This document shows, piece by piece, positions 1 through 64,000 of a stretch of 64,000 nucleotides of DNA. How positions within the stretch are numbered: the stretch's first letter is position 1; each line of letters opens with the position of its first letter. The notes under the pieces were generated by a model. That model ran no database searches, was not told where the DNA came from, and saw only the letters and a program-made list of their open reading frames with translations. The translations under genes and the position numbers were made by a program. The stretch comes from Thermasporomyces composti (GTDB taxonomy: Bacteria; Actinomycetota; Actinomycetes; Propionibacteriales; Actinopolymorphaceae), in assembly GCF_003386795.1 (NCBI RefSeq), contig NZ_QTUC01000001.1, positions 1 to 64,000 of the forward strand, written 5' to 3'.

Positions 1-1026
1 CACCACCTCGCCCGCGACCTCGCACACGCCCTGATCACTCGTTCGCAGCGGGAGGCGGCGATCCAGGCGGCCCTCGACGCGGCCGCGGCCGCGGGTCTCG
101 GGTGCGTGCACGAGATGGCCGCGCCGCACCTCAACCCCGAGGACGACCTCGTCCTCCTCACGCAGCTGAGCGCCCGTCGTGCCACCGTCGAGGTCGTCAC
201 CTACTGGGGCGAGCACGTCTCCAGCGGTGGTGTGGCGCGCGCCCAGCAGCTGGGCTGCGCGGGGGCCGCGGGGGACCTGTGCGTCGACGGGGCGCTCGGG
301 TCGCACACCGCGGCCCTGGACAAGCCGTACGACGACCGGCCCGACCACACCGGCTACCTCTACCTCGACGTCGACGAGATCGCCGAGCACGTCGTCGCGT
401 GCACGAGGGCCGGGCTGCAGGCCGGCTTCCACTGCATCGGCGACGCCGCCGTCCATGCGGTCGTGGACGGTCTGCGCCGCGCCGAACAACAGGTCGGACT
501 GGAGTCGTTGCGCGCCCGACGGCACCGGCTCGAGCACGCCGAGATGCTCGCGCCGGAGCTGCTGCCCACGCTCGCGACCTACGGCGTCGTCCTCAGCGGA
601 CAGCCGGCCTTCGACGCGGCCTGGGGCGGACCCAGCGGCATGTACGCGCGGCGGCTCGGCGCCGACCGGGCACTGCTGACCAACCCCTGGGCCCAGATCG
701 TCGACGCGGGCGTGCCGCTGGCGTTCGGGTCGGACTCGCCCGTCACGCCCTTCGACCCGTGGGGTGCCGTTCGCGCCGCCGTCGACCACCACCATCCAGA
801 CGCCCGTATCAGTGTCGAACAGGCGTTCGCCGCCCACACCCGTGGAGGCTGGCACGCGGCCGGCCGCGACGACGGGGGAGACCTGACGGTGGGAGCCGAC
901 GCCACGTTCGTGGTGTGGGACCACGCCAGCCCGGACCTTCCCGAGCTGCACCCCGACGCACCATCCCCGGCCTGCGTACGGACCGTCGTGCGCGGCCGCA
1001 CGGTCTACGACAGGGAGCGAGCATGA
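1..1026 (+). CDS. Amidohydrolase family protein (YtcJ-like), 5' end outside window
   Basis: Metal-dependent hydrolase of the amidohydrolase_3 type; 341 codons are visible and the frame is open to the first base, so the start and the first metal-binding histidines lie upstream. Visible family motifs in order: GSHTAAL followed by a PYDD stretch, HCIGDAA (metal His and Asp), RHRLEHAEM (metal His) and FGSDSPV near the C terminus (metal Asp). The substrate is unknown. Its stop overlaps the kamD start (ATGA), so it is translated with the lysine-fermentation genes. A role on a lysine-derived amide or lactam is only a guess; it could equally be a passenger in the operon. Confidence 0.85.
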   Translation, partial: HHLARDLAHALITRSQREAAIQAALDAAAAAGLGCVHEMAAPHLNPEDDLVLLTQLSARRATVEVVTYWGEHVSSGGVARAQQLGCAGAAGDLCVDGALGSHTAALDKPYDDRPDHTGYLYLDVDEIAEHVVACTRAGLQAGFHCIGDAAVHAVVDGLRRAEQQVGLESLRARRHRLEHAEMLAPELLPTLATYGVVLSGQPAFDAAWGGPSGMYARRLGADRALLTNPWAQIVDAGVPLAFGSDSPVTPFDPWGAVRAAVDHHHPDARISVEQAFAAHTRGGWHAAGRDDGGDLTVGADATFVVWDHASPDLPELHPDAPSPACVRTVVRGRTVYDRERA

Positions 1027-2615
1027 CGAGAACGTCCCGACGCCACACACTCGACCTCGACCCGGTAGCCGTCCGCAAGGCACGGTCGCTCGCCCGCCGC
1101 GCCGGTCGTCCCATCGTGGAGCTGGCCAGGGCGCACACCACGGTCTCCGTCGAGCGTGCTGTCCTGCGCCTCGCCGGCCTGGACGGTGCCGACCCGGAGG
1201 GCACCCCGTGGGCCAACCATCTGGTGGACGCGGTGCGAGCCGATGTCGGGCTCGAGCACGGTGTCGCGCTGCCGGTGTGGGACGCGCTCGTCCGCGGCGA
1301 CGCCGACGACCTCACCACGCTGGCGCAGAAGGCGGCGGCCGGGTCGACCCGGTTCCGACTGCCGGAGGGGCCGGCCGCCACCCGAGCCGCCCGCGCCGCG
1401 CGTCGGGCGGTCGCGGCAGGTATCCGACAGATCGACGCCAGACACCGGGAACGTGACCGCCTCGTCGCCCGCTGGGGTCCCGACCTGGCCACGAACGGCG
1501 GCCCCGAACGTCCGTGGATCTACCTCATCGTGGCGACCGGCGACATCTACGAGGACATCCCGCAGGCGCAGGCCGCCGCACGCGAGGGCGCCGACGTCAT
1601 CGCCGTCATCCGCTCCACCGGCCAGTCGCTGCTGGACTACGTCCCCGAAGGGGCGACACGGGAGGGCTACGCGGGCACCTACGCCACGCGGGAGAACTTC
1701 CGGCTCATGCGGGCGGCGTTGGACGAGGTGAGCAAGGAGCTGCGCCGCTACGTTCGGTTGACGAACTACGCCTCCGGGCTGTGCATGCCCGAGATCGCCA
1801 CGCTCGCCGCGCTCGAGCGTCTCGACATGATGCTCAACGACTCGATGTACGGCATCCTCTTCCGCGACATCAACCCCATCCGCACCTTCGTCGACCAGCG
1901 CTTCAGCCGACAGATCCACGCCCGTGCCGGCATCATCATCAACACCGGTGAGGACAACTACCTCACCACCGCCGATGCCGTGGAGGCCGCGCACACCGTC
2001 ACCGTCTCCCAGCTCCTCAACGAGTACTTCGGCAAGGAAGCCGGTCTCGCTGACTGGCAGCTCGGTCTCGGCCACGCCTTCGAGATCGACCCCGACCTGC
2101 CGGACTCGTTCCGGCTCGAGCTCGCCCACGCCCTCCTGGCCCGGGAGCTGTTCCCGAAGGCGCCGCTGAAGTGGATGCCGCCGACGCGCCACATGAACGG
2201 CGACATCTTCCGGGGCTACCTGCTCAACGGCTTCTTCAACCTCGCGGGCATCCTCACCGGGCAACAGATCCTGCTCGTCGGGATGATGACGGAGGCGGTG
2301 GTGACGCCGTGGCTCTCCGACCGTGACCTCGCGCTGCGCAACGTTCGGTACGTCCTCAACGCGTGCGGCAACCTGCGGGAGGACTTCCGGCCCGCACCCG
2401 ACGGCTTCATCGCACAGCGCGCCCGTCGCGTCCTCGCCGAGGCGATCGACCTCCTGGAGCGGATCTGCGATGAGGGCTTGCTCAACGCCATCGCCGAGGG
2501 GACCTTCGGGCTCATGCGCCGGCCCGCCGACGGCGGGAAAGGCCTCGACGGCGTGGCGAGGAAGTCGGACGCCTACTACAACCCCGCCAGCGAGCTGCTC
2601 GAAGCCGGTGCCTAG
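1023..2615 (+). CDS. kamD: Lysine 5,6-aminomutase alpha subunit KamD
   Basis: Large subunit (530 aa) of the adenosylcobalamin- and PLP-dependent D-lysine/L-beta-lysine 5,6-aminomutase, which moves the terminal amino group of beta-lysine to give 3,5-diaminohexanoate in lysine fermentation. The start is the ATG overlapping the previous stop; the long open stretch upstream in the same frame reads as low-complexity Arg/Pro and is not coding. Recognisable family segments include YATRENFRLMRAAL and NDSMYGILFRDINPIRTF near residues 215-290 and the NTGEDNYLTTADA segment near 305. The length fits the family. The next gene encodes the beta subunit that binds B12, and the third encodes a later enzyme of the same pathway, which makes the assignment firm. 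Confidence 0.95.
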   Translation: MTRTSRRHTLDLDPVAVRKARSLARRAGRPIVELARAHTTVSVERAVLRLAGLDGADPEGTPWANHLVDAVRADVGLEHGVALPVWDALVRGDADDLTTLAQKAAAGSTRFRLPEGPAATRAARAARRAVAAGIRQIDARHRERDRLVARWGPDLATNGGPERPWIYLIVATGDIYEDIPQAQAAAREGADVIAVIRSTGQSLLDYVPEGATREGYAGTYATRENFRLMRAALDEVSKELRRYVRLTNYASGLCMPEIATLAALERLDMMLNDSMYGILFRDINPIRTFVDQRFSRQIHARAGIIINTGEDNYLTTADAVEAAHTVTVSQLLNEYFGKEAGLADWQLGLGHAFEIDPDLPDSFRLELAHALLARELFPKAPLKWMPPTRHMNGDIFRGYLLNGFFNLAGILTGQQILLVGMMTEAVVTPWLSDRDLALRNVRYVLNACGNLREDFRPAPDGFIAQRARRVLAEAIDLLERICDEGLLNAIAEGTFGLMRRPADGGKGLDGVARKSDAYYNPASELLEAGA

Positions 2616-2649
2616 CCGACCCAGCCGACCACGGAAGGAACGCGCGACC

Positions 2650-3492
2650 GTGACCGCCGACCTTGACACCAGACCACGAGCCGACAGCACGTCCGCACCC
2701 GACGCCACACCCGCGGCCGATACCACACCAACTGCCGACAAAGGACCGACGATCATTCGCCCTTACGGCGACAGCACCGGGGACGGCATGGTGCAGCTGT
2801 CGTTCACCTTGCCCATCCCGCACGACGCTCGGGCCGAAGGCGCGGCGCTCCAGCTGGCGGAGAAGATGGGCTTGGACCCCGCGATGGTCGTCCACGCCCG
2901 CGCCGTGGGGCCGCAGTTCACGTTCTTCATCGTCTACGGCCGGGTCAACCACCTCGTCGACCTGTCGAAGGTCGAGGTCGTCGAACGCGAGTACCCCCTC
3001 CTCAGCACCAAGGAGGTCAACCTCGCCATCCGCACCGCGCTGCGGCGCAGACTGGTCGTCGTCGGCGCCTGCGTCGGCACTGACGCGCACACCGTTGGCA
3101 TCGACGCCATCCTCAACGTCAAAGGGTTCGCGGGCGAGAAGGGCCTGGAGTACTACCGCGAGATCAAGGTCATCAACCTCGGCGCCCAGGTCCCGGTCGA
3201 GGACCTCATCGCACGGGCCCGTGCCGAACGCGCCGACGCGATCTTGGTGTCCCAAGTGGTGACCCAACGCGATGCCCACCTGCACGCCACCCGTGCGGTC
3301 GTGGCGGCTGTGCGGGAAGCCTTCGACGACGAGCATCGACCGCTGCTGGTGGTCGGCGGGCCGCGGTTCAAGGAGTCGATGGCGGCCGAGCTGGGTGTCG
3401 ACCGCATCTTCACCAGAGGCACCACGCCTCGGGAGGTCGCGAGCTACCTGGTCCACGCCATCGTAGGCCGGCGGAAGGAGCGTGGAGCGTGA
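2650..3492 (+). CDS. kamE: Lysine 5,6-aminomutase beta (B12-binding) subunit KamE
   Basis: Small subunit (280 aa) carrying the cobalamin-binding Rossmann domain. The base-off cobalamin motif DxHxxG is seen as DAHTVG with His147, and Lys158 lies 11 residues downstream, the same spacing as His133 to Lys144 of the clostridial enzyme whose lysine forms the PLP aldimine. Later VSQVV and VVGGPR segments complete the B12 fold. Start chosen as GTG 2650 because GGAAGG lies 11 bases upstream; an in-frame open stretch further 5' overlaps kamD and is not coding. Residues 1-30 are Thr/Ala/Pro/Asp-rich and probably disordered. The stop overlaps the kal start (GTGA). Confidence 0.95.
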   Translation: MTADLDTRPRADSTSAPDATPAADTTPTADKGPTIIRPYGDSTGDGMVQLSFTLPIPHDARAEGAALQLAEKMGLDPAMVVHARAVGPQFTFFIVYGRVNHLVDLSKVEVVEREYPLLSTKEVNLAIRTALRRRLVVVGACVGTDAHTVGIDAILNVKGFAGEKGLEYYREIKVINLGAQVPVEDLIARARAERADAILVSQVVTQRDAHLHATRAVVAAVREAFDDEHRPLLVVGGPRFKESMAAELGVDRIFTRGTTPREVASYLVHAIVGRRKERGA

Positions 3493-3887
3493 GCGACCAG
3501 GTCGACGACAGCCGGCTGGGACTCACTGTCGCCCACCGCCGGTACGTCTCGTACGCCGACGCGCACTACGCCGGCAACCTCGTCGCCGGCGGGTACGTGC
3601 TGGGCCTGTTCGGCGACGTCGCCACCGAGGTGTGCATCCGCACCGACGGCGACGAGGGCTTGCTGGCGTCCTACCACGACGTGACGTTCCACGCCCCCGT
3701 TCGCGCCGGCGACATCCTGGAGGTCGTCGCGACGGTCACCCGGGTCGGTCGCCGGAGCAGAGACCTCGACTTGACGGCGCAGGTGCTCGCCCGAAGCGCG
3801 CCGGAACGCGGCGTCTCGGCGGCTGACGTGCTGCCGGAGCCGCTGGTCGCGGTGACGGCACGGGCGACGGTGGTCGTCCCCTCATGA
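3489..3887 (+). CDS. kal: 3-aminobutyryl-CoA ammonia-lyase
   Basis: Hotdog-fold enzyme of 132 aa that removes ammonia from 3-aminobutyryl-CoA to give crotonyl-CoA, the last dedicated step of lysine fermentation. Characteristic segments are SYADAHYAGNLVAGG, LFGDVATEV, the DGDEGL motif and FHAPVRAGD. Length matches the family. It is translationally coupled to kamE by a 4-base overlap and is the last gene of the operon in this window. The remaining pathway enzymes (lysine 2,3-aminomutase, 3,5-diaminohexanoate dehydrogenase and the beta-keto cleavage enzyme) should lie upstream of base 1 if the cluster is complete. Confidence 0.9.
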   Translation: MSDQVDDSRLGLTVAHRRYVSYADAHYAGNLVAGGYVLGLFGDVATEVCIRTDGDEGLLASYHDVTFHAPVRAGDILEVVATVTRVGRRSRDLDLTAQVLARSAPERGVSAADVLPEPLVAVTARATVVVPS

Positions 3888-3975
3888 CGTCCGGGAGACG
3901 CCGACACGCCGAGAGTCGCGACACGCCGACGCGGAAGAAAAATCTCGCCTCCGGTGAGGCTCGACGCACATGCGT

Positions 3976-4010
3976 CTGACCTGCACTGTTGTGCCTTTTG
4001 CGCAGGTCAG
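3976..4010 (+). terminator. Stem-loop downstream of kal
   Basis: Perfect 9-bp inverted repeat CTGACCTGC / GCAGGTCAG around a 17-base, T-rich loop, 88 bp after the kal stop. No T run follows, so it is either a hairpin-only terminator typical of actinobacteria or an operator for the promoter-like sequence just downstream. Confidence 0.45.
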
Positions 4011-4017
4011 GGCGTGG

Positions 4018-4075
4018 TTGACAGTAGGCCACCCTCATCTGTCATCGTCTGTACTCACCGCGGTCGAATTCGACC
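4018..4075 (+). promoter_or_regulatory. TTGACA hexamer followed by 14-bp palindrome
   Basis: A consensus -35 hexamer TTGACA at 4018-4023 is followed about 19 bases later by a weak -10 candidate (CATCGT, 4043-4048). A perfect palindrome, GGTCGAATTCGACC, lies at 4062-4075 where a repressor could sit over the start of a transcript. It would drive lnt-ppm1-fxsA with a leader of nearly 500 bases. The -10 match is poor, so this is tentative. Confidence 0.3.
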
Positions 4076-4548
4076 AGGGTGTCCTGACTGCCGGGGGAAC
4101 CTGACGCCAGTTCTCCCACCACGCCGCGTCAGGAGCCACCCATCATCGCGGTGGGGTGGCCACGGAGCGGCCCGCCGCCCAGTAGACAACGGCTCGCGGC
4201 GTTCCGCCGCCTGCCGGTCCGAAGGGTGGGCGGGCCGTTCCGTCTGCCTCACCGCTGCCAGGACGGCCCTCCGCCGTGTCCCGGCTCCGCCCTTCCTCGA
4301 GACGACGGGTCGCCCTCTCGCTTCTTCCTCGTTCCTCCTCGGCGGTGTCCTCAGTGGTGCGACCGATCGTTTCCGCCGCTCCCGGATCCCCGTCAGACGC
4401 TCACCCGTTGTACCTTCCTGACAGCTGGCGTGCCGGGCGCGGGCGCTCCGCCAACCACATGGTGGCCGGCATCGGATGGGACGTGGGTCTTCCCCGAAGG
4501 CCCGAACCTGGTGGAAAGGGCGTGGCGTTGGGGCTGGAGGACGGTGTC

Positions 4549-6162
4549 GTGGCGCACCGGTCGAGCGCCGCCCGCCGCATGACCGACGGCGCGAACCTGA
4601 GCCGGCTCGCGTTGGCGATCGGCTCCGGTGTCCTGCTGGCGTTGGCGTTCCCACCGGTGGGTTGGGCCTGGCTCACCCCCCTCGCCGCCGCCGGGTTGAC
4701 GTGGGCGTGCTGGGGACAGCGCGTTCGCGACGGCGCGCTCACCGGATTGGCCTACGGGTTCGGGTTCTTCGTCGTCCTCCTGCAGTGGGTCCGAGTGATC
4801 GGCGTCGACGGCTGGCTGGCGCTGAGCCTGCTCGAGGCAGCCTTCGTCGCGGCGCTGGGGGCCGCCCTGGCCATCGTCACTCGCCTGCGATGGTGGCCGG
4901 TGTGGGCGGCGGCCTTGTGGGTCGGTCAGGAGCTCTTGCGAGGCTCTGTCCCCTTCGGTGGGTTCCCCTGGGGGCGATTGGTGTTCGCTCTCGACGACAC
5001 TCCGCTGGCACGACTCGCCAGCGTGGGTGGCGCGTCATTCGTCACGTTTGTCGCAGCTTTGGCCGGGAACCTGCTGTTGTGGGCGCTGCTGGCCCGCGGC
5101 CGTCGGCTGGTACCGCGGCTCGTCGCCGGACTCGCCGCCGCTTCTCTCGCCTGCGGAGGGTTGCTCGTGCCCACACCGACCACCGGTGACGGCAGCGCGA
5201 CCGTGGCGGTGGTCCAAGGCAATGTGCCCGGCCGGGGCCTGGACTTCCTCGGCAACGCCCGTACCGTCACTCGCAACCACCTGGAGGCCACCGAACAGCT
5301 CATGCGCGACGTCGCCGCCGGCCTGGTGCCCCGGCCCGACTTCGTAATCTGGCCGGAGAACTCCACCGATCTGGATCCCTTCGTCGACCAGATCACGCGC
5401 GAGGTCGTGGAGCGCGCGGTCGCGACCGCCGGGGTGCCGGTGCTGGTGGGGGCGGTTCTCCACGGCCCCGGACCCACGTATCGACGTACCACGGGCGTGG
5501 TGTGGGATCCCGAGACCGGGCCCGGACAGATCTACGTCAAGCAGCATCCGGTGCCGTTCGGGGAGTACATCCCGTTCCGGAAGCTCCTGCTGCCGCTCAT
5601 CCAGCGGCTGGAGCAAGTGGGGGCCGACACCTACGCCGGATCGGAGCCGGGATTCCTGCGCATCGCCGGCTACGACGTGGGCGACATCATCTGCTTCGAG
5701 GTCGCCTACGACGGCCTCGTCCAGGAGCTGGCGCGGTTGAATCCGGAGCTGCTGGTCGTCCAGACCAACAACTCCACCTACCTCGGCACCGGCCAGCCCG
5801 AGCAGCAGTTCGCCATGACGCGGCTGCGTGCGATCGAGTTCGGCAAGACGATCCTGGTCGCCTCGCCGAGCGGGATCTCCGGCGTCATCGCGCCTGACGG
5901 GACCGTGGTAGCGCGGTCGCGGGAGGCGACCCGGGAGGTGTTCGTGGAGCGGGTGCCACTGCGCACTGCGCCCACCCTGGCGACCCGGCTCGGCCGCGTG
6001 CCCGAGTGGGTGATGACCTTCGTGGGTCTGGCCGCCCTCGCGGTGGCCTGGCGCCGCCGCGAGCGGACGAAGGCGGAGCCGCCTGCCCCGGCCGGTGCCG
6101 GACTCCCTCTCGGGCCTGCTGACCGAGTCCCGTCGACGGTCGACGGCGGAGGGCGCCCATGA
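4549..6162 (+). CDS. lnt: Apolipoprotein N-acyltransferase
   Basis: Integral membrane enzyme (537 aa) that N-acylates the lipid-modified cysteine of lipoproteins on the outer face of the membrane. Several hydrophobic helices fill residues 15-210, followed by a nitrilase domain. The catalytic triad can be placed: Glu270 in IWPENST, Lys331 in YVKQHPVPFGEY and Cys382 in DIICFEV, matching Glu267-Lys335-Cys387 of E. coli. A last helix lies near the C terminus. GTG 4549 is preferred because GGAGG lies 8 bases upstream; ATG 4579 is the alternative. The following gene overlaps the stop by 4 bases. In mycobacteria these two activities are often fused as Ppm1; here they are separate. Confidence 0.93.
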   Translation: MAHRSSAARRMTDGANLSRLALAIGSGVLLALAFPPVGWAWLTPLAAAGLTWACWGQRVRDGALTGLAYGFGFFVVLLQWVRVIGVDGWLALSLLEAAFVAALGAALAIVTRLRWWPVWAAALWVGQELLRGSVPFGGFPWGRLVFALDDTPLARLASVGGASFVTFVAALAGNLLLWALLARGRRLVPRLVAGLAAASLACGGLLVPTPTTGDGSATVAVVQGNVPGRGLDFLGNARTVTRNHLEATEQLMRDVAAGLVPRPDFVIWPENSTDLDPFVDQITREVVERAVATAGVPVLVGAVLHGPGPTYRRTTGVVWDPETGPGQIYVKQHPVPFGEYIPFRKLLLPLIQRLEQVGADTYAGSEPGFLRIAGYDVGDIICFEVAYDGLVQELARLNPELLVVQTNNSTYLGTGQPEQQFAMTRLRAIEFGKTILVASPSGISGVIAPDGTVVARSREATREVFVERVPLRTAPTLATRLGRVPEWVMTFVGLAALAVAWRRRERTKAEPPAPAGAGLPLGPADRVPSTVDGGGRP

Positions 6163-6941
6163 GCGAGACCATGCGGGCAGGCGGCGATCTCGGCCGCGTG
6201 CTCGTCGTCCTGCCCACCTACAACGAGGCCGACAACCTGGAGCCGATCGTGAAGCGGCTCCGGGCGGCCGTTCCCGACGCCGACGTCCTCGTGGCGGACG
6301 ACAACTCGCCCGACGGCACCGGTGAGATCGCCGACCGCATCGCCGCGACCGACGACCACGTCCACGTGCTGCACCGGACGCGCAAGCAGGGCCTGGGCAC
6401 CGCCTACCGGGAAGGCTTCACGTGGGGACTGAACCGCGGCTACGACGTCTTCTGTGAGATGGACGCCGACGGGTCCCACCAGCCCGAGGCCTTGCCGACC
6501 CTGCTGGAGCGGTTGCGATCCGCGGACCTGGTGATCGGCTCCCGATGGGTGCCCGGCGGCCGCGTGGAGAACTGGTCGCGTGGACGCCAGCTGTTGTCCC
6601 GTGCTGGCAACCTCTACGCGCGCCTCGCCTTGGGCCTGCCACTGCGCGACGCGACCGCGGGCTACCGAGTCTTTCGCCGAGCTACCCTGCAAGGCATCGA
6701 CCTGAGCGGAGTGGCGTCCCAGGGCTACTGCTTCCAGATCGACTTGGCGTGGCGGGCGTATCGTGCCGGTTTCCGCGTGGCTGAGGTGCCCATCGTGTTC
6801 CGTGAGCGAGAGCACGGCGCGAGCAAGATGGACCTGGGCATCGTGGCGGAGTCCTTCTGGCGGGTAGCCGCCTGGGGAGCGCGGCACCGCGCGCGACAGC
6901 TCCGCGAGCTCCTCACCGGCCGACGAAGGGCGAGCCCATGA
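6159..6941 (+). CDS. ppm1: Polyprenol-phosphate mannosyltransferase, GT2 family
   Basis: Cytoplasmic or membrane-associated GT-A transferase (260 aa) that loads mannose from GDP-mannose on polyprenol phosphate, the donor for protein O-mannosylation and lipoglycan synthesis. Motifs: PTYNEADNL at the N terminus, DDNSPDGT for nucleotide binding, the metal-binding DADGSHQPE and the FREREHGASKM segment typical of dolichol-phosphate mannose synthases. There is no C-terminal membrane domain, as in the short DPM1-type enzymes. Start overlaps the lnt stop (ATGA) and its own stop overlaps fxsA, so the three are one transcription unit. Confidence 0.9.
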   Translation: MSETMRAGGDLGRVLVVLPTYNEADNLEPIVKRLRAAVPDADVLVADDNSPDGTGEIADRIAATDDHVHVLHRTRKQGLGTAYREGFTWGLNRGYDVFCEMDADGSHQPEALPTLLERLRSADLVIGSRWVPGGRVENWSRGRQLLSRAGNLYARLALGLPLRDATAGYRVFRRATLQGIDLSGVASQGYCFQIDLAWRAYRAGFRVAEVPIVFREREHGASKMDLGIVAESFWRVAAWGARHRARQLRELLTGRRRASP

Positions 6942-7411
6942 CGCGTCCGCTCCTGCTGCTGGCGTTCCTCACCATCCCCGTCCTGGAGATCTACGTGCTC
7001 ATCCAGGTCGGTCAGGTGATCGGCGGCTGGTGGACCGTCGCCGCCTTGATCGCGGTGGCGGTTCTCGGCTCGTGGCTGGTACGGCGCGAGGGCTGGCGCA
7101 CGTGGCACGCCCTGACCGACGCGCTGACGCGGGGGCGACTGCCGACCACAGAGGTGCTCGACGCGGCGCTCGTGCTCGCCGGCGGGGTCCTCATGCTGGC
7201 GCCCGGATTCGTGAGCGACGTCCTCGGGCTGCTGCTGATCCTGCCCGTGACCCGCCCCCTCGCTCGACGCGTGGTGACGTGGGCCGTTGGTCGGCACCTC
7301 GCCCGCGCCGCGGGCCGGCTCGACCCGGCTCTGTTCGGGTCCAGGACACCGCCGCCGCGCGGTCCGGTGATCCAGGGCGAGGTCGTCGACGACGAGCGCG
7401 TCAACGGCTAG
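6938..7411 (+). CDS. fxsA: FxsA family membrane protein
   Basis: Small membrane protein (157 aa) of the FxsA family, named from an E. coli protein whose overproduction prevents phage T7 exclusion; its molecular role is unknown. It shows the family pattern: an N-terminal hydrophobic helix with the PVLEIYVLIQVG segment, a second helix near residues 30-50, and the paired GGVLMLAPGFVSDVLGLLL segment near 85-105. It ends in a charged cytoplasmic tail. Third gene of the lnt operon, overlapping ppm1 by 4 bases; a strong hairpin follows 31 bases after its stop. Confidence 0.9.
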   Translation: MTRPLLLLAFLTIPVLEIYVLIQVGQVIGGWWTVAALIAVAVLGSWLVRREGWRTWHALTDALTRGRLPTTEVLDAALVLAGGVLMLAPGFVSDVLGLLLILPVTRPLARRVVTWAVGRHLARAAGRLDPALFGSRTPPPRGPVIQGEVVDDERVNG

Positions 7412-7442
7412 CGCCGACAAGCTAGCGCCGTGCAATGACGAA

Positions 7443-7468
7443 GCCGCGCCGGCACGAGCCGGCGCGGC
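7443..7468. terminator. Bidirectional terminator between fxsA and rbpA
   Basis: Perfect 11-bp stem GCCGCGCCGGC / GCCGGCGCGGC with an ACGA tetraloop, lying 31 bp after fxsA and 23 bp after the convergent rbpA. No T run; very stable GC stem, suited to ending both transcripts. Confidence 0.85.
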
Positions 7469-7491
7469 CAAGCCAGAGGGTGAGAGGTCTG

Positions 7492-7908
7492 TCAGGCGCT
7501 TCGCCGCTGCTCGGGCGGCTTGGGTGAGTTGTCGTCGCTCGAGTTCTCGTTGTGGCGGTGGAGGTGTTCCGGACCGATCTTCCCGGACCGAAGCAGCTCC
7601 AGCCGCTCCGCCAGCAGCTCCTCGAGCTCCTCGATCGTCCGTCGCTCCAGCAGCATGTCCCAGTGCGTCCGGGGTGGCTTCATCTGCTTCGGTTCAGGGC
7701 GGTCACCGTCGACACGGACCGCTTCTCCACCGCAGCGGGGGCATTCCCAGACCGGGGGGATCTCCGCGTCAGCGGCGAACGGCAGCTCGAAGTGATGAGA
7801 CTGGGGGCAGTCATAGCCCACCAGCTGACGCGGCGCGGGAGTGATCTCCCGATCGTCTTCGTAGCTGGCCGCTCCGAGCCGGGAGCCTCGAAGTGCACGC
7901 TCCGACAT
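7492..7908 (-). CDS. rbpA: RNA polymerase-binding protein RbpA
   Basis: Actinobacterial general transcription factor (138 aa) that binds RNA polymerase and the principal sigma factor and stabilises open complexes. Seen: the N-terminal SERALRGSRLGA segment that contacts the polymerase, the core domain with DCPQSHHFELPF and the VWECPRCG motif, and the sigma-interaction region with THWDMLLERRTIEELEELL. An acidic, Asn/Pro-rich tail extends the protein beyond the usual length. Start chosen at ATG 7908 because it gives the conserved MSERALRG N terminus and has GGAG 5 bases upstream; an ATG seven codons earlier sits directly on its own purine run. A SigR-type promoter lies 45-72 bp upstream. Confidence 0.95.
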   Translation of the reverse strand: MSERALRGSRLGAASYEDDREITPAPRQLVGYDCPQSHHFELPFAADAEIPPVWECPRCGGEAVRVDGDRPEPKQMKPPRTHWDMLLERRTIEELEELLAERLELLRSGKIGPEHLHRHNENSSDDNSPKPPEQRRSA

Positions 7909-7952
7909 ACGCTCTCCATCCCCCTCCATCGATGTATGGGCCTCGATGGCCT

Positions 7953-7980
7953 CAACGTCTCGCCCCCGGGCAGGATTCCC
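7953..7980 (-). promoter_or_regulatory. SigR/SigH-type promoter of rbpA
   Basis: Read on the minus strand: GGGAAT (complement of 7975-7980), exactly 18 bases, then GTTG (complement of 7953-7956). This is the GGAAT-N18-GTT consensus of the thiol-oxidative-stress sigma factor SigR of Streptomyces and SigH of mycobacteria. Streptomyces rbpA is a known SigR target, so both sequence and context agree. Confidence 0.8.
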
Positions 7981-8241
7981 GGCTCCGGTTCGGATGAACC
8001 TTTGCGAGACGCGTCAGTTTCTGGTAGTGGGACCTCGAGCCGGCTGCGTGACGACCGGGCGTCGGGGTGGCACCGTCGCGCGGGGCCACCCTCAGGCTAC
8101 GTCCGGTCCGTGGAAATGACCGCTTTCGCGCCCAAAACGGTCGACGAGGACCGGCGGTCGGGCGCTTCGGCCGCTGTCAGCTCATCGACTGCGTCGCAGC
8201 AACGTCTTCTCCCCAGGGCCGTCATCGTCCAGGGCGACCGC
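7981..8241. other. Gene-free stretch upstream of the rbpA promoter
   Basis: Together with the rbpA leader this makes a gap of about 330 bases up to the 3' end of the MFS gene. Apart from the SigR-type promoter, nothing specific was recognised; open frames across it are out of frame with both genes and low-complexity. Confidence 0.5.
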
Positions 8242-9621
8242 TCACAGGACGGCGGGCTGCTCGTTACCGGCGTCCCGCACGGCGCGCCGCGGATCGACGA
8301 GGAGCAACAAGACAAATCCGACGACGAAGAAGAACACCAACGCGACGATCGCCGGTCGGTAGGAGTGGGTGATCTGGTGGACGAGCCCGAACACCAGCGT
8401 CCCGAACCAGCTCATACCGCGTTCGCACGCCTGGTACAGGCTGAAGTACTCCGCCTCTCGCCCCTTGGGAACGATCTGGCTGTACAGCGACCTGGACAAC
8501 GCCTGGGTGCCGCCGAGCACGACGCCGATGGCGACCCCGAGCGCCAGCACGGGCGCCACCTGTCGGGCGGGAAGGAAGTACGCGGTCACCACGATGGCGA
8601 TCCAGACCCACAGCGCGACCAGGATGGTCCGCCAGCTACCGAACCGACCAGCGATCCTGCCGAACAGCAGCGCGCCGCCGAAAGCCACGAACTGCACCAG
8701 GAGGATCGTCGCGATCAGGACATTCTGACCGAGCCCGAGCTGACTGGAGCTGTAGATCGAGGACGCATAGATGACGGTCTGCACACCGTCGTTGAAGAAC
8801 AGGTACGCCACCAGGAACAGCAGCGTCATCGGGTAGGCGCGCGCCTCGCGCAAGGTCGCCAGGAGCTGACCGAGGGTCTGCCGGGCGGCATTGCCGGATT
8901 CGGCGACCACCGCGATCGGCGGCCGGTTGTACAGCCGCACCACGGGAATGATCGTGAAGGCGGCCCACCACAGTCCAGCTGACGCCAGGCTGAGCCGGAC
9001 GGCCTGCTGGGTGGTCAAGCCCACGAGCTCATGGCCCTGCACGAGGGCCAGATTGAGCGCGAGCAGGAGGCCGCCGCCGAGGTAGCCGAACGCCCAGCCG
9101 CGCGAGGAGACCTGGTCCCGCTCGTCCGGGGTGGCGATGTCGCACAGGATGGAGTCGTAGACGACCAAGGACGACGCCAGGCACAGGTTGGCGACGAACA
9201 GCAGGACGACGCCGAGCAGCCAGTTCGTGCCGGCGACGAACACCATCGAGGTCGTCGCTGCCGCCCCGATCCAGGCCAAGGCACCGAGCAGGTTCTTCTT
9301 GTGACCGGAACGGTCGGCCATGGCGCCCACGAAGGGGAGCAGCAGGGCCGACAGCAGGCTGGTCGCCGTGATGACGTACAGCGGCAACGACCCGGGCGAG
9401 ACCGGGATGCCCACGATCCGCAGCATCTGCGTGCACGGTCGCTCCGGAGTCCCCGGCGCCCCGCAGGCGGCGGTCTCGGCGACCGACGCCAGGTACGGGC
9501 TGAACAGCACCGTCAGGACGGTGGTGACGTACGCGGAGTTCGCCCAGTCGTAGAAGTACCAAGCGCGCTGCTGCCGCCGGCGCTCGCTGGCCTCCGGATA
9601 CGTCACGGTCGCTGTCGCCAC
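8242..9621 (-). CDS. MFS transporter, UMF1/Atg22-like family
   Basis: Twelve-helix major-facilitator protein of 459 aa. The N-terminal RAWYFYDWANSAY segment is the signature of the UMF1 group, related to the fungal vacuolar amino-acid effluxer Atg22; substrates of the bacterial members are not established. The loop between helices 2 and 3 carries GAMADRSGHKK, the usual MFS motif. GTG 9621 is chosen: GGAG lies 8 bases upstream across the preceding stop, and the 43 codons open further 5' are Arg/His-rich and overlap the upstream gene. It follows the phosphodiesterase gene with 5 bases between them, so they are probably cotranscribed. Confidence 0.88.
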   Translation of the reverse strand: MATATVTYPEASERRRQQRAWYFYDWANSAYVTTVLTVLFSPYLASVAETAACGAPGTPERPCTQMLRIVGIPVSPGSLPLYVITATSLLSALLLPFVGAMADRSGHKKNLLGALAWIGAAATTSMVFVAGTNWLLGVVLLFVANLCLASSLVVYDSILCDIATPDERDQVSSRGWAFGYLGGGLLLALNLALVQGHELVGLTTQQAVRLSLASAGLWWAAFTIIPVVRLYNRPPIAVVAESGNAARQTLGQLLATLREARAYPMTLLFLVAYLFFNDGVQTVIYASSIYSSSQLGLGQNVLIATILLVQFVAFGGALLFGRIAGRFGSWRTILVALWVWIAIVVTAYFLPARQVAPVLALGVAIGVVLGGTQALSRSLYSQIVPKGREAEYFSLYQACERGMSWFGTLVFGLVHQITHSYRPAIVALVFFFVVGFVLLLLVDPRRAVRDAGNEQPAVL

Positions 9622-9626
9622 TCGTC

Positions 9627-10415
9627 TCACTCCACCCACTGGCCGCGGGCGGTGAGGACGTCGCGGAGAGTGTCGATCCGGTCCGTGATGATGCCGTCGA
9701 CACCCATGTCCAGCAGGTCGTTCATCTGCGCGGCGTCGTCGATCGTCCACACGTGCACCTGCTTGCCCAGGGCGTGCACGCGGTCGACGAAGTCCGGCGT
9801 CACGATCCGCAGTCCGCGAAAGCTCACCGGTACCTGCACGCAGGCCGCGTCGGAGAGGACCAGGCGTCGAAGCAGCTGGGGGAGTGGCACGGTGAGCGAC
9901 GCGACACCGAGCGGTGTCGCTCCGGTGGCGACGCGAGGGCCGAGCAGGCGGTACACCGCCTTGGTCCGATGTCCGGAGAACGACGAGACGCAGATGCGAT
10001 CGTGGGCGTTGGTCTTGGCCACCGCTTCGGCGAGGGGACGGATGGCGTTCTCGTGCTTGACGTCGATGTTGACCCGGACGTCGGGCCAGGTTCCCAGGAT
10101 CTCGGCGAGTGTGGGGATCGGCTCTCGGCCGGCGATACGGGCCCGGGCGACCTCGGCATAGGGAAGGTCGGCGATCCGCCCGGACCGATCGGTGACCCGA
10201 TCGAGGGTCGGGTCATGGAACGCGACGAGCACCCCGTCCGCCGTGGCGTGGACGTCAGTCTCCAGATACCGGTAGCCGAGCTCGATGGCGTTGGCGAAGG
10301 CGGTCATCGAGTTCTCGATGCCAACGTTGGGCGGGTAGAGAGCACCGCCCCGGTGGGCGAACGGGATCGGTCCGGGATGGTCGAGGAACGGGTAGCGGCG
10401 AGACGTCGCGGGCAC
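9627..10415 (-). CDS. Glycerophosphodiester phosphodiesterase family protein
   Basis: TIM-barrel phosphodiesterase of 262 aa that cleaves glycerophosphodiesters to glycerol 3-phosphate and an alcohol. Catalytic elements visible: FAHRGG with the first His near residue 20, ENSMTAF, the metal-binding ETDVHATADGVLVAFHDPTLDR stretch with Glu, Asp and the second catalytic His, and NIDVKHE later. No signal peptide, so cytoplasmic. The start is taken as GTG 10415; no Shine-Dalgarno is visible, but CATACT lies exactly 6 bases upstream on this strand, which suggests a leaderless message. Upstream partner of the MFS transporter. Confidence 0.88.
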   Translation of the reverse strand: MPATSRRYPFLDHPGPIPFAHRGGALYPPNVGIENSMTAFANAIELGYRYLETDVHATADGVLVAFHDPTLDRVTDRSGRIADLPYAEVARARIAGREPIPTLAEILGTWPDVRVNIDVKHENAIRPLAEAVAKTNAHDRICVSSFSGHRTKAVYRLLGPRVATGATPLGVASLTVPLPQLLRRLVLSDAACVQVPVSFRGLRIVTPDFVDRVHALGKQVHVWTIDDAAQMNDLLDMGVDGIITDRIDTLRDVLTARGQWVE

Positions 10416-10496
10416 GTCGGCAGTATGCCGGGTCCACGGCCGACCGGGTGCGCTTTCGCGATCTTGACCACACTGCGCTCCGAACACACGGCCGGC

Positions 10497-11411
10497 CTAG
10501 AAGCACGCGACGAGACGTGCGACCCACTCCTCGAAGCGCGCGGCCTCGGCGCTCGGTACCGGCTCGGGATGGCTCAAGATGCCGTCCGCCGCGTCCAGCA
10601 GGTCCCAGTACGGGTGGTGCGCGTCCGGCAGACCCGTCGCCCGATAGAAGGCCAAGAACTTGTCCGCGACCTCCGTGCCGTATCGGCCGGCGAGGTTGAG
10701 TCGCATCCGAGCAAGGTCGATGCCGCGTGGCCCGAGGCAGCCAGTCGTCCAGTCGACCACGCCGACCAGCCGGCCGGTGTCCCACAACGTCTGGCCGGGG
10801 TGGTAGTCGCGGTGGATGAACCCCATCGTGGCCGTCGGCGGGCCCGCGGCCAGGATCGCGAAGACTCTCTCCCACAGGCGGGGATTCGACGACCATGCCG
10901 GTGGGCGCCGATGCCCGTCCAACTGGGGGTCGTAGTACGGACGGTAGGGCGGAAGCGCCCGAACGACCGGCAGGTCAACCCGGTGGATGGTGGCCAGAGT
11001 CTCGGCCATCGTCGCGAGGACGGCCGGGTCGTCAGGGGCTTGTGGTGGGACACCCGGGAGGCGGGTGGTGAGCAGCGTCGGGACATCGCACATGGTCGGC
11101 GCCGTGTCCGCGGCGAGCAGACGTGGCGCCGGAACGTCGGTGCTCCCGAGCAGGCCGAGCACGGTCGCCTCGTTCGACGGCGAGTACCACGGGTCGGTCC
11201 GCAGCCGGTCCAGGCGGTGGAACCGACGCAGCATGAGGTGGTGCATCACGCCGGACGCGCTCAGCACATCGACCGCGTGCAGTGTCGTGGAGTGAACGCC
11301 GAGCAACCGGACGGAGGTGACGACGCTTCCTACCCCCACCATCTCTCGCACCCACGCGAGCGTGGTCTCAGACGGCGGGGGCACACCGTCGGGGCGTCGA
11401 TCAGAGCGCAT
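10497..11411 (-). CDS. Aminoglycoside-phosphotransferase-like kinase
   Basis: Protein-kinase-like fold of the APH/choline-kinase superfamily, 304 aa. The catalytic loop reads FIHRDYHPGQTLW: the general-base Asp is present, but Gln replaces the Asn that normally helps hold magnesium (HxDxxxxN). The following VVDWT supplies the second metal Asp. The small-molecule substrate is unknown; similar genes are common in actinobacteria and most are not resistance genes. ATG 11411 is preferred, with GAGG just upstream; GTG 11438 is possible. Transcribed toward the phosphodiesterase gene, 81 bp away, and divergent from the SDR gene. Confidence 0.82.
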   Translation of the reverse strand: MRSDRRPDGVPPPSETTLAWVREMVGVGSVVTSVRLLGVHSTTLHAVDVLSASGVMHHLMLRRFHRLDRLRTDPWYSPSNEATVLGLLGSTDVPAPRLLAADTAPTMCDVPTLLTTRLPGVPPQAPDDPAVLATMAETLATIHRVDLPVVRALPPYRPYYDPQLDGHRRPPAWSSNPRLWERVFAILAAGPPTATMGFIHRDYHPGQTLWDTGRLVGVVDWTTGCLGPRGIDLARMRLNLAGRYGTEVADKFLAFYRATGLPDAHHPYWDLLDAADGILSHPEPVPSAEAARFEEWVARLVACF

Positions 11412-11585
11412 GGTCCTCTGGAAGAGTACCGGCGCCACGTGTCGCGAGGGCTTCGGCAGCCTCTCCTAGGGCTGACCTCGAGCATGTCGTTTCGGTGCGG
11501 ACCGGATAACCTCAGCCCAGAGTCATCGAAGGGGCCGACCACGGGTCGCGCCCACACGCGGGGGTGTCGACGAGAAGGAGGCCGG

Positions 11586-12371
11586 GTGCGTCGATTCGAC
11601 GGACGGGTCGCGCTCGTTACCGGCGCCGCCCACGGCATCGGCCGCGCGACCGCCCAGCGCCTGGCCCGCGAGGGGGCGGCTGTCGTCGTCGCTGACATCG
11701 ACGTCGACGCGGGAGAGAAGGTGGTGGCGGAGCTCGCCGCCACTGGCGCCGAGGCGCTCTGCGTCGCGTGCGATGTGACCGACCGTGAGTCGGTCCACGA
11801 CGCGGTCAGCACCACGGTCGACCGGTTCGGCGGCCTCGATGTGCTCGTCAACAACGTCGGCGTCGCCACGGACACCCCCTTCGAAGACGTCGGCGAGGAG
11901 GAGTGGAGGCTCCAGGTGGACCCCACCCTGAACGGCGCCGTGCGGACCATCCAGGCGGCCCTGCCACACCTCCTCCGGGCCAAGGCTGGAGGCGCGGTGG
12001 TCAACGTCGGCTCCGTCAACGGCCTGGCCGCCTTCGGCAACGAGGCGTATTCGGCGGCCAAGGCGGGACTGATCAGCCTCACCCAGAACCTCGCCCTGCG
12101 GTACGGCCGGCGCGGTCTCCGCGTCAACCTCGTCGCACCGGGCACGATTCGAACCCGGGTCTGGAGCCAGCGACTGGACAAGGAGCCGGACGTCCTCGAG
12201 CGCATGGCCGAGCTGTATCCACTCGGCCGCGTCGGGGAGCCCGAGGACGTCGCGGCCGCCGTCGCGTTCCTCGCGTCCGACGACGCCGCCTGGATCACGG
12301 GGACGGTGCTCCGCGTCGACGGCGGTGTGCTCGCCGGCCACACCAGCTTCGTCCGTGAGGTGTTCTCGTGA
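11586..12371 (+). CDS. SDR family oxidoreductase
   Basis: Classical short-chain dehydrogenase/reductase of 261 aa with a Rossmann fold. Motifs: TGAAHGIG for the cofactor near residues 12-19, an Asp in ADIDVD at the end of strand 2 that favours NAD, NNVG in place of the usual NNAG, active-site Ser in NVGSVNG and the YSAAK catalytic pair. The C-terminal GRVGEPEDVAAAVAFLASDDA is typical. Start GTG 11586 follows AAGGAGG closely. First gene of an operon with the deacylase and the lyase (4-base overlaps), so it probably acts on a hydroxy- or keto-acid of the same D-amino-acid route. Confidence 0.88.
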   Translation: MRRFDGRVALVTGAAHGIGRATAQRLAREGAAVVVADIDVDAGEKVVAELAATGAEALCVACDVTDRESVHDAVSTTVDRFGGLDVLVNNVGVATDTPFEDVGEEEWRLQVDPTLNGAVRTIQAALPHLLRAKAGGAVVNVGSVNGLAAFGNEAYSAAKAGLISLTQNLALRYGRRGLRVNLVAPGTIRTRVWSQRLDKEPDVLERMAELYPLGRVGEPEDVAAAVAFLASDDAAWITGTVLRVDGGVLAGHTSFVREVFS

Positions 12372-13936
12372 CCGAGTTCGACCTCCTGGTCCGTGGCGGC
12401 ACGGTCGTCGACGGCACCGGCTCGGCTCCGTTCGCCGCCGACGTCGCGGTACGCAACGGTCGGATCGCCGCGGTCGGTCGGCTCGAGGGCGCCACGGCCG
12501 GAACGGTCATCAACGCGCGGGGCAGGCTCGTGATGCCGGGCTTCGTCGACGCCCACGTCCACGCGGACGCGGTGTTGGAACGCCGCGACGTGTGGGAGGC
12601 GATGCTTCGGCAAGGGGTCACCACGGTGATCCTCGGCCAGGATGGGCTCTCCTTCGCCCCTGGGACAGCGGCAACAGTCGACTACGTCGCCCGCTATTTC
12701 GCCGCGGTCGACGGTCCGCCGCCGGAGGCGTTCCGCCAGGGCTGCACGGTGGCAGAGTTCCTCGCCTACTACGACCGCAAGACCCCGCTCAACGCCGCGT
12801 ACCTGGTCCCGCTCGGCACGGTGCGCCACCGCGTCCTCGGCGCCCAGGACCAGCCCGCTGGCGACCGCTTGGGAGAGCTGGTCCGGCTGGTGGACCAGGG
12901 CTTGGACGAGGGCGCGGTCGGTGTGTCGACCGGTCTGGAGTACGTGCCGGGGATCTTCGCCGACTTGGCTGAGCTCGTCGCGCTGTGCCGAACCGCCGCA
13001 CGGCTGGGCGCCCCCTATGTGAGCCACCTGCGCAGCTACGAGGGTGGCACCGCGCCCGGCATGGACGAGGCGCGCGAGCTGGGGAAGGTCACGGGGGTTC
13101 CCATCCACGTCTCGCACTACCGCGGGCTGGCCGAGCCCTTGCTCGGCAGACTCGAGCAGTGTCGCGCCGACGGGGTGGATGTCACGTTCGACGCGTACCC
13201 GCACCTGTACGGCAACACGATCCTCGCGATGAAGGCACTCCCGCCGTCGGTCCAGGTCGGTGGCGTGGAGGCGACCGTCCAACGACTCGCCGACCCTTCC
13301 GTCCGCGCCGAGCTGGCGCGCAGCTGGTTCCCCAGCGTGGAGGAGAGCCTCAGCTCGGCCATCTTCGGCTACATCGCCGCCGCGTCCTATCGCTGGGCGG
13401 AAGGCCACACCGTGGCCCAGGCCTGCGAGCGGACCGGCCTGTCGTTCGGTGAGCTGATCTGCGAGGTCCTGGTGGCCAGCGACCTCGCGGTCGGTGCGAT
13501 CATCCCCGCTCCCGGCGGTGACGACTCCGACGTGCGGGCGCTCTTGCGGGATGACCGGCACATGGGCTGCTCCGACGCCATCTACTTGGGTGGCCATCCC
13601 CATCCGCGTGGGTGGGGTGCCTTCGCCCGCTTCCTCGGGCACCACACCCGTGAGCTCGGCGACTGGACCTGGGCGCAGGCGGCGTGGCACCTGGCCGGGC
13701 ATCCCGCTCGCCGCTTCCAGCTCGCCGACCGTGGGAGTATCGCCGAAGGTTGCGTCGCCGATCTCGTGGTCGTCGACCCCGCGACCGTCACCGACCACGC
13801 CACGTACGACAATCCTCGCCAGCTCGCCACCGGGGTGGCGGACGTGGTGGTGGCGGGGGAGCCGGTCCTGCGTGACGGCGCGCTCACCGGCGCCACACCA
13901 GGGCGGGCGCTACGGCGAGGGGAGTCTGGACTGTGA
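12368..13936 (+). CDS. N-acyl-D-amino-acid deacylase (amidohydrolase)
   Basis: Zinc-dependent amidohydrolase of 522 aa that releases D-amino acids from N-acyl-D-amino acids. Seen: the N-terminal small beta-domain (LLVRGGTVVDGTG), the metal motif GFVDAHVHADAV, the conserved GVSTGLEYVPG segment, SHLRSYEGG, a later HVSHYRG and the C-terminal HLAGHPARRFQLADRGSIAEGCVADLVVVDP that closes the family. In the canonical D-aminoacylases a Cys also binds metal; its equivalent could not be placed by eye. Overlaps the upstream SDR and downstream lyase by 4 bases each. Confidence 0.88.
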   Translation: MTEFDLLVRGGTVVDGTGSAPFAADVAVRNGRIAAVGRLEGATAGTVINARGRLVMPGFVDAHVHADAVLERRDVWEAMLRQGVTTVILGQDGLSFAPGTAATVDYVARYFAAVDGPPPEAFRQGCTVAEFLAYYDRKTPLNAAYLVPLGTVRHRVLGAQDQPAGDRLGELVRLVDQGLDEGAVGVSTGLEYVPGIFADLAELVALCRTAARLGAPYVSHLRSYEGGTAPGMDEARELGKVTGVPIHVSHYRGLAEPLLGRLEQCRADGVDVTFDAYPHLYGNTILAMKALPPSVQVGGVEATVQRLADPSVRAELARSWFPSVEESLSSAIFGYIAAASYRWAEGHTVAQACERTGLSFGELICEVLVASDLAVGAIIPAPGGDDSDVRALLRDDRHMGCSDAIYLGGHPHPRGWGAFARFLGHHTRELGDWTWAQAAWHLAGHPARRFQLADRGSIAEGCVADLVVVDPATVTDHATYDNPRQLATGVADVVVAGEPVLRDGALTGATPGRALRRGESGL

Positions 13937-15222
13937 CCAAGGCGTACGACCCCGAGGTGACGCGGCGCGCGTTGGAGGCGCTCCGACACCAGCGGATCGA
14001 GCCCTTTGAGAAAGGATTCACCGCTCTGGCCCCCACCACACCCGCAGAGGTTGTGGAGCGAGGGGTGAGGCTGCGGGACGGGCGGCTGACGTTCCCGCTC
14101 ATGGTGCTGCGCGAGAGCGCGCTCGAGGCGAACGTCGCCACCATGGCGGCCTGGTGCCGGGAGCATGGCGTCGAGCTAGCCCCTCACGGCAAGACCTCGA
14201 TGTCCCCGGAGATCACCGCCCGTCAGCTGGCTGCGGGGGCGTGGGGCGTCACCGCCGCGACCATCAGCCAGGCTCGTGCCTTCGTCGAGGTGGGGGTTCG
14301 CCGTGTCCTTCTCGCCAACCAGCTGGTGGACCCGGCCGGCATCGGATGGCTCGCCACCGCCATGAACGCCGACCCCGAGCTGACTCTCATCGGTTACGTC
14401 GACTCGGTCGATGGTGTGGCCCTGCTCGACCGGGAACTCACGCGACACGGCGCGACCCGACGGCTGCCCGTCCTGGTCGAGCTGGGCGTGCCGGGACGGC
14501 GGACCGGGGCTCGCACCCTCGACGCCGCCGTGACGGTGGCCCGCGCGGCCGCGGCGACCACCACGCTCCGCGTCGTGGGGGCGAGCGGGTTCGAAGGTGT
14601 CCTCGGTCACGCGCGCACTGAGGACGCGCTCGCGGCCGTGGCGGAGTTCTGCCGACGGATCCGTGCCCTCGGCCTGCGCCTGCTCGACGAAGGACTCATC
14701 GACTCCGACGTCGGCCTTTTGCTCTCCGCGGGCGGGAGCACGTACTTCGACGTCGTCGCCACCGAGCTGAGCGGAGCGCCCGCGACCGTCGTGCTGCGCA
14801 GCGGCGGCTACGTCACCCACGACGACGGTCTCTACGCCCACGCGACTCCACTGCCGACGGGCGGCGAACCCTACGAGCTGCGAGCGGCGCTGGAGGTCTG
14901 GGGTTGCGTGCTGTCCCGGCCTGAGCCAGGACGGGTCCTGGTGGGTGCGGGTCGGCGCGACGTCCCGTTCGACGTCGCCCTGCCGTTGGTCCGAGCCGCG
15001 TGGGGACGCGATGACGTGCCACGTCGCGTCGACGGCGTGACCGTGACCGCGCTCAACGACCAGCACGCCTTCCTCGACGTGCCGGCTGAGTGCGACGTCC
15101 GCGTCGGCGACCTGGTGTGCTTCGGCATCGCCCACCCCTGCACGGCGTTCGACAAGTGGCGGCTGGTCCCCGTGCTCGACGACGAGGATCGGGTGGTCGA
15201 GGTCGTCCACACGCTGTTCTGA
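13933..15222 (+). CDS. D-threonine aldolase / D-serine dehydratase-like PLP enzyme
   Basis: Fold-type III PLP enzyme of 429 aa (alanine-racemase N-terminal barrel plus D-serine dehydratase-like C-terminal domain). The PLP lysine is in ELAPHGKTSMSPE. The C-terminal metal site is clear: HPCTAFDKW gives the His and Cys that bind zinc in eukaryotic-type D-serine dehydratase and D-threonine aldolase. It would deaminate or cleave the D-amino acid liberated by the preceding deacylase. The longer N terminus resembles the amino-acid-deaminase subgroup; the exact substrate is not settled. Start GTG overlaps the previous stop. Confidence 0.87.
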   Translation: MTKAYDPEVTRRALEALRHQRIEPFEKGFTALAPTTPAEVVERGVRLRDGRLTFPLMVLRESALEANVATMAAWCREHGVELAPHGKTSMSPEITARQLAAGAWGVTAATISQARAFVEVGVRRVLLANQLVDPAGIGWLATAMNADPELTLIGYVDSVDGVALLDRELTRHGATRRLPVLVELGVPGRRTGARTLDAAVTVARAAAATTTLRVVGASGFEGVLGHARTEDALAAVAEFCRRIRALGLRLLDEGLIDSDVGLLLSAGGSTYFDVVATELSGAPATVVLRSGGYVTHDDGLYAHATPLPTGGEPYELRAALEVWGCVLSRPEPGRVLVGAGRRDVPFDVALPLVRAAWGRDDVPRRVDGVTVTALNDQHAFLDVPAECDVRVGDLVCFGIAHPCTAFDKWRLVPVLDDEDRVVEVVHTLF

Positions 15223-15248
15223 CCCGCCTCCCGTCGATCCCGGCCGGC

Positions 15249-15264
15249 CGTCGGGCAACCGACG
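15249..15264 (+). terminator. Hairpin after the D-amino-acid operon
   Basis: CGTCGG / CCGACG stem with a GCAA tetraloop (GNRA type), 27 bases after the stop of the lyase gene. Short but stable; no T run. Confidence 0.5.
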
Positions 15265-15566
15265 AGCCCTGTCAAGAACCTCTTGCCAACCGTGCCTGAC
15301 AACCTGCCAAGGCCGAGTCACCAGGCGTTTCTCAGGCGAGTCGACTGAATCTACTCGGGTCCGGCTAATTCGGTCATTCCTCGCGCGCATCGACCCGGCC
15401 TCCCGGAGATCACGGCGACGGCTGGTGGGCTTTGTCCCGTCCGTGCCAGCTCGCAACGACGTCGTGCCTGGCTCGCGCCTCGCAAGGGCTGCCGTGGCGC
15501 GGACGTTCGGCTACGTTGCAGAAGCAGCGCCTCCGATGACCAGCGCACAAGCAGGGGGGCGACGCC
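15265..15566. other. Gene-free stretch of about 300 bp
   Basis: No gene recognised. It contains two loosely repeated TTGCCAAC/CTGCCAAG motifs around 15283-15312 and otherwise nothing specific. A G-rich Shine-Dalgarno for the next gene lies at its right end. Confidence 0.5.
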
Positions 15567-16571
15567 ATGGCCGGGACTCACGTCTGGCACACCCAACAGT
15601 GGCGTGACCAGGCGGTCACGTGGGCCACGAGACGTCTCGCGGACCTCGGTCTGCGGGTCACCGGTCCGCCGGAGCAGCCGCATGTGCGGCCATGGTCGAC
15701 TCTGCTGCGCATTCCCACCAGCGACGGACCGGTGTGGCTCAAAGCCAGTGGTCCCGGGACCGCCTACGAGGCGCGTATTCTCCAGGCCTCCCAGCACTGG
15801 GCGGTTCCCCAGTTGCCGATTCCCCTGGCGGTCGACGCCGACCGTGCGTGGTTGTTGCTGGCGGACGCGGGATCTCCGCTTCGTCGTGAGCTGGCCACCA
15901 GTAGGAACCTGCGGCAGTGGCTGGCGATCCTTCCTGAGTACGCCCAGGTGCAGATGGCGCTGACCCCACGCGTCGGCGAGATGCTTGCCCTCGGCGTCCC
16001 GGACCTACGTCCTCGCACCGTTCCCACCCACTACACGCGGCTGCTCTCGGACCATGTCTGGCTTCGGCTTGGCGCGTCGGACGGGATCTCACGCGATGAC
16101 CTCCACCGGCTGCGGCAGCTGACGCCGCAGATCACCCGGTGGTCAGAGCAGCTGGAGGCTTTGGGGATCAGCCCCACCCTTCAGCACGACGACTTCCACG
16201 ACGGCAATGTCTTCGTCCGTCGTTCCAGCAGGGGAGTCGCGTACGTCTTCCTGGACTGGGGTGACGCGTCCGTGGCTCACCCGTTCGGGACACTTCTGGC
16301 GAGCCTGCGCAACGTCGCGACATGGATGGACGAGCCCGTCGATCACAAGCTCCTCGGCGCGCTACGCGACGCCTACCTGGAGCCGTGGACCGCTCACTAC
16401 GACCGCGCCGACCTCCTCGACGCGGTGCGGTGGGCAACCCGCTTGGCGAAGGTGGGTCGGGCTCTGGCATGGCGGCGCGCCTTGACGGGTGCCAACGGAA
16501 CCGAACGAGCGACGTACGCGGAGTTCGTCGCCGGCTGGCTGCGTGACTTGCTCGCCGACGACTCGTGGTGA
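15567..16571 (+). CDS. Phosphotransferase of the APH/choline-kinase superfamily
   Basis: Kinase-like protein of 334 aa. A candidate ATP-site Lys is in PVWLKASGPGTAYE, the catalytic loop is TLQHDDFHDGNVFV with an intact HxDxxxxN pattern, and the magnesium Asp is in VFLDWGDASVAHP. Substrate unknown; the C-terminal helical part differs from known resistance enzymes. A G-rich run ends 7 bases before ATG 15567. It is convergent with the Clp-N gene, 69 bp away. Unlike the related protein at 10497-11411, its catalytic motif is complete. Confidence 0.85.
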   Translation: MAGTHVWHTQQWRDQAVTWATRRLADLGLRVTGPPEQPHVRPWSTLLRIPTSDGPVWLKASGPGTAYEARILQASQHWAVPQLPIPLAVDADRAWLLLADAGSPLRRELATSRNLRQWLAILPEYAQVQMALTPRVGEMLALGVPDLRPRTVPTHYTRLLSDHVWLRLGASDGISRDDLHRLRQLTPQITRWSEQLEALGISPTLQHDDFHDGNVFVRRSSRGVAYVFLDWGDASVAHPFGTLLASLRNVATWMDEPVDHKLLGALRDAYLEPWTAHYDRADLLDAVRWATRLAKVGRALAWRRALTGANGTERATYAEFVAGWLRDLLADDSW

Positions 16572-16640
16572 GCCGCCGTCAAGCTCCCGCCGCAGCCAGC
16601 CAGCACGTAGACGTCAGCGTCGTAGGAGAAACGTCACACG

Positions 16641-17390
16641 TCAGGCGCGCTTGCGGCGGCGCTTGGAGGCAGCGGTGGTCGGCGCCTTCGCTCCGACGAC
16701 CTGTGCCCGGATGCTGTCGTAGTCGACCTCGACCTCGGCCAACGCGCGGCCAGCGGCCGAGGTGGGGACGCTCGCCAAAGCGAGAAGAAGGTGTTCGGTA
16801 CCCACCTGCTCGCTGTTCGCACGCAAGGCCTCGCGTGTCGCGACGTCGAGGACCTTGACACCGCTGCGGCCGAGCGGGGGAGTCTTGACCGACCGACGCG
16901 GTCCGTCAGCCGGCAGCTGGGCCCGTGCGGCCTTGCGGACGTCGGCGACGCGCCGCCCCAGCTCCTTCAGCGCGTTGACCGCCCCACTCGAGCGGCTGGC
17001 GAGGAGGGCGAGGAGCAGGTGGATGTCCTCCACGGTCGCGTGATGGTGCTCGGCTGCCAGCTCTCGCCCTGCACGCAAGGCCGAGGACGCCCGCGAGGAC
17101 AGCGGCAGCAGACCCTTGCTCGCGGCGGTCTCGACATCCAGACCCTCGGCGGGAACGAACCGCTGCTGGGCGGCCTGTCTGGTCACCCCGAGCGCGGTCC
17201 CGATGTCCGTCCACGACGCCCCTTCACGGCGCGCTTCGTCAACGAAGTGCGCGACAACGTGATGAGCGAAGGCTTCCAGGCGCGCGCCCACCTCTCGCGC
17301 GGCGGTCACCCGGTCGAGCGGTCCGCCGGAGCCCTGCTCTGCGGCGATCGTGGTGATGATCTGGTCGAGATCCAAGTCGTTGACAGCCAT
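16641..17390 (-). CDS. Stand-alone Clp-N domain protein with N-terminal HTH
   Basis: Protein of 249 aa with no ATPase domain. The N-terminal third contains a helix-turn-helix of the type WTDIGTALGVTRQAAQQRF (residues about 60-80), seen in many actinobacterial regulators. The rest carries two Clp-N repeats: SSRASSALRAGRELAAEHHHATVEDIHLLLALL and LDVATREALRANSEQVGTEHLLLALA. Clp-N repeats bind adaptors or substrates in ClpA/ClpC, so the protein may link DNA binding to proteostasis, but the function of such stand-alone proteins is not established. It ends in a Lys/Arg-rich tail. An inverted repeat that could be its operator lies directly upstream. Confidence 0.85.
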   Translation of the reverse strand: MAVNDLDLDQIITTIAAEQGSGGPLDRVTAAREVGARLEAFAHHVVAHFVDEARREGASWTDIGTALGVTRQAAQQRFVPAEGLDVETAASKGLLPLSSRASSALRAGRELAAEHHHATVEDIHLLLALLASRSSGAVNALKELGRRVADVRKAARAQLPADGPRRSVKTPPLGRSGVKVLDVATREALRANSEQVGTEHLLLALASVPTSAAGRALAEVEVDYDSIRAQVVGAKAPTTAASKRRRKRA

Positions 17391-17417
17391 GGGGCAAGGG
17401 TTGTGGGATCATGGTCC

Positions 17418-17438
17418 ACTTGTCAAGTACAAGTTGAC
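17418..17438 (-). promoter_or_regulatory. Nested inverted repeats upstream of the Clp-N/HTH gene
   Basis: On the plus strand ACTTGT (17418-17423), five bases, ACAAGT (17429-17434); overlapping it GTCAA (17422-17426), seven bases, TTGAC (17434-17438). On the minus strand this creates a consensus TTGACA at 17421-17426. It lies 28-48 bp before the start codon, where a dimeric HTH protein could autoregulate the gene. Confidence 0.5.
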
Positions 17439-17913
17439 GTGATGGACAGGCTGGTTTCGGACCTCATCCCAGCTTGACGCCACCAGTGACCGACTTCGGA
17501 CATCGACACCCGCCAGCCGACCGGATTGGTCCGCTCGCCAGGCGGTGCGACGAGCCTTGACAGCTAGCCACTCCCGCCGGTGATTCCCGTCGCGCCCGGC
17601 CGCTGCACTCTTCCTCGCCCGCTTCCGCCGAAGCCGGCCAGGAGGCGGGCCACTCATCGTCGCCACCCGGCGCAAGCGCACCTTGACGCGAGGATGGGTG
17701 ACCAGACTAAGGCCGACCAGTATAGGCACCGCACTCGCACCAGAGCACCGGGGGGAGGCGCCGACACGGGTGACCGCGGGACCGTCGGCCGACGGAAGCG
17801 CGGCCGCTCGATCACCCTCGCCGTCCACCGTGAGCCGTCGCGACGTCTCACCGAACCCACCGGATGACTACCCTGTGCGATGCTCGCGAAGGACGGACGC
17901 ACGGAGGGGGGTC
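17439..17913. other. Intergenic region between divergent regulators
   Basis: About 475 bases between the Clp-N gene and the AfsR-type gene. A TATAGG hexamer at 17721-17726 may be a -10 element for the latter, without a convincing -35. The plus frame is open across the region but reads as Arg/Pro-rich, and the regulator start is set by a G-rich Shine-Dalgarno at its end. Confidence 0.4.
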
Positions 17914-20900
17914 GTGGCCGAGAAACTCGTCTTTCGCGTCCTGGGGTCGCTGGAGGTCCGACGCGGTGACACTCTCATCCCCATCAGGGCCGGCAAGCAC
18001 CGTGCCCTGTTAGCGAGCCTGCTGGTCTCGCCCAACCGTCTCGTCCCGGTCGACCAGCTCTGCGAACGCCTGTGGGGCGACGACCTCCCTCGGACCGCCC
18101 GCGCCACGCTGACGACGTACGTCATGCGACTGCGACGCGCCCTCGCCCAGCCGGGGACCCGACCGGACCACCTGGAAAGCGCCGGCCCCATCCGCACCCG
18201 ACCCGAGGGCTACCTCATCGAGGTCGACCCCGACCAGCTCGATCTCCTCCGCTTCCAACGCCTGCTCGCCCAAGCTGACCAGCAAGCCGACGACCCCGCC
18301 GCCGCGTCGGCGACGCTCGCGAAAGCGCTCTCGTTGTGGCGCGGACCCGCGCTCGTCGACGTGCCCTCGGACTCGCTCCACCGCGAGGTCACACCGCGCT
18401 GGGAGGAACAGCGGCTGCGCGCCCTGGAACGGCGCATCGACGCCGATCTCGCCCTCGGTCGGCACGCCGAGCTCGTGGGGGAGCTGACCGCGCTGACCAC
18501 CGAGCACCCGCTTCGCGAGCGCTTCTGGTACCAGCTCATGCTCGCGCTCGTCCGCTCCCACCGACCCTCCGACGCGCTCGACGCCTACACCCGGCTTCGC
18601 GCGTTCCTCATCGACACCATGGGCTTGGAGCCGAGCCCTGAGATTCGCGAGCTCCACCAACGCATCCTGGCCGAGGACGCCGCACTGCACCAGGTCACGA
18701 CACCGGGGCGCGGGTCGGTGACGTCGCCGTGGCAGACGCTGTGCCAGCTGCCTCGTGACATCCCGGACATGGTCGGCCGCGCCGACCTCGTCCACCAGAT
18801 CGAGAAGGCCCTCACCGCCTACGCTTGTGGGGTTCCGGTCGTCACCCTGACCGGCGCCCCGGGCACCGGGAAGAGCACGCTGGCCATCCGGGTGGCCCAT
18901 CGACTCCGGTCGCGCTACCCCGACGGCCAGCTGTTCGTCCGCCTCACAGGGGCCAACGGCGCCGCGCGCGACCCTGGCGACGTGCTCGGGGAACTGCTCA
19001 CCGCGGTCGGTGTCGCCCGAGAAGCCCTCCCCGACGATGTCGATGCGCGCGCGGCGGCATGGCGTGCCCGGCTCGCCGACCGCGCCGTCCTGCTCGTCCT
19101 CGACGACGCCGCCAGCACCCGACAGGTGCTGCCGCTCCTGCCGGGAACCCCAGGGTGCGGCGTTCTCATCACCGGACGTCGGCTGCTCGCCGAGGTCCCA
19201 GGCGGCGCGAACATCGCGGTGACACCGCTGGCCGTGGAGGACGCCACGACGCTGCTCGCCCGTCTCGTGGGCGCCGAACGAGTCGCACGCGAGCCGGAAG
19301 CGGCGGACGCGATCGGTCGAGCGTGTGGTGGACTCCCACTGGCCCTGCGCATCGTCGGCGCACGGCTCGCCGCCCGTCCCTCGGCGAGCCTCGCCGCCAT
19401 GGCCGAGCGGCTCGCCGACGAGCAACGCCGCCTTGACGAGCTGCGCAGCGGGGACCTCGAGGTGCGCGCTGGCCTCGCACTGAGCTACGCAGCGCTGTCG
19501 CCGCGCGCCGCCACGGCGTTTCGACGGCTCGGGCTCCTGGCCAACCTCGACGTCGCTTCGTGGGTCGTCGGCGTGCTCGCCGACGACCCCGATGGCGACC
19601 TGCTGGTCGAGGAGCTGACCGAGGCTCACCTGCTCACCGAGACCGGTCCCGACGCGACGGGCGAGCCGCGGTATCGGCCGCACGACCTGGTCGCGCTGTA
19701 CGCCGCCGAGCTGGCCCGGGCCGACGACGCGAGCGCCAACCGCGCCGCCCTCCGACGCCTCATCGACACCCTGCTCGTCCTCGCCGACGCGGCCTACTCC
19801 CGGCTGACCACCGTGACCTTCGACGAGGCGCCGGTCGATCCGTTGCCTGCTCGTCCCGCGCACCTTTCCGAGCGCACCGTGGCTCGGCTGACCTCCAACG
19901 GTGATGCATGGATGCTCGCTGAGCAGCTGCACCTCGACTGGGCCATCCGCTGCTGTGTCGAGCAGGGCTGGTGCCGAGACGCCGCGCTGCTGACCGAACG
20001 CGCTCTCGCCCGCCTGGATCTGCAGCTGCCCCACCACCACGTCCTCGAGCTTCTCGCCCTGGTGCGGGACGCCGCGCTCAGAGCCGGAGAGGAACGCATC
20101 GCCTGGCGCATGGACTGGCAGCGGGCGATGCAGCTCGCGACCAGAGGCCTGTCGACCGAAGTCCTCGACATCCTGACCAAGGCCGTGGACGTCTTCGAAC
20201 GGCTCGGCTCCCATCTGGACCTGGCTTATGCGCTCGTCGCGCTGGCCCACTTCCGCACCGAGCAACAGGCCATCGACGAAGCGCTCCAGCTCGCCGAACG
20301 AGCGGTGGACGCCGCGTGCCGAAGTGGACACCGTCCGGCCTTCGCCTCCACGGTCCGCGAGTACGCGTCGCTGCTCGCCCAGCACGGCCGCTACGAGGAG
20401 GCGATCCCGCTTCTGGAGGAGGCTTTGGCCATCGCGAGGGAGCTCGGTGGCCCGGTCGACGAGGCGTTGGTGCTGTACCAGCAGGCGCGACACGCGCTGG
20501 CACACGACGATCTGGGCCGCGCCGCCGAAGCGGCCAGGGCCAGCGTCGAGGTGCTCGCCGACGTACCCGAGTACCGTGCCCGGGCGTACTGCACGGCCAT
20601 GGCCGCACGAGTCGCCTCCGCACGTGGCGAAGGGGCCAAGGCGGTCGAGCTCGCGGAGCGAGCACGCGAGGAGTTCGCCCGCCTCGGAGATCGGCTGGGT
20701 GAGATCAACGCGATCGCCAGCCTCGCCGAGGCGTACCTGGAGGTCGGTCGGTACGACGACGTCGTGGCCCTGGCCGAGCAGACCTTGCCCCGCTACGCGG
20801 ACGTGGGTGCGGTCCAACAGGAGGAACGGCTGCGACGCGCTCTGGCGACCGCTGCCCGCGCGGCTGCCGGCCGGAGCGGAGCCGGTGGCGTTAGCGAAAC

Positions 20901-20916
20901 GTCATCGCCGCGCTAA
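17914..20916 (+). CDS. AfsR/SARP-type transcriptional regulator with NB-ARC ATPase
   Basis: Multidomain regulator of exactly 1000 aa. Order: OmpR-like winged helix (residues about 1-95, starting FRVLGSLEVRRGD), bacterial transcriptional activation domain (about 100-250), NB-ARC ATPase with Walker A GAPGTGKS at 314-321 and Walker B LVLDDAAS, then TPR-like helical repeats to the end. This is the architecture of AfsR, which integrates signals to switch on secondary metabolism; no biosynthetic cluster is in the window, so targets are unknown. GTG 17914 is preferred, preceded by GGAGGGGGG; the frame is open further upstream but lacks family sequence. Confidence 0.9.
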   Translation: MAEKLVFRVLGSLEVRRGDTLIPIRAGKHRALLASLLVSPNRLVPVDQLCERLWGDDLPRTARATLTTYVMRLRRALAQPGTRPDHLESAGPIRTRPEGYLIEVDPDQLDLLRFQRLLAQADQQADDPAAASATLAKALSLWRGPALVDVPSDSLHREVTPRWEEQRLRALERRIDADLALGRHAELVGELTALTTEHPLRERFWYQLMLALVRSHRPSDALDAYTRLRAFLIDTMGLEPSPEIRELHQRILAEDAALHQVTTPGRGSVTSPWQTLCQLPRDIPDMVGRADLVHQIEKALTAYACGVPVVTLTGAPGTGKSTLAIRVAHRLRSRYPDGQLFVRLTGANGAARDPGDVLGELLTAVGVAREALPDDVDARAAAWRARLADRAVLLVLDDAASTRQVLPLLPGTPGCGVLITGRRLLAEVPGGANIAVTPLAVEDATTLLARLVGAERVAREPEAADAIGRACGGLPLALRIVGARLAARPSASLAAMAERLADEQRRLDELRSGDLEVRAGLALSYAALSPRAATAFRRLGLLANLDVASWVVGVLADDPDGDLLVEELTEAHLLTETGPDATGEPRYRPHDLVALYAAELARADDASANRAALRRLIDTLLVLADAAYSRLTTVTFDEAPVDPLPARPAHLSERTVARLTSNGDAWMLAEQLHLDWAIRCCVEQGWCRDAALLTERALARLDLQLPHHHVLELLALVRDAALRAGEERIAWRMDWQRAMQLATRGLSTEVLDILTKAVDVFERLGSHLDLAYALVALAHFRTEQQAIDEALQLAERAVDAACRSGHRPAFASTVREYASLLAQHGRYEEAIPLLEEALAIARELGGPVDEALVLYQQARHALAHDDLGRAAEAARASVEVLADVPEYRARAYCTAMAARVASARGEGAKAVELAERAREEFARLGDRLGEINAIASLAEAYLEVGRYDDVVALAEQTLPRYADVGAVQQEERLRRALATAARAAAGRSGAGGVSETSSPR

Positions 20917-20919
20917 CGC
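20888..20919 (+). terminator. Stem-loop spanning the stop of the AfsR-type gene
   Basis: Perfect 9-bp inverted repeat GCGTTAGCG / CGCTAACGC with a 14-base loop; the TAA stop codon is inside the right arm. Confidence 0.55.
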
Positions 20920-21060
20920 GGTCGTGGAGACTTTCCTCTGCCCGTGTGGAGCGGCCCGGTCCGTGGCCATACGTCGCCCATGGCCAGGTGAGGGCTGGGC
21001 CGATCTCCTCGGGCCAGGCGCCGGCCTCAGGTCAGGGAGGGAGGGGCCGGACCACGAGGT

Positions 21061-21103
21061 CCGGGCACGCACTTCTGGACTCACGGGGGAGTGGCGTGCC
21101 CGG
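21061..21103. terminator. Inverted repeat between convergent genes
   Basis: Perfect 10-bp arms CCGGGCACGC / GCGTGCCCGG separated by 23 bases that can form a small inner ACTC/GAGT stem. It lies between the AfsR-type gene and the 3' end of the oligopeptidase gene, 22 bases from the latter stop. Confidence 0.55.
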
Positions 21104-21124
21104 TCTTACGTGGGCGTGTCTCGC

Positions 21125-23215
21125 TCAGGCGGACTTCCGGCGTACCACGTCGAGGACGAACGCCTGGATCGTTGCCTCGTCCCGCCAGCTGTCGTACCGG
21201 CCGGACGGGCCGCCGTGACCCGCGCCGAGCTCGGTCTTCAACAGCACTGGCCCACCGCCGGTCATGCGGTCCCGCAGCCGCGCCACCCACTTCGCCGGCT
21301 CCCAGTAGCTGACGCGGGGGTCGTTGAGACCGGCGGTGACGTAGATCGCGGGGTAGCGACACGTGGCGACATTGTCGTAGGGCGCGTAGGACTTCATCAC
21401 CTCGTAGATGTCGGGGTCCTCCAGCGGGTTGCCCCACTCGTCCCACTCGCGCACCGTCAGCGGTAGCGACGGGTCGAGGATCGTGTTCAGCGTGTCGACG
21501 AACGGCACCTCCGCGACGGCGGCCGCGAACAGGTCCGGACGCATGTTGAGCACCGCGCCGATCAACAGCCCGCCGGCCGAGCCGCCCCGGATGGCCAAGC
21601 CGTCCTTCGTCGTCCAACCCTGTGCGATCAGATGCTCGGCGCAGGCGATGAAGTCGGTGAAGGTGTTGGTCTTCTCCTTCTTCTTCCCGTGCTCGTACCA
21701 AGCCCGGCCCAGCTCGCCACCGCCGCGCACGTGCGCGATGGCGAACGCCACACCTCGGTCGAGCAGGGACAGGCGCAGGGTCGAGAAGTAGGGGTCGATG
21801 GAGTGCTCGTAGGAGCCGTAGCCATAGAGCAGCAACGGCCCGCCCGCGGGACGGTCGTCCCGCCAGACCAGCGAGATCGGCACCTTCGTGCCATCCGGCG
21901 CCGTCGCCCATTCCCTCGCCGAGCGGTACCGCGACAAGTCCACGTTGAGCACCGGCTGCTGCTTGCGCAGCGTCCGCTCGTCGGTGCGCAGGTCGACGTC
22001 GATCGTGGAGTTCGGCGTCGTGAGCGAGGTGTACTCGATCCGCAGCACGTGCGTGTCGAACTCCCGGTTGACGCCCACGTGCACGGTGTAGATGGGCTCG
22101 TCGAACCGCAGCCGGCGCCGCGGCCCAAGCGTCACCGGCTCCAGCGGCACCGACAACCGCGCGTCACGCCGCACGTCCTGCCCCTGGAGGTCGATGATGT
22201 CGAGCTCGGTACGCCCATCGGCGCGCAGGGACACCACGAGGTGATCGGCGAACGCGTCCACCGCGGCAATGCGGACGCCCGGCTGGTGGGGAATGACCGT
22301 CGTCCACCGCTCCGGGCCGAAGTCATCCACCGGAGCCTGCGCGAGCCGGAAGTCCGGTCCTTCGTCGTTGGTGACGATCAGGAACCGGTCACCGTGGTGC
22401 TCCAGGGTGTACTCGATGCCCGGCCGGCGCGGTGCCACCACCTGCCAGGTGCCCTCCGGGTCGTCGGCCCGCAGGACCCGCAGCTCGCTCGACTCGGCCG
22501 CGTGGGCGCTCAGCACCAACCACTGCCGAGACCGGGTGCGGCCCACGCCGAGGTAGAACGCCTCGTCCTCCTCGGTGTACACGCAGACGTCCTCGGACTG
22601 GGCGGTACCGAGTCGGTGACGCCACACCTTCCACGGCCGGTGGGCGTGATCGAGCGTGGTGTAGAAGAGGTATCGCTCGTCGGCCGACCACACCGCGCCG
22701 TAACCGGTGGGCTTGATCACGTCCGGCAGCAGCTCGCCGGTCCGCAGGTCCTTGATCCGAAGCTCGAACTCCTCGCTGCCGTTGGTGTCGGTCGAGTACG
22801 CCAGAAGGTTGCCGGTGGGAGAGACCGACAATGCGCCGAGGCCGAAGTACTCGCTGCCCTCGGCCTCCTTGTTGCAGTCGAGCACGATCTCCTCGTCGCC
22901 GCCGCCGATCGGACGGCGCGCGAAGATCGCGTACTGCAGGCCTTCTTCCGTACGGGTGTAGTACTCCCACGCGCCGTCCTTGGCGGGAACGTCCTCATCG
23001 GTCTCCTTGATCCGCGAGCGGTACTCGGCGAACAGCTCCTCGCGCAGACCGCCGAGGTGGGCCAGCATCTGCTCGGTGTAGGCGTTCTCCGCCTCGAGGT
23101 GCGCTCGGACGGCGGGGTTCTCCCGATCACGCAGCCACGCGTACTCGTCGACCCGCTCGTCGCCGTGGTGCCGGTGGACCGTGGGACGCTGCTCAGGACG
23201 GGGCGCGCTCAGCAT
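21125..23215 (-). CDS. ptrB: Oligopeptidase B-like serine peptidase (S9A)
   Basis: Prolyl-oligopeptidase family enzyme of 696 aa: a seven-bladed propeller (residues about 75-410) gating an alpha/beta-hydrolase domain. The nucleophile is Ser546 in GGSAGG, the Asp is in TAGLNDPRV and the His in GAGHGGPSGR. The N-terminal HGDERVDEYAWLRDREN is diagnostic of oligopeptidase B, which cuts after Arg or Lys in short cytoplasmic peptides. ATG 23215 gives the family N terminus; 73 further codons open upstream are not conserved sequence. No signal peptide. Confidence 0.92.
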   Translation of the reverse strand: MLSAPRPEQRPTVHRHHGDERVDEYAWLRDRENPAVRAHLEAENAYTEQMLAHLGGLREELFAEYRSRIKETDEDVPAKDGAWEYYTRTEEGLQYAIFARRPIGGGDEEIVLDCNKEAEGSEYFGLGALSVSPTGNLLAYSTDTNGSEEFELRIKDLRTGELLPDVIKPTGYGAVWSADERYLFYTTLDHAHRPWKVWRHRLGTAQSEDVCVYTEEDEAFYLGVGRTRSRQWLVLSAHAAESSELRVLRADDPEGTWQVVAPRRPGIEYTLEHHGDRFLIVTNDEGPDFRLAQAPVDDFGPERWTTVIPHQPGVRIAAVDAFADHLVVSLRADGRTELDIIDLQGQDVRRDARLSVPLEPVTLGPRRRLRFDEPIYTVHVGVNREFDTHVLRIEYTSLTTPNSTIDVDLRTDERTLRKQQPVLNVDLSRYRSAREWATAPDGTKVPISLVWRDDRPAGGPLLLYGYGSYEHSIDPYFSTLRLSLLDRGVAFAIAHVRGGGELGRAWYEHGKKKEKTNTFTDFIACAEHLIAQGWTTKDGLAIRGGSAGGLLIGAVLNMRPDLFAAAVAEVPFVDTLNTILDPSLPLTVREWDEWGNPLEDPDIYEVMKSYAPYDNVATCRYPAIYVTAGLNDPRVSYWEPAKWVARLRDRMTGGGPVLLKTELGAGHGGPSGRYDSWRDEATIQAFVLDVVRRKSA

Positions 23216-23404
23216 GCCGATGACCTTACCCGGCGTCGTCGCGGCGACGATCGCGGTGGGCGGGAGGGAGGAGCGGATCCCGCGTCCCGGCGAGACCCGT
23301 CCGATGGCTCCCAGCTGCCCTCCGACGATCCTCCGCCCTCCGACCGCCCTCCGGCAATCCCGCGACACCGGAGGAGCGAGGGGGAGGAGTCGTGGACCGT
23401 GTCG

Positions 23405-23434
23405 TGCATCAGGTCTGATGCAGCTATGATGCAC
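23405..23434 (+). promoter_or_regulatory. vapBC operator with three TGATGCA half-sites over the -10
   Basis: Half-sites at 23405-23411 (inverted, TGCATCA), 23416-23422 and 23427-23433 (TGATGCA) are each spaced 11 bp, one helical turn. TATGAT at 23425-23430 is a good -10, and the antitoxin GTG follows after 6 bases, so the mRNA is probably leaderless. The operator covers the -10, as expected for autorepression by a ribbon-helix-helix antitoxin. Confidence 0.75.
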
Positions 23435-23436
23435 CT

Positions 23437-23667
23437 GTGCGCACCACCGTCGACCTGCCGCCCTCGGTCCACCGCCGCGCGCGGGAGCTCGCGCGTCAAC
23501 GAGGCACGTCGCTCTCGGCAGTGATCGCCGACTTGACGATTCGAGGGCTCGCGGCGCTCGACGAGCCGGTCACGGTGAGGACAGACCCGGTCAGTGGGCT
23601 GCCCGCGATCACGCTGGGGCGCACCGTCACCTCCGCGGACGTCGCTGCGGCGCTGGACGACGAGTGA
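23437..23667 (+). CDS. vapB: Ribbon-helix-helix antitoxin, VapB type
   Basis: Antitoxin of 76 aa. The N-terminal MRTTVDLPPSVHRRARELA and the following GTSLSAVIADLTIRGL form a ribbon-helix-helix DNA-binding unit; the C-terminal part, LPAITLGRTVTSADVAAALDDE, would wrap the toxin. Start GTG 23437 has no Shine-Dalgarno and sits 6 bases after TATGAT. Overlaps the toxin gene by 4 bases. It should repress its own promoter through the half-sites listed above. Confidence 0.9.
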   Translation: MRTTVDLPPSVHRRARELARQRGTSLSAVIADLTIRGLAALDEPVTVRTDPVSGLPAITLGRTVTSADVAAALDDE

Positions 23668-24059
23668 CGGCGCCGTACCTTCTCGACACCAACGCGCTCA
23701 TCGCGTTGGTGATCGCCGACCACGAGCACCACCAGCGGGTTGCCACGTGGGCGAGGGGAGTGGCGCGGATCGCGGTGTGCCCGATCGTCGAGGGCGGCTT
23801 GCTCCGTTTCCTGATCCGGATCGGGGAGTCGACGGCGACCGCCACCGCTCTGCTCGCCGCGCTCGCTGACGCGGACCGGTGCGAGTTCTGGGCCGACTCA
23901 ATCTCCTACGTCGACGTGACGTTGGACCACGTCCACGGACACCGCCAGGTGACCGACGCCTACCTCGCCGCGCTCGCGGCGAGCAGGGGAGCGCGACTCG
24001 CCACGCTTGACGAGGGGCTCGCCGCAGCGCTGCCCGACCAGGTGCTGCTCATTCCGTAG
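23664..24059 (+). CDS. vapC: PIN-domain ribonuclease toxin, VapC type
   Basis: PIN-domain toxin of 131 aa that would cleave tRNA or rRNA when released from VapB. All acidic metal ligands are visible: Asp8 in LLDTNALI, Glu43 in CPIVEGG, Asp98 in QVTDAYLAALA and Asp116 in ATLDEGL. GTG start overlaps the vapB stop. Its last 11 bases overlap the 3' end of the convergent WYL regulator gene. Confidence 0.92.
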   Translation: MTAPYLLDTNALIALVIADHEHHQRVATWARGVARIAVCPIVEGGLLRFLIRIGESTATATALLAALADADRCEFWADSISYVDVTLDHVHGHRQVTDAYLAALAASRGARLATLDEGLAAALPDQVLLIP

Positions 24060-25029
24060 TGGACGCCGGCGTTCCGGCCGCAAGCAGCCGCTCCGCCAGC
24101 ACCCGACAGCGCCGTGCGAGCTCCGCCGGCTCCAGCACCGTGAAGGCGTAGCCCAAGGCGGCCATGTGCACGAGCAGCAGGTCGAGGTCGTCAGCCCCGC
24201 TGATCACCTCGCACTGGAGCGATCCGCGCTCTCGCACCGCGGCCGCCGAGGCTGGTATCCGCGCTCGCACGACGGCGGCCGGTGCCTCCACGAGGAAACG
24301 GGCCTGATGTCGGTAGACCCGGCTCGCGACGCCCTCCTGGACGTAGGAAGCCGCATCCGGCGCCGCACGCGGACGGAACCGCCACGTCCGAGCCACCACC
24401 GCGGTCATCCGGTCGACTCGGAACGTCCGCCAGTCGTCGCGGTCGAGGTCGTAGGCGAGCAGGTACCAACGCCTGTCCGAGGCGACCAGGCGGTAGGGCT
24501 CGACCCGACGCTGGTGCCGCTCGTTCCCCCGCGGGTAGTCGAAGCTGACCTCCACCTCGTCCCGGCAAGCCCGCGCCAGCGTGAGGAGGACCGTGGGGTC
24601 CACGGGCGTGCGACCTCCGCCGAACGACTCCACCGACCCGGCCAGGGTGCGGACCTGGTGCCGGAGCCGAGCCGGCAGCACCCGATCGAGCTTGGTCAGC
24701 GCTCGAAACGCCGCGTCGCCGGCACCCGCCACCGCGTCGCCGGAACCCGTGAGCAGCGCGAGCGCTGTCGCGATCGCCTCGTCGTCGTCCAGGAGCAACG
24801 GCGGCAGGTCACGCCCCGAGCCGAGCTGGTAGCCACCTCCGACGCCCTGGCTGGCGTGCACCGGGTAGCCGAGCGCCCGGAGCCGCTCGACGTCACGCCG
24901 AACCGTGCGAGGCGTGACCCCGAGCCGCTCAGCGAGCTCAGGGGCGGTCCACACCCGCCGACGTTGCAGCAGCCCGAGGAGGGCGAGCACCCGCTCGGTC
25001 GTACCCCGCCGCTCACCACCGCCCGACAC
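24049..25029 (-). CDS. WYL-domain transcriptional regulator (DeoR-type HTH)
   Basis: Regulator of 326 aa of the YafY kind. The N-terminal HTH reads TAPELAERLGVTPRTVRRDVERLRALG (residues about 25-55) followed by the GVGGGYQL wing; the WYL domain is centred on EPYRLVASDRRWYLLAYDLDRDDWRTFRVDRM. WYL domains sense nucleotides or other small ligands and are common next to stress genes. Start GTG 25029 removes 14 non-conserved codons. It is divergent from the DinB-like gene, the usual arrangement for a regulator and its target, with a short palindrome between them. Confidence 0.88.
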   Translation of the reverse strand: MSGGGERRGTTERVLALLGLLQRRRVWTAPELAERLGVTPRTVRRDVERLRALGYPVHASQGVGGGYQLGSGRDLPPLLLDDDEAIATALALLTGSGDAVAGAGDAAFRALTKLDRVLPARLRHQVRTLAGSVESFGGGRTPVDPTVLLTLARACRDEVEVSFDYPRGNERHQRRVEPYRLVASDRRWYLLAYDLDRDDWRTFRVDRMTAVVARTWRFRPRAAPDAASYVQEGVASRVYRHQARFLVEAPAAVVRARIPASAAAVRERGSLQCEVISGADDLDLLLVHMAALGYAFTVLEPAELARRCRVLAERLLAAGTPASTTE

Positions 25030-25036
25030 CCGACCA

Positions 25037-25047
25037 CTCTGCCAGAG
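25037..25047. promoter_or_regulatory. 11-bp palindrome between divergent WYL and DinB genes
   Basis: CTCTG-C-CAGAG, a perfect odd palindrome in the 62-bp gap between the two starts. Candidate operator for the WYL regulator; short, so only suggestive. Confidence 0.3.
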
Positions 25048-25091
25048 ATAGAGGACCGAACCTGTCCGCATTCGGTGCCAAGGTGGCCGTC

Positions 25092-25667
25092 ATGACTGAC
25101 AGGAACGTCGACTGGAACCGGGCCCTGCGGGAGCAGTGGGAGTTCCACTGGAACAGCCAGCTTCGCCGTCGTCTCGAAGGGCTTACCGACGAGGAGTACT
25201 TCTGGTCACCGGTGCCCGACGCGTGGAGCGTGCGGCCGCGCGGCACCTCGACGGCCCCGGTACAGGCCGGTGTGGGGGAGTTCACGATCGACCACGCGCT
25301 CCCCGAGCCGGTGCCGCCGCCCTTCACCACGATCGCCTGGCGGCTCGGTCACGTCATCGTCGGCGTGCTCGCCGTCCGCAACGCGGCCCACTTCGGCGCC
25401 CCGCCGGCGTCGTACGAGACCTGGGAGTACGCCGGCACCGCGGCGGAGGCGCTCCACCAGCTCGAGACGCAGCTCGACGTGTGGCTCACCGGGGTACGCG
25501 GTCTCGGTGAGGACGGGCTCGCGGTCCCGGTCGGCGAGAAGGAGCCGTACCCGGAGGCGCCCATGGCCGACCTGGTCCTCCACATCCACCGGGAGCTGAT
25601 CCACCACCTGTCCGAGGTCTGCCTGCTCCGCGACCTCTACCTCCACTCGAGGGGAGGAACCCGATGA
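25092..25667 (+). CDS. DinB superfamily protein
   Basis: Four-helix-bundle protein of 191 aa of the DinB/YfiT class, metal-dependent enzymes often involved in thiol or detoxification chemistry. Candidate metal histidines are in AWRLGHVIVG, in AAHFGAPP and in the C-terminal HIHRELIHHLSEV. The N-terminal WEFHWNSQLRRRLEGLTDEEYFW is typical. ATG 25092 is used; GTG 25083 is three codons earlier. Translationally coupled to the VOC gene and divergent from the WYL regulator, which may control both. Confidence 0.82.
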   Translation: MTDRNVDWNRALREQWEFHWNSQLRRRLEGLTDEEYFWSPVPDAWSVRPRGTSTAPVQAGVGEFTIDHALPEPVPPPFTTIAWRLGHVIVGVLAVRNAAHFGAPPASYETWEYAGTAAEALHQLETQLDVWLTGVRGLGEDGLAVPVGEKEPYPEAPMADLVLHIHRELIHHLSEVCLLRDLYLHSRGGTR

Positions 25668-26125
25668 GCCGTGAGGTCCAGATCACCGTCGACTGCCACG
25701 ACCCGGCGCGACTGTCGGCCTTCTGGCGGGAGGTCCTGGGCTACGTCCATCCCGCCCCGCCCGGTGTCGACCTGCCCGACGGCGCCGACCCGCTCGCCGC
25801 GTGGGACGAGTTCCTCGAGCGCATGGGCGTACCGGAGGACAAGCGCAACGAGAGGTCGGCCATCGAGGACCCGGAAGGGCGCGGCCCACGGCTGTTCTTC
25901 CAAAAGGTGCCAGAGGGCAAGACGGCCAAGAACCGCTTGCACCTGGACGTGCGGGTGGATCCCGGCCTGTCCGGAGAGGAGCGGATGGCGGCGCTGGAGA
26001 CCGAGTGCGAGCGGCTCGTCGCGCTGGGAGCGACCAGGCTACGCCGCCACGAGCCCGAGCCGCCGTTCAGTGCCGGTTTCATCGTCATGGCGGATCCCGA
26101 GGGCAACGAGTTCTGTCTCGACTGA
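25664..26125 (+). CDS. VOC (glyoxalase-like) family protein
   Basis: Vicinal-oxygen-chelate protein of 153 aa with two beta-alpha-beta-beta-beta modules. N-terminal QITVDCHDPARLSAFWREVLGY and C-terminal FIVMADPEGNEFCLD are family hallmarks; FFQKVPEGKTAKNRLHLDV lies at the module junction. Substrate unknown. ATG overlaps the DinB stop. A decayed relative of this gene lies 1.6 kb downstream at 27735-27861. Confidence 0.86.
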   Translation: MSREVQITVDCHDPARLSAFWREVLGYVHPAPPGVDLPDGADPLAAWDEFLERMGVPEDKRNERSAIEDPEGRGPRLFFQKVPEGKTAKNRLHLDVRVDPGLSGEERMAALETECERLVALGATRLRRHEPEPPFSAGFIVMADPEGNEFCLD

Positions 26126-26266
26126 AGCCTGTGTCGAGCGAGGGCGCCGGCAGTTCACGGGAGCTCCGGCGGGCGGCCGGTGCGGTACCGCACCTGTCTC
26201 ACCGGCCGATGCGCCGACTGCCACGATGGGTGGTATCCAGCTGGCCGGACGTTGAGGAGTACGCGG

Positions 26267-27709
26267 GTGACCCACAGGCTGCCGGACGAGTTCGTGGCTC
26301 GGCTGCGAGACGTCCTCGGGGACGAGCTGCCCGACTTCGTGGCCGCCGCCAGCCAGCCACACGTCCGTGGTCTTCGCCGCAACGCCCGCAAGGTCTCGGC
26401 CGACCAGCTCGACGCCGTCCTCGGCGTTCCGCTCGAACCCGTACCGTGGTGCGAGACCGGGTTCCGGCTGCCTGGTGGGACGCCTCTCCGGCTGGGCGAT
26501 CACCCGGCCCACCGGGCTGGTCTGTTCTACCTGCAGGAGCCGTCGGCGATGAGCCCGGCGGAGATCCTGGCGCGTGGCCTCGCGGAGAGGGGACCCGGGG
26601 CGGCGGTGATCGACCTGGCGGCGGCGCCGGGCGGCAAGACCACCCGGCTCACCGAGCTGGTCGGCCCCGACGGCGTCGTGGTGGCGAACGAGGTCGAACG
26701 GAGCCGGCTCGGGGCGCTGCACCAGAACCTCGACCGCTGGGGCGCTGCCAACGTCGTGACGTGCAGCCGGCCGATCGCCGACCTAGCTCGGCTCGCGCCG
26801 GCGAGCTTCGACGGGGTGCTGCTCGACGCGCCGTGCACGGGTGAGGGCATGTTCCGCCGCGACCCGGAGGCGATCCGGCACTGGAGCGTCGCCGCCGTGC
26901 ACGGCTCGGCGCGCCGCCAGGCGAGACTGCTCGCCGAGGCTGGCAAGCTCGTGGCTCCCGGTGGCGTGCTCGTCTACAGCACCTGCACCTTCGCCGTGGA
27001 GGAGAACGAGGAGCGGATCGCCGCGTTCGTCGCTGACCACCCCGGGTGGACGATCGAGGACTGCACGCAGGGATTCGCCAGGGGACGACGCGTGGGGGAT
27101 GCGCCGACCGACCGAACCGCCCGGCTCTGGCCGCATCGACTGGCCGGCGAAGGCCACTTCGTCGCGCTGCTGCGGCGGGACGCCACGCCCGAGCCTGCCG
27201 CAGAGGCGGCCGGACGAGAGCGGCGTCGGCGGGCCCGCCAGCCAAAGCCGGAGCCGGCCGCCGCGTCCTGGCGCGCGTTCGCGAAGGCGACGGTTCCCGA
27301 GCTCGTCGACCTGCCGATCGTCGTTCGCGGTGACCGTGTGTTCGCGCGGCCTGCCACACCCTCTGGTCTGCCTGACGATGTGCTCACCCGGCCGGGCCTT
27401 CCGCTCGGTCGGGCCCGACCCGGCAGGTTCGAGCCCGCGCAGGCGCTGGCCGGCTACCTCGACGCGGATCGGGTCGTCGAGGCGCGTGACTGGACACCGG
27501 ACGACCCGCGGTGGCACGCCTACGTCAGCGGAGCCGAGATCCCCGACACCGGTCCGGATGGGTGGGTTCTGGTCTGCGCGTACGGCTGGGGCGTCGGTTG
27601 GGCCCGCAGGCGCGGGAACCAGCTGAAGAACTTCCTGCCTCAGGCGTTGCGCAGCCAGCCGGATCGGGCGCCGAAGGCTCGTCGAGCCGCGACCCTCGAC
27701 GAGCGGTGA
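26267..27709 (+). CDS. NOL1/NOP2/Sun-type rRNA cytosine-C5 methyltransferase (RsmF-like)
   Basis: SAM-dependent m5C methyltransferase of 480 aa. The SAM motif is VIDLAAAPGGKTTRL; the two catalytic cysteines are in LLDAPCTGEGMFRRDP and YSTCTFAVEENE. After residue about 310 comes a linker rich in Arg/Ala and then a C-terminal RNA-binding domain resembling that of RsmF, ending AYGWGVGWARRRGNQLKNFLPQALR. Start GTG 26267 has GAGGAG 7 bases upstream and gives the conserved LPDEFVARLRDVLGDE N terminus. Confidence 0.9.
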   Translation: MTHRLPDEFVARLRDVLGDELPDFVAAASQPHVRGLRRNARKVSADQLDAVLGVPLEPVPWCETGFRLPGGTPLRLGDHPAHRAGLFYLQEPSAMSPAEILARGLAERGPGAAVIDLAAAPGGKTTRLTELVGPDGVVVANEVERSRLGALHQNLDRWGAANVVTCSRPIADLARLAPASFDGVLLDAPCTGEGMFRRDPEAIRHWSVAAVHGSARRQARLLAEAGKLVAPGGVLVYSTCTFAVEENEERIAAFVADHPGWTIEDCTQGFARGRRVGDAPTDRTARLWPHRLAGEGHFVALLRRDATPEPAAEAAGRERRRRARQPKPEPAAASWRAFAKATVPELVDLPIVVRGDRVFARPATPSGLPDDVLTRPGLPLGRARPGRFEPAQALAGYLDADRVVEARDWTPDDPRWHAYVSGAEIPDTGPDGWVLVCAYGWGVGWARRRGNQLKNFLPQALRSQPDRAPKARRAATLDER

Positions 27710-27734
27710 CTCGCGTCCACGGGTGTTCGTCCAG

Positions 27735-27861
27735 AGGCCCTGAGGGCAAGACCGTCAAGAAGCGCTTGCGCCTCGACGCGTGGTGGGCGTTCCGGGCCTC
27801 CGGGAACGAGCTGCGCGGGAGGTCCGTGCGAACGCCTCGTCGCGCTGGGCGGGTGCTCTAG
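27735..27861 (+). pseudogene. Remnant of a VOC gene related to 25664-26125
   Basis: The stretch translates first to PEGKTVKKRLRLDA and then, after a frame change, to CERLVALGG. These match PEGKTAKNRLHLDV and CERLVALGA of the intact VOC protein, in the same order. The DNA is also visibly similar over both blocks. No start, no full domain, and frames broken: a decayed paralogue. Confidence 0.7.
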
Positions 27862-27896
27862 CATCGGCCGCACGTCACACGAAGGGGCTCATGTGA

Positions 27897-28071
27897 TGGC
27901 AGTGCGGGCGATCGACCTGCAAGTGGACGACGTGCCGGCGGCGACACGAATGCTGGCCGCGGCGTACGGGTGGTCGTCCTGGCGGACGGCCCGAACGTCG
28001 GTGAGCTGGACGCAGGTGGTCTCCGCGTGATGCTGACATCGACGGGACGATCCGGCAGTTCTAGCCCCCTC
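27897..28071 (+). pseudogene. Frameshifted, truncated VOC gene ending near the dif-like site
   Basis: ATG 27897 starts MAVRAIDLQVDDVPAATRMLAAAYGW; the rest of the expected module, VVLADGPNVGELDAGGLRVMLTS, continues in another frame from about 27970. The second half of the domain is missing: recognisable sequence stops about 35 bases before the dif-like site, and the frame itself runs through that site. One frameshift plus a truncation. Confidence 0.7.
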
Positions 28072-28076
28072 GATAA

Positions 28077-28104
28077 AGCGCCGATAATCGACATTATGTC
28101 AACT
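28077..28104. other. dif-like Xer recombination site
   Basis: Two 11-base arms around a 6-base centre: left AGCGCCGATAA, centre TCGACA, right TTATGTCAACT. The E. coli dif arms are GGTGCGCATAA and TTATGTTAAAT with a 6-base centre, so the right arm matches at 9 of 11 positions and the left arm ends in the same ATAA. The overall pattern CGATAAT-NN-ACATTATGTCAA is the one I recall for actinobacterial dif sites. It is AT-rich relative to its surroundings and lies 455 bp from a tyrosine recombinase gene. Confidence 0.7.
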
Positions 28105-28105
28105 A

Positions 28106-28134
28106 GCCTCCGGGGAGGCCTCCGAACGGAGGCC
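28106..28134. terminator. Two overlapping hairpins beside the dif-like site
   Basis: GCCTCC-GG-GGAGGC (28106-28119) and GGCCTCC-GAAC-GGAGGCC (28117-28134) share bases, so they are alternative folds. They begin one base after the dif-like site and could shield it from transcription. Confidence 0.5.
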
Positions 28135-28559
28135 TCATCCCGCTCTCCCAGCCGGCCCGCGCGCGGTCGTCGCTCTCGCGGCGCCGATCCCCGCGAACGG
28201 CTGGCGCACGTCGCCACCGCCGCCCACACCTGTCGTGTGTGCATGGGTCGGCACGTCGTGACGCCCACACGAGTCGCTGGTGAGACACGCCCGTGAGCGC
28301 AGACGGCACCGTGAGCTAAGACAGCATGCGAGCCGCGCGGAGATCGAACGTTGGTGCCTCGGCGGGCTGGAAGCCCGGCGCCTGGCTGCGAGGCGGCCGT
28401 GTCGAGGTGCGTGCCGTCGAGCACATCGAGCACAGCACCCGCCGCCGTCGCACGGTGTCGCTGGGCTGCCGACTCGTCCCCGGCGAGGCGAGCGGTCTCG
28501 GCGAACCGATGATCCATGTCGTGTAATAGGCAATCCACGACGTGGTATGGTTCCGCGCC
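28135..28559. other. Gene-free stretch before the tyrosine recombinase
   Basis: About 425 bases with no convincing protein. Frames on both strands are open but low-complexity. TATGGT at 28546-28551, 8 bases before the recombinase ATG, is a -10 candidate. Confidence 0.5.
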
Positions 28560-29621
28560 ATGGCGCGACCAAGATCATCGTCGGAGGTGACCGTCGAGGC
28601 CGCGACACTGGAGTACCTGGAGATCCTCGAGCGTCGCGTGGCCCGAGCCCAGCTCAGCCCCACCACCCTACTCGCCTACCGACGCGACCTCACCGAGTTC
28701 ACCACTCTCCTCGGCCCGGACAAGGCCCTCGACGAGATCGAGCCGGACGACCTGGAAGTCGCGCTGACCACCCTCGCCAAGTCTCCGGACCGCCGCTACA
28801 CCAAGGGCCTCAAGATCGCCGAGGACGGCTCCACTCCCCCTGGTCGCGGCCCACACTCACTGGCTCGCTGGTTCGCCGCCGTTCGCGGGCTGTTCCGCTG
28901 GGCCACCGACAAGGGGTACGTCCAGGTCGACCCGACGACCAGGGTCAGCCCGCCCCGTGTCCCCAAGCGAGCGGCGGGCGCGCGGATCGGACTCCAGCTC
29001 GACGAGGCGCTCACGCTCCGCTCCTCGCCGGCGAGCCTCCCACGCGAGGCGCTTCGGGCCGACCAGCGGTTGACCTTGCGGGACGAGGCGATCCTGCGCC
29101 TGCTCGTGGAGTCCGGACCTCGGGTGTCGGAGGTGTGTGGCGCCAACCGCAGCGACGTCCGTGTACACGAGGAGACCGGCACGCCGGTCCTGCACGTGCG
29201 CGGCAAGGGGGGCAAGAGCCGCGACCTGCCTCTCTCGAAGGCCACGCTCACGGCGATCGAGCGCTACTTGGCCGAGGAGCGACCTCCTCCCCCTACACCG
29301 AGAACGGACGACCGTGCCGAGCGCATCAAGGTGCAAGACGCCGCGAACGCATTGTTCGTCACCATCCGTGGCCGACGGCTCTCCCCGCGCGACGTCCAAC
29401 GCATGGTGGAGCGCTACACCCGCCAGTTCCTCGGCCGCCGGGCCACACCTCACTCGCTCCGCCATACCGCGCTGACCATCCTGGCCAGGGCCGGCGTCGA
29501 CATCGCCACCGTCGCGCAGATCGCGGGACACTCCAACCTCTCCACCACCTCCGTCTACATGGACGACTCCATGAGCGCGGCCGTCGAAGCCATCGCTCGC
29601 TCCCCCCTCGCCGGTGACTAG
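28560..29621 (+). CDS. Tyrosine recombinase, Xer-like, next to a dif-like site
   Basis: Site-specific recombinase of 353 aa with an N-terminal SAM-like core-binding domain (residues about 10-150) and a complete catalytic domain: Arg188 in SGPRVSEV, Lys216 in VRGKGGKSRDL, His298 and Arg301 in PHSLRHTAL, His324 in IAGHSNL and nucleophile Tyr333 in STTSVYMD. It is longer than XerC/XerD (about 300 aa); the excess includes an insert near EDGSTPPGRGPHS. No Shine-Dalgarno; TATGGT 8 bases upstream suggests a leaderless or near-leaderless message. It could be a dedicated single-recombinase Xer protein like XerS or XerH, or an integrase that exploits dif. Confidence 0.9.
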   Translation: MARPRSSSEVTVEAATLEYLEILERRVARAQLSPTTLLAYRRDLTEFTTLLGPDKALDEIEPDDLEVALTTLAKSPDRRYTKGLKIAEDGSTPPGRGPHSLARWFAAVRGLFRWATDKGYVQVDPTTRVSPPRVPKRAAGARIGLQLDEALTLRSSPASLPREALRADQRLTLRDEAILRLLVESGPRVSEVCGANRSDVRVHEETGTPVLHVRGKGGKSRDLPLSKATLTAIERYLAEERPPPPTPRTDDRAERIKVQDAANALFVTIRGRRLSPRDVQRMVERYTRQFLGRRATPHSLRHTALTILARAGVDIATVAQIAGHSNLSTTSVYMDDSMSAAVEAIARSPLAGD

Positions 29622-29681
29622 CACGGTCCGGTGGTCCACCAGGAGTACGGGGCACGAGGTTGGCCTGAGGTGGTTCGCTCC

Positions 29682-30716
29682 TCAGCCGTCGAGCAGCCGC
29701 CACGCGGTGAGAGCGAGTCGCGCCCGGGTGAGTCCAGTGGCCTCGGTGAGGTCGACATCGAAGGCCTTCCCGAGCCGGTCGAGCCGTCGAGAAACACTGC
29801 TGTGGTGCAGGTGGAGAAGCTCAGCGGCGCGCCGCAGGGACCCGGTCTCGCAGTAGGCCTCCAGGGTCTCGAGATCCTCGGCGCTCTCGGCGACCCGTGT
29901 GACCGCGGCCACGTCGGCGTTGCCTCGGACGGCGTCCGGCGGAACCTGGGCGAGCAGCGCGAGCGCACCCAGGTCGTCGTAGTGCACGACCGGCTGGCGC
30001 GACGTGGCGAAACGGAGAGCGGTACGCGCTTCCCGCCACGATCGGTCAGGGCTGTCGGCGGCGCCGATGCCGGCGCGCACCCCGGCCGGGAAACGGGTCC
30101 GGTCAACGGTCGTCGCGAGGATGACGCCCACACCGGCGAACGTCGCCACCTTCACCGGCCGGGCCGGGCACACCGCGCCGGCCACCTGGCTGAGCGGAAG
30201 CCGCGATCGTACGGCGAGGACGCGGACGGGCAGGTCGGCGGGGAAACCCAGGAGCCGTAGCGCCCGGGCTCGTGCCGCCTCGTCGCTGTCGGCGCTGATG
30301 ACGAGCTCGACCAGGGCGGGGTCGGCCATGGAGGTGCGGGCCGGACCGTACCTCTCGACGACCGCCGCGACGGCGATGGCGAGCCGGTCCAGCATCACCT
30401 CGTCGAGCGGGTTCGGTGCGCCAGGGCGTTCCAGCCACACCGTGCCGATCTCCTCGTCGTCGAGCGTGATCGGTGTCGTGAGGGACGCCGGCGCCGGCGG
30501 CGAGGCCGCCGGTCGACCGTCGGGTGCCATGCGGATCGCGCGCTCCGAGCTGTGGAGGCGAATCCCAGCCACGCACGCGGCCAACCCCGCGGAGGCCCTC
30601 GCGAGCGCCGGGAGATCCACCCGTCGGCGCATCATCGTGTCGTAGAACATGACGATGCGGACCGCACCCTCGACGTGCGAGTCCAGCTGCGACAGCCGTC
30701 GGGCCAGGGCCTCCAT
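29682..30716 (-). CDS. PucR-type transcriptional regulator
   Basis: Regulator of 344 aa. The central part (residues about 90-250) resembles the GGDEF-like/CdaR region of PucR proteins; the C-terminal HTH reads LETLEAYCETGSLRRAAELLHLHHSSVSRRLDRL and is the clearest family feature. Start ATG 30716 is chosen because TATCCT lies exactly 6 bases upstream on this strand (leaderless pattern) and the 79 codons open further 5' are Ser/Ala-rich. It is divergent from the esterase gene, a likely target. A small 6-bp hairpin (29665-29685) overlaps its stop. Confidence 0.82.
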   Translation of the reverse strand: MEALARRLSQLDSHVEGAVRIVMFYDTMMRRRVDLPALARASAGLAACVAGIRLHSSERAIRMAPDGRPAASPPAPASLTTPITLDDEEIGTVWLERPGAPNPLDEVMLDRLAIAVAAVVERYGPARTSMADPALVELVISADSDEAARARALRLLGFPADLPVRVLAVRSRLPLSQVAGAVCPARPVKVATFAGVGVILATTVDRTRFPAGVRAGIGAADSPDRSWREARTALRFATSRQPVVHYDDLGALALLAQVPPDAVRGNADVAAVTRVAESAEDLETLEAYCETGSLRRAAELLHLHHSSVSRRLDRLGKAFDVDLTEATGLTRARLALTAWRLLDG

Positions 30717-30810
30717 GCGAGGAGGATAGGCGACGCTTGGCGCGAGATCCGCCTCGAGCATCCGACGGCCGGCGGCTGATCCCGGGGCGGTCGACGGCGA
30801 GGATGTCGAC

Positions 30811-31707
30811 ATGGACCCCGAGCTCGAAGCCTTCATCCCCTTCTTTCCCGAGCTGGACCTGACGGACCCGGTCGCCGCTCGCGCGACGGCCGCGGCGCTG
30901 TCGGCCTCCGCTCCAGCGCTGGACATCTCGGGTATGGAGGTCGAAGACCGCACGGTGCCCGCCGACCCAAACGTGCCAGTGCGGATCTATCGCCCACGGC
31001 TCGCCCAGGGCGCGGTCGTGTGGCTGCACGGCGGCGGCTGGGTCATGGGCGACCTCGACTCCGAGCATCCGTGGGCGGCCCGGCTCGCCGACGGCTCCGG
31101 CGCGGTGGTGATCTCGGTGGGGTACCGGCTGGCACCCGAGAACCCGTTCCCGGCCGCTCTGGACGATGCCTACGCCGCCTTGACGTGGGTGTTCGAGCAT
31201 GCCGCTGACCTCGGCATCGACCCGGACCGGATCGCGGTCGGAGGCCACAGCGCCGGTGGAGGACTAGCGGCTGGCGTGGCGTTGCGGGCGCGTGACGAAC
31301 AGGGCCCACCGATCCGCTTCCAGCTGCTCAACCAGCCCGCACTTGACGACCGACAGACGACCTGGTCGGCGCGACACTTCACCGACACGCCGTGGATGAC
31401 CCGCGACAGGATCGCCGTGGCGTGGCGCCACTACCTGGGCTCCGCGCCCGCGTCGGCGTATGCCGCCCCGGCCCGGGCCGTCGACCTGTCCGGCCTGCCG
31501 CCTGCGTACATCGCGACCGCGGAGTTCTGTCCGAACCGCGACGAGGACATCCAGTACGCGCTTCGCCTGCTCCAGGCGGGCGTGTCGGTCGAGCTGCACC
31601 AGTGGCCCGGCACCTTCCACGGGTCGCAAGCGATCGTGTCGGCCGAGGTGTCCCAGCGGCAGATCGCCGAGCTCGGCGCGGTGCTGCGTCGGGCCCTCGC
31701 GGCGTGA
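30811..31707 (+). CDS. Alpha/beta hydrolase, hormone-sensitive-lipase family
   Basis: Carboxylesterase-like protein of 298 aa. The oxyanion-hole motif is WLHGGGWVMGD, the nucleophile Ser is in GGHSAGGGLA, an acidic residue is available in FCPNRDEDIQYA and the His in WPGTFHGSQAI. No signal peptide. Substrate unknown; probably a short-chain ester or a plant-derived compound. It is divergent from the PucR-type gene (95 bp between starts) and followed after 68 bp by a serine hydrolase. Confidence 0.88.
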   Translation: MDPELEAFIPFFPELDLTDPVAARATAAALSASAPALDISGMEVEDRTVPADPNVPVRIYRPRLAQGAVVWLHGGGWVMGDLDSEHPWAARLADGSGAVVISVGYRLAPENPFPAALDDAYAALTWVFEHAADLGIDPDRIAVGGHSAGGGLAAGVALRARDEQGPPIRFQLLNQPALDDRQTTWSARHFTDTPWMTRDRIAVAWRHYLGSAPASAYAAPARAVDLSGLPPAYIATAEFCPNRDEDIQYALRLLQAGVSVELHQWPGTFHGSQAIVSAEVSQRQIAELGAVLRRALAA

Positions 31708-31775
31708 AGACACGAGGGCCCGTGGACGGAGAACGGCTCCGTCATAGCCACCTGATCAGAGAAAGGACCGATTTC

Positions 31776-33026
31776 GTGAGGATTCGACGGATGGCATGTG
31801 CGGGCGTCGCCACGCTGAGTATCGGTGCCGGCGTGGCGGGCGCGGTCCCGACGCCCGACTCCGCGGAGGCCGCGCCGGCTCGCGGCGCGAGTCCGTCGTC
31901 CAGCCTCGACCCGGCGACGCTGGCGTCCGCCCTCGACGGTGTGCACCGTGCGGGGATGCCAGGCATCTACGCCGAAGTACGTGGTGCCGGCCGGGTGTGG
32001 CGCGGTGCCTCCGGGATCGCGGACCTCAGCACCGGCCGGCCCGTCCGGCCCGACATGCGGCAACGCGTCGGCAGCATCACCAAGACCTTCACCGCCGCCG
32101 CGATCATGCAGCAGGTCGAGAAGGGCCGGATCGAGCTTGACGCGCCGATCGGCCGCTACCTGCCACACCTCGTCCCCGGGGAGCGCGGCCAGAAGATCAC
32201 CATCCGGATGCTGCTCAATCACACCAGCGGCATCCCCGAGTACCTTCCCTCTGCGTTCCCCTCACTCGCCGCGTGGCCGTCCCTACCGGACATGTCACCG
32301 GCCAGCCTGGACGACAACCGGTTCCGGCAGTTCGACCCAACCGAGCTGGTCAGGATGGGCCTCTCGGCGCCCGCCGGCGAGCCGGGCAGCACACCGGGGG
32401 TGTACTCCAACACCAACTACCTGATCCTCGGCCTACTCCTGGAGAAGGTCACCGGCACCACGGCCGAGGAGTACATCACCACGAACGTCATCGAACGGGC
32501 CGGGCTCCGGCACACCGAGTTCCCGACCAGGCCGCGGATCAAGGGGCCGCATTCGCGGATGTACGAGGCGTTCTTCGGTCTGATCGACCCGCCGCGCGAC
32601 TACAGCGTCTACAACATGTCCTGGGTCACGGTGGGGGCCGGGCTGGTCTCGACCATGGAAGACCTCAACCGCTTCTACGCTCAGTTGCTCGCCGGCGAGA
32701 TCGTCAGCCGGTCGTCGCTGGCGGAGATGACGCGCACGGTCCCGGTCATCAGTCAGGAAGGTGAGCTGATCGAGTACGGTCTCGGCCTGAGAAGGGTCAC
32801 AACGGACTGCGGCACCTTCTGGGGCCATGACGGCTCCGTGTGGGGCGCTCTCACCGTGTCCTGGACACGGGACGACGGCGGGCGGCAGCTGTCGGTCGCG
32901 ATGAACCTCGTGCGATGGAACCGTCCTGATGCCTCGGGCGTCCCGCAGGCCCATCCCATCGACGAGGCCCTGGCGACCTTCCAGCAGCAGGCGATGTGCG
33001 GGGACGCAAGCAGACAGGCCGGGTGA
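31776..33026 (+). CDS. Secreted serine hydrolase, beta-lactamase/DD-peptidase family
   Basis: Penicillin-binding-protein-like enzyme of 416 aa. A signal peptide spans roughly residues 1-32 (VRIRRMACAGVATLSIGAG and on, with an Ala-rich cleavage region). Class C-like motifs are complete: Ser100-x-x-Lys103 in GSITKTF, Tyr210-Ser-Asn212 in VYSNTNY and His351-Asp-Gly353 in WGHDGSV. It may be a DD-carboxypeptidase or esterase rather than a resistance enzyme. Start GTG 31776 has AAAGGA 8 bases upstream. A hairpin covers its stop codon. Confidence 0.88.
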   Translation: MRIRRMACAGVATLSIGAGVAGAVPTPDSAEAAPARGASPSSSLDPATLASALDGVHRAGMPGIYAEVRGAGRVWRGASGIADLSTGRPVRPDMRQRVGSITKTFTAAAIMQQVEKGRIELDAPIGRYLPHLVPGERGQKITIRMLLNHTSGIPEYLPSAFPSLAAWPSLPDMSPASLDDNRFRQFDPTELVRMGLSAPAGEPGSTPGVYSNTNYLILGLLLEKVTGTTAEEYITTNVIERAGLRHTEFPTRPRIKGPHSRMYEAFFGLIDPPRDYSVYNMSWVTVGAGLVSTMEDLNRFYAQLLAGEIVSRSSLAEMTRTVPVISQEGELIEYGLGLRRVTTDCGTFWGHDGSVWGALTVSWTRDDGGRQLSVAMNLVRWNRPDASGVPQAHPIDEALATFQQQAMCGDASRQAG

Positions 33027-33043
33027 GCACGAGCCGTGCTCAC
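33023..33043 (+). terminator. Hairpin over the stop of the serine hydrolase
   Basis: Perfect 8-bp stem GTGAGCAC / GTGCTCAC with a GAGCC loop; the TGA stop (33024-33026) is in the left arm. Confidence 0.65.
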
Positions 33044-33393
33044 TCCCCCAACGCTCCGAGCCGGGGCAGGACGGGGTGGGGGCGCTACGACCGTCCGGAT
33101 TCGACTGGTTGCGGCGTAGCGCTCCCTCCCCCTGCGGAGTGCCCTGCGTCGCTGACCGGCCTGAGACTCGATCGACCAACCACCCCCGACCGGCCTTTCC
33201 GGAGTCGCTCACGAGTCGACGGTGAGCTGCAAGCAAGGTCGTGCCAGCCCGAGTCGATGCCCGGCCGGTAGGTGTCGTCAGACCCCTGGCAGCGGGCACT
33301 CGACCAGCGAGGATGGAGGTGTTGCCGGCCGGCTCTCTGTGCATGTGGGCTCGAGGATGGCGACAGCCCTACACCGATCGTTGAGAGGCCTCC
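33044..33393. other. Gene-free stretch of 350 bp
   Basis: No gene recognised. It contains a 6-bp inverted repeat GCTCAC / GTGAGC with a 9-base spacer (33207-33227) and, at its right end, the GAGAGG Shine-Dalgarno of the next gene. Confidence 0.5.
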
Positions 33394-34053
33394 ATGCGTG
33401 AGCCCGATCCCGCCCGGGAGTCGGCCGAATACCGAGACGCTCGCGAAGAGCTACGGCGAGCCGAGGTCGAGCTGATGCTCCACCGCGAACGCGTCGCCGA
33501 GCTCCGTCGCCGTCTGCCGCCCGGCCCGAGGGTCGAGGACTACGTGTTCGAGGAAGGACCCACGGACCTGTCGGCCGGCGACGAGCCGGTGACGACCGTC
33601 CGGCTGAGCGAGCTCTTCACCGGTCCTGGACGCGACCTCGTGATCTACCACCTCATGGATGGCACATGGCAGACCGAGCCCTGTCCGACGTGCACGATGT
33701 GGGTCGACGGGATCAACGGCGTGGCTCCCCATCTCGCGCAAACCGTCGATGTCGCGATCGTCGCCACGGCCGACCTTCCGGTGCTTCGCGCTCAGGCCCG
33801 GCGTCGGAACTGGACGAACGTGCGTCTGCTCAGCGCCCGGCGGAGCACCTTCAAGCGTGACCTCGGCAGCGAGGACGCCGACGGCATACAGGACTCCGCG
33901 GTGTCCGTGTTCTACCGCGACGACGACGGATTGGTGCGCCACTTCTACACCGTCCATCCCCAGATCTCCGGCGGGGTCGAGGGACGCGGCACGGACTTGC
34001 TCAGCCTGGTCTGGCAGATCCTGGACCTGACCCGCGGCGGTCGAGGCCACTGA
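33394..34053 (+). CDS. DUF899 thioredoxin-like protein
   Basis: Protein of 219 aa of the DUF899 family (thioredoxin-like fold, often annotated AhpC/TSA-like). N-terminal helix EYRDAREELRRAEVELMLHRERVAELRR, then DYVFEEG and LSELFTGPGRDLVIYHLM. The Cys pair is in EPCPTCTMWVDG, and the family ending HFYTVHP with GTDLLSLVWQILDL is present. A redox function is likely from the CPTC motif, but the family is not well characterised. ATG is 4 bases after GAGAGG. Confidence 0.85.
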   Translation: MREPDPARESAEYRDAREELRRAEVELMLHRERVAELRRRLPPGPRVEDYVFEEGPTDLSAGDEPVTTVRLSELFTGPGRDLVIYHLMDGTWQTEPCPTCTMWVDGINGVAPHLAQTVDVAIVATADLPVLRAQARRRNWTNVRLLSARRSTFKRDLGSEDADGIQDSAVSVFYRDDDGLVRHFYTVHPQISGGVEGRGTDLLSLVWQILDLTRGGRGH

Positions 34054-34123
34054 GTGCCTCCCGCGCCGCGTTGAGGACACCCGCCCCTGAGGAAGACTGC
34101 ATTGACCCGTTCCGTCGGCCCGG

Positions 34124-35065
34124 TCAGAGTGTCCCGCTTTCCTTGGTGAACAGCCGGAGCTTGGCGAAGAAGTCCTCGAAGAGGAAGCGGGAGTCGATCG
34201 ACTCGTAGACGCGAATGGGCCGATGGGTCACGCTGAAGTCGTACTCGCCCTCGGCGGTGAATCCGGGCGCCGGTCGCTCGACGTACCGCCCGCATTGGGG
34301 GTTGAGCATGACGCCGACCGCAGGTGAGTCGCCGAGGCAGCGGTACTCCATCGGCCGCCCGGCCCACGTCTCGTTGAACTCCACGAGCTGCCGCACCAGG
34401 TACTCGCCGATCTTCCCGCACGGCGCGACCTTCGCGTCGAGCTCGGCGTAGCTCACCGCCGTCATGACGTACGTCGACATCGGGATCTGCCAGAGCTTGA
34501 TCTGCGAGCCGAAGACGACACTCGCGGCGCGGATGTCGTTGGACAGGTTGAACTCCGGGTGGTAGGCCGGTGGTCCGTCGTAGGGCGGCCCACCGATCCA
34601 CACCACCGTCACGTCCTTCTCGGCGATCCGCGGTTCCATGAGCAACGCGGACGCCATGTCGGTGAGCGGACCGAAGAATGCCACGAACAGCGGATCGTCG
34701 TCCGATCGCATCGCCTCCTCGATGATGAGCTCCGCGCCCGGAGAAGGCACAGGAGTCTTGTGATCGGGCAATGCGTAGGGCGCGCCGTTCTCCACTCGCA
34801 CCTGGTCGGTGAGGTCCATCAGCCGCAGGATCAGGTCGACCTCCTCGCGGCTGTCGAGCATGCTGCGCTCGCTGCGCCCGGGCCGGAAGCCGAAGTGCGC
34901 GGGGATGATGCCTCGCAGGTCGAAGCTCGGCGACAGCAGGGCGTGCACGATCGCGAACTGGTCATCCGCTTCATTCTTGGCGTCGGTGTCGATGATGACC
35001 CTGCGCCGCAAGGCCAGACGGCGGCTCGAGTAGGACGGCACGACAGCCCTCCGCTCTTCGGCCAC
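34124..35065 (-). CDS. Nucleoside hydrolase-like protein
   Basis: Protein of 313 aa of the inosine-uridine nucleoside N-ribohydrolase fold. The calcium-binding N-terminal motif, usually DxDxxxDD, appears as IIDTDAKNEADDQFA with an unusual spacing. Later IIEEAMRSDDDPLFVAFFGPLTDMASAL and VVWIGGPPYDG match the family. A distinct subfamily is likely and the substrate may not be a canonical nucleoside. The GTG start at 35065 has no clear Shine-Dalgarno; GTG 35041 is an alternative. The downstream neighbour is convergent; the upstream GT39 gene is on the same strand but 185 bp away. Confidence 0.78.
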   Translation of the reverse strand: MAEERRAVVPSYSSRRLALRRRVIIDTDAKNEADDQFAIVHALLSPSFDLRGIIPAHFGFRPGRSERSMLDSREEVDLILRLMDLTDQVRVENGAPYALPDHKTPVPSPGAELIIEEAMRSDDDPLFVAFFGPLTDMASALLMEPRIAEKDVTVVWIGGPPYDGPPAYHPEFNLSNDIRAASVVFGSQIKLWQIPMSTYVMTAVSYAELDAKVAPCGKIGEYLVRQLVEFNETWAGRPMEYRCLGDSPAVGVMLNPQCGRYVERPAPGFTAEGEYDFSVTHRPIRVYESIDSRFLFEDFFAKLRLFTKESGTL

Positions 35066-35250
35066 GTGACGACGCGGACACCCGGACGCTAAGGGGACGT
35101 GCTCAGGGGGTCAAGGGAGACGGCTGGCGGATACCGGCCGCGACGCACGACCGCGCGGGTCACTCCGTGCTCGACGTCGTCGACCCTGGCTGACCCAGGG
35201 GCGGACCGTGGTCGCGTGGATGCTCTGGTGAGGTGGACGCCCGGTGCACC

Positions 35251-36819
35251 TCAGTAGAAGTGGCGCAACCGTGGCCAGAGTGTCGACCACGGTTCGACCG
35301 TCCCCGAGCACAGCGCGACCACACTGCCCTGCTCCTCGTTGTCGACCCCCACACCGTTGTCGACTCGGGCGACCTCCCGGCAGCCGGTGAAGAACCGCTC
35401 CGCGCCTCGGCCGCCCGCTTGCCGCACCAGGAGCACCGGTCCGTCGGCGGAGTCCGGCGGTGGCCCCCAGTCGGCGTAGCTCATGTGACCGGAGTACGCC
35501 GCCGGCAGGCCATGGTCGGGGCCGTAATGGTCGATGGCGCCCGCCTGTCCGTAGTTCTGGGTGAACACCACCGCTCGCCGTCGGTCCTGCGCGGGAATCT
35601 CGGCCCATCCACGCGCGACCGCGGCGACGAGTCGTGGCCAGCCGATCTGCTCCCCCTGCTCCTTGTTGATGGGGTTGACCACGGAGACATCGGCAGGCGG
35701 AAGCACCGGCAGGGCCACCACGGCCGACGTGACGGCCGCCGCTGCGAGGCCCGCACCGAGCAGGAACGCGCGACGTCCCCGCCGCGTCCAGGCGGCGACG
35801 GTCTCACCACCGGCCGCCATGATGACGATGAGCAGCGGCAGCGCGTAGTAGGGCTTGCCACCAACGAGCAGCACCAGGACGGCGAGTACCGGATACGCCC
35901 ACGCGATCGGCCGGGCCCAGCGCATCGCTGGGTCGCGCCACAGCCGGACGAAGCCGGCGACCCAGACCGGTGCGAGCAGCGGCGAAAGCTGCAGGATCTG
36001 CATGGGGACGAACAGGAGGCGGTTCTCCGCGCCGTCGTCGGAGCTGATCCCGCCTGCGACACGGAGCTGGGGCCAGTCGTGGGTGGCCTGCCACCACAGG
36101 GTCGGTCCAGCCACCGCCACGCCCACGACGACACCAACGGCCAGCCAGCCACTGCGCAGCACCCGTCGCTGCTCCGTCACCAGCAGCGCCACGAGCACCG
36201 CCACGAGCAACAGAGCGACGAGGAACTTGTTGAGGAGGCTGACTCCCACGGCGACGCCGATCGGCACCCACCAGCGGCCATCACCGGTGCGCAGGAGGCG
36301 GAGCAGGAGCCAGCAGATCGTCACCCAGGCCAGCAGGTCGAAGGTCGCGGTGGACACCATGTGCCCCAGGCCGAGGACGAACCCCGCTACCGCCGTGCAC
36401 CAGGCGGCGATCGCCTGCCCCCAGCGGCCGGCGCCGAGCTCGCGCGCCACCAGCACGACGACGACCACCGTGACGACGGAGGCGAGTGTCGCCACCACCC
36501 GCAGGCCGGCCGGCGTGTCGCCGAACAGAGCCGCCGCAACCCCGGTGAGGAACGGCGTCAGCGGTGGTTGGTCCACGTACCCCCACGCCAGGTGGCGGCT
36601 CGCGGCCAGGAAGTAGAGCTCGTCGCGGTGGAACCCGTAGCGACCGGAGACCGCGGTCAGGACACCCGCGAGGACGACCGCCACCAGCGCGACCGGTCCC
36701 GTCGCGAAGGGTGCCAGCCTGTTCGCCTGTCCCTCGGCGTTTCGTGACCGACTCTCCGGCACACGCGTGCCAGACGCAAGCGGGCCTTCGAAAGCAGCGT
36801 CCGCGCTGGCACGGTCCAT
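35251..36819 (-). CDS. GT39-family integral membrane glycosyltransferase
   Basis: Polytopic protein of 522 aa resembling ArnT/PMT-type transferases that use polyprenol-phosphate sugars. The catalytic first loop reads RYGFHRDELYFLAASRHLAWGYVDQPPLTP with the expected acidic residue in DELYF. About eleven hydrophobic helices follow (to residue about 380), then an extracytoplasmic domain of some 130 residues. Acceptor unknown. ATG 36819 is preferred because AGAGGA lies 6 bases upstream; ATG 36837 is possible. A TATAGT hexamer (complement of 36858-36863) may be its -10. Confidence 0.85.
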   Translation of the reverse strand: MDRASADAAFEGPLASGTRVPESRSRNAEGQANRLAPFATGPVALVAVVLAGVLTAVSGRYGFHRDELYFLAASRHLAWGYVDQPPLTPFLTGVAAALFGDTPAGLRVVATLASVVTVVVVVLVARELGAGRWGQAIAAWCTAVAGFVLGLGHMVSTATFDLLAWVTICWLLLRLLRTGDGRWWVPIGVAVGVSLLNKFLVALLLVAVLVALLVTEQRRVLRSGWLAVGVVVGVAVAGPTLWWQATHDWPQLRVAGGISSDDGAENRLLFVPMQILQLSPLLAPVWVAGFVRLWRDPAMRWARPIAWAYPVLAVLVLLVGGKPYYALPLLIVIMAAGGETVAAWTRRGRRAFLLGAGLAAAAVTSAVVALPVLPPADVSVVNPINKEQGEQIGWPRLVAAVARGWAEIPAQDRRRAVVFTQNYGQAGAIDHYGPDHGLPAAYSGHMSYADWGPPPDSADGPVLLVRQAGGRGAERFFTGCREVARVDNGVGVDNEEQGSVVALCSGTVEPWSTLWPRLRHFY

Positions 36820-36937
36820 GGGACGTCCTCTGGCCATCGGTGGGACGAGTCGCCTGACTATACAGAGGTTCGAGGAGAGGGACATCCCTTTTCGGATCGC
36901 CGCGCCACCGCCCCTCGGTGTCCGCTTACCATGTGCT

Positions 36938-37510
36938 GTGCCTTCTCCGACGCTCATCGTGGTCAGCGGCCCGCCCGGGGCCGGCAAGACCGTGCTCGCA
37001 CACGAGCTGGCCCGAGCCATCGGATGTCCAGCGATCTGCCGGGACGAGATCAAGGAAGGCATGGTTCACGCCCACCCCGGATTCGTCCCAGGCCCAGGCG
37101 ATGAGCTCACCAAGCGGACCACGGCCACGTTCTTCGACGTGCTCGAGCTGCTGCTCCGCGCGGGGACGACGGTGGTCGCGGAGGCCGCGTTCCAGGACAA
37201 GGTGTGGCGGCCGCGCCTGGAGCCGCTGGCCGACCTGGCCGACATCCGCATCGTCCACTGCGTCGTCGACGCGTCCGTGGCCTACGCCCGACGCGTCCGC
37301 CGCCTCGAGGAGGATCCGCGCCGGGCCGCGCACGCCGACCACGACTCCCTGCGTGGTGGCTTCGAGCAGGTCAAGGCGAGCCACGAGGCGTTCGTCCCGG
37401 TGTCGCTGCCCGTCCCGTCGATCACCGTCAACACGACGGACGGGTACGACCCGGAGCTGGCCGAGATCGTCGAGTTCGTGACCTCCCCCCGCCCAGCGGC
37501 GTCACGCTGA
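36938..37510 (+). CDS. P-loop kinase-like ATP-binding protein (AAA_33)
   Basis: Small P-loop protein of 190 aa. Walker A is SGPPGAGKTVLA near residues 10-18; a CRDEIKEGMV segment and a lid-like Arg cluster (VRRLEEDPRRAAHADHD) are typical of small-molecule kinases or zeta-toxin-like proteins. The substrate cannot be told. GTG 36938 starts directly on the predicted first strand; TACCAT ends 5 bases before it, so the mRNA may be leaderless. Divergent from the GT39 gene and convergent with the flavoprotein gene. Confidence 0.8.
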   Translation: MPSPTLIVVSGPPGAGKTVLAHELARAIGCPAICRDEIKEGMVHAHPGFVPGPGDELTKRTTATFFDVLELLLRAGTTVVAEAAFQDKVWRPRLEPLADLADIRIVHCVVDASVAYARRVRRLEEDPRRAAHADHDSLRGGFEQVKASHEAFVPVSLPVPSITVNTTDGYDPELAEIVEFVTSPRPAASR

Positions 37511-37583
37511 CTCGAGGCCGGCGTCGTCGGACTCGCTCTCGGTCGGACGAACGCCGGTCGGCGGGGACCGACGTCCGCCCGCG

Positions 37584-38693
37584 CTACCAGCCCGCCGGCA
37601 GGGTCGGGCGCCGCTCGACGAGGATGATGCCGCGCACGATCGCCTCCTTGTAGAGGGCGGCGAGTCGACCGGTGAGCACGAGCTCCCGCGGGCTGTCGTC
37701 AGGGCGGACGAACTGGATGAGCCCGTCGCGTCGCCCGAGGCTGATGCACTGGAACGCGTAACGGAAGCGCACCGGGCGTGGTGTCCGGCCGGCGAGCCGG
37801 TCGGCCAACGCACGCATGGCCTGCTGTGCGGTGGGCAGCCCGGTGGCGCAGGCCATGCGGAGCTCCTGACCGTCCGGTCGCCGGATGGCCGCGGCGTCAC
37901 CAACCCCGTAGACGTCGGGGTGCGAGACCGAACGCAACGTCTCGTCAACGACCATCCGACCGTGGTGGTCGACCGCCAGACCCGCGTCACGGGCCAACGT
38001 CGGGACCCGAAAACCAGCGGTCCAGATGACGGTGTCGGCCGGGAGGTGATGATCGTCGGCGAGCACCACACCGTCGGCTCGGACCTCCGTCACGCGTGCG
38101 TTCTCTCGCACGTCGACCCCGAGGCGAGACAGCGCCCGCCGCAGGTGCCGCTGGCCACGCTGAGACAGCGTCTCGCCGAGGACGCCGTTCGTCACCAACC
38201 GCACCTTGAGGTCGGGCCGTGACTCGGCCAGCTCCGCCGCGGTCTCGATCCCGGTCAGACCACCGCCGACGACGGTGACGCTCTGGGCGTCGACGAGGTG
38301 GTCACGGAGCCGGACCGCCTGGTCGTACGTGGCGACGGAGTAGGCATGCTCCGCTGCACCCGGCACGCTGTCGAGGTCGGCCAGGCTGCCCGCGGCGTAG
38401 ACGAGGATGTCGTAGCTCACCGGCTCCTTCTCCAGCGCCAGGTGGAGCTTCTTGGCCTCAGGGTCGATGGCTTTCACCTGGTCGACGACGAGCTCCACCC
38501 CGCTGCCGTCGAGCAGATCGCGAAGCGGCAGGTCACGCAGCTGTTGGCCGGCGACGAGCTGGTGCAGACGGACGCGCTCCACGAACCGGTCGTTGTCGTT
38601 GATGAGGGTCACGGTGGCGTCGGTCCACTTCGCCGCGAGCTTGGCGGCGACAACCCCGGAGTAGCCACCGCCCACGACCATCAGACGTGTCAT
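37584..38693 (-). CDS. NAD(P)/FAD-dependent oxidoreductase, type II NADH dehydrogenase-like
   Basis: Flavoprotein of 369 aa with two dinucleotide-binding folds: FAD motif MVVGGGYSGVVAAKLAAK at the N terminus and NADH motif VTVVGGGLTGIETAAELAE near residue 140. The GVGDAAAI segment near 280 closes the FAD site. It resembles Ndh-2-type dehydrogenases that pass electrons from NADH to quinone at the membrane without pumping protons. Monocistronic as far as can be seen. An Asp/Glu-poor C terminus with LYKEAIVRGIILVE may associate with the membrane. Confidence 0.86.
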   Translation of the reverse strand: MTRLMVVGGGYSGVVAAKLAAKWTDATVTLINDNDRFVERVRLHQLVAGQQLRDLPLRDLLDGSGVELVVDQVKAIDPEAKKLHLALEKEPVSYDILVYAAGSLADLDSVPGAAEHAYSVATYDQAVRLRDHLVDAQSVTVVGGGLTGIETAAELAESRPDLKVRLVTNGVLGETLSQRGQRHLRRALSRLGVDVRENARVTEVRADGVVLADDHHLPADTVIWTAGFRVPTLARDAGLAVDHHGRMVVDETLRSVSHPDVYGVGDAAAIRRPDGQELRMACATGLPTAQQAMRALADRLAGRTPRPVRFRYAFQCISLGRRDGLIQFVRPDDSPRELVLTGRLAALYKEAIVRGIILVERRPTLPAGW

Positions 38694-39072
38694 CTCTGAC
38701 TCCTCCCGCCTGATCCCAAGCCCGACCGGATGCTAAGTCGTGACCTGGACACCGCGTCATGGCCGAGGTCACAGCGATCTGGAAGGCTCGTGGGGTAGAC
38801 GGTGGACGCGAATGGCCCTGATCCGGCCCTGGCGGTACGGGTCGTCCATGGCGCGCCACCGTCGGTTCACGTCGCCGTACGGCTGGTGCGGAGATGCAGG
38901 TCCAGGTCGCCAGCCCGAGTTGGGTCAGCGACGTCTCGATGGCGCGTCGAGTGTTGTCCTGGGCCCGGCGATCCTGGTGCCCACAGCGTGGTTGGCGACC
39001 GGCGTCCGAGCCCGACGACGCCCACCCGGACCCTCAGGGCAGCCGAAAGACTGGCCGGTGCATCATCACGTC
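38694..39072. other. Gene-free stretch of about 380 bp
   Basis: All three plus frames are partly open but none reads as a protein family, and no strong hairpin or promoter was found. It may hold the promoter and leader of the following nucleotidyltransferase gene. Confidence 0.45.
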
Positions 39073-39942
39073 GTGCTCACCCGGGCGTCGAGAGTCCCGC
39101 ACCCACGTGGCCGTGCCCAGCACTGGCACACCGCCGACGACGATCTTCGAGCCTTCGTCGACAAGACCGTGACAGAGCTGGCGAACGTGCTCGGTGACCG
39201 CCTCACCGCGGTGACGGTGCACGGCTCGCTGGCGGCCGGCTGCTTCTACCGAGCGAAGAGCGACGTGGACCTCCTGGTCGTGGTCGACCGCCGGCTGAGC
39301 GCGCCGGATCGGGACCGGGTGGCTCGTACTCTGGCGGCCGTCTCGGCCGGTCGTCCCATCGTCGGCGACCTCGAGGTGTCCGTCCTGGCCAGCGAGCACG
39401 CTCAGACGTTCCGTCACCCGAGCCGGTTCGAGGTGCACTACTCCTCCATGTGGAGGGACGCGATCGTCGACGGCCGGGTCGATCACACGGTCGACCGCAC
39501 CGACGAGGATCTCGCCGCCCATGTGACGGTGGCGCGGGCACGCGGCGTGCCGCTCTACGGGCCACCACCACGCGAGGTCTTCGGCTGTGTCCCTCTGGAG
39601 GCGTACTGGGAGTCGATCAGGTCCGACGTCGCCTGGGCGCTGGACGGCGACCACCTGCTCGAGTCCCCGTTCTACGGCGTGCTCAACGCGTGCCGCATGC
39701 TTCTGACCCTCGATGTGGGCGTGGAGCGGGCGTCCGCGGCCGCGTACAGCAAGGAGGAAGGCGGCACGTGGGCGCTGACGCACGTGCCGCCGGAGCACCG
39801 TCCGCTCATCGAGCAGGCCCTGGCCTGTTACCGCTCCGACCGTGCCGTGACACCGGACGAACGTCGCACCGACGGGCACGCCTGGGACGCCGACGCGCTC
39901 CGGGCGTTCCGTGACTACGTGCGGTGCCGACTTTCCGTTTGA
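39073..39942 (+). CDS. Nucleotidyltransferase, AadA-like with DUF4111
   Basis: Protein of about 289 aa with the polymerase-beta-like motif VHGSLAAGCFYRAKSDVDLLVVV (Gly-Ser and the two metal Asp residues) followed by a helical DUF4111 domain containing YWESIRSDVAWAL and LNACRMLLTL. This is the layout of AadA streptomycin/spectinomycin adenylyltransferases, but resistance cannot be inferred from sequence. The start is uncertain: GTG 39073 and GTG 39058 are both possible and neither has a clear Shine-Dalgarno. Confidence 0.78.
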   Translation: MLTRASRVPHPRGRAQHWHTADDDLRAFVDKTVTELANVLGDRLTAVTVHGSLAAGCFYRAKSDVDLLVVVDRRLSAPDRDRVARTLAAVSAGRPIVGDLEVSVLASEHAQTFRHPSRFEVHYSSMWRDAIVDGRVDHTVDRTDEDLAAHVTVARARGVPLYGPPPREVFGCVPLEAYWESIRSDVAWALDGDHLLESPFYGVLNACRMLLTLDVGVERASAAAYSKEEGGTWALTHVPPEHRPLIEQALACYRSDRAVTPDERRTDGHAWDADALRAFRDYVRCRLSV

Positions 39943-40149
39943 GGCCGAGGCCTCGAGGCACACGGTCGCGACGAGTGCGCCCCATCCCCGGCCTGGACTC
40001 CGAACGGTCAGATCGACCGGCTGCCGTCTGTCACGCGGACTGCGACCAAGTCGTCACCAAGACGGGTAACAACGTCCGTGACTGCTCGACAGTCATCCAT
40101 GCGAGGGCTCCCGCACGGCAGCCCGCACCGGGGACTCAAGGGGGTGTTG

Positions 40150-41334
40150 ATGACCTGTCCGAGAACTCACCGACGGAGACGGGATCGTGTCGCCCTTCCG
40201 AGAGCTGGGGCCGTGGCTCTCGGCGTGGCGACGGCGGCTCTGGTCTTCTCAGGTTCCGCCGCGCTGGCGACCACACTCCAGCCGGGCGCCGAAGGCACCC
40301 GAGCTGTCCACGCCGGTGACGGATCAGCCCAGTCGGAGGACGTCGGCCTGCCCAAGCAGTACCGCACCGTCGACATCCTGCGGCTCCGCCAGGGCGAGGC
40401 GCCAGCCATTCCGTGGGCCGACGGCGCGGTCCTCCAGGACGGCGACGCCCGCGTCCAGCTCGGCTCCGCACCCGACTCGTTCGTCGAGCTGACCGGCGGT
40501 TACGCGGTCCGCAGCCGGCTCGACGAGTCAGCCGACACCTGGCGGCTCGACTTCGTACGCCGGAACGGCTCGGTCGAGGAGCTCGGCCGCGGCCCGGTGT
40601 CAGCTCCGGCGGCCAGCCGTGACAAAGAGCGCTTCGTGTGGACCACCTCCAAGACGGGCCCGGACGGGTCGCACGTCGTCTCTCTCTACAGCGGTCTCGG
40701 CGACGGGTCCGTCGACAACCCCGGAACCTTCAGTCTCGTCTCCGACTCGGACTACACGCCGATGGGCTACGTCAACGAGGACTTCGGCTTCCTCCTGAAC
40801 CCCGAGGGAGGGACTGGTCGAGTCGAGGCTTGGCAGCCGACGACTGATGACGGGTCGACCCTGTTCCAGGAGCTTCAGGTCACGGCGGTCTCGGAAGAGG
40901 ACGCCAACCACGCGGCGTGGGCGTCTTTCGTCCGCCAGTACGACGGGGAGGGGCGTCCCTGCACCACGACGGTGGCCTTCACGGGTCTTCTCGAGTACGA
41001 GGACCAGTGGTCGAGCTGTGAGCTGTATCCGATCAGCTTCTCCCCGGACGGGCGCTACGCCGTCGCCGTCGACTCCCGCACCGACGGACTCGGCCCGGGC
41101 GAGCTCATCATCGTCGACACTGCCACCGGCAGACGCCGCATGGTCCTCGACGTCGAGGTGACCCAGCAGGTCGCCTGGGAGCCCAACGGTCGCCTGCTCT
41201 TCGACGCGTGGCACGGCACCAAGGTGGCCCTCGTCCGCTGCACGGTCGCCGGCGCCTGCGAGCGGGCCACCTCCGTCCGGACCCACGACCTCGGCCACGA
41301 CCCGCGGTCACCCTTCACCCTCCCCCGGCAGTGA
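40150..41334 (+). CDS. Secreted protein, beta-propeller-like, unknown function
   Basis: Protein of 394 aa with an Arg-rich N terminus and a hydrophobic signal segment (AVALGVATAALVFSGSAALA, residues about 20-40). The mature part is a series of short beta-rich repeats with WD40/TolB-like units such as PISFSPDGRYAVAVDSR and GELIIVDTATGRRRMVLDV. No catalytic motif is seen. Start ATG 40150 follows AAGGGGG by 5 bases. The gene is followed at once by a 16-bp palindrome and a 13-bp hairpin. Confidence 0.75.
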   Translation: MTCPRTHRRRRDRVALPRAGAVALGVATAALVFSGSAALATTLQPGAEGTRAVHAGDGSAQSEDVGLPKQYRTVDILRLRQGEAPAIPWADGAVLQDGDARVQLGSAPDSFVELTGGYAVRSRLDESADTWRLDFVRRNGSVEELGRGPVSAPAASRDKERFVWTTSKTGPDGSHVVSLYSGLGDGSVDNPGTFSLVSDSDYTPMGYVNEDFGFLLNPEGGTGRVEAWQPTTDDGSTLFQELQVTAVSEEDANHAAWASFVRQYDGEGRPCTTTVAFTGLLEYEDQWSSCELYPISFSPDGRYAVAVDSRTDGLGPGELIIVDTATGRRRMVLDVEVTQQVAWEPNGRLLFDAWHGTKVALVRCTVAGACERATSVRTHDLGHDPRSPFTLPRQ

Positions 41335-41339
41335 CCATG

Positions 41340-41355
41340 GGCGTCACGTGACGCC
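41340..41355. promoter_or_regulatory. 16-bp perfect palindrome GGCGTCACGTGACGCC
   Basis: Perfect two-fold symmetry with a CACGTG core, starting 6 bases after the stop of the secreted protein gene. It could be a hairpin without a loop, a transcription-factor site, or part of a double terminator with the next hairpin. Confidence 0.5.
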
Positions 41356-41365
41356 AGCACGTGGA

Positions 41366-41406
41366 CGTTGCCTGAAGGTGCCCGCCAGGGACGCCTTCAG
41401 GCAACG
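41366..41406. terminator. 13-bp stem-loop between convergent genes
   Basis: Perfect arms CGTTGCCTGAAGG and CCTTCAGGCAACG with a 15-base loop, between the secreted protein gene and the convergent coiled-coil gene. Strong bidirectional terminator candidate. Confidence 0.75.
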
Positions 41407-41511
41407 CCACACCCGCGAAGCGCCCACCACGGGGAGCAGCTCCGTCGCTGGACGCCTGGTGAGGGGCTGGTCAGTCATCGCTGTCGACACGAGGCGGACG
41501 GTCGTCACGTC

Positions 41512-42693
41512 TCAGCGACGCTCGGCGGTTCCTCCTCCCGGCGCACTCTCCCCCGATGCACCGTCCCCCGGGGTGTGCCGGTTGGCGAGGAGCCGGTCGA
41601 AGCGCGCGTGCGCGGCGGCAAGCTCCTGGCGGAGCGCGGCGAGCTCCCGCTCCAGCGCCTCGACCCGCGCCTCGGCGACCTGTCGAGCGGTGTGCTCCTC
41701 GGTCACACGTTCTTGGGCCTTGGCGACCTGCTCCTGGACGCGAGCCAGCTCAGCCCGCACCGCGGTGAGCTCGCCTTGGACGCTGTGCAGGTGGTCGCGG
41801 ACCGCGTCTCGGTCGCGTTCGAGCTGGGCTCGTCGAGCCTCACTTGCCTGGAGCTGTCCGGTCAAGGTCGCCTGTGCGGCCTCGGCACGCGCGAGCGCCG
41901 CGTCCCGGTCAGCCACCTCCCGCTGCGCGGCGCGGTAGGCACCCTGGAGCTCGGCGAGCTGGGAGTGCGCGGCCCGCAGCTCGGCAGCCAGCTCATCGCG
42001 GGCGCGCTCGGCAGCGACCTGCGCGGCCTCGGCGGCGCCGCGCGCTCGCTCGTGCTCGGCGACCAGCTCCCAGGAGCGTCGACGAACCTCGTCCGCGGCT
42101 CGCTCCGCTTGGTCGGCCCGTCGTTCCGCCTGCTGCCGGGCCTCCCGGTCCTCACGCGCAGCGGCGAGGGCCTTCGCCCGGGCCTCGTCGGCCTTCTCCG
42201 CCGCCCGCTCCGCTGAGGCGGCCTCCCGACGAGCGGCCGCGGCTTCCTCCTCGGCGGCACGCACACGGCCGAGCGCTCCCTCCTCCGCGTGGGCGAGCCG
42301 CTGCTGGATCTCGTGCAGCGCCTCCACCAAGGTGCGCGCCGTCGGGTCGAAGCGCTCGACGATCCGCCCCACCTCGACGAGGGGGTCGACGATCGCCGCT
42401 GTCTGCGCGGCCCGCCGCGCTCGGGACGCCGCGTCCGCGTGCGCCTTGCAGCAGTACGCCGGCGGTCGGCCGCCCTTGCGTCGCCCGTCCGCGGTGAGGC
42501 CGCGTGGCGGCAGGGGGTTGTCGCATCCCTCGAGGGCACACACGCCTTCCCCGCCCGCGGTCTGCGCGACTCCCCCGTTCGTCTCGTCGTCGCTCCTGTC
42601 GTTCGCCGCCTCGTCGCCGGCGTCCGGGCCGCTCCTCTCCACGTCCTCCGCCGGTCGCTCCGCGACGTTCTCGCTCATCTCACGCCCTGCCAT
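41512..42693 (-). CDS. Zinc-finger plus long coiled-coil protein, KfrA-like
   Basis: Protein of 393 aa. After an acidic disordered N terminus comes a small putative zinc-binding module with Cys52, Cys57, Cys81, Cys82 and His85 (CALEGC, GRPPAYCCKAHADAASRARR), of the kind that binds DNA. Residues about 100-370 are an almost unbroken Ala/Glu/Arg coiled coil, and the C terminus is disordered. Plasmid KfrA and other segregation or nucoid proteins share this head-plus-coil layout, but no homology to a named family is claimed. It is preceded by an AT-rich patch full of inverted repeats that could be its binding site. Confidence 0.75.
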   Translation of the reverse strand: MAGREMSENVAERPAEDVERSGPDAGDEAANDRSDDETNGGVAQTAGGEGVCALEGCDNPLPPRGLTADGRRKGGRPPAYCCKAHADAASRARRAAQTAAIVDPLVEVGRIVERFDPTARTLVEALHEIQQRLAHAEEGALGRVRAAEEEAAAARREAASAERAAEKADEARAKALAAAREDREARQQAERRADQAERAADEVRRRSWELVAEHERARGAAEAAQVAAERARDELAAELRAAHSQLAELQGAYRAAQREVADRDAALARAEAAQATLTGQLQASEARRAQLERDRDAVRDHLHSVQGELTAVRAELARVQEQVAKAQERVTEEHTARQVAEARVEALERELAALRQELAAAHARFDRLLANRHTPGDGASGESAPGGGTAERR

Positions 42694-42712
42694 CCCACCT
42701 GACTCTGGATTT

Positions 42713-42809
42713 GTTTTCGCTTCATCGTTACGCGAAAACCATTACTCGCAACGTGATACGCTTAATCTAGCACAAGCGACTACCCGTGATAATCACAGTT
42801 ATGACGGTG
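42713..42809. promoter_or_regulatory. AT-rich palindromic patch upstream of the coiled-coil gene
   Basis: In 42711-42800 only 39 of 90 bases are G or C by hand count, against about 70 percent nearby. It holds GTTTTCGC / GCGAAAAC (42713-42720 and 42732-42739, 11-base spacer), the odd palindrome GTGATAATCAC (42786-42796) and an imperfect repeat ACCCGTGATAA-N6-TTATGACGGTG (42782-42809). TAATCT at 42763-42768 is a possible plus-strand -10. Candidate operator or centromere-like site for the adjacent zinc-finger coiled-coil protein. Confidence 0.5.
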
Positions 42810-42922
42810 TAGGTGATCGACGGAGACGTGAGCGGCCGCGGCGTACCGGTGTGCGGCGACGGCGAGGCGCGGGACGGGCGACGGTCCGGGCGCGGAGCCG
42901 GCGCCCCCTGAGACGGCTTGGC

Positions 42923-42960
42923 GCGCGGTCGTGGCCGCGGCATGGTGGCCACGACCGCGC
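42923..42960. terminator. 14-bp-stem hairpin downstream of the nitroreductase
   Basis: Perfect arms GCGCGGTCGTGGCC and GGCCACGACCGCGC with a 10-base loop. It lies about 170 bases after the nitroreductase stop on the minus strand and insulates the coiled-coil gene. Confidence 0.75.
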
Positions 42961-43064
42961 GACCTGAAGGTGAGGCGGTCAGCGACCCATCACGACGGTC
43001 GGTGAGCCGTCACCAGACCCGCCTGATTCGTCACATGGCGCGCTCGTGTGGCCGGCGCTCCCTA

Positions 43065-43092
43065 CCGAGACGTGAGCACCGAGACGTGAGCG
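43065..43092. repeat. Tandem 14-bp repeat ACCGAGACGTGAGC
   Basis: Two perfect, directly adjacent copies (43065-43078 and 43079-43092). A further near copy, CGGAGACGTGAGC, lies about 250 bp to the left near 42820. Confidence 0.7.
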
Positions 43093-43131
43093 GTGTCGAG
43101 ACGTCCACGCGTTGAGCGTTCCGCTGACTGG

Positions 43132-43779
43132 TCACCAGCGGTTCCAGTGCAGAACCTGGTCGCGAGGGATTCGTCGGGCCGGGCGGAAGTCCGTACCCAC
43201 GGTGTACGCGAGAGGGATGAACGCGGCGAGCATGACCTCGTCGTATGGAACGCCGAGGACCTCCGCCAGCTCCCGTTCCACCGGCGCCTGGGCGGTGGTC
43301 CACACGGTGCCGAGTCCCCGAGCTCGGGCGGCGAGCATGAAGCTCCACACGGCGGGCAGGATCGAGCCCCACGTCATGGACTGCTCGTGAACTGAGGCGT
43401 GGTCGGTGCGCCCCTCCACGGCCGGGATGACGAACACGGGCACCCGGTGGATGTTGTCGTAGAGATATCGGAAGCCGTCGGCGATGCGGCGCATCGAGCC
43501 CGGATAGGCGTACATCCGCCGCAGGTCGCGCTCGCTGACCGGTTGACCGCCGCCGAGTGAGACCGCGACGCGGTAGAGGTCGGCGACCGCCTCGCGCTGC
43601 GCGGGATCGGTGACCACGATGAAGTGCCAGCGCTGGCGGTTCCGCCCCGTCGGAGCCTGGGTGGCGAGGTCGATGCATTCCTCGATCAGCTGTCGGGGCA
43701 CAGGCCGGTCCAGGTCGAGGCGTTTGCGTACCGCGCGGGTGGTCGACAGCACCTCGTCGGCGGTCAGGTTCAGGCGCAT
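43132..43779 (-). CDS. Nitroreductase family protein
   Basis: FMN-dependent nitroreductase-fold protein of 215 aa. RAVRKRLDLDRPVPRQLIEECIDLATQAPTGRNRQRWHFIVVTD is the FMN-binding N terminus; LAARARGLGTVWTT and FIPLAYTVG complete the core. It may reduce nitro compounds, quinones or flavins. ATG 43779 has GAAAGG 8 bases upstream; 31 further codons open upstream cross the operator region and are not used. Divergent from a MarR gene, a standard pairing for xenobiotic or redox control. Confidence 0.88.
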   Translation of the reverse strand: MRLNLTADEVLSTTRAVRKRLDLDRPVPRQLIEECIDLATQAPTGRNRQRWHFIVVTDPAQREAVADLYRVAVSLGGGQPVSERDLRRMYAYPGSMRRIADGFRYLYDNIHRVPVFVIPAVEGRTDHASVHEQSMTWGSILPAVWSFMLAARARGLGTVWTTAQAPVERELAEVLGVPYDEVMLAAFIPLAYTVGTDFRPARRIPRDQVLHWNRW

Positions 43780-43825
43780 GCGTGTGCCTTTCGTCGGCCC
43801 GTCAAGCTTGTCCCGGAAATAATCT

Positions 43826-43846
43826 GCTCTCCAATGATTGGCGAGC
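43826..43846. promoter_or_regulatory. MarR-type operator between nitroreductase and marR
   Basis: A 21-base imperfect palindrome: GCTC, T, CCAAT, central G, ATTGG, C, GAGC. Every position pairs except the centre and the T/C pair. It lies 47 bp before the nitroreductase start and 80 bp before the MarR start, so one site could control both. Confidence 0.7.
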
Positions 43847-43925
43847 ATACGATTCAATTCGTCTGTCGTCAAACCATCTCGGCTCAGACGGTCTGGCTAG
43901 GATGGGCCGAACGAGGAAGGGACAG

Positions 43926-44411
43926 ATGACGACGACCACCACCCGCACCGGCTACTTCGCGCGGCTCGCCGCCGAGCGGCCCGACGTCGCCCTGTGCCGC
44001 GCATCGGCCCTCATCGCGCGTGCAGCCGACGAGCACGCGGCCGCACAAGGCCTCGGGGTCGGACAGCACCTGGTGCTGAAGATGCTCGCCGCCGTCGGAC
44101 CGTGCTCCCAGCAAGCCCTCAGCGAGGAGCTCCGCATCGACCGCAGCGTCATGGTCGGCGTCGTCGACGGCTTGGAGCGCTCCGGGCTCGTACGCCGTGA
44201 ACGAAACCCCAAGGACCGCCGTGCCTACGCCGTGAGCATCACGGACGCTGGCCGCGCGGCGCTCGCGCGCATCGAGGCGACGATCCCGGAGTTCCTCGCC
44301 CGTGCCTTCGCCAACCTCACCGTGGCCGAGCGCGAGCAGCTCTCCGCTCTCCTCGGCAAGCTCCTGCGCGATCCGACCCGCGACAGCGGGGCATCATCGC
44401 CGGCCCGCTGA
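43926..44411 (+). CDS. MarR family transcriptional regulator
   Basis: Winged-helix regulator of 161 aa. The recognition region is CSQQALSEELRIDRSVMVGVVDGLERSGLVRRERNPKDRRAYAVSITDAGRAAL, typical of MarR proteins down to the DRR wing. Start ATG 43926 follows a GAGGAAGGG run. It probably represses the divergent nitroreductase gene and itself through the palindrome between them, with release by a phenolic or electrophilic ligand. Confidence 0.92.
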   Translation: MTTTTTRTGYFARLAAERPDVALCRASALIARAADEHAAAQGLGVGQHLVLKMLAAVGPCSQQALSEELRIDRSVMVGVVDGLERSGLVRRERNPKDRRAYAVSITDAGRAALARIEATIPEFLARAFANLTVAEREQLSALLGKLLRDPTRDSGASSPAR

Positions 44412-44610
44412 ACACGTCCGGGCACGGCCGTCACCACCTCACGTCGCCAGACGCGAGCTCGTCCAGCGTCCTGCGCCCACCCGTGTCCGCCTCAGGTCAC
44501 GGTTCGTGACGACTCGGGTGAGTCACGCGACAGTACGGTGAAGGCGCGGTCAGCCGTGATCATCGCCGCGCACGCTCACCACGTCAGCGCCGGCACGTGA
44601 AGGACTCGCG

Positions 44611-47280
44611 ATGACCTCCTCCGGTCCCCACCTCTTCCAGCCCAGCCCTTCACCCCAGTCCCAGCCGAATCAGTCGAGCGGGCGGTTCGAGCCGCCCGGT
44701 CACTCCCTCGCTCTCTCCCGCCGGGCGCTGCTGCTCGCCGGTGCGGTTGCCGCCGCCGGCACGGCATTCCCCACCGCTCGTCCCGCGACCGCCGGGACGA
44801 CCGACGACCAGTTCGCCCAGATGCGGGCCCAGTGGCGTCGCCTGTGGGTGGCGGAGGAGGACTACGACCCGACCGACCCGGCCATCGCCGCCCTTCTCTC
44901 GCGCCTCACCACCGAAGCTGAGCAGTTCTGGTCGACGATGGACCGGTCCGACGGGCGGACCTACCTGTGGGAGGACGCGCAGCTGGACGTCAACCTGTCG
45001 TTCGCCATCTCGGTGTCGTTCCACCGACTGCGCCAGATGGCCCTGGCCTGGGCCACGAGGGGAACCGGACTGTTCGGCAACGCGGAGCTGCTCGCCGACG
45101 TCGTCGCCGGATACGACTGGATGGTCGCCAACTACTACCGCGAGGACGGCGAGATCATCGGCAACTGGTACGAGTGGCAGATCAGCGGACCCCAGGTCTT
45201 CAACGACGGCGTTGCCCTGCTCTACGACCGGCTGACCGCCGACCAGGTGGACGCCTACACCCGCGCGGTCGCCCACTACACCCCGGAGCCGTTCGGAACC
45301 GCCGCCAACCGGGTCTTGACGTCCAACGTCGTCGTCGGGTGGGGCACGCTCGCGGGCAACGCCGACGCCGTCCAATCAGGTGTCGACGGGCTCGCGCCGG
45401 TCTTCCAGTACGTCACGCGCGGGGACGGCTTCTACCCGGACGGGTCCTTCATCCAGCACGGGATCTACCCGTACGCCGGCTCGTACGGCGCCTCGATCCT
45501 CGACGCGCTCGTGCCGGTGCTGGCCATCGTCGCCAACTCGCCGTGGCAAGTCGACGTGTCGGTCGCGTACGCGTGGCTCCGCGACGCGTACGACCCGGTG
45601 ATCTGGCGCGGCGCTCTGATGGACATGGTGAGCGGGCGCACGATCTCCCGCTACGACGAAGGCGAGCACTTCCACGGCCACTACGTCCTCCAGGCCGCGC
45701 TCGGCCTGCTCGCCAGCGCGCCACCCGACCAGGAGGCCTGGCTGCGGTCGGTCTTGAAGGAGTGGCTGGTGAGCGACACCTTCGACGACCCGACGCCGTG
45801 GCGCAACATCCCGATCGTGCTCGCGGCTCGAAGACTCGCCGCCGACGAGTCGGTACGGCCTCGCGGTGAGCTCGTACTCAGCAAGGTGTTCCACTACCAG
45901 GACCGGATCGTGCACCGCCGCCCCGACTGGGCGCTCGGCATCGCCATGAGCTCCACCAGGATCGGCCGCTACGAGTCGATCAACGACGAGAACCTCAAAG
46001 GCTGGTTCACCGCGGACGGAGCGACCTACCTCTACGCCTACGACTCCGGCCGGATGGTGAACGGGTTCTGGCCGACGATCGACCCCTACCGGATCCCAGG
46101 GACGACGGTGGACGTGCGGTCTCGCGAGCTCGGCGAAGGGGGCAACCAGGCTGCCCCCACCGCCTGGGCGGGTGGCGCCTGCTTGGCCGGCAGGTTCACC
46201 GCCGGCGGGATGGACACCGCCGTCCACGGAGGCTCGCTGACCCTCCGCAAGTCGTGGATGTGCTTCGACGACGAGGTGGTCGCCCTCGGGGCGGGGATCA
46301 CCGCGCACGACGGGCTACGGATCGAGACCATCGTCGAGAACCGCCGGCTCAGCGACCCAGGCGACGAGGTGGTGCGGGTCAACGGTCAGCAGCCGGTGCC
46401 GTCGTTGGGATCGTCGGCCACCGTGGACAACGCGCGCTGGCTGCACATCGAGCAGACCGGCGGATACGTCTTCCCCGAGCCGGTGAGGCTGCACCTGTTG
46501 CGTGAGGCGCGGACCGGGAAGTGGTCCGACATCAGCCACCACCCGGTCTGGGCGAAGGACGACCAGCTCACGGCGAACTACCTCACCGCCTGGCTGGACC
46601 ACGGCGTGGATCCGTCCGACGACACCTACGCCTACGTCCTGCTGCCGACGGCGAGCGCGGAGGAGACCCAGCGCTACAGCGACCAGCCCGGGACCACCGT
46701 GGTGGCGAACACCGCGTCCGTCCAGGCAGCTCGCGCTCTCGCGGCAGGCGTCCTGTGCGCGAACCTCTGGGGGCCCGGAGAGGCGTCGATCGTCTCGTCG
46801 ACCGGAGGTGTGTCGGTCGTGGTCGAGGAGGGCGACACCGAGCTGGCGATCGCTCTCGCGGACCCGACCCACCTCGCGACGACCCTCGAGGTGGGTGTCG
46901 CGGTGACCGGCACGGCGGTGATCTCCGCCGACCCGGGCATCACGGTGACGTCCCTCGACCCGGTGCGTGTCTCCGTCGACTTCACCGGAACGGCGGGGGC
47001 GACGCTGACCGTGCGGCTGACCTACGTGCCACTCACCGTCGCGGAGGTCCGGGCCCGGCTGGACGCGCTCCACGCGACCGGGCAGGTGACGACCGGGGCG
47101 TACCGCTCGCTCGACCGGCAGCTCACCGCTGTCGAGGAGGCGACAACCAGAGGTCGGCCGGCACGGCCGCTGGTGCGGGCGTTCCGGCGGACCGTGGTGG
47201 CGCATCCAGGGGTGTCCGAGTCCGCGGTGCGGACGTTGGACGACCTCGCTCAGCGGCTGTTCGCCCGGGTGCCGGCCTAG
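44611..47280 (+). CDS. Secreted polysaccharide lyase family 8 (hyaluronate/chondroitin/xanthan lyase type)
   Basis: Protein of 889 aa. A Tat-type signal is visible (LALSRRALLLAGAVAAAG, residues about 34-51, then an Ala-rich cleavage region). The N-terminal (alpha/alpha) toroid holds the catalytic residues: Asn185 in GNWYEWQI, His283 in DGSFIQHG, Tyr292 nine residues later as in Arthrobacter chondroitin AC lyase, and an Arg in SGRTISRYDE (343-347). The C-terminal beta-sandwich domains follow from about residue 380. It would cleave uronic-acid-containing polysaccharide outside the cell by beta-elimination; the exact polymer is not determined. GAAGGA lies 7 bases before the ATG. Confidence 0.92.
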   Translation: MTSSGPHLFQPSPSPQSQPNQSSGRFEPPGHSLALSRRALLLAGAVAAAGTAFPTARPATAGTTDDQFAQMRAQWRRLWVAEEDYDPTDPAIAALLSRLTTEAEQFWSTMDRSDGRTYLWEDAQLDVNLSFAISVSFHRLRQMALAWATRGTGLFGNAELLADVVAGYDWMVANYYREDGEIIGNWYEWQISGPQVFNDGVALLYDRLTADQVDAYTRAVAHYTPEPFGTAANRVLTSNVVVGWGTLAGNADAVQSGVDGLAPVFQYVTRGDGFYPDGSFIQHGIYPYAGSYGASILDALVPVLAIVANSPWQVDVSVAYAWLRDAYDPVIWRGALMDMVSGRTISRYDEGEHFHGHYVLQAALGLLASAPPDQEAWLRSVLKEWLVSDTFDDPTPWRNIPIVLAARRLAADESVRPRGELVLSKVFHYQDRIVHRRPDWALGIAMSSTRIGRYESINDENLKGWFTADGATYLYAYDSGRMVNGFWPTIDPYRIPGTTVDVRSRELGEGGNQAAPTAWAGGACLAGRFTAGGMDTAVHGGSLTLRKSWMCFDDEVVALGAGITAHDGLRIETIVENRRLSDPGDEVVRVNGQQPVPSLGSSATVDNARWLHIEQTGGYVFPEPVRLHLLREARTGKWSDISHHPVWAKDDQLTANYLTAWLDHGVDPSDDTYAYVLLPTASAEETQRYSDQPGTTVVANTASVQAARALAAGVLCANLWGPGEASIVSSTGGVSVVVEEGDTELAIALADPTHLATTLEVGVAVTGTAVISADPGITVTSLDPVRVSVDFTGTAGATLTVRLTYVPLTVAEVRARLDALHATGQVTTGAYRSLDRQLTAVEEATTRGRPARPLVRAFRRTVVAHPGVSESAVRTLDDLAQRLFARVPA

Positions 47281-47411
47281 GCGACCCGCACAAGCTCGTC
47301 GGCGGCCGCAACTCGCCGGACCTCCACACCGGCGGCTGCGTCCGAGACGCTTTGCGATACTGCCCGCGGGTCGCCTTGATCCTGTCGGATCCCTCGACCG
47401 GAGGCAGCCGA

Positions 47412-48563
47412 ATGTCGTCCTCCCCTGCGCTGGTCCCGCTGGCCGCGACGCAGGACCGGTCTGTCGACGTGGCCGTACCCGCCCTGGACGTCCGCGAGGC
47501 GCTCATCGAGGCGGTGAACCTGCTGCCGGCGCTACCCGCGGATGACCCGACCGACCGCTACACGATTCGCCGCCTCACCGCGCTTTGGTTGGAGGCGGAC
47601 AAGTCCCCGCACACGCGCCGGGCCTACTACGCTGACCTGGCGGCGTGGTTGAGCTGGTGTGACCGAACCGGACTGGATCCGCTCGCCGCACGTCGAGCGG
47701 ACGTCGACGCCTTCAAGACCACCTTGACGGTCAGAGGCCGAGACGGCCGGCCGCGGCCGGCGGCGCCCTCCACCGTGGCGCGGGTGCTGGCCGCGATCTC
47801 CAGTTGGTATCGGTACCTGGAGTCCAACGACGCCGCCGAACGTAACCCGGTCGCCGCGGTGAAGCGCCCCAAAGCCGCTCGGTCGGCGCCCCGACCGGCG
47901 CTGGAGGAACGCTCCGTCGCCCGCCTCCTCGACCACGCCGAACGCCGCGCCGAACGGCTGGGAACGGAGGCGGCCTGGCGGGACGCCGCGCTCGTAGCCC
48001 TGCTCTTCTACACCGGGCTTCGGGTGAGTGGGCTCACCGGAACGAGCGTGCGCGACCTGGACCACGACGCGGGTCACACGATCCTGCGCTACCGCGCCAA
48101 GGGTGGTCGGGACGACTTCCTGCCGCTGCCTCCTCCGGCGTTGGCGCCCCTGCACCGGTACCTCGAGATCCGCGCCCGCAACCGTGGTGTGCCACGGGAG
48201 AAGCTCACTGGCCCGTTGCTGGCGACGTCGCCGCATCCCCATGATCCCCGCAGGAGGGGCGACAAACCCTTGACGCAGCGGGACGTGTGGCGGACGTTGC
48301 GTCAGCTGGCGACGCAGGCCGGCCTGCCCGCCGCGAGTTCGATCTCTCCTCACACGGCACGCAGGACGGCCGGCACCGTGCTGCTGGCGCACGGCGTGCC
48401 GGTGCAGAAGGTCCAGGACATGCTCGGTCACGCCGACATCCGGACCACGCGCGACCACTACGACGCCCACCGCCACAAGCTCGACAGCTCCTCCGTCTAC
48501 ACCCTGGCCCAGATCCTCGCCGCCCACCGGCACGGCGGCGCTCAGGAGCCGCCGGGGACGTGA
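47412..48563 (+). CDS. Second tyrosine recombinase / integrase
   Basis: Site-specific recombinase of 383 aa. Core-binding domain about residues 45-165 (SPHTRRAYYADLAAWLSWCDRTGLDP). The catalytic set is complete: Arg204 in TGLRVSGL, Lys230 in RAKGGRDDF, His314 and Arg317 in SPHTARRTAG, His340 in MLGHADI and Tyr350 in TTRDHYDAH. GGAGG lies 7 bases before ATG. It differs clearly from the recombinase at 28560-29621, being longer at the N terminus with different motif surroundings. No att-like repeats were found around it, so its target is unknown. Confidence 0.9.
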   Translation: MSSSPALVPLAATQDRSVDVAVPALDVREALIEAVNLLPALPADDPTDRYTIRRLTALWLEADKSPHTRRAYYADLAAWLSWCDRTGLDPLAARRADVDAFKTTLTVRGRDGRPRPAAPSTVARVLAAISSWYRYLESNDAAERNPVAAVKRPKAARSAPRPALEERSVARLLDHAERRAERLGTEAAWRDAALVALLFYTGLRVSGLTGTSVRDLDHDAGHTILRYRAKGGRDDFLPLPPPALAPLHRYLEIRARNRGVPREKLTGPLLATSPHPHDPRRRGDKPLTQRDVWRTLRQLATQAGLPAASSISPHTARRTAGTVLLAHGVPVQKVQDMLGHADIRTTRDHYDAHRHKLDSSSVYTLAQILAAHRHGGAQEPPGT

Positions 48564-48726
48564 GAGCGCCCGCCACCACGGCGCCCGCGCGTCGTCGTGG
48601 GGCTCCGCGACCAACCCTGGTCAACCCTCCGCCCACGTGCCGCCGGCGTCGCTACCCTGGGGCGCTCCCGTGTCCCGGTTCACCTCAACTCCCTCCTGGA
48701 GGCTCGGGTAGCTCGAGGAGGCTCTG

Positions 48727-49632
48727 GTGTCGAAGGACATCCGCCGCCGGACTCTGCTGACCGCCGGCATGGCCGCAGGGGCGGTCTCCCTGGCGACGGC
48801 GACGTTGACCCCCTCGGCGTACGCCGCCGGCGGCCCGCTCATCGGACGCGCCACGCGTGGCGAGGTGCACGTGATGAGCTTCAACCTCCGACTGCCGGTC
48901 GACGAGCCGCCGCGTTCGTGGACGGAGCGGCGACGATTGGTCCGAGAGCTCCTTCGAGGGGAGCGTCCGACCCTCCTCGGTACGCAAGAAGGTACCTTCG
49001 CCCAGCTGCAGGACGTCGCGGAGGACCTTGGGGAGCACTACGACTGGATCCACCTCTTCCGTCGCGGTGGCAGCGAGGGCGAGGCGACGGCGATCTTCTA
49101 CGACCGCACCCGCCTGAGGGCGCTCGCCTATGACCACCTGTGGCTGTCCGCCACCCCGCGGCTGGCGGGCTCGCGGATGTGGGACAGCTCGTCTCCCCGC
49201 ATGCTCACGTGGGTGAGGTTCGTCGACCGGCACACGGGGCGACAGCTCGTCCACCTCAACACCCATCTCGACCACAAGTCCGCGCGGGCTCGGCGTCGCG
49301 CCGCGGCGATGATCGCGGGGATCGTGCGCTCGTTCGACGTTCCGGTCGTCATCACGGGGGACTTCAACAGCTCCCCCGCGGGTCCCGCCCATCGCATCCT
49401 CTTGAGCGAAGGGCTGATCGACGCATGGGACGCCGCCCGAGAGCGGCTCACCGCGTCGTACGCGACCTACAACGGCTGGGATCCGAGCCCGGTCGAAGGG
49501 GGTCGGCGCATCGACTGGATCCTCGCCAGCGAGGACGTCACCGTGGTCAAAGCCGCCGTCAACACGTGGACCCTCGGCGGGGTCCCGCCGTCCGACCACT
49601 GGCCGGTCCAGGCGCTGGTCCGGCTCGCCTGA
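48727..49632 (+). CDS. Secreted endonuclease/exonuclease/phosphatase family protein
   Basis: Protein of 301 aa. A Tat-like signal (DIRRRTLLTAGMAAGAVSLA, then AYAA) covers residues 1-35. The EEP fold is recognised by VMSFNLRL at its start, LLGTQEGTF with the metal Glu, LVHLNTHLDHKS, VVITGDFNSSP and the final PSDHWPVQALV. Such secreted members may be phosphodiesterases, nucleases or sphingomyelinase-like enzymes; the substrate is unknown. GTG 48727 has GAGGAGG 5-6 bases upstream. TACCCT at 48653-48658 is a weak -10 candidate. Confidence 0.88.
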   Translation: MSKDIRRRTLLTAGMAAGAVSLATATLTPSAYAAGGPLIGRATRGEVHVMSFNLRLPVDEPPRSWTERRRLVRELLRGERPTLLGTQEGTFAQLQDVAEDLGEHYDWIHLFRRGGSEGEATAIFYDRTRLRALAYDHLWLSATPRLAGSRMWDSSSPRMLTWVRFVDRHTGRQLVHLNTHLDHKSARARRRAAAMIAGIVRSFDVPVVITGDFNSSPAGPAHRILLSEGLIDAWDAARERLTASYATYNGWDPSPVEGGRRIDWILASEDVTVVKAAVNTWTLGGVPPSDHWPVQALVRLA

Positions 49633-49906
49633 CTGCTCCGCTGGGCACCTGACCCACCCTGTGCGCCCCGCGATCACGACAGCCGAGCCCAACGACTGAC
49701 TCACACCCTGTCCTTCGCGTACCCGTTCGCCACCCTGGAGGACGCACAGCGGCTACGTGCTGTCCTCGACGCCACACCGCGACAGCCCCGTGGCGGTGGC
49801 GGGCGCCTGTCCCACCGGCGTCGAGACCGCCGCCGAGGCTCGGTGTCACGGTCATCGACGGCCCTGACTCGACGGTGACAGCGGTGACCCGCGGCGCCGT
49901 ACGGCT
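49633..49906. other. Gene-free stretch between convergent genes
   Basis: With the following hairpin it makes about 300 bases between two convergent genes. One frame reads FAYPFATLEDAQRLRAVLDA and could be a gene scrap, but it is too short to assign. Confidence 0.4.
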
Positions 49907-49934
49907 CGCCGACGCTCGCGCGCTTGCGTCGGCG
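49907..49934. terminator. Hairpin immediately after the beta-propeller gene
   Basis: Perfect 9-bp arms CGCCGACGC / GCGTCGGCG with a 10-base loop, directly abutting the stop codon of the minus-strand gene. Confidence 0.65.
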
Positions 49935-51062
49935 TCATGACGTGGCGTAGGCCACGAACGGCACGAAGTCCCCTGAGTCCGAGATCACGAGGCCGGCCGA
50001 CCACACGCGGTCGCCACTGACGTCGACGGCGGTCAAGGTTCCCTCCGTCTCGGTCGGCCTCGGCGCACCGACGAAGACCGACCCGTTGTATTCGAGGACG
50101 AGGGGCTTGGCCACAACGACGTCGCCCATGCGCATGAAGCGCTCGCCGACCGCGAGCGGACGCCCGCCTCGCAGCGCCACGTCGTACAACTGCCCTGACC
50201 AGCCCGCGACCGACACCCGGGTCCAGGAGACACCGTCGTAGTGCAGCGCGAGCGGCAGCTCGCCCGAGCTGCTGTGCTCCACGCCCACCACCCAGATGTC
50301 CTTCGGTCCCGCGACCGCCAACGCCGTTGGAATGTGGGAGCCGTCGCTGGGCACCTCGTCCACGAGCTCCCACCTGGTGCCGTCGTAGTGCGCCAGACCG
50401 GCGTTCAACCCGACCCAGGCGTCGTCCTCCGCGAGGATGGCCAGCGCGTTGGCGTTGATGGACTGTTCCAGACCTGCCGTCAGCGGCTGCCAGGTGCCGT
50501 CGACGTACCGGTAGACGACCGCGTGCTCGGTTCCCTCGACATTGGCCCAGCCACCTGCCCAGACCGCGCCGTCGGGTCCGATCGCGACCTCGCCGAACGA
50601 GCCGGCCGGCACCTGGGGTCCGGCCACGGTCCGCCAGCGACGCCCGTCCCAGTGCAGCACGAGCGGTTTCGAGCTCGACGGGTCGGCACGGTTCTCACCG
50701 ACCGCCCAGACGTCGTCGGGTCCGGCGATCGCCACGCTCTCCAGGACCGCGTTCGAGCTCACCGGCTGTGGCGTCTCGGTCCAACGACCATCCGCCCACC
50801 GGAGGATGAGTGGACGCTCTTCGTCGACATCGACGCCGACCGCCCAGCCCACACCCTCGTGCACGGCGACGTCGTTCAGCATCGCGTGCTTGTCGACGGT
50901 CGGGGTCTGCGTCCAGTGCAGCGACGGCTTGGGCAGCCAGTCTCCGGCTGCCGGAACCCCGATCGCGACCACGAACGCGAACGCTCCGAGTACTGCTGCG
51001 ACTCCGCGGCCGATGGTTCTGGCGGCGCCCGTCGCAACGGCGCCCCGATCCTTGCGCTTCAC
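49935..51062 (-). CDS. Membrane-anchored or secreted beta-propeller protein
   Basis: Protein of 375 aa. A hydrophobic segment near residues 18-37 (GVAAVLGAFAFVVAIGVPAAG) follows a basic N terminus and acts as signal or anchor. The rest consists of repeats built on W-A-V-G motifs: GVGWAVGVD, DDVWAVGEN, GAVWAGGWA, DDAWVGLN, KDIWVVGVE, DRVWSAGL. Each is followed by a short LHWDG/LHYDG-type strand, giving about six to seven blades. No enzyme motif. Start GTG 51062 has a GGGGGA run 7 bases upstream. Function unknown. Confidence 0.78.
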   Translation of the reverse strand: MKRKDRGAVATGAARTIGRGVAAVLGAFAFVVAIGVPAAGDWLPKPSLHWTQTPTVDKHAMLNDVAVHEGVGWAVGVDVDEERPLILRWADGRWTETPQPVSSNAVLESVAIAGPDDVWAVGENRADPSSSKPLVLHWDGRRWRTVAGPQVPAGSFGEVAIGPDGAVWAGGWANVEGTEHAVVYRYVDGTWQPLTAGLEQSINANALAILAEDDAWVGLNAGLAHYDGTRWELVDEVPSDGSHIPTALAVAGPKDIWVVGVEHSSSGELPLALHYDGVSWTRVSVAGWSGQLYDVALRGGRPLAVGERFMRMGDVVVAKPLVLEYNGSVFVGAPRPTETEGTLTAVDVSGDRVWSAGLVISDSGDFVPFVAYATS

Positions 51063-51317
51063 AGTCGAGTCCCCCGTGAACGTGGCGGCAATAGGGACCA
51101 AACTCTAGTGGAGATGGCGGAGCGGCAACATCGACCGGCCGGTGAGATCTTCCCCATGGAATCCGTTCCTCGTAGGCGCGCACCGGTATCGCCGCTCCCA
51201 CACCACACACGCATCACGCACCCCACATGGGAGCACCCAAAGGCTTGTTCGGGTCCTCGTCGTGGAGACCGCGCGAGGCGGAACGACCTGACGCCCGGCG
51301 AAGCTTCGCCGGCATGC

Positions 51318-51530
51318 GTGGTCGCGCTCGTCCGCCGGGAGACGGACGGCCGCCTCGCGCTCACCGCCGCTGGTGAGACCGGCTGGGCCCGGGTCGCTGA
51401 TCAGGTCAGGACGGTTCGAGCCGCCACGGTCGACGGAATCACCGAGCGTGATTACGCCGAGACCATCCGGGTCCTCAGCCGGATGGTGGACAACCTGCTG
51501 CGTCTTGGCGGGCGGCCAGCGAATGCCTGA
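51318..51530 (+). pseudogene. C-terminal remnant of a MarR family regulator
   Basis: The frame reads VVALVRRETDGRLALTAAGETGWARVADQVRTVRAATVDGITERDYAETIRVLSRMVDNLLRLGG in continuous order, the wing and dimerisation helix of a MarR protein. The sequence before it shows no HTH and no start, so the N-terminal half has been lost. Confidence 0.6.
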
Positions 51531-51533
51531 CCG

Positions 51534-52118
51534 TCACTCTCGCCGATCCGTGAGTGTCGCCTCCCGAGCCTTCCACTCCTCGGCGAGCATCGCGTAGACC
51601 ACTTCGTCCGTCCACTCCCCCTTGACGAACTCGTTCTGGACGAAGTGGGCCTCTCGCCGCATGCCGAGACGTTCCAGAAGGCGTGCCGAGGCGACGTTGC
51701 GCCCGTCGAGGCGGCCGACGATGCGATGCAGGCCGAGCTCCTCGAACCCGAGACGCAGCATCACCTCGGCGGCCTCGGTCGCGAAGCCGCGCCCAGCGGC
51801 GTCGGGATGGAAGACGTACCCGATCTCCCCTTGCCGATGCTCCTCACTGGTGTAGATCAGCAGCACCTCGCCCACCAGGACGCCGCTGTCGCGCCGCACG
51901 ACCGCGAGCGCGAGGGCGTCGCCCTGCTCGGCCACGGTGTGCTGGGTCTTCTTCCTCTCCAGGACGTCCCGAACCTCGTCGAGGGTGCGGGGCCCCCAGT
52001 ACAGGTATCGGACGACCTCGGGCCGGGACTGGATGTCGTACAGCCGATCGAGATCCTCGGACTGGAAAGGGCGCAGGAGGAGCCGGTCGGTCACGATCGG
52101 GTACCGCGGTTCAAGCAC
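51534..52118 (-). CDS. GNAT family acetyltransferase, RimJ/RimL type
   Basis: N-acetyltransferase of 194 aa. TDRLLLRPFQSEDLDRLYDIQSRPEVVRYLYW is the RimJ/RimL N terminus; the acetyl-CoA loop is HPDAAGRGFATEA, and GLHRIVGRLDGRNVASARLLERLGMRREAHF is the conserved C-terminal part. The acceptor (protein N terminus or small molecule) is not known. Convergent with the MarR remnant, 3 bases away. Confidence 0.9.
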   Translation of the reverse strand: MLEPRYPIVTDRLLLRPFQSEDLDRLYDIQSRPEVVRYLYWGPRTLDEVRDVLERKKTQHTVAEQGDALALAVVRRDSGVLVGEVLLIYTSEEHRQGEIGYVFHPDAAGRGFATEAAEVMLRLGFEELGLHRIVGRLDGRNVASARLLERLGMRREAHFVQNEFVKGEWTDEVVYAMLAEEWKAREATLTDRRE

Positions 52119-52195
52119 CCGTCGATGGTAGGCGGCGGGTGCTGACCGAGCCGGAGAGGGCGAGCTCGGTCGCCTCCATGCTCACGTGTCCGGTG

Positions 52196-53047
52196 TCAAC
52201 CGGTGGTCGCGCGACGCACGTCGGCCAGCAGCTCGGCGGCGAGCCGAACTCGTCCCTCCAGATCGAGGACGTCCTCGACGCCCACACCGCCGCAGACGGC
52301 GTGAGCGCGACGGGCGAAGTCGGCGGGCGCACAGGGGAGGCGTCCGGCCGCGTCAATGAGCCCCTTCTCGTTGAGGACCCACTGCCCGTCACGAGCGTGC
52401 AGTGCGTGGGCCATGATGCCGACCGCGTGCGCCAAGCACATCGAGACGTACGCAGCGTCGCCACGCTTCACCGGTTTGCGTGCGATCTCGACGCTGAATT
52501 CCGCCTCCCACAACCAGCGCACCATGGCCTGGCGGAGCGCCTCAGGATACGGCGTCGTCCGGGCCTGGAGCTTGGCCAGCGCGCCGTGCGGATCGGCGAC
52601 GACGCGCGCAACCGCCGCCTCACCCACGTAGATCGTGCTGAGGAAGCCGAACGGGTGGCCGGCCTGGTGGTGGAGGGAGAACTCACCTCGGAGTGCGCGG
52701 GAGACCTCGTGGTCGACCCGTTCCAGGTCGCGCAAAATCCAGTCGACGCGGCCTCCTGGCCAGCCGAGCGCGTCCTCGACGTCGAGCCAGGCGCCGCCGT
52801 TCACCCACGGGCCCCACCCTCCGGGCTTGGCGACCTCCGTGGGCCGCCCCGTGATGGCGGAAGCGAGGTCGCGAAGCGCGTCGACGTCGAGCGGCTCGCG
52901 ATAGTAGATGCCGAGGTCGAGATCTGAGTTCTCATCGGCAGTGCCTCGAGCGTGGCTGCCGCCCACGACGACCCCGACGACCCCGGAGACCTTCACAAGC
53001 GCGCGGGCGTGCTCAGCTGCCACCGCCATCACATCCGGCTCAGCCAC
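52196..53047 (-). CDS. MNT-type nucleotidyltransferase domain protein
   Basis: Protein of 283 aa. The nucleotidyltransferase motif GVVVGGSHARGTADENSDLDLGIYY carries Gly-Ser and the two metal Asp residues near residues 25-50. A helical C-terminal region follows (LRQAMVRWLWEAEFSVEIARKPVKRGD). Substrate unknown; no HEPN partner is adjacent, so it is not an obvious MNT/HEPN toxin pair. GTG 53047 is the chosen start; GTG 53107 upstream would add Arg-rich, unconserved residues. Confidence 0.78.
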   Translation of the reverse strand: MAEPDVMAVAAEHARALVKVSGVVGVVVGGSHARGTADENSDLDLGIYYREPLDVDALRDLASAITGRPTEVAKPGGWGPWVNGGAWLDVEDALGWPGGRVDWILRDLERVDHEVSRALRGEFSLHHQAGHPFGFLSTIYVGEAAVARVVADPHGALAKLQARTTPYPEALRQAMVRWLWEAEFSVEIARKPVKRGDAAYVSMCLAHAVGIMAHALHARDGQWVLNEKGLIDAAGRLPCAPADFARRAHAVCGGVGVEDVLDLEGRVRLAAELLADVRRATTG

Positions 53048-53144
53048 GGGCGGGCATGGTACGTCCAGTCGATCACGCGTCCGAATCAATAACGGACCGC
53101 GACGCACTCACCACGACCCGTTCGCCCCAAGGCCGGCGATCCCC

Positions 53145-53150
53145 TATGCT
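53145..53150 (+). promoter_or_regulatory. -10 element for the PIN-like two-gene module
   Basis: TATGCT lies 7 bases before ATG 53158, the spacing of a leaderless transcript. No -35 hexamer is recognisable. Confidence 0.4.
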
Positions 53151-53157
53151 TCCTCCC

Positions 53158-53514
53158 ATGACGACGCACCGCCCGCGGGCCGGCGATCCACCGGGGCACT
53201 CGCCCGGCGTCGAGCTGGCTGGGAGTCATCGCCCACTCGACGCCGTCGCGCATCGCGAGGCCGTGGTCGAGCGGCTGCGTCACGAGGCCGCCGACGACAT
53301 GCGACGGTGGCCCGACCCTCATGAGCGCCACGACCAGTGGGCGGCCCGCACGTTCGGGGCGACGGTGCCACCAGCCGAGGCCTACGAGTTCTGGTTGCGC
53401 ATCGCTGGTGTCCCAGAGGAACACCTCCACGACGAGGCGAAACGTCTCGCCGAGGAGGTGGCCCGACGCCGTGAGACAGTACTCGGCAAGGTCAGCTGGT
53501 CGACGCGACAGTGA
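53158..53514 (+). CDS. Small protein upstream of a PIN-like gene, unknown
   Basis: Protein of 118 aa that I do not recognise. It is charged and mainly helical: HREAVVERLRHEAADDMRRWPDPHERHDQWAARTF, then PPAEAYEFWLRIAGVPEEHLHDEAKRLAEEVARRRETVLG. It has no membrane segment, signal or obvious DNA-binding fold. Probably leaderless (TATGCT 7 bases upstream). The stop overlaps the start of the PIN-like gene (GTGA), the arrangement of antitoxin and toxin genes, so it may be an antitoxin. Confidence 0.7.
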   Translation: MTTHRPRAGDPPGHSPGVELAGSHRPLDAVAHREAVVERLRHEAADDMRRWPDPHERHDQWAARTFGATVPPAEAYEFWLRIAGVPEEHLHDEAKRLAEEVARRRETVLGKVSWSTRQ

Positions 53515-53927
53515 GCGGGCACCTCGACATCCCACCGCCCGCCGGATGGGTCCTCGACATCGCTCCCGTCTTGGACATCGCCGACGGCCTGGTCATGGCG
53601 GAGGCTCTCATCGCCACCGCGAGGTCGCGCGCTCTCACCCTGCTCGTTCCCGACACCGTGCTCCTCGCGGCCTACGACCAGCGCCAGGAGCCCAGCGCGA
53701 TCGAGCGGCTCCGCGGGCTCACCTACGACCACGACGTGTGGCTGCTGTCGTCGCTCACCGACATCCCCACCGAACAGCTGGATCGGCTCGTCGAGGCCAC
53801 CGGTGACGTCTCCGCCGCGCACGCCGCCTACCTGGGTCACCAGCGGTGCTGGCCGGTGCTCACCGACCGTCCCGACGTCTTGCGGCGCGCCCACGCCGAC
53901 CTTCGATTGATCCCCCTCAGCGCCTGA
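53511..53927 (+). CDS. PIN-domain-like protein
   Basis: Protein of 138 aa. The N-terminal GWVLDIAPVLDIADG resembles the first strand and Asp of PIN nucleases. LLVPDTVLLAAYD follows, and the end AAHAAYLGHQRCWPVLTDRPDVLRRAHADLRLIPL has the layout of the last PIN helices and strand. Not all four acidic ligands can be placed: the position usually holding an Asp before AAxA is AAHAAYL here. So it is a divergent or degenerate PIN protein, possibly a toxin with the preceding gene as antitoxin. Confidence 0.65.
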   Translation: MSGHLDIPPPAGWVLDIAPVLDIADGLVMAEALIATARSRALTLLVPDTVLLAAYDQRQEPSAIERLRGLTYDHDVWLLSSLTDIPTEQLDRLVEATGDVSAAHAAYLGHQRCWPVLTDRPDVLRRAHADLRLIPLSA

Positions 53928-54206
53928 CCAGCGTGGCGCGGCTCGCTCAGGCCGCGGACGAGAGCCGCAACCGCTCCACGCGTCGGACGAGAATCTCGCT
54001 TCCTCCCCCCAGCCCGGACGGCTAGGATGCTCGGTCCGCCCTGCGAGCGGTACCCGCACCGAGCGAACCTGACAATCCCACCTGCCGGTGGTTCACAGCG
54101 TCATTCGCGGCCCCGTGCCGCCCCACCCCCGGCCCTTCTGGGCTTGGGGGCCAACGCACGTCTGCCCTCGCCGTCCTCGGCGGTCCGACGAGAGGAGTCC
54201 CACCCC

Positions 54207-55007
54207 ATGAGGGTCTACGCGGCGATCGCGTGGCGGACCTTCCGCCGCTACGCCAGCTACCGCGCTGCGACCGCCGCTGGCGTCTTCACCAACAGCGTCT
54301 TCGGCCTGATCCTGGCGTTCACCTACATCGCCTTGTGGGAGGCGCGACCTCAGCTCGGCGGATACGACGTCGACGACGCCGTGACCTACGTCTGGCTCGG
54401 TCAGTCGCTGGGCATGGTGGGCGCGCTGTGGGGCGGCGGCTTCCGTGAGGAGCTGGCCGAGCGCATCCGGACCGGTGACATCGCCGTCGATCTGTACCGT
54501 CCGGTCGACCTGCAGGCGTGGTGGCTGGCCAGCGACCTCGGTCGGGCTGGCTTCCACCTCCTCGCCCGCGGCATCCCGCCCACGCTGGTCGGCTCGCTGC
54601 TGTTCGACCTGTCACTGCCGACGAACCCCCTGACGTGGGCCGCGTTTCTCCTGGCGGTTCTCCTCGGGGCGATCGTGAGCTTCTCGATCAACTATCTCTT
54701 TACACTCGCCGGCTTCTGGTTGCTCGACGCCCGCGGCGTCCTCCAGCTCGCCGGCATCCTCGCCCTGTTCTTCTCCGGCATGCTGCTGCCGCTCAACATC
54801 TTCCCCGGCTGGCTGGGCGACCTCGCCAACGTGCTGCCCTGGTCCTCGATCCTCCAGCTTCCCGCCGATGTCTTCCTGGGCACGTACCAAGGGCGAGAGC
54901 TGCTCGGGGTCTTCGGGTTCCAAGCTGCCTGGGCGTCGGCGCTGTGGATCGCGGGCAGGTTCGTCACCGCGCTCGCCACGAGGAAAGTGGTGGTGCAAGG
55001 TGGCTGA
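54207..55007 (+). CDS. ABC-2 type transporter permease (first)
   Basis: Integral membrane protein of 266 aa with about six helices, of the ABC-2 (DUF990-like) class. It opens MRVYAAIAWRTFRRYASYRAATAAGVFTNSVFG and includes the GDIAVDLYRPVDLQAWWLASDLGRA loop seen in this group. Start ATG 54207 follows GAGAGGAG. The gene overlaps the second permease by 8 bases; the two permeases and the ATPase form a complete exporter. TAGGAT at 54023-54028 is a possible -10 for the operon. Confidence 0.85.
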   Translation: MRVYAAIAWRTFRRYASYRAATAAGVFTNSVFGLILAFTYIALWEARPQLGGYDVDDAVTYVWLGQSLGMVGALWGGGFREELAERIRTGDIAVDLYRPVDLQAWWLASDLGRAGFHLLARGIPPTLVGSLLFDLSLPTNPLTWAAFLLAVLLGAIVSFSINYLFTLAGFWLLDARGVLQLAGILALFFSGMLLPLNIFPGWLGDLANVLPWSSILQLPADVFLGTYQGRELLGVFGFQAAWASALWIAGRFVTALATRKVVVQGG

Positions 55008-55803
55008 CGCGCTGCGGGCGTACGTCTGGATCGTCGGGATGTGGATTCGCGCGACGATGACGTACCGCGCCTCGTTCGTCATGCTCGCCGCCGGACAGTT
55101 CGCCGTCACCGGCTGCGACTTCGTGGCGATCTTCATCATGTTCGCCCACACGGAGCAACTCGGCGGGTTTCGCCTACCAGAAGTCGCCTTCCTGTACGCG
55201 ACGTCCGGGTGTGCGCTGGGGTTGGCCGACCTGTTGGTGGGCAATGTCGAACGGCTCGGTCGGCGGATTCGTGACGGCTCCTTCGACGTCATGCTGGTTC
55301 GCCCGGTCTCGGCGTTCGTCCAAGCCGCGGCCGACGACTTCGCACTGCGTCGCCTCGGTCGGATCCTGCAGTCGACGGCCGTCCTCACCTGGGCGCTCGT
55401 GGCGCTCGACGTCACCTGGACGTGGGACCGGTTGCTCCTGCTCCCGGTCATGATCGTCAGTGGGACCGTGATCTTCTGCTCGATCTTCGCGCTCGGCGCA
55501 GCGTTCCAGTTCCTGGCGAATGATGCCGCCGAGGTGGCGAACGCCTTCACCTACGGCGGAAACCTCCTCACCCAGTACCCGCCGAGCATCTTCGCCAAGG
55601 ACCTGGTGCGAGCCGCGACGTTCGCGATCCCGCTCGCGTTCGTCAACTGGCTGCCGTCCATGCACATCCTCGACCGGCCTGATCCCCTCGGCCTGCCGAA
55701 AGTGTTCGAGTTCGCCTCGCCCGTCGCCGCGCTGCTCCTCGCGCTGGTCGCGGCGCTGGCGTGGCGCGCAGGGGTCCGTAGCTATCGCAGTACCGGGAGC
55801 TGA
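55000..55803 (+). CDS. ABC-2 type transporter permease (second)
   Basis: Membrane protein of 267 aa, paralogous in layout to the first permease: MWIRATMTYRASFVMLAAGQF at the N terminus and the equivalent RDGSFDVMLVRPVSAFVQ loop. About six helices. The start GTG 55000 lies inside the end of the previous gene. It presumably forms a heterodimeric pore with it. Two bases separate it from the ATPase gene. Confidence 0.85.
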   Translation: MADALRAYVWIVGMWIRATMTYRASFVMLAAGQFAVTGCDFVAIFIMFAHTEQLGGFRLPEVAFLYATSGCALGLADLLVGNVERLGRRIRDGSFDVMLVRPVSAFVQAAADDFALRRLGRILQSTAVLTWALVALDVTWTWDRLLLLPVMIVSGTVIFCSIFALGAAFQFLANDAAEVANAFTYGGNLLTQYPPSIFAKDLVRAATFAIPLAFVNWLPSMHILDRPDPLGLPKVFEFASPVAALLLALVAALAWRAGVRSYRSTGS

Positions 55804-55805
55804 CC

Positions 55806-56834
55806 GTGACCACGATCCCCACCCCGTCCTCGTCAGCAGCGTCCTCCTCCACCGTGGCGTCGTTCGCCGCGTCCGAACCGGTGATCGAGGCCTCCGGCGT
55901 GAGCAAGACCTTCGTCGTCCGCCGCCGGGCGGGGCTGCTGCGACGCGTCAAGGCCGAGGTCCGCGCGGTCACTGACGTGTCGTTCACCATCCGCCGTGGC
56001 GAGATGGTCGGCTACATCGGCCCGAACGGCGCGGGCAAGTCGACCACGATCAAGATGCTCACGGGCATTCTCGTGCCCAGCGCGGGCACCTTGCGCGTCG
56101 CGGGCGTCGAGCCCGCGCGAGAGCGCCTCGCCCTCACCCGACGGATCGGCGTGGTGTTCGGACAGCGCACGACGTTGTGGTGGGACCTGCCCCTGCGCGA
56201 CAGCTTCAGCTTGCTGCGACGCATCTACAAGATCTCCGCGACGCGCTACCGGGAGAACCTCGACCGCTTGGTGGACGCGCTCGACCTCGGATCGCTGCTC
56301 GACGTACCCGTCCGGCAGCTCTCCCTCGGCCAACGGATGCGCGGCGACATCGCCGCCGCCCTCCTCCACGACCCCGAGGTGCTCTACCTCGACGAGCCCA
56401 CCATCGGCTTGGACATCGTGAGCAAGACGAAGGTCCGCGAGTTCCTGCGTGCGCTGAACGCCCAGCAGGGCACGACGGTCTTGCTCACCACCCATGACCT
56501 GACCGACATCGAGCAGCTGTGCTCACGGGTCATGGTCATCGACAAAGGAACGCTCGTGTACGACGGGGACCTCGACGGACTGCGCGAGCACGGAGAGAGC
56601 GAGCGCGTCCTCGTCGTCGACCTCGAACGGCCGCTACCGCCAATCCAGGTTCGTGGCGCGCGTGTCCTTCGCGTCGAGGGACCACGACAGTGGCTCTGCT
56701 TCCCGGCGGCCGCGAGCGCGGCGCCGCTCGTGGCCGCGATCGCCGACCGCTACCCCATCGCCGACCTGTCGATCCAAGAGCCGGCGATCGAGACGGTGAT
56801 CGCGCGGATGTACGCCGAGGGACGGGCGTCCTAA
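55806..56834 (+). CDS. ABC-2 transporter ATP-binding protein
   Basis: ATPase subunit of 342 aa. Walker A GPNGAGKST near residue 77, signature LSLGQRMRGDIAAALL, Walker B VLYLDEPTIGLD and the switch His in LLTTHDLTDIE. After residue about 240 comes a regulatory C-terminal domain. An N-terminal Ser/Ala/Pro tail of about 25 residues precedes the first strand. It powers the two permeases; the exported molecule is unknown, with lipids, drugs and polysaccharides all possible for this family. Confidence 0.92.
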   Translation: MTTIPTPSSSAASSSTVASFAASEPVIEASGVSKTFVVRRRAGLLRRVKAEVRAVTDVSFTIRRGEMVGYIGPNGAGKSTTIKMLTGILVPSAGTLRVAGVEPARERLALTRRIGVVFGQRTTLWWDLPLRDSFSLLRRIYKISATRYRENLDRLVDALDLGSLLDVPVRQLSLGQRMRGDIAAALLHDPEVLYLDEPTIGLDIVSKTKVREFLRALNAQQGTTVLLTTHDLTDIEQLCSRVMVIDKGTLVYDGDLDGLREHGESERVLVVDLERPLPPIQVRGARVLRVEGPRQWLCFPAAASAAPLVAAIADRYPIADLSIQEPAIETVIARMYAEGRAS

Positions 56835-57203
56835 CCGGACCGGGCAGGCGTCACGCGTGGCGAGGCCATCCGCCGTCGGTGCTGGTGGCGGGACGACGAG
56901 CATGACGGCGGACACCGTGATCACCACGAAGAGTAGTTCAGTTACGGAGAGTTCTCCGTCGCTGGTCACGCCCGCCCTCACGGCGAGGCTCCCGAGATGT
57001 CCCAGCTGACGCATCGCCTCCGAACGTCGCAAGGACGAAGCCTCGACAGAACGACGGCGACACCCACCTCCTGGTGACTGCGCGCTGCTGACGAGCGGAT
57101 ACCGAAGGTGACTGTCCGCGTCAATTCTCCCTGGAAAGGGACACAGAACGTGATTTTCCGGTAGTCTCCGCTCGGACTTCGGGGGTCGGGAGGGGAGCCA
57201 GGG
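56835..57203. other. Gene-free stretch upstream of the VWA gene
   Basis: 369 bases with no gene. It holds the palindrome ACGGAGA-GT-TCTCCGT (56944-56959), probably a terminator or binding site, and a promoter near its right end. The stretch is less GC-rich than its neighbours around 56920-56960 and 57120-57165. Confidence 0.5.
57138..57167 (+). promoter_or_regulatory. Promoter of the VWA gene
   Basis: GGGACA (57138-57143; four of six -35 bases), 18 bases, TAGTCT (57162-57167), in an AT-richer stretch 37 bases before the ATG. Confidence 0.4.
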
Positions 57204-58901
57204 ATGCCCGGACGCCACGCCGCAGAAGTTCCGCCGCGATCGCGGCGCCGTCGCGTCATCCTCGCCCTTGTCCTCCTCGTCGCTCTAGTCGTCCCGGCGG
57301 CCGTGTACGCCAGAGATCGAGGGTTCTCCCTCCAGGCGTTGATGGAGCCGGAACCGTGCAGCGGCGAGGTGCGAATCGAGGTGGCCGCGGCACCTGAGAT
57401 CGTCGAGCCGTTGAGAGCGGTCACCGAGCGGATGGCCAAGGAGCGCGTACCGGTCGACGGGCGCTGTGTGATGTTCGACATCACCGCCGCGACCCCGCGG
57501 GAGATCTTCACCCGGCTCTCCAGCGAGGCTGGGGACGTGCCCGACCTGTGGATTCCCGACACCTGGGAATGGGTCTCCCGCACCGGCATTCCTCACGACC
57601 GGCTACTGTCGCTGAGCCCGTCGGTGGCTGCCACGCCGCTCGTCCTGGCCACGACCCAGGCCAAGGCGGAGGAGCTCCGTGACGTCAAGGACTGGCCGAC
57701 CTTGGCCACCGCTGGACGGATGGCCCTCGCCGACGCCGAGCGGTCCGGCCCCGCCCTCAGCGCCCTGCTGGCCATCCGGCGGTCCATCACCGACGACGCC
57801 GAGGCAGCACGCCGCAGGCTCGGCACGATCATCCTGCAGTTGATCAAGGAGCGCGTCGACAGCCTCGAGGTCGAGCTGGACCAGGCCAGGCGGGACGGCC
57901 TCCGCCGCGGAGTCCCCGCCACCGAGCAGCAGGTGGTGGCGTTCCGGAAGGAGCATCCGACCGCCGACGTCGTGCCCGTGGTGCCCAGCGGTGGCACGGT
58001 GCTCCTGGAGTACCCCCTGGTGTCCGTGCTCCACCAGAAGTCCAACCGGGGCCGGATCATCGAGGCGGGGGCCGCCCTCATGCGCTACGTCGACGCCCCC
58101 GCTGGCCGCGCCGCATTCCGCAAGGCCGGCTTCCGTGACTACCGCGATCAGACGCCGCCGGACGCAGCCGGCGCGGTCGGCGAGGTGACCGTGCTGCCGC
58201 CGGTCTCGCTCGATGACGCCGACGACGTGCTGCGGAGCTGGGCCGCGATGAGCCTGGACACTCGACTGCTGACGGTGGTCGACGTCTCCGGGTCCATGGC
58301 GGTGGCCGCCGGTGACCGAAGCCGGATCGAGCTCGCCCGCGACGCGGCCAAGACGGCATTGACCTACTTCCCCGACAAGTCCCAGGTCGGGCTGTGGGAG
58401 TTCGCCGAGAACCGTGATGGTCGCCGGCCGTGGCGTGAGCTGTCGGCCATCAAGCCCTTGACCGCCGAGCACCGTGCCGAGCTCAACAAGAACCTCGACG
58501 CGCTGCCCAGGCGAACCGGGGGAGGCACCGGGCTGTACGACACGTTCCTCGCGGCGTACCGGGTCGCGCAGAACTCCTACGACCCCACCCACGTCAACTC
58601 GTTGGTCTTGCTCACCGACTCCTGCTCGGGTGCCGCCAGGCCGTCGCCTGCCTGTGCCAACGAGGACACGCCCGGGATCTCGCTCAACCAGCTCATCAAC
58701 ACTCTGCAGCTGGAGGCTGACCCAGCTCGGCCGATCGCGGTGATCCTGGTCGGTATCGGTCCGCAGGCCGACATCGCCGCGTTGGAACGCATCGCCAAGG
58801 TCACCAGCGGACGGGCCTACCGGGCCAAGGACCCGCAGGACATGGAGAGCATCATCATCGACTCCCTGCTGCGTCGGCAGTGCGGTGCCGCCTGTGAATG
58901 A
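57204..58901 (+). CDS. Membrane-anchored solute-binding-like protein with VWA domain
   Basis: Protein of 565 aa. An N-terminal helix (RVILALVLLVALVVPAAVYA, residues about 17-37) anchors or exports it. Residues about 55-340 resemble a bacterial extracellular solute-binding fold (VRIEVAAAPEIVEPLRAVTERM, DVPDLWIPDTWEWV). From about 355 a von Willebrand A domain follows with an intact metal-ion adhesion site: Asp360-x-Ser362-x-Ser364 in DVSGSM, then GGGTGLYDT and LLTDSCSG. The fusion suggests an extracytoplasmic protein-protein or ligand-binding role; none is established. A GGGAGGGG run precedes the ATG. Confidence 0.82.
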   Translation: MPGRHAAEVPPRSRRRRVILALVLLVALVVPAAVYARDRGFSLQALMEPEPCSGEVRIEVAAAPEIVEPLRAVTERMAKERVPVDGRCVMFDITAATPREIFTRLSSEAGDVPDLWIPDTWEWVSRTGIPHDRLLSLSPSVAATPLVLATTQAKAEELRDVKDWPTLATAGRMALADAERSGPALSALLAIRRSITDDAEAARRRLGTIILQLIKERVDSLEVELDQARRDGLRRGVPATEQQVVAFRKEHPTADVVPVVPSGGTVLLEYPLVSVLHQKSNRGRIIEAGAALMRYVDAPAGRAAFRKAGFRDYRDQTPPDAAGAVGEVTVLPPVSLDDADDVLRSWAAMSLDTRLLTVVDVSGSMAVAAGDRSRIELARDAAKTALTYFPDKSQVGLWEFAENRDGRRPWRELSAIKPLTAEHRAELNKNLDALPRRTGGGTGLYDTFLAAYRVAQNSYDPTHVNSLVLLTDSCSGAARPSPACANEDTPGISLNQLINTLQLEADPARPIAVILVGIGPQADIAALERIAKVTSGRAYRAKDPQDMESIIIDSLLRRQCGAACE

Positions 58902-58984
58902 TCCGATCTCGCAGCCGGTCGCGTGGTAGGAAGACGGCGGACGCGCCGTCAGAGCGCGGGGCTGGTGGAAGCGAGGCGGGTTTG

Positions 58985-59842
58985 ATGACGCTGTCCGACA
59001 GGCGGCCGAAAAGCACGGCCCGGGTCCGTGTGCGAGAGGTGGACAGCGGCACGGTCCGCCAGCGCGAGGACCTGGTGGCGACCGAGGAGCCGCTCGAGAT
59101 TCGCGTCGCCTGGCCCGGCGCGTCGCCGCGCTCCCTCGTGGTGACGATGCGCACGCCGGGGGCCGACTTCGACCTCGCGGTCGGTTTCCTGGTCTCCGAA
59201 GGGCTCCTCACCCACCCCGACGGCGTGGTCCAGGTCAGGTACTGCACAGACCCGGGCGTCGAGCAGACGTACAACGTCGTGACGGTCGACCTGACTGGTC
59301 CACTGCGTGGGCCGGTGGCGGCTCGGTACGGCGCCGCCTCGGCCGCGTGCGGGATCTGCGGCAAACAGAGCCTCGACGAGCTGGAGCTGTCCGGCCTCCA
59401 CTCGGTCGCGCCGGGCCCGGTGGTCGACCCGGTCACGCTGTGCGCCTTGCCCGACCGGCTTCGGGCAGCCCAGAGCCTGTTCAGCCGAACCGGCGGGCTG
59501 CACGCGGCCGGCGTGTTCACTCCGGAGGGCGAGCTGGTGTGCGCCCGGGAAGACGTGGGCCGACACAACGCGGTCGACAAGCTCATCGGATGGGCGTTCC
59601 TCCGTCGCCGGCTCCCGCTGGCCGGCCACCTCCTCGTCGTCAGCGGACGTGCCGGGTTCGAGATCTGCCAGAAGGCACTGGCCGCTGGCGTGCCCTTCGT
59701 CGCCGCGGTCGGCGCGCCGTCCAGTCTCGCGGTCGACCTGTGCGATCGATTCGGCATGACGTTGGTGGGCTTCCTGCGGGGGGCGCGGTACGTGGTCTAC
59801 ACCCACCCCGATCGCGCCGCCGGCCGCGGCGTCAACCAGTAG
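58985..59842 (+). CDS. fdhD: Formate dehydrogenase accessory sulfurtransferase FdhD
   Basis: FdhD (285 aa) transfers sulfur from the cysteine desulfurase IscS to the molybdenum cofactor of formate dehydrogenase. The catalytic CxxC loop is CGICG with Cys122 and Cys125, matching Cys121/Cys124 of E. coli. Other family blocks: VTMRTPGADFDLAVGFLVSEGL, GGLHAAGVF, EDVGRHNAVDKLIGWA and VSGRAGFEICQKA. ATG 58985 has a GAGGCGGG run upstream; ATG 58898 overlaps the VWA stop and would add an Arg-rich tail. No formate dehydrogenase gene is in the window. Confidence 0.93.
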   Translation: MTLSDRRPKSTARVRVREVDSGTVRQREDLVATEEPLEIRVAWPGASPRSLVVTMRTPGADFDLAVGFLVSEGLLTHPDGVVQVRYCTDPGVEQTYNVVTVDLTGPLRGPVAARYGAASAACGICGKQSLDELELSGLHSVAPGPVVDPVTLCALPDRLRAAQSLFSRTGGLHAAGVFTPEGELVCAREDVGRHNAVDKLIGWAFLRRRLPLAGHLLVVSGRAGFEICQKALAAGVPFVAAVGAPSSLAVDLCDRFGMTLVGFLRGARYVVYTHPDRAAGRGVNQ

Positions 59843-59887
59843 GCCACAGGCGGGTCAGTCGGTGAGCCACAGGCGGGTCAGTCGGTG
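59843..59887. repeat. Tandem 22-bp direct repeat after fdhD
   Basis: Two identical 22-base units (59843-59864 and 59866-59887) separated by one A; each begins GCCACAGGCG and ends CAGTCGGTG. The first copy starts immediately after the fdhD stop. Looks like a recent small duplication. Confidence 0.9.
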
Positions 59888-59920
59888 CGCCCCGGGCGAG
59901 CGGCCACGCGGTCACCGCGG

Positions 59921-60421
59921 TCAGCTGGTGTGGAAACGCAGCTCCCGGCAGGGGTAGTCGACGTCGGGCGGGTAGAGGTCCCGCGCCTCGATAGGCCCGT
60001 CGGCCACCGCCTCCACAACCTGGGGCCAGAACCGGGTCGCGGGTACGTTGGCGTGGTCGTACTCCAGCTGCCAATCACCAGGAAAGCGTCGGAACAGCTT
60101 GGTCGCCGCGCGGCGGCCGATCCCGGCCCGGCGCAGGGCCCGCAGCACGAAGAACTCCGCGAGGTGCAGCAGCCCGTCGTCGAGCTTCCGCACGAGGGCG
60201 AAACCAGCCAGCCGCTCCCCCGCCAGGATGAACAACGGTTCCCGGGCCGGTTCGACGAAGTAGTGGTCGAGGTAGCGATACGGGTACGTGCCGTGCGGGG
60301 AAAGCTCGTAGTTGCGCACCTCACTCAGGTCGTAGCGGTAGAACTGCACGAGGTTGGCGAGCACCGTCTTGTGCCGCTCAGCGACCCGCACCAGCTGGAC
60401 GTGGTCTTCTTCCGTGCTCAT
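59921..60421 (-). CDS. GNAT family acetyltransferase
   Basis: Acetyltransferase-fold protein of 166 aa: VAERHKTVLANLVQFYRYDLSEV at the N terminus, then EPLFILAGERLAGFALVRKL and AEFFVLRALRRAGIGRRAATKLF with the acetyl-CoA-binding RRAGIG loop. Substrate unknown. ATG 60421 is used; an upstream ATG (60484) would overlap the ATPase gene stop. It follows the SbcC-like gene on the same strand with 40 bases between. Confidence 0.87.
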   Translation of the reverse strand: MSTEEDHVQLVRVAERHKTVLANLVQFYRYDLSEVRNYELSPHGTYPYRYLDHYFVEPAREPLFILAGERLAGFALVRKLDDGLLHLAEFFVLRALRRAGIGRRAATKLFRRFPGDWQLEYDHANVPATRFWPQVVEAVADGPIEARDLYPPDVDYPCRELRFHTS

Positions 60422-60461
60422 GTCGGGCGTCAGCTTGCCACACCGTGGGGACCACCATGGC

Positions 60462-63083
60462 TCACAGGCGCACGATCCGAGCACCCGGCACGGTGCTCGC
60501 GTAGCGGTCCGGCACGCAGGTCAGCAGGATCACCTGCGTCGTGGAACCGGCGCGGGCGAGCAGTGAGCCCATCGCTTGCAGCCGTGCCGGGTCGGACCAG
60601 CCGAGGGCGTCGTCGAGCACGACGGGAACGCCGCTGCCGTCCGACGCGGTGAGTCCGGCGATGGCCAGTCGCACGATGGTGGCGAGCTGCTCACGTGCCC
60701 CCGTCGACAGGGACGTGACGGGCAGGGAGACCCCGTCGAGCACCCGCTCCCGCACCTCGAGGTTCTCACCGAGCACCACGCCGAAGGAGGGGCCGTGCAG
60801 GACGCGGCCGAGCGCTTCGATGCGCTCGCGCAGGGGCGCGGCGTATCGGCGGCGCGCCTCGACCTGATGGCGGGTGAGGGTCTCCCGGAGCCGGCGGGCC
60901 GCGCCGGCCTTGCGCTCGACGTTCTCCAGCTGAGCCTCGGCCTGGGCCTGGTCGGCTTCCGCGCGCTCGGCCGCCGACGCCAGACCGTGTGCGCCGGCCA
61001 TCTCCAGGCGTCCTTCAACGCGTCGCAGCTCGTCGTGCAGCTCCTCGACCTGCCGCCTTAGCTGGTCGCGCAGGCTCGTGGCGTCGGCCAGCTGGTCCTC
61101 GATGGTGTCGAGGCCGCTGGCGGCGAGGGCCTCCCTGGCTCGTGCGAGCTCCTCGGCCACCGCCGCGAGCCGCGACTCGCACGCGCGGACCTCCTCCTCG
61201 AGGGTCGTGTCATCCTTCTCAGCGCGGGCGGTGGCGAGCGCGGCGAAGGCGTCGTCCCGGCGTTCCTGTTCCTGTTCCGCTCGGACGCGGGCCACCGTGG
61301 CGTGCTCGCTGGCCGCCTCGTACTGCTTGCGGCACCGCGCCTCGCGCTCCTCAGCCTCGGCGACGAGTCGCGCGGCCGCGGACTCGTCCTGCTGGGCGCG
61401 GGCCAGCCTGGCGCGCGCCTCCTCGATACCGGTGGGCGGATCAGGAGCGCCGTCATCGTCGCCAGGGTCCTCGGCGAGTCGGCGGGCCAAGACGTCGCGA
61501 CGGAGGAGGAGCTGCTCGAGCGATTCCCCACCGAGTCGACGGTGGAGCGTCTCGCGAGCGGCGCGTAGTCCTCGCTCCGCTTCCGCCCGCGCGCGGGCCG
61601 CTCGACGGGCCTCCGCGACGTTCTCGACACCCAACGTGGCCAGGAGCTCCCGTTCGGCATGCTCAGCCTCCGCGCACGCGGCGGCGAGCTCGGCGACGCC
61701 CGCGCCGGGTCGGACGGTGACCTCGGCGACGCCCGCGACGGCGACGGTCGTGTCGTCCGCGACGCTCAGCTCGGTGTCACCGGCCACCGGTCTGCCGTCG
61801 ATGTCGATGTCACCCAGCCCGATTCGCCGAACGACGACAGTCGGGGCGCCGGCGTCTCGTGCCGCCCGTGCGGCCAGGACGCGACGGTGGGCAGCTTCGA
61901 CCTCCTCCACGTCGGCGTCGGTGATCGTCAGCCGGTCGAGCTCGGCCGCCCACCGCCGCTCCTCGTCCTGGGCGTGACGGACCTCGGCCAGCTTCGCCTC
62001 CAGCTCGGCGAGGTCGGCTCGGTCACGCAGGCGTCCCAGGTGCGCTTCGGCAGCGCGGACGGCCGTGTGTCGCGCGGTGAGCTCCTCCCGAGCCTGCCGG
62101 AGCTGCGCGGTGGCCTCGGCGAGATCACGCTCGGCCTCGCGCAGGGCCTGCTCCGCCTGGCGGGCGGTCGCCGCCGTAGCCGCCGCGGTCTCCTCGCGGT
62201 GGGCGGCCTCGCCACGAAGCAGCGTGCGGCGCTCCAACTCACCGCGCGCCGTCACCAGCCGCTCCTCGGCGAGGTCGCGGTTCTGGCTGAGCCTCTCGAC
62301 GGACGCGATGAGCTCGGCCGCGGCCTGGCGGCGCCGTTCCAGCTCGTCGACTCGGCGTGACTGCTCCGCCAGTCGGGCGGCCAGGCGGTCGTGGTCCTGG
62401 CTGAGCCGCTCGGCGCGGGCGACGTCCTGGTCGACCTCGGTCAGTCTGGCTCTCGCGTCCTGAGCCAGGCGTCGCGCCTCGTCCCGGCGCCGGAGCGCCT
62501 CGGCGTAGGCGCCGGTCGGGCGGCCGGTCGGGGTGAAGTAGCGGAGGTACTCCGCTTCCACGGCCTCCACGAGCGGGACGGTCGCGCCGTGGTCACTCTC
62601 CCCACCTGCCACCTCGTCGAGCGCGGTGAGCACCGAGGTCACCGTCCCGGCCACCGGGACGGTGAGGGTCTGCTCTTGGCCGACGGCCAGCGCCGCCCAC
62701 AGGGTCTCGTCGACGTGTTCGCCGAACAGCCGCCTGGCCTCGTCGTGGGCCTCGCGGCCGGTCCACGTGCGCCCTTCGGGCTCGACCCGAAGCTCGGTGG
62801 CCCGCTGCTTGAACCAGCGTTTGCGGTAGTGGAGGCGCAGCTCCCCGACGCTGACGTCGGCTTCGACCTCTGTGCCGACGTCGCTGCCGGCCGGTTGGAC
62901 CGCGCGCAGCTTCGTCGCCTTGGAGTCGTCGGGCACCTCGAACAGCAAGCGGAACGCCTCGAGCAGGCTGGACTTGCCGGTCTCGTTGTCCCCGACCACG
63001 ACGGTGACCCCGGTGGGATGGAACGTCAACTCGCGGTCGGTGACCCCGCGGAAGTTGCGCAGTCGGAGCCGATGCAGTCTCAC
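60462..63083 (-). CDS. SbcC/Rad50/YhaN-like ATPase without zinc hook
   Basis: SMC-like ATPase of 873 aa. Head halves: N-terminal LRLRNFRGVTDRELTF with Walker A VVGDNETGKSS (residues about 29-40), and C-terminal signature SLSTGAREQLATIVRLA with Walker B VPVVLDDALGWSD. Between them are long coiled coils interrupted near residue 420 by a beta-rich insert (VVVRRIGLGDIDIDG and following). No CxxC zinc hook is present anywhere in the coil, unlike Rad50/SbcC. Overlaps the phosphoesterase gene by 4 bases (GTGA). Together they should form a nuclease complex acting on DNA ends or structured DNA. Confidence 0.87.
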   Translation of the reverse strand: MRLHRLRLRNFRGVTDRELTFHPTGVTVVVGDNETGKSSLLEAFRLLFEVPDDSKATKLRAVQPAGSDVGTEVEADVSVGELRLHYRKRWFKQRATELRVEPEGRTWTGREAHDEARRLFGEHVDETLWAALAVGQEQTLTVPVAGTVTSVLTALDEVAGGESDHGATVPLVEAVEAEYLRYFTPTGRPTGAYAEALRRRDEARRLAQDARARLTEVDQDVARAERLSQDHDRLAARLAEQSRRVDELERRRQAAAELIASVERLSQNRDLAEERLVTARGELERRTLLRGEAAHREETAAATAATARQAEQALREAERDLAEATAQLRQAREELTARHTAVRAAEAHLGRLRDRADLAELEAKLAEVRHAQDEERRWAAELDRLTITDADVEEVEAAHRRVLAARAARDAGAPTVVVRRIGLGDIDIDGRPVAGDTELSVADDTTVAVAGVAEVTVRPGAGVAELAAACAEAEHAERELLATLGVENVAEARRAARARAEAERGLRAARETLHRRLGGESLEQLLLRRDVLARRLAEDPGDDDGAPDPPTGIEEARARLARAQQDESAAARLVAEAEEREARCRKQYEAASEHATVARVRAEQEQERRDDAFAALATARAEKDDTTLEEEVRACESRLAAVAEELARAREALAASGLDTIEDQLADATSLRDQLRRQVEELHDELRRVEGRLEMAGAHGLASAAERAEADQAQAEAQLENVERKAGAARRLRETLTRHQVEARRRYAAPLRERIEALGRVLHGPSFGVVLGENLEVRERVLDGVSLPVTSLSTGAREQLATIVRLAIAGLTASDGSGVPVVLDDALGWSDPARLQAMGSLLARAGSTTQVILLTCVPDRYASTVPGARIVRL

Positions 63084-64000
63084 GCCGCTCCCCCAGCCAA
63101 CCGGTGCAGCAGCGCCAAGGCGTTGGCGGCTTCAGCGTCGCCGGCGCCCGTGGCGATGCGAAGCTCCTCCAAGGCCGCGCGAGCCGGTCCGGTGACGGGC
63201 AGCTCGTCCAACGCGGCGTCGTCGGGAAACACCCCGACGTCCCAATGCCGGCCCCAGCGCTGGACAGCGGCGAAGACCTCCTCATAGGCGTCGAGGAGGG
63301 TCTCGAGCCTGGTGAGCCCAGCCACCGAGAGCGTGCCGCGGACGCCGAGACGGACGACGGTCCGAGTCTTGTCGGGTTGGTCATCCAACCAGCCGGCGAG
63401 CTGGTCGAGGTCGTCGTCACCGTCGACCTCAACCACGTGGGACAGGAGGCGCCAGGTGCCGACCCGCGTCGGGGTGACGGTGCAGGCCTGTCTCTCGCCA
63501 CCAGCGAGTTCCACGACCAACACCTCGCCCGGGCGCTCCTCCTCCGGACGCGTGGGCTCCGGCGTTCCCGAGTACCAGATCCGCCCGGTGGTGCCCACCT
63601 CGGTGGTGGAGTGGCGGTCCCCGAGCGCGAGGTAGTGCAGCCGACCCTCGTGGATCGCCCGCTCCACGGGGGCGAGGCGGATGAGAGCGGGTTCGTCGAC
63701 GTCGGGCGCGAGGCTGTCCACTTGGCCGTGACCGACGACGACCCGGATCAGCCCGTCAGCGGGCGGGTCGAGGTCGGCGACCGCTGCGAGTGGATCGGTG
63801 AGCGCGCGCCGGGTCCGCCAGGGGAAGCCCACCACCTCCACGCCAGGGGTGGGTCGGCGCGGCTCGCTGTCGGACAGGACGTCGACGTGGCTGGGTAGGT
63901 GGGTGGTGAGGGTCGAGCTGGTCCAGACCGTGCCCGGCTCGAGCGAGTCATGGTTGCCTGGGAGGAGCAGCACGGGGCACGGAACGGCACGGAGCGCCTC
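63080..64000 (-). CDS. SbcD/YhaO-like metallophosphoesterase, 5' end outside window
   Basis: 306 residues are visible; the frame is open to the window edge (upstream of LLLPGNHD), so the first metal motifs lie beyond base 64000. Calcineurin-like motifs present: PGNHDS, VVGHGQVDSL and LALGDRHSTTEVG with the last metal ligands. A C-terminal domain follows (SHVVEVDGDDDLDQLAGWL). In Mre11/SbcD-type complexes this subunit is the nuclease and the adjacent ATPase opens DNA for it. Coupled to the ATPase gene by a 4-base overlap. Confidence 0.87.
   Translation of the reverse strand, partial: EALRAVPCPVLLLPGNHDSLEPGTVWTSSTLTTHLPSHVDVLSDSEPRRPTPGVEVVGFPWRTRRALTDPLAAVADLDPPADGLIRVVVGHGQVDSLAPDVDEPALIRLAPVERAIHEGRLHYLALGDRHSTTEVGTTGRIWYSGTPEPTRPEEERPGEVLVVELAGGERQACTVTPTRVGTWRLLSHVVEVDGDDDLDQLAGWLDDQPDKTRTVVRLGVRGTLSVAGLTRLETLLDAYEEVFAAVQRWGRHWDVGVFPDDAALDELPVTGPARAALEELRIATGAGDAEAANALALLHRLAGGAA

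Follow-up and report, generated by a model that had tools for sequence, protein, structure and literature searches.

To our knowledge, single-recombinase Xer systems have been described in cells without XerCD, and the mobile elements known as IMEX, which use the Xer recombinases of their host at dif, have no recombinase of their own. In XerS/difSL of streptococci and lactococci and in XerH/difH of epsilon-proteobacteria, a single recombinase of about 350-360 amino acids has its site close by, and together they constitute a module that lies near the terminus (PMC5357621, PMC2731167). XerL/dif of the Legionellales is again a single-recombinase system, with long uninterrupted inverted-repeat arms and a plasmid-borne relative in Coxiella; in Legionella, a distance of over 400 kb separates xerL from dif, and neither XerCD nor a canonical dif is known there (PMC9765430). 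Here we analyse a locus of Thermasporomyces composti at which a tyrosine recombinase gene adjoins dif, using as our window the first 64,000 nucleotides of contig NZ_QTUC01000001.1. The dif-linked pair of gene and site recurs in two orders, which suggests a second chromosome-unlinking system alongside the standard XerC/XerD, and our search of the open-licence literature turned up no account of an actinobacterial module of this kind.

The first-pass annotation of this window had placed a dif-like site of 11-6-11 layout 455 bp from a tyrosine recombinase, at the replication terminus, and both its coordinates and its placement hold. The site, at 28077-28104 on the forward strand, reads AGCGCCGATAA-TCGACA-TTATGTCAACT (28 bp), and the start codon of the recombinase follows 455 bp past it. 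The 28-mer has a single match in the 64-kb window at up to 3 mismatches (0 expected), and its 21-bp core has one match in the whole 4.37-Mb genome, again at up to 3 mismatches, which leaves no further copies and rules out a better dif elsewhere. In its layout, its CGATAA-N6-TTATGT core and its single copy it fits the canonical actinobacterial type, and judged by its sequence it is an ordinary actinobacterial dif, from which that of Frankia alni, given as CACGCCGATAATGCACATTATGTCAAGT (PMC3025954), differs little. The core pattern is matched in 332 of the 343 genomes of the host order and in 324 of 349 of another order. With dnaA at 2,161,203, and assuming a circular contig, the site lies about 53 kb from the dnaA antipode; the sign of the GC skew flips at dnaA and again close to the contig ends, and about 99 kb and about 65 kb, respectively, separate the site from the cumulative skew peak and from the fitted change point. 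Since it lies near both the dnaA antipode and the GC-skew change, we take the 28-mer to be the chromosomal dif.

The neighbouring gene (28560-29621, forward strand) is an intact open reading frame that runs from an ATG at 28560 to a stop codon at 29619-29621 and encodes 353 amino acids. The six catalytic residues already recognized in the initial reading, R188, K216, H298, R301, H324 and Y333, are invariant across 21 aligned proteins. PF02899 (residues 30-76) and PF00589 (residues 169-338) are the only domains found, and we class the protein as a simple Xer-type tyrosine recombinase without an arm-binding domain; its AlphaFold model is of low confidence (mean pLDDT 53). Its relation to XerC, XerD and XerS, left open at first, is narrowed by its scores against the NCBIfam equivalog models, which lie below all three cut-offs (155 bits against 335 for XerC, 136 against 330 for XerD and 99 against 267 for XerS) and below that for XerA as well. 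A phylogenetic tree that includes XerC and XerD groups the recombinase, its distant homologs and a second family discussed below (family B) in a clade of their own (99/98), with long branches involved. The genome encodes XerD at 3,990,289 (342 bits, above the NCBIfam cut-off) and, at 642,765, an XerC-like protein for which XerC is the best model; its 310 bits fall just under the XerC equivalog cut-off, a shortfall that probably stems from an insert close to the N-terminus, and it passes the broader tyrosine-recombinase model NF001399. The scores, the separate genes for both proteins and the tree placement exclude the recombinase as XerC or XerD, and since XerD and an XerC-like protein are encoded elsewhere, we regard it as a third Xer-like protein and not as a replacement. 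The initial suggestion of a single-recombinase Xer/dif unit was thus fair as to layout, but the cell also has XerD and an XerC-like protein, and the recombinase has a more likely partner than dif, described below. That suggestion was to be doubted if a better dif lay elsewhere and normal xerC and xerD genes were present; there is no other dif, although XerD and the XerC-like protein are encoded. About 19 kb from dif, the window contains another tyrosine recombinase (47739-48470, in an open frame ending near 48560; PF00589, 96 bits), with 29% identity to the dif-linked one.

Orthologs are present in all seven genomes from two genera of the family, T. composti and six Actinopolymorpha genomes (77-82% identity in all six sampled), and none was found in G001, from a third genus of the family. 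They recur in another order, in Saccharomonospora (75-80% identity), where nine are complete and one is cut short among 12 genomes; in the three Saccharomonospora genomes without a complete copy, dif is likewise missing from the contigs searched. The other 393 genomes sampled from that order (a 399-genome sample) contain no ortholog. Horizontal transfer is the simplest account of such a patchy distribution across two orders. The pairing of site and recombinase is conserved in these relatives, a point on which the initial reading had depended: all 16 complete orthologs have a single true dif 5' of the gene, mostly at a distance of 0.3-0.6 kb, which reaches as much as 1.9 kb in four genomes of Saccharomonospora. 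Across genera, DNA homology is confined to the gene itself, through to its stop codon, and to the 50 bp or so that precede it.

The leader of about 50 bp that the genera have in common contains a second 28-bp site, which the first-pass annotation had missed. At 28516-28543 on the forward strand, 16 bp upstream of the start codon, it reads ATGTCGTGTAA-TAGGCA-ATCCACGACGT, again in 11-6-11 layout and nearly symmetric, and it is present in all 16 orthologs with 0-6 mismatches from the consensus. The mean frequency of the top base is 0.96 and 0.88 in the two arms, 0.73 in the centre and 0.55-0.59 in the flanks. In G002, G003 and G004 the two 11-bp arms repeat each other perfectly in inverted orientation on either side of the 6-bp centre; taken alone, the symmetry score of several orthologs does not exceed background, and in our judgement the case for the site rests on conservation, not on that score. 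Between the upstream regions of G000 and S. iraqiensis the best common 28-mer has 0 mismatches, as opposed to 8-10 after shuffling. Within the 1.26 Mb surrounding the terminus, which make up roughly one third of the genome, no other copy occurs at up to 7 mismatches, as expected of a site that acts from sister to sister.

The same half-sites and spacing, GTCGT-N14-ACGAC, are also found 57-450 bp upstream of 37-39%-identical recombinases in three further genomes (450 bp in G139), against a background of 14 occurrences per 1.26 Mb. In one of the three, G156, the recombinase gene and dif are on different contigs. Because the site follows the gene across orders and also stands beside the G156 relative, away from dif, it goes with the recombinase and not with dif, and the cognate site of the recombinase is likely to be the one at 28516-28543. 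Judged by conservation, the gene therefore stands beside an inverted-repeat site of its own, the arrangement that defines a single-recombinase module. Direct action of the recombinase on canonical dif, whether by itself or together with XerC or XerD, would agree with the proximity to dif kept in 16 of 16 orthologs and with the 28-bp spacing of both sites, but we consider it very improbable: dif of the same pattern occurs in hundreds of genomes without the gene, XerD and an XerC-like protein are present, a separate conserved site follows the gene, and the DNA from dif to that site is not conserved across genera. At the G156 locus (L071), two palindromes lie 62 and 1119 bp before the gene for the 39%-identical recombinase, about 1 kb apart, with the same outer arms (AGTGTCGTAT...ACGACACT) and different centres.

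Across the orthologs (family A), the second site stops 14-42 bp short of the start codon, beside a -10-like element that reads TATGAT in most Saccharomonospora orthologs and TATGGT in T. composti (28546-28551, forward strand), where the aligned upstream sequences point to a putative leaderless promoter. Since the site overlaps the promoter region, the palindrome could be only an operator, for autoregulation or for some other regulator, while the recombinase acts at sites elsewhere. Viral contigs agree with such a role in part: the consensus pattern of the site was not found in them, looser palindromes with the same arms were, and a recombinase match lay in the same stretch at one of 12 such loci, the other 11 having none detected. 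Even so, a mere operator seems improbable to us, given the 28-bp 11-6-11 geometry with a centre less conserved than the arms, a distance to the gene that varies from that of family A to the 450 bp of G139, and the Xer-type sites found at the same place in family B and in a plasmid homolog.

The locus could also derive from a domesticated or decayed mobile element, in which an integrase entered at or beside dif and the remainder was lost, the second site being an att core or an operator. The alternative of an integrase that uses dif, raised in the initial reading, is kept here as a rival, although neither a second dif copy nor an element boundary was found. A scattered occurrence across two orders, at 75-82% identity, would suit such an origin, and so would the history of the locus in Actinopolymorpha (loci L167-L169, L060, L061 and L065), where the gene changed side of dif once, from right to left, while a flanking gene stayed put; A. 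pittospori and A. alba have the module to the right of dif, A. rutila and G002-G004 to the left and inverted, with the same spacing. In A. rutila, a copy of the last 73 bp or so of the gene (L065 11725-11792), about 660 bp beyond it, is by its sequence the remnant of a second gene copy. The side switch and this remnant fit a mobile element as well, and to that extent count against a module. Furthermore, dif is a known hot spot, about a quarter of proteobacterial dif sites being flanked by mobility genes (PMC2731167). An empty-site comparison within the family gave no result, G001 having no detectable synteny around dif. Against a mobile element, the 1.26 Mb around the terminus holds no second copy of dif or of the second site, each holder genome has one true dif, no mobile genes are apparent nearby in the list of open reading frames, and the gene is kept in every assembled dif region of Actinopolymorpha and Saccharomonospora. 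The ortholog dN/dS of 0.08-0.15, or about 0.1, also argues against decay, since it indicates that the gene is under purifying selection. Relatives in plasmids and phages have less than 60% identity (at most about 32% among the matches listed) and viral contigs contain no relatives of the recombinase; with no close relative in any of the three, we rejected a phage or plasmid origin of this exact recombinase family. Taken together, these observations make a mobile element a rather unlikely explanation, but the chief rival to a module.

Related recombinases are found beside dif in other genomes. Two homologs from genus g20 (37-38% identity) adjoin dif; two of the four listed g20 genomes were matched, which would also be compatible with a mobile element. 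The same is true of the observation that 15 of 86 further dif loci, taken from two orders as controls and not sampled at random, have a tyrosine recombinase gene within about 2 kb. All of these recombinases are transcribed away from dif, and most belong to family B. Members of family B stand beside dif in Kribbella-like and other actinobacteria (L180-L184, L144-L161, L221-L225 and L111) and have a symmetric site of their own that precedes or overlaps the start codon and reads GTCATGCATAA-N6-TTATGCATGAC or something very close to it; in one family B genome, both arms of the site carry a paired change (GGATAA/TTATCC). A similar site, TTGCTAGATAA-CCACTA-TTATGTAGCAA, lies 75 bp upstream of a homolog encoded by a circular plasmid of Rhodococcus opacus. 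The dif sites of one group often have the left arm xxxTTCGATAA, and in all five examined (L221-L225) a family B recombinase lies within about 1 kb. Family C, a third and more distant one (L109, L201 and L205), is located beside dif in two orders and has no clear site of its own. The distant homologs in G307 and G309 (Nocardioides-like) and in G196 show neither dif linkage nor a GTCGT site; all three genomes belong to the 11, out of 343, in which the dif pattern is not matched, and no altered dif was found in them, a palindrome in G307 having been rejected as a candidate for not being conserved in G309. As a tentative generalization, it is possible that many actinobacteria have a second, independent dimer-resolution system beside dif, consisting of recombinases from a third Xer-like clade, each paired with a symmetric 28-bp site, that have spread horizontally, are used by plasmids, and act alongside XerCD or conditionally replace it.

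For T. composti itself, we give about an even chance to the reading that gene and second site constitute a horizontally acquired, self-contained single-recombinase module, which would probably serve as an accessory dimer-resolution system. Two recombinase protomers would bind the two arms of the second site (half-site ATGTCGTG), sister copies of which would meet at the septum near dif; the recombinase would then exchange strands across the 6-bp centre and resolve a chromosome dimer into monomers, either alongside XerCD/dif or as its backup. Binding at the second site may at the same time control the promoter of the recombinase gene. We infer the binding, the recombination, the role in dimer resolution and any dependence on FtsK from sequence comparison. 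A second system for dimer resolution or terminus unlinking is the best-supported mechanism because FtsK-driven synapsis would be expected near dif; against it, such a system is not obviously needed in a cell that has XerD and an XerC-like protein. It is in precisely such cells that the T. composti-type module adjoins dif, unlike the known single-recombinase systems, and recombinases of independent families have come to occupy that position, in the same orientation, as well. If the module is active, there would be two dimer-resolution systems at one terminus, and one could ask why dif neighbourhoods gather recombinases and how single-recombinase systems come to replace XerCD. The module also comes with a defined 28-bp site that could be tested directly.

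Among known systems, XerC/XerD with dif resemble the T. composti pair in belonging to the simple tyrosine recombinases and in the 11-6-11 site, but the T. composti protein falls into a separate clade and below both cut-offs. With IMEX the module has in common horizontal spread and a location at dif. However, IMEX are flanked by two dif or dif-like sites, whereas this genome has one dif and no element boundaries were seen, and IMEX rely on XerCD, whereas the module has an intact recombinase gene of its own. The likeness to XerS/difSL and XerH/difH lies in a single recombinase and a nearby site that form a module near the terminus; difSL is 31 bp long with an 11-bp centre, in contrast to 28 bp and a 6-bp centre for the second site, and the recombinase scores far below the XerS cut-off. 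In layout, the module can be likened to XerL/dif through its single recombinase and, in G002-G004, its long inverted-repeat arms. XerS, XerH and XerL each act as the only Xer recombinase of the cell, which the T. composti protein does not: it occurs together with XerD, an XerC-like protein and a canonical dif, and, unlike the distant xerL of Legionella, its gene directly adjoins dif.
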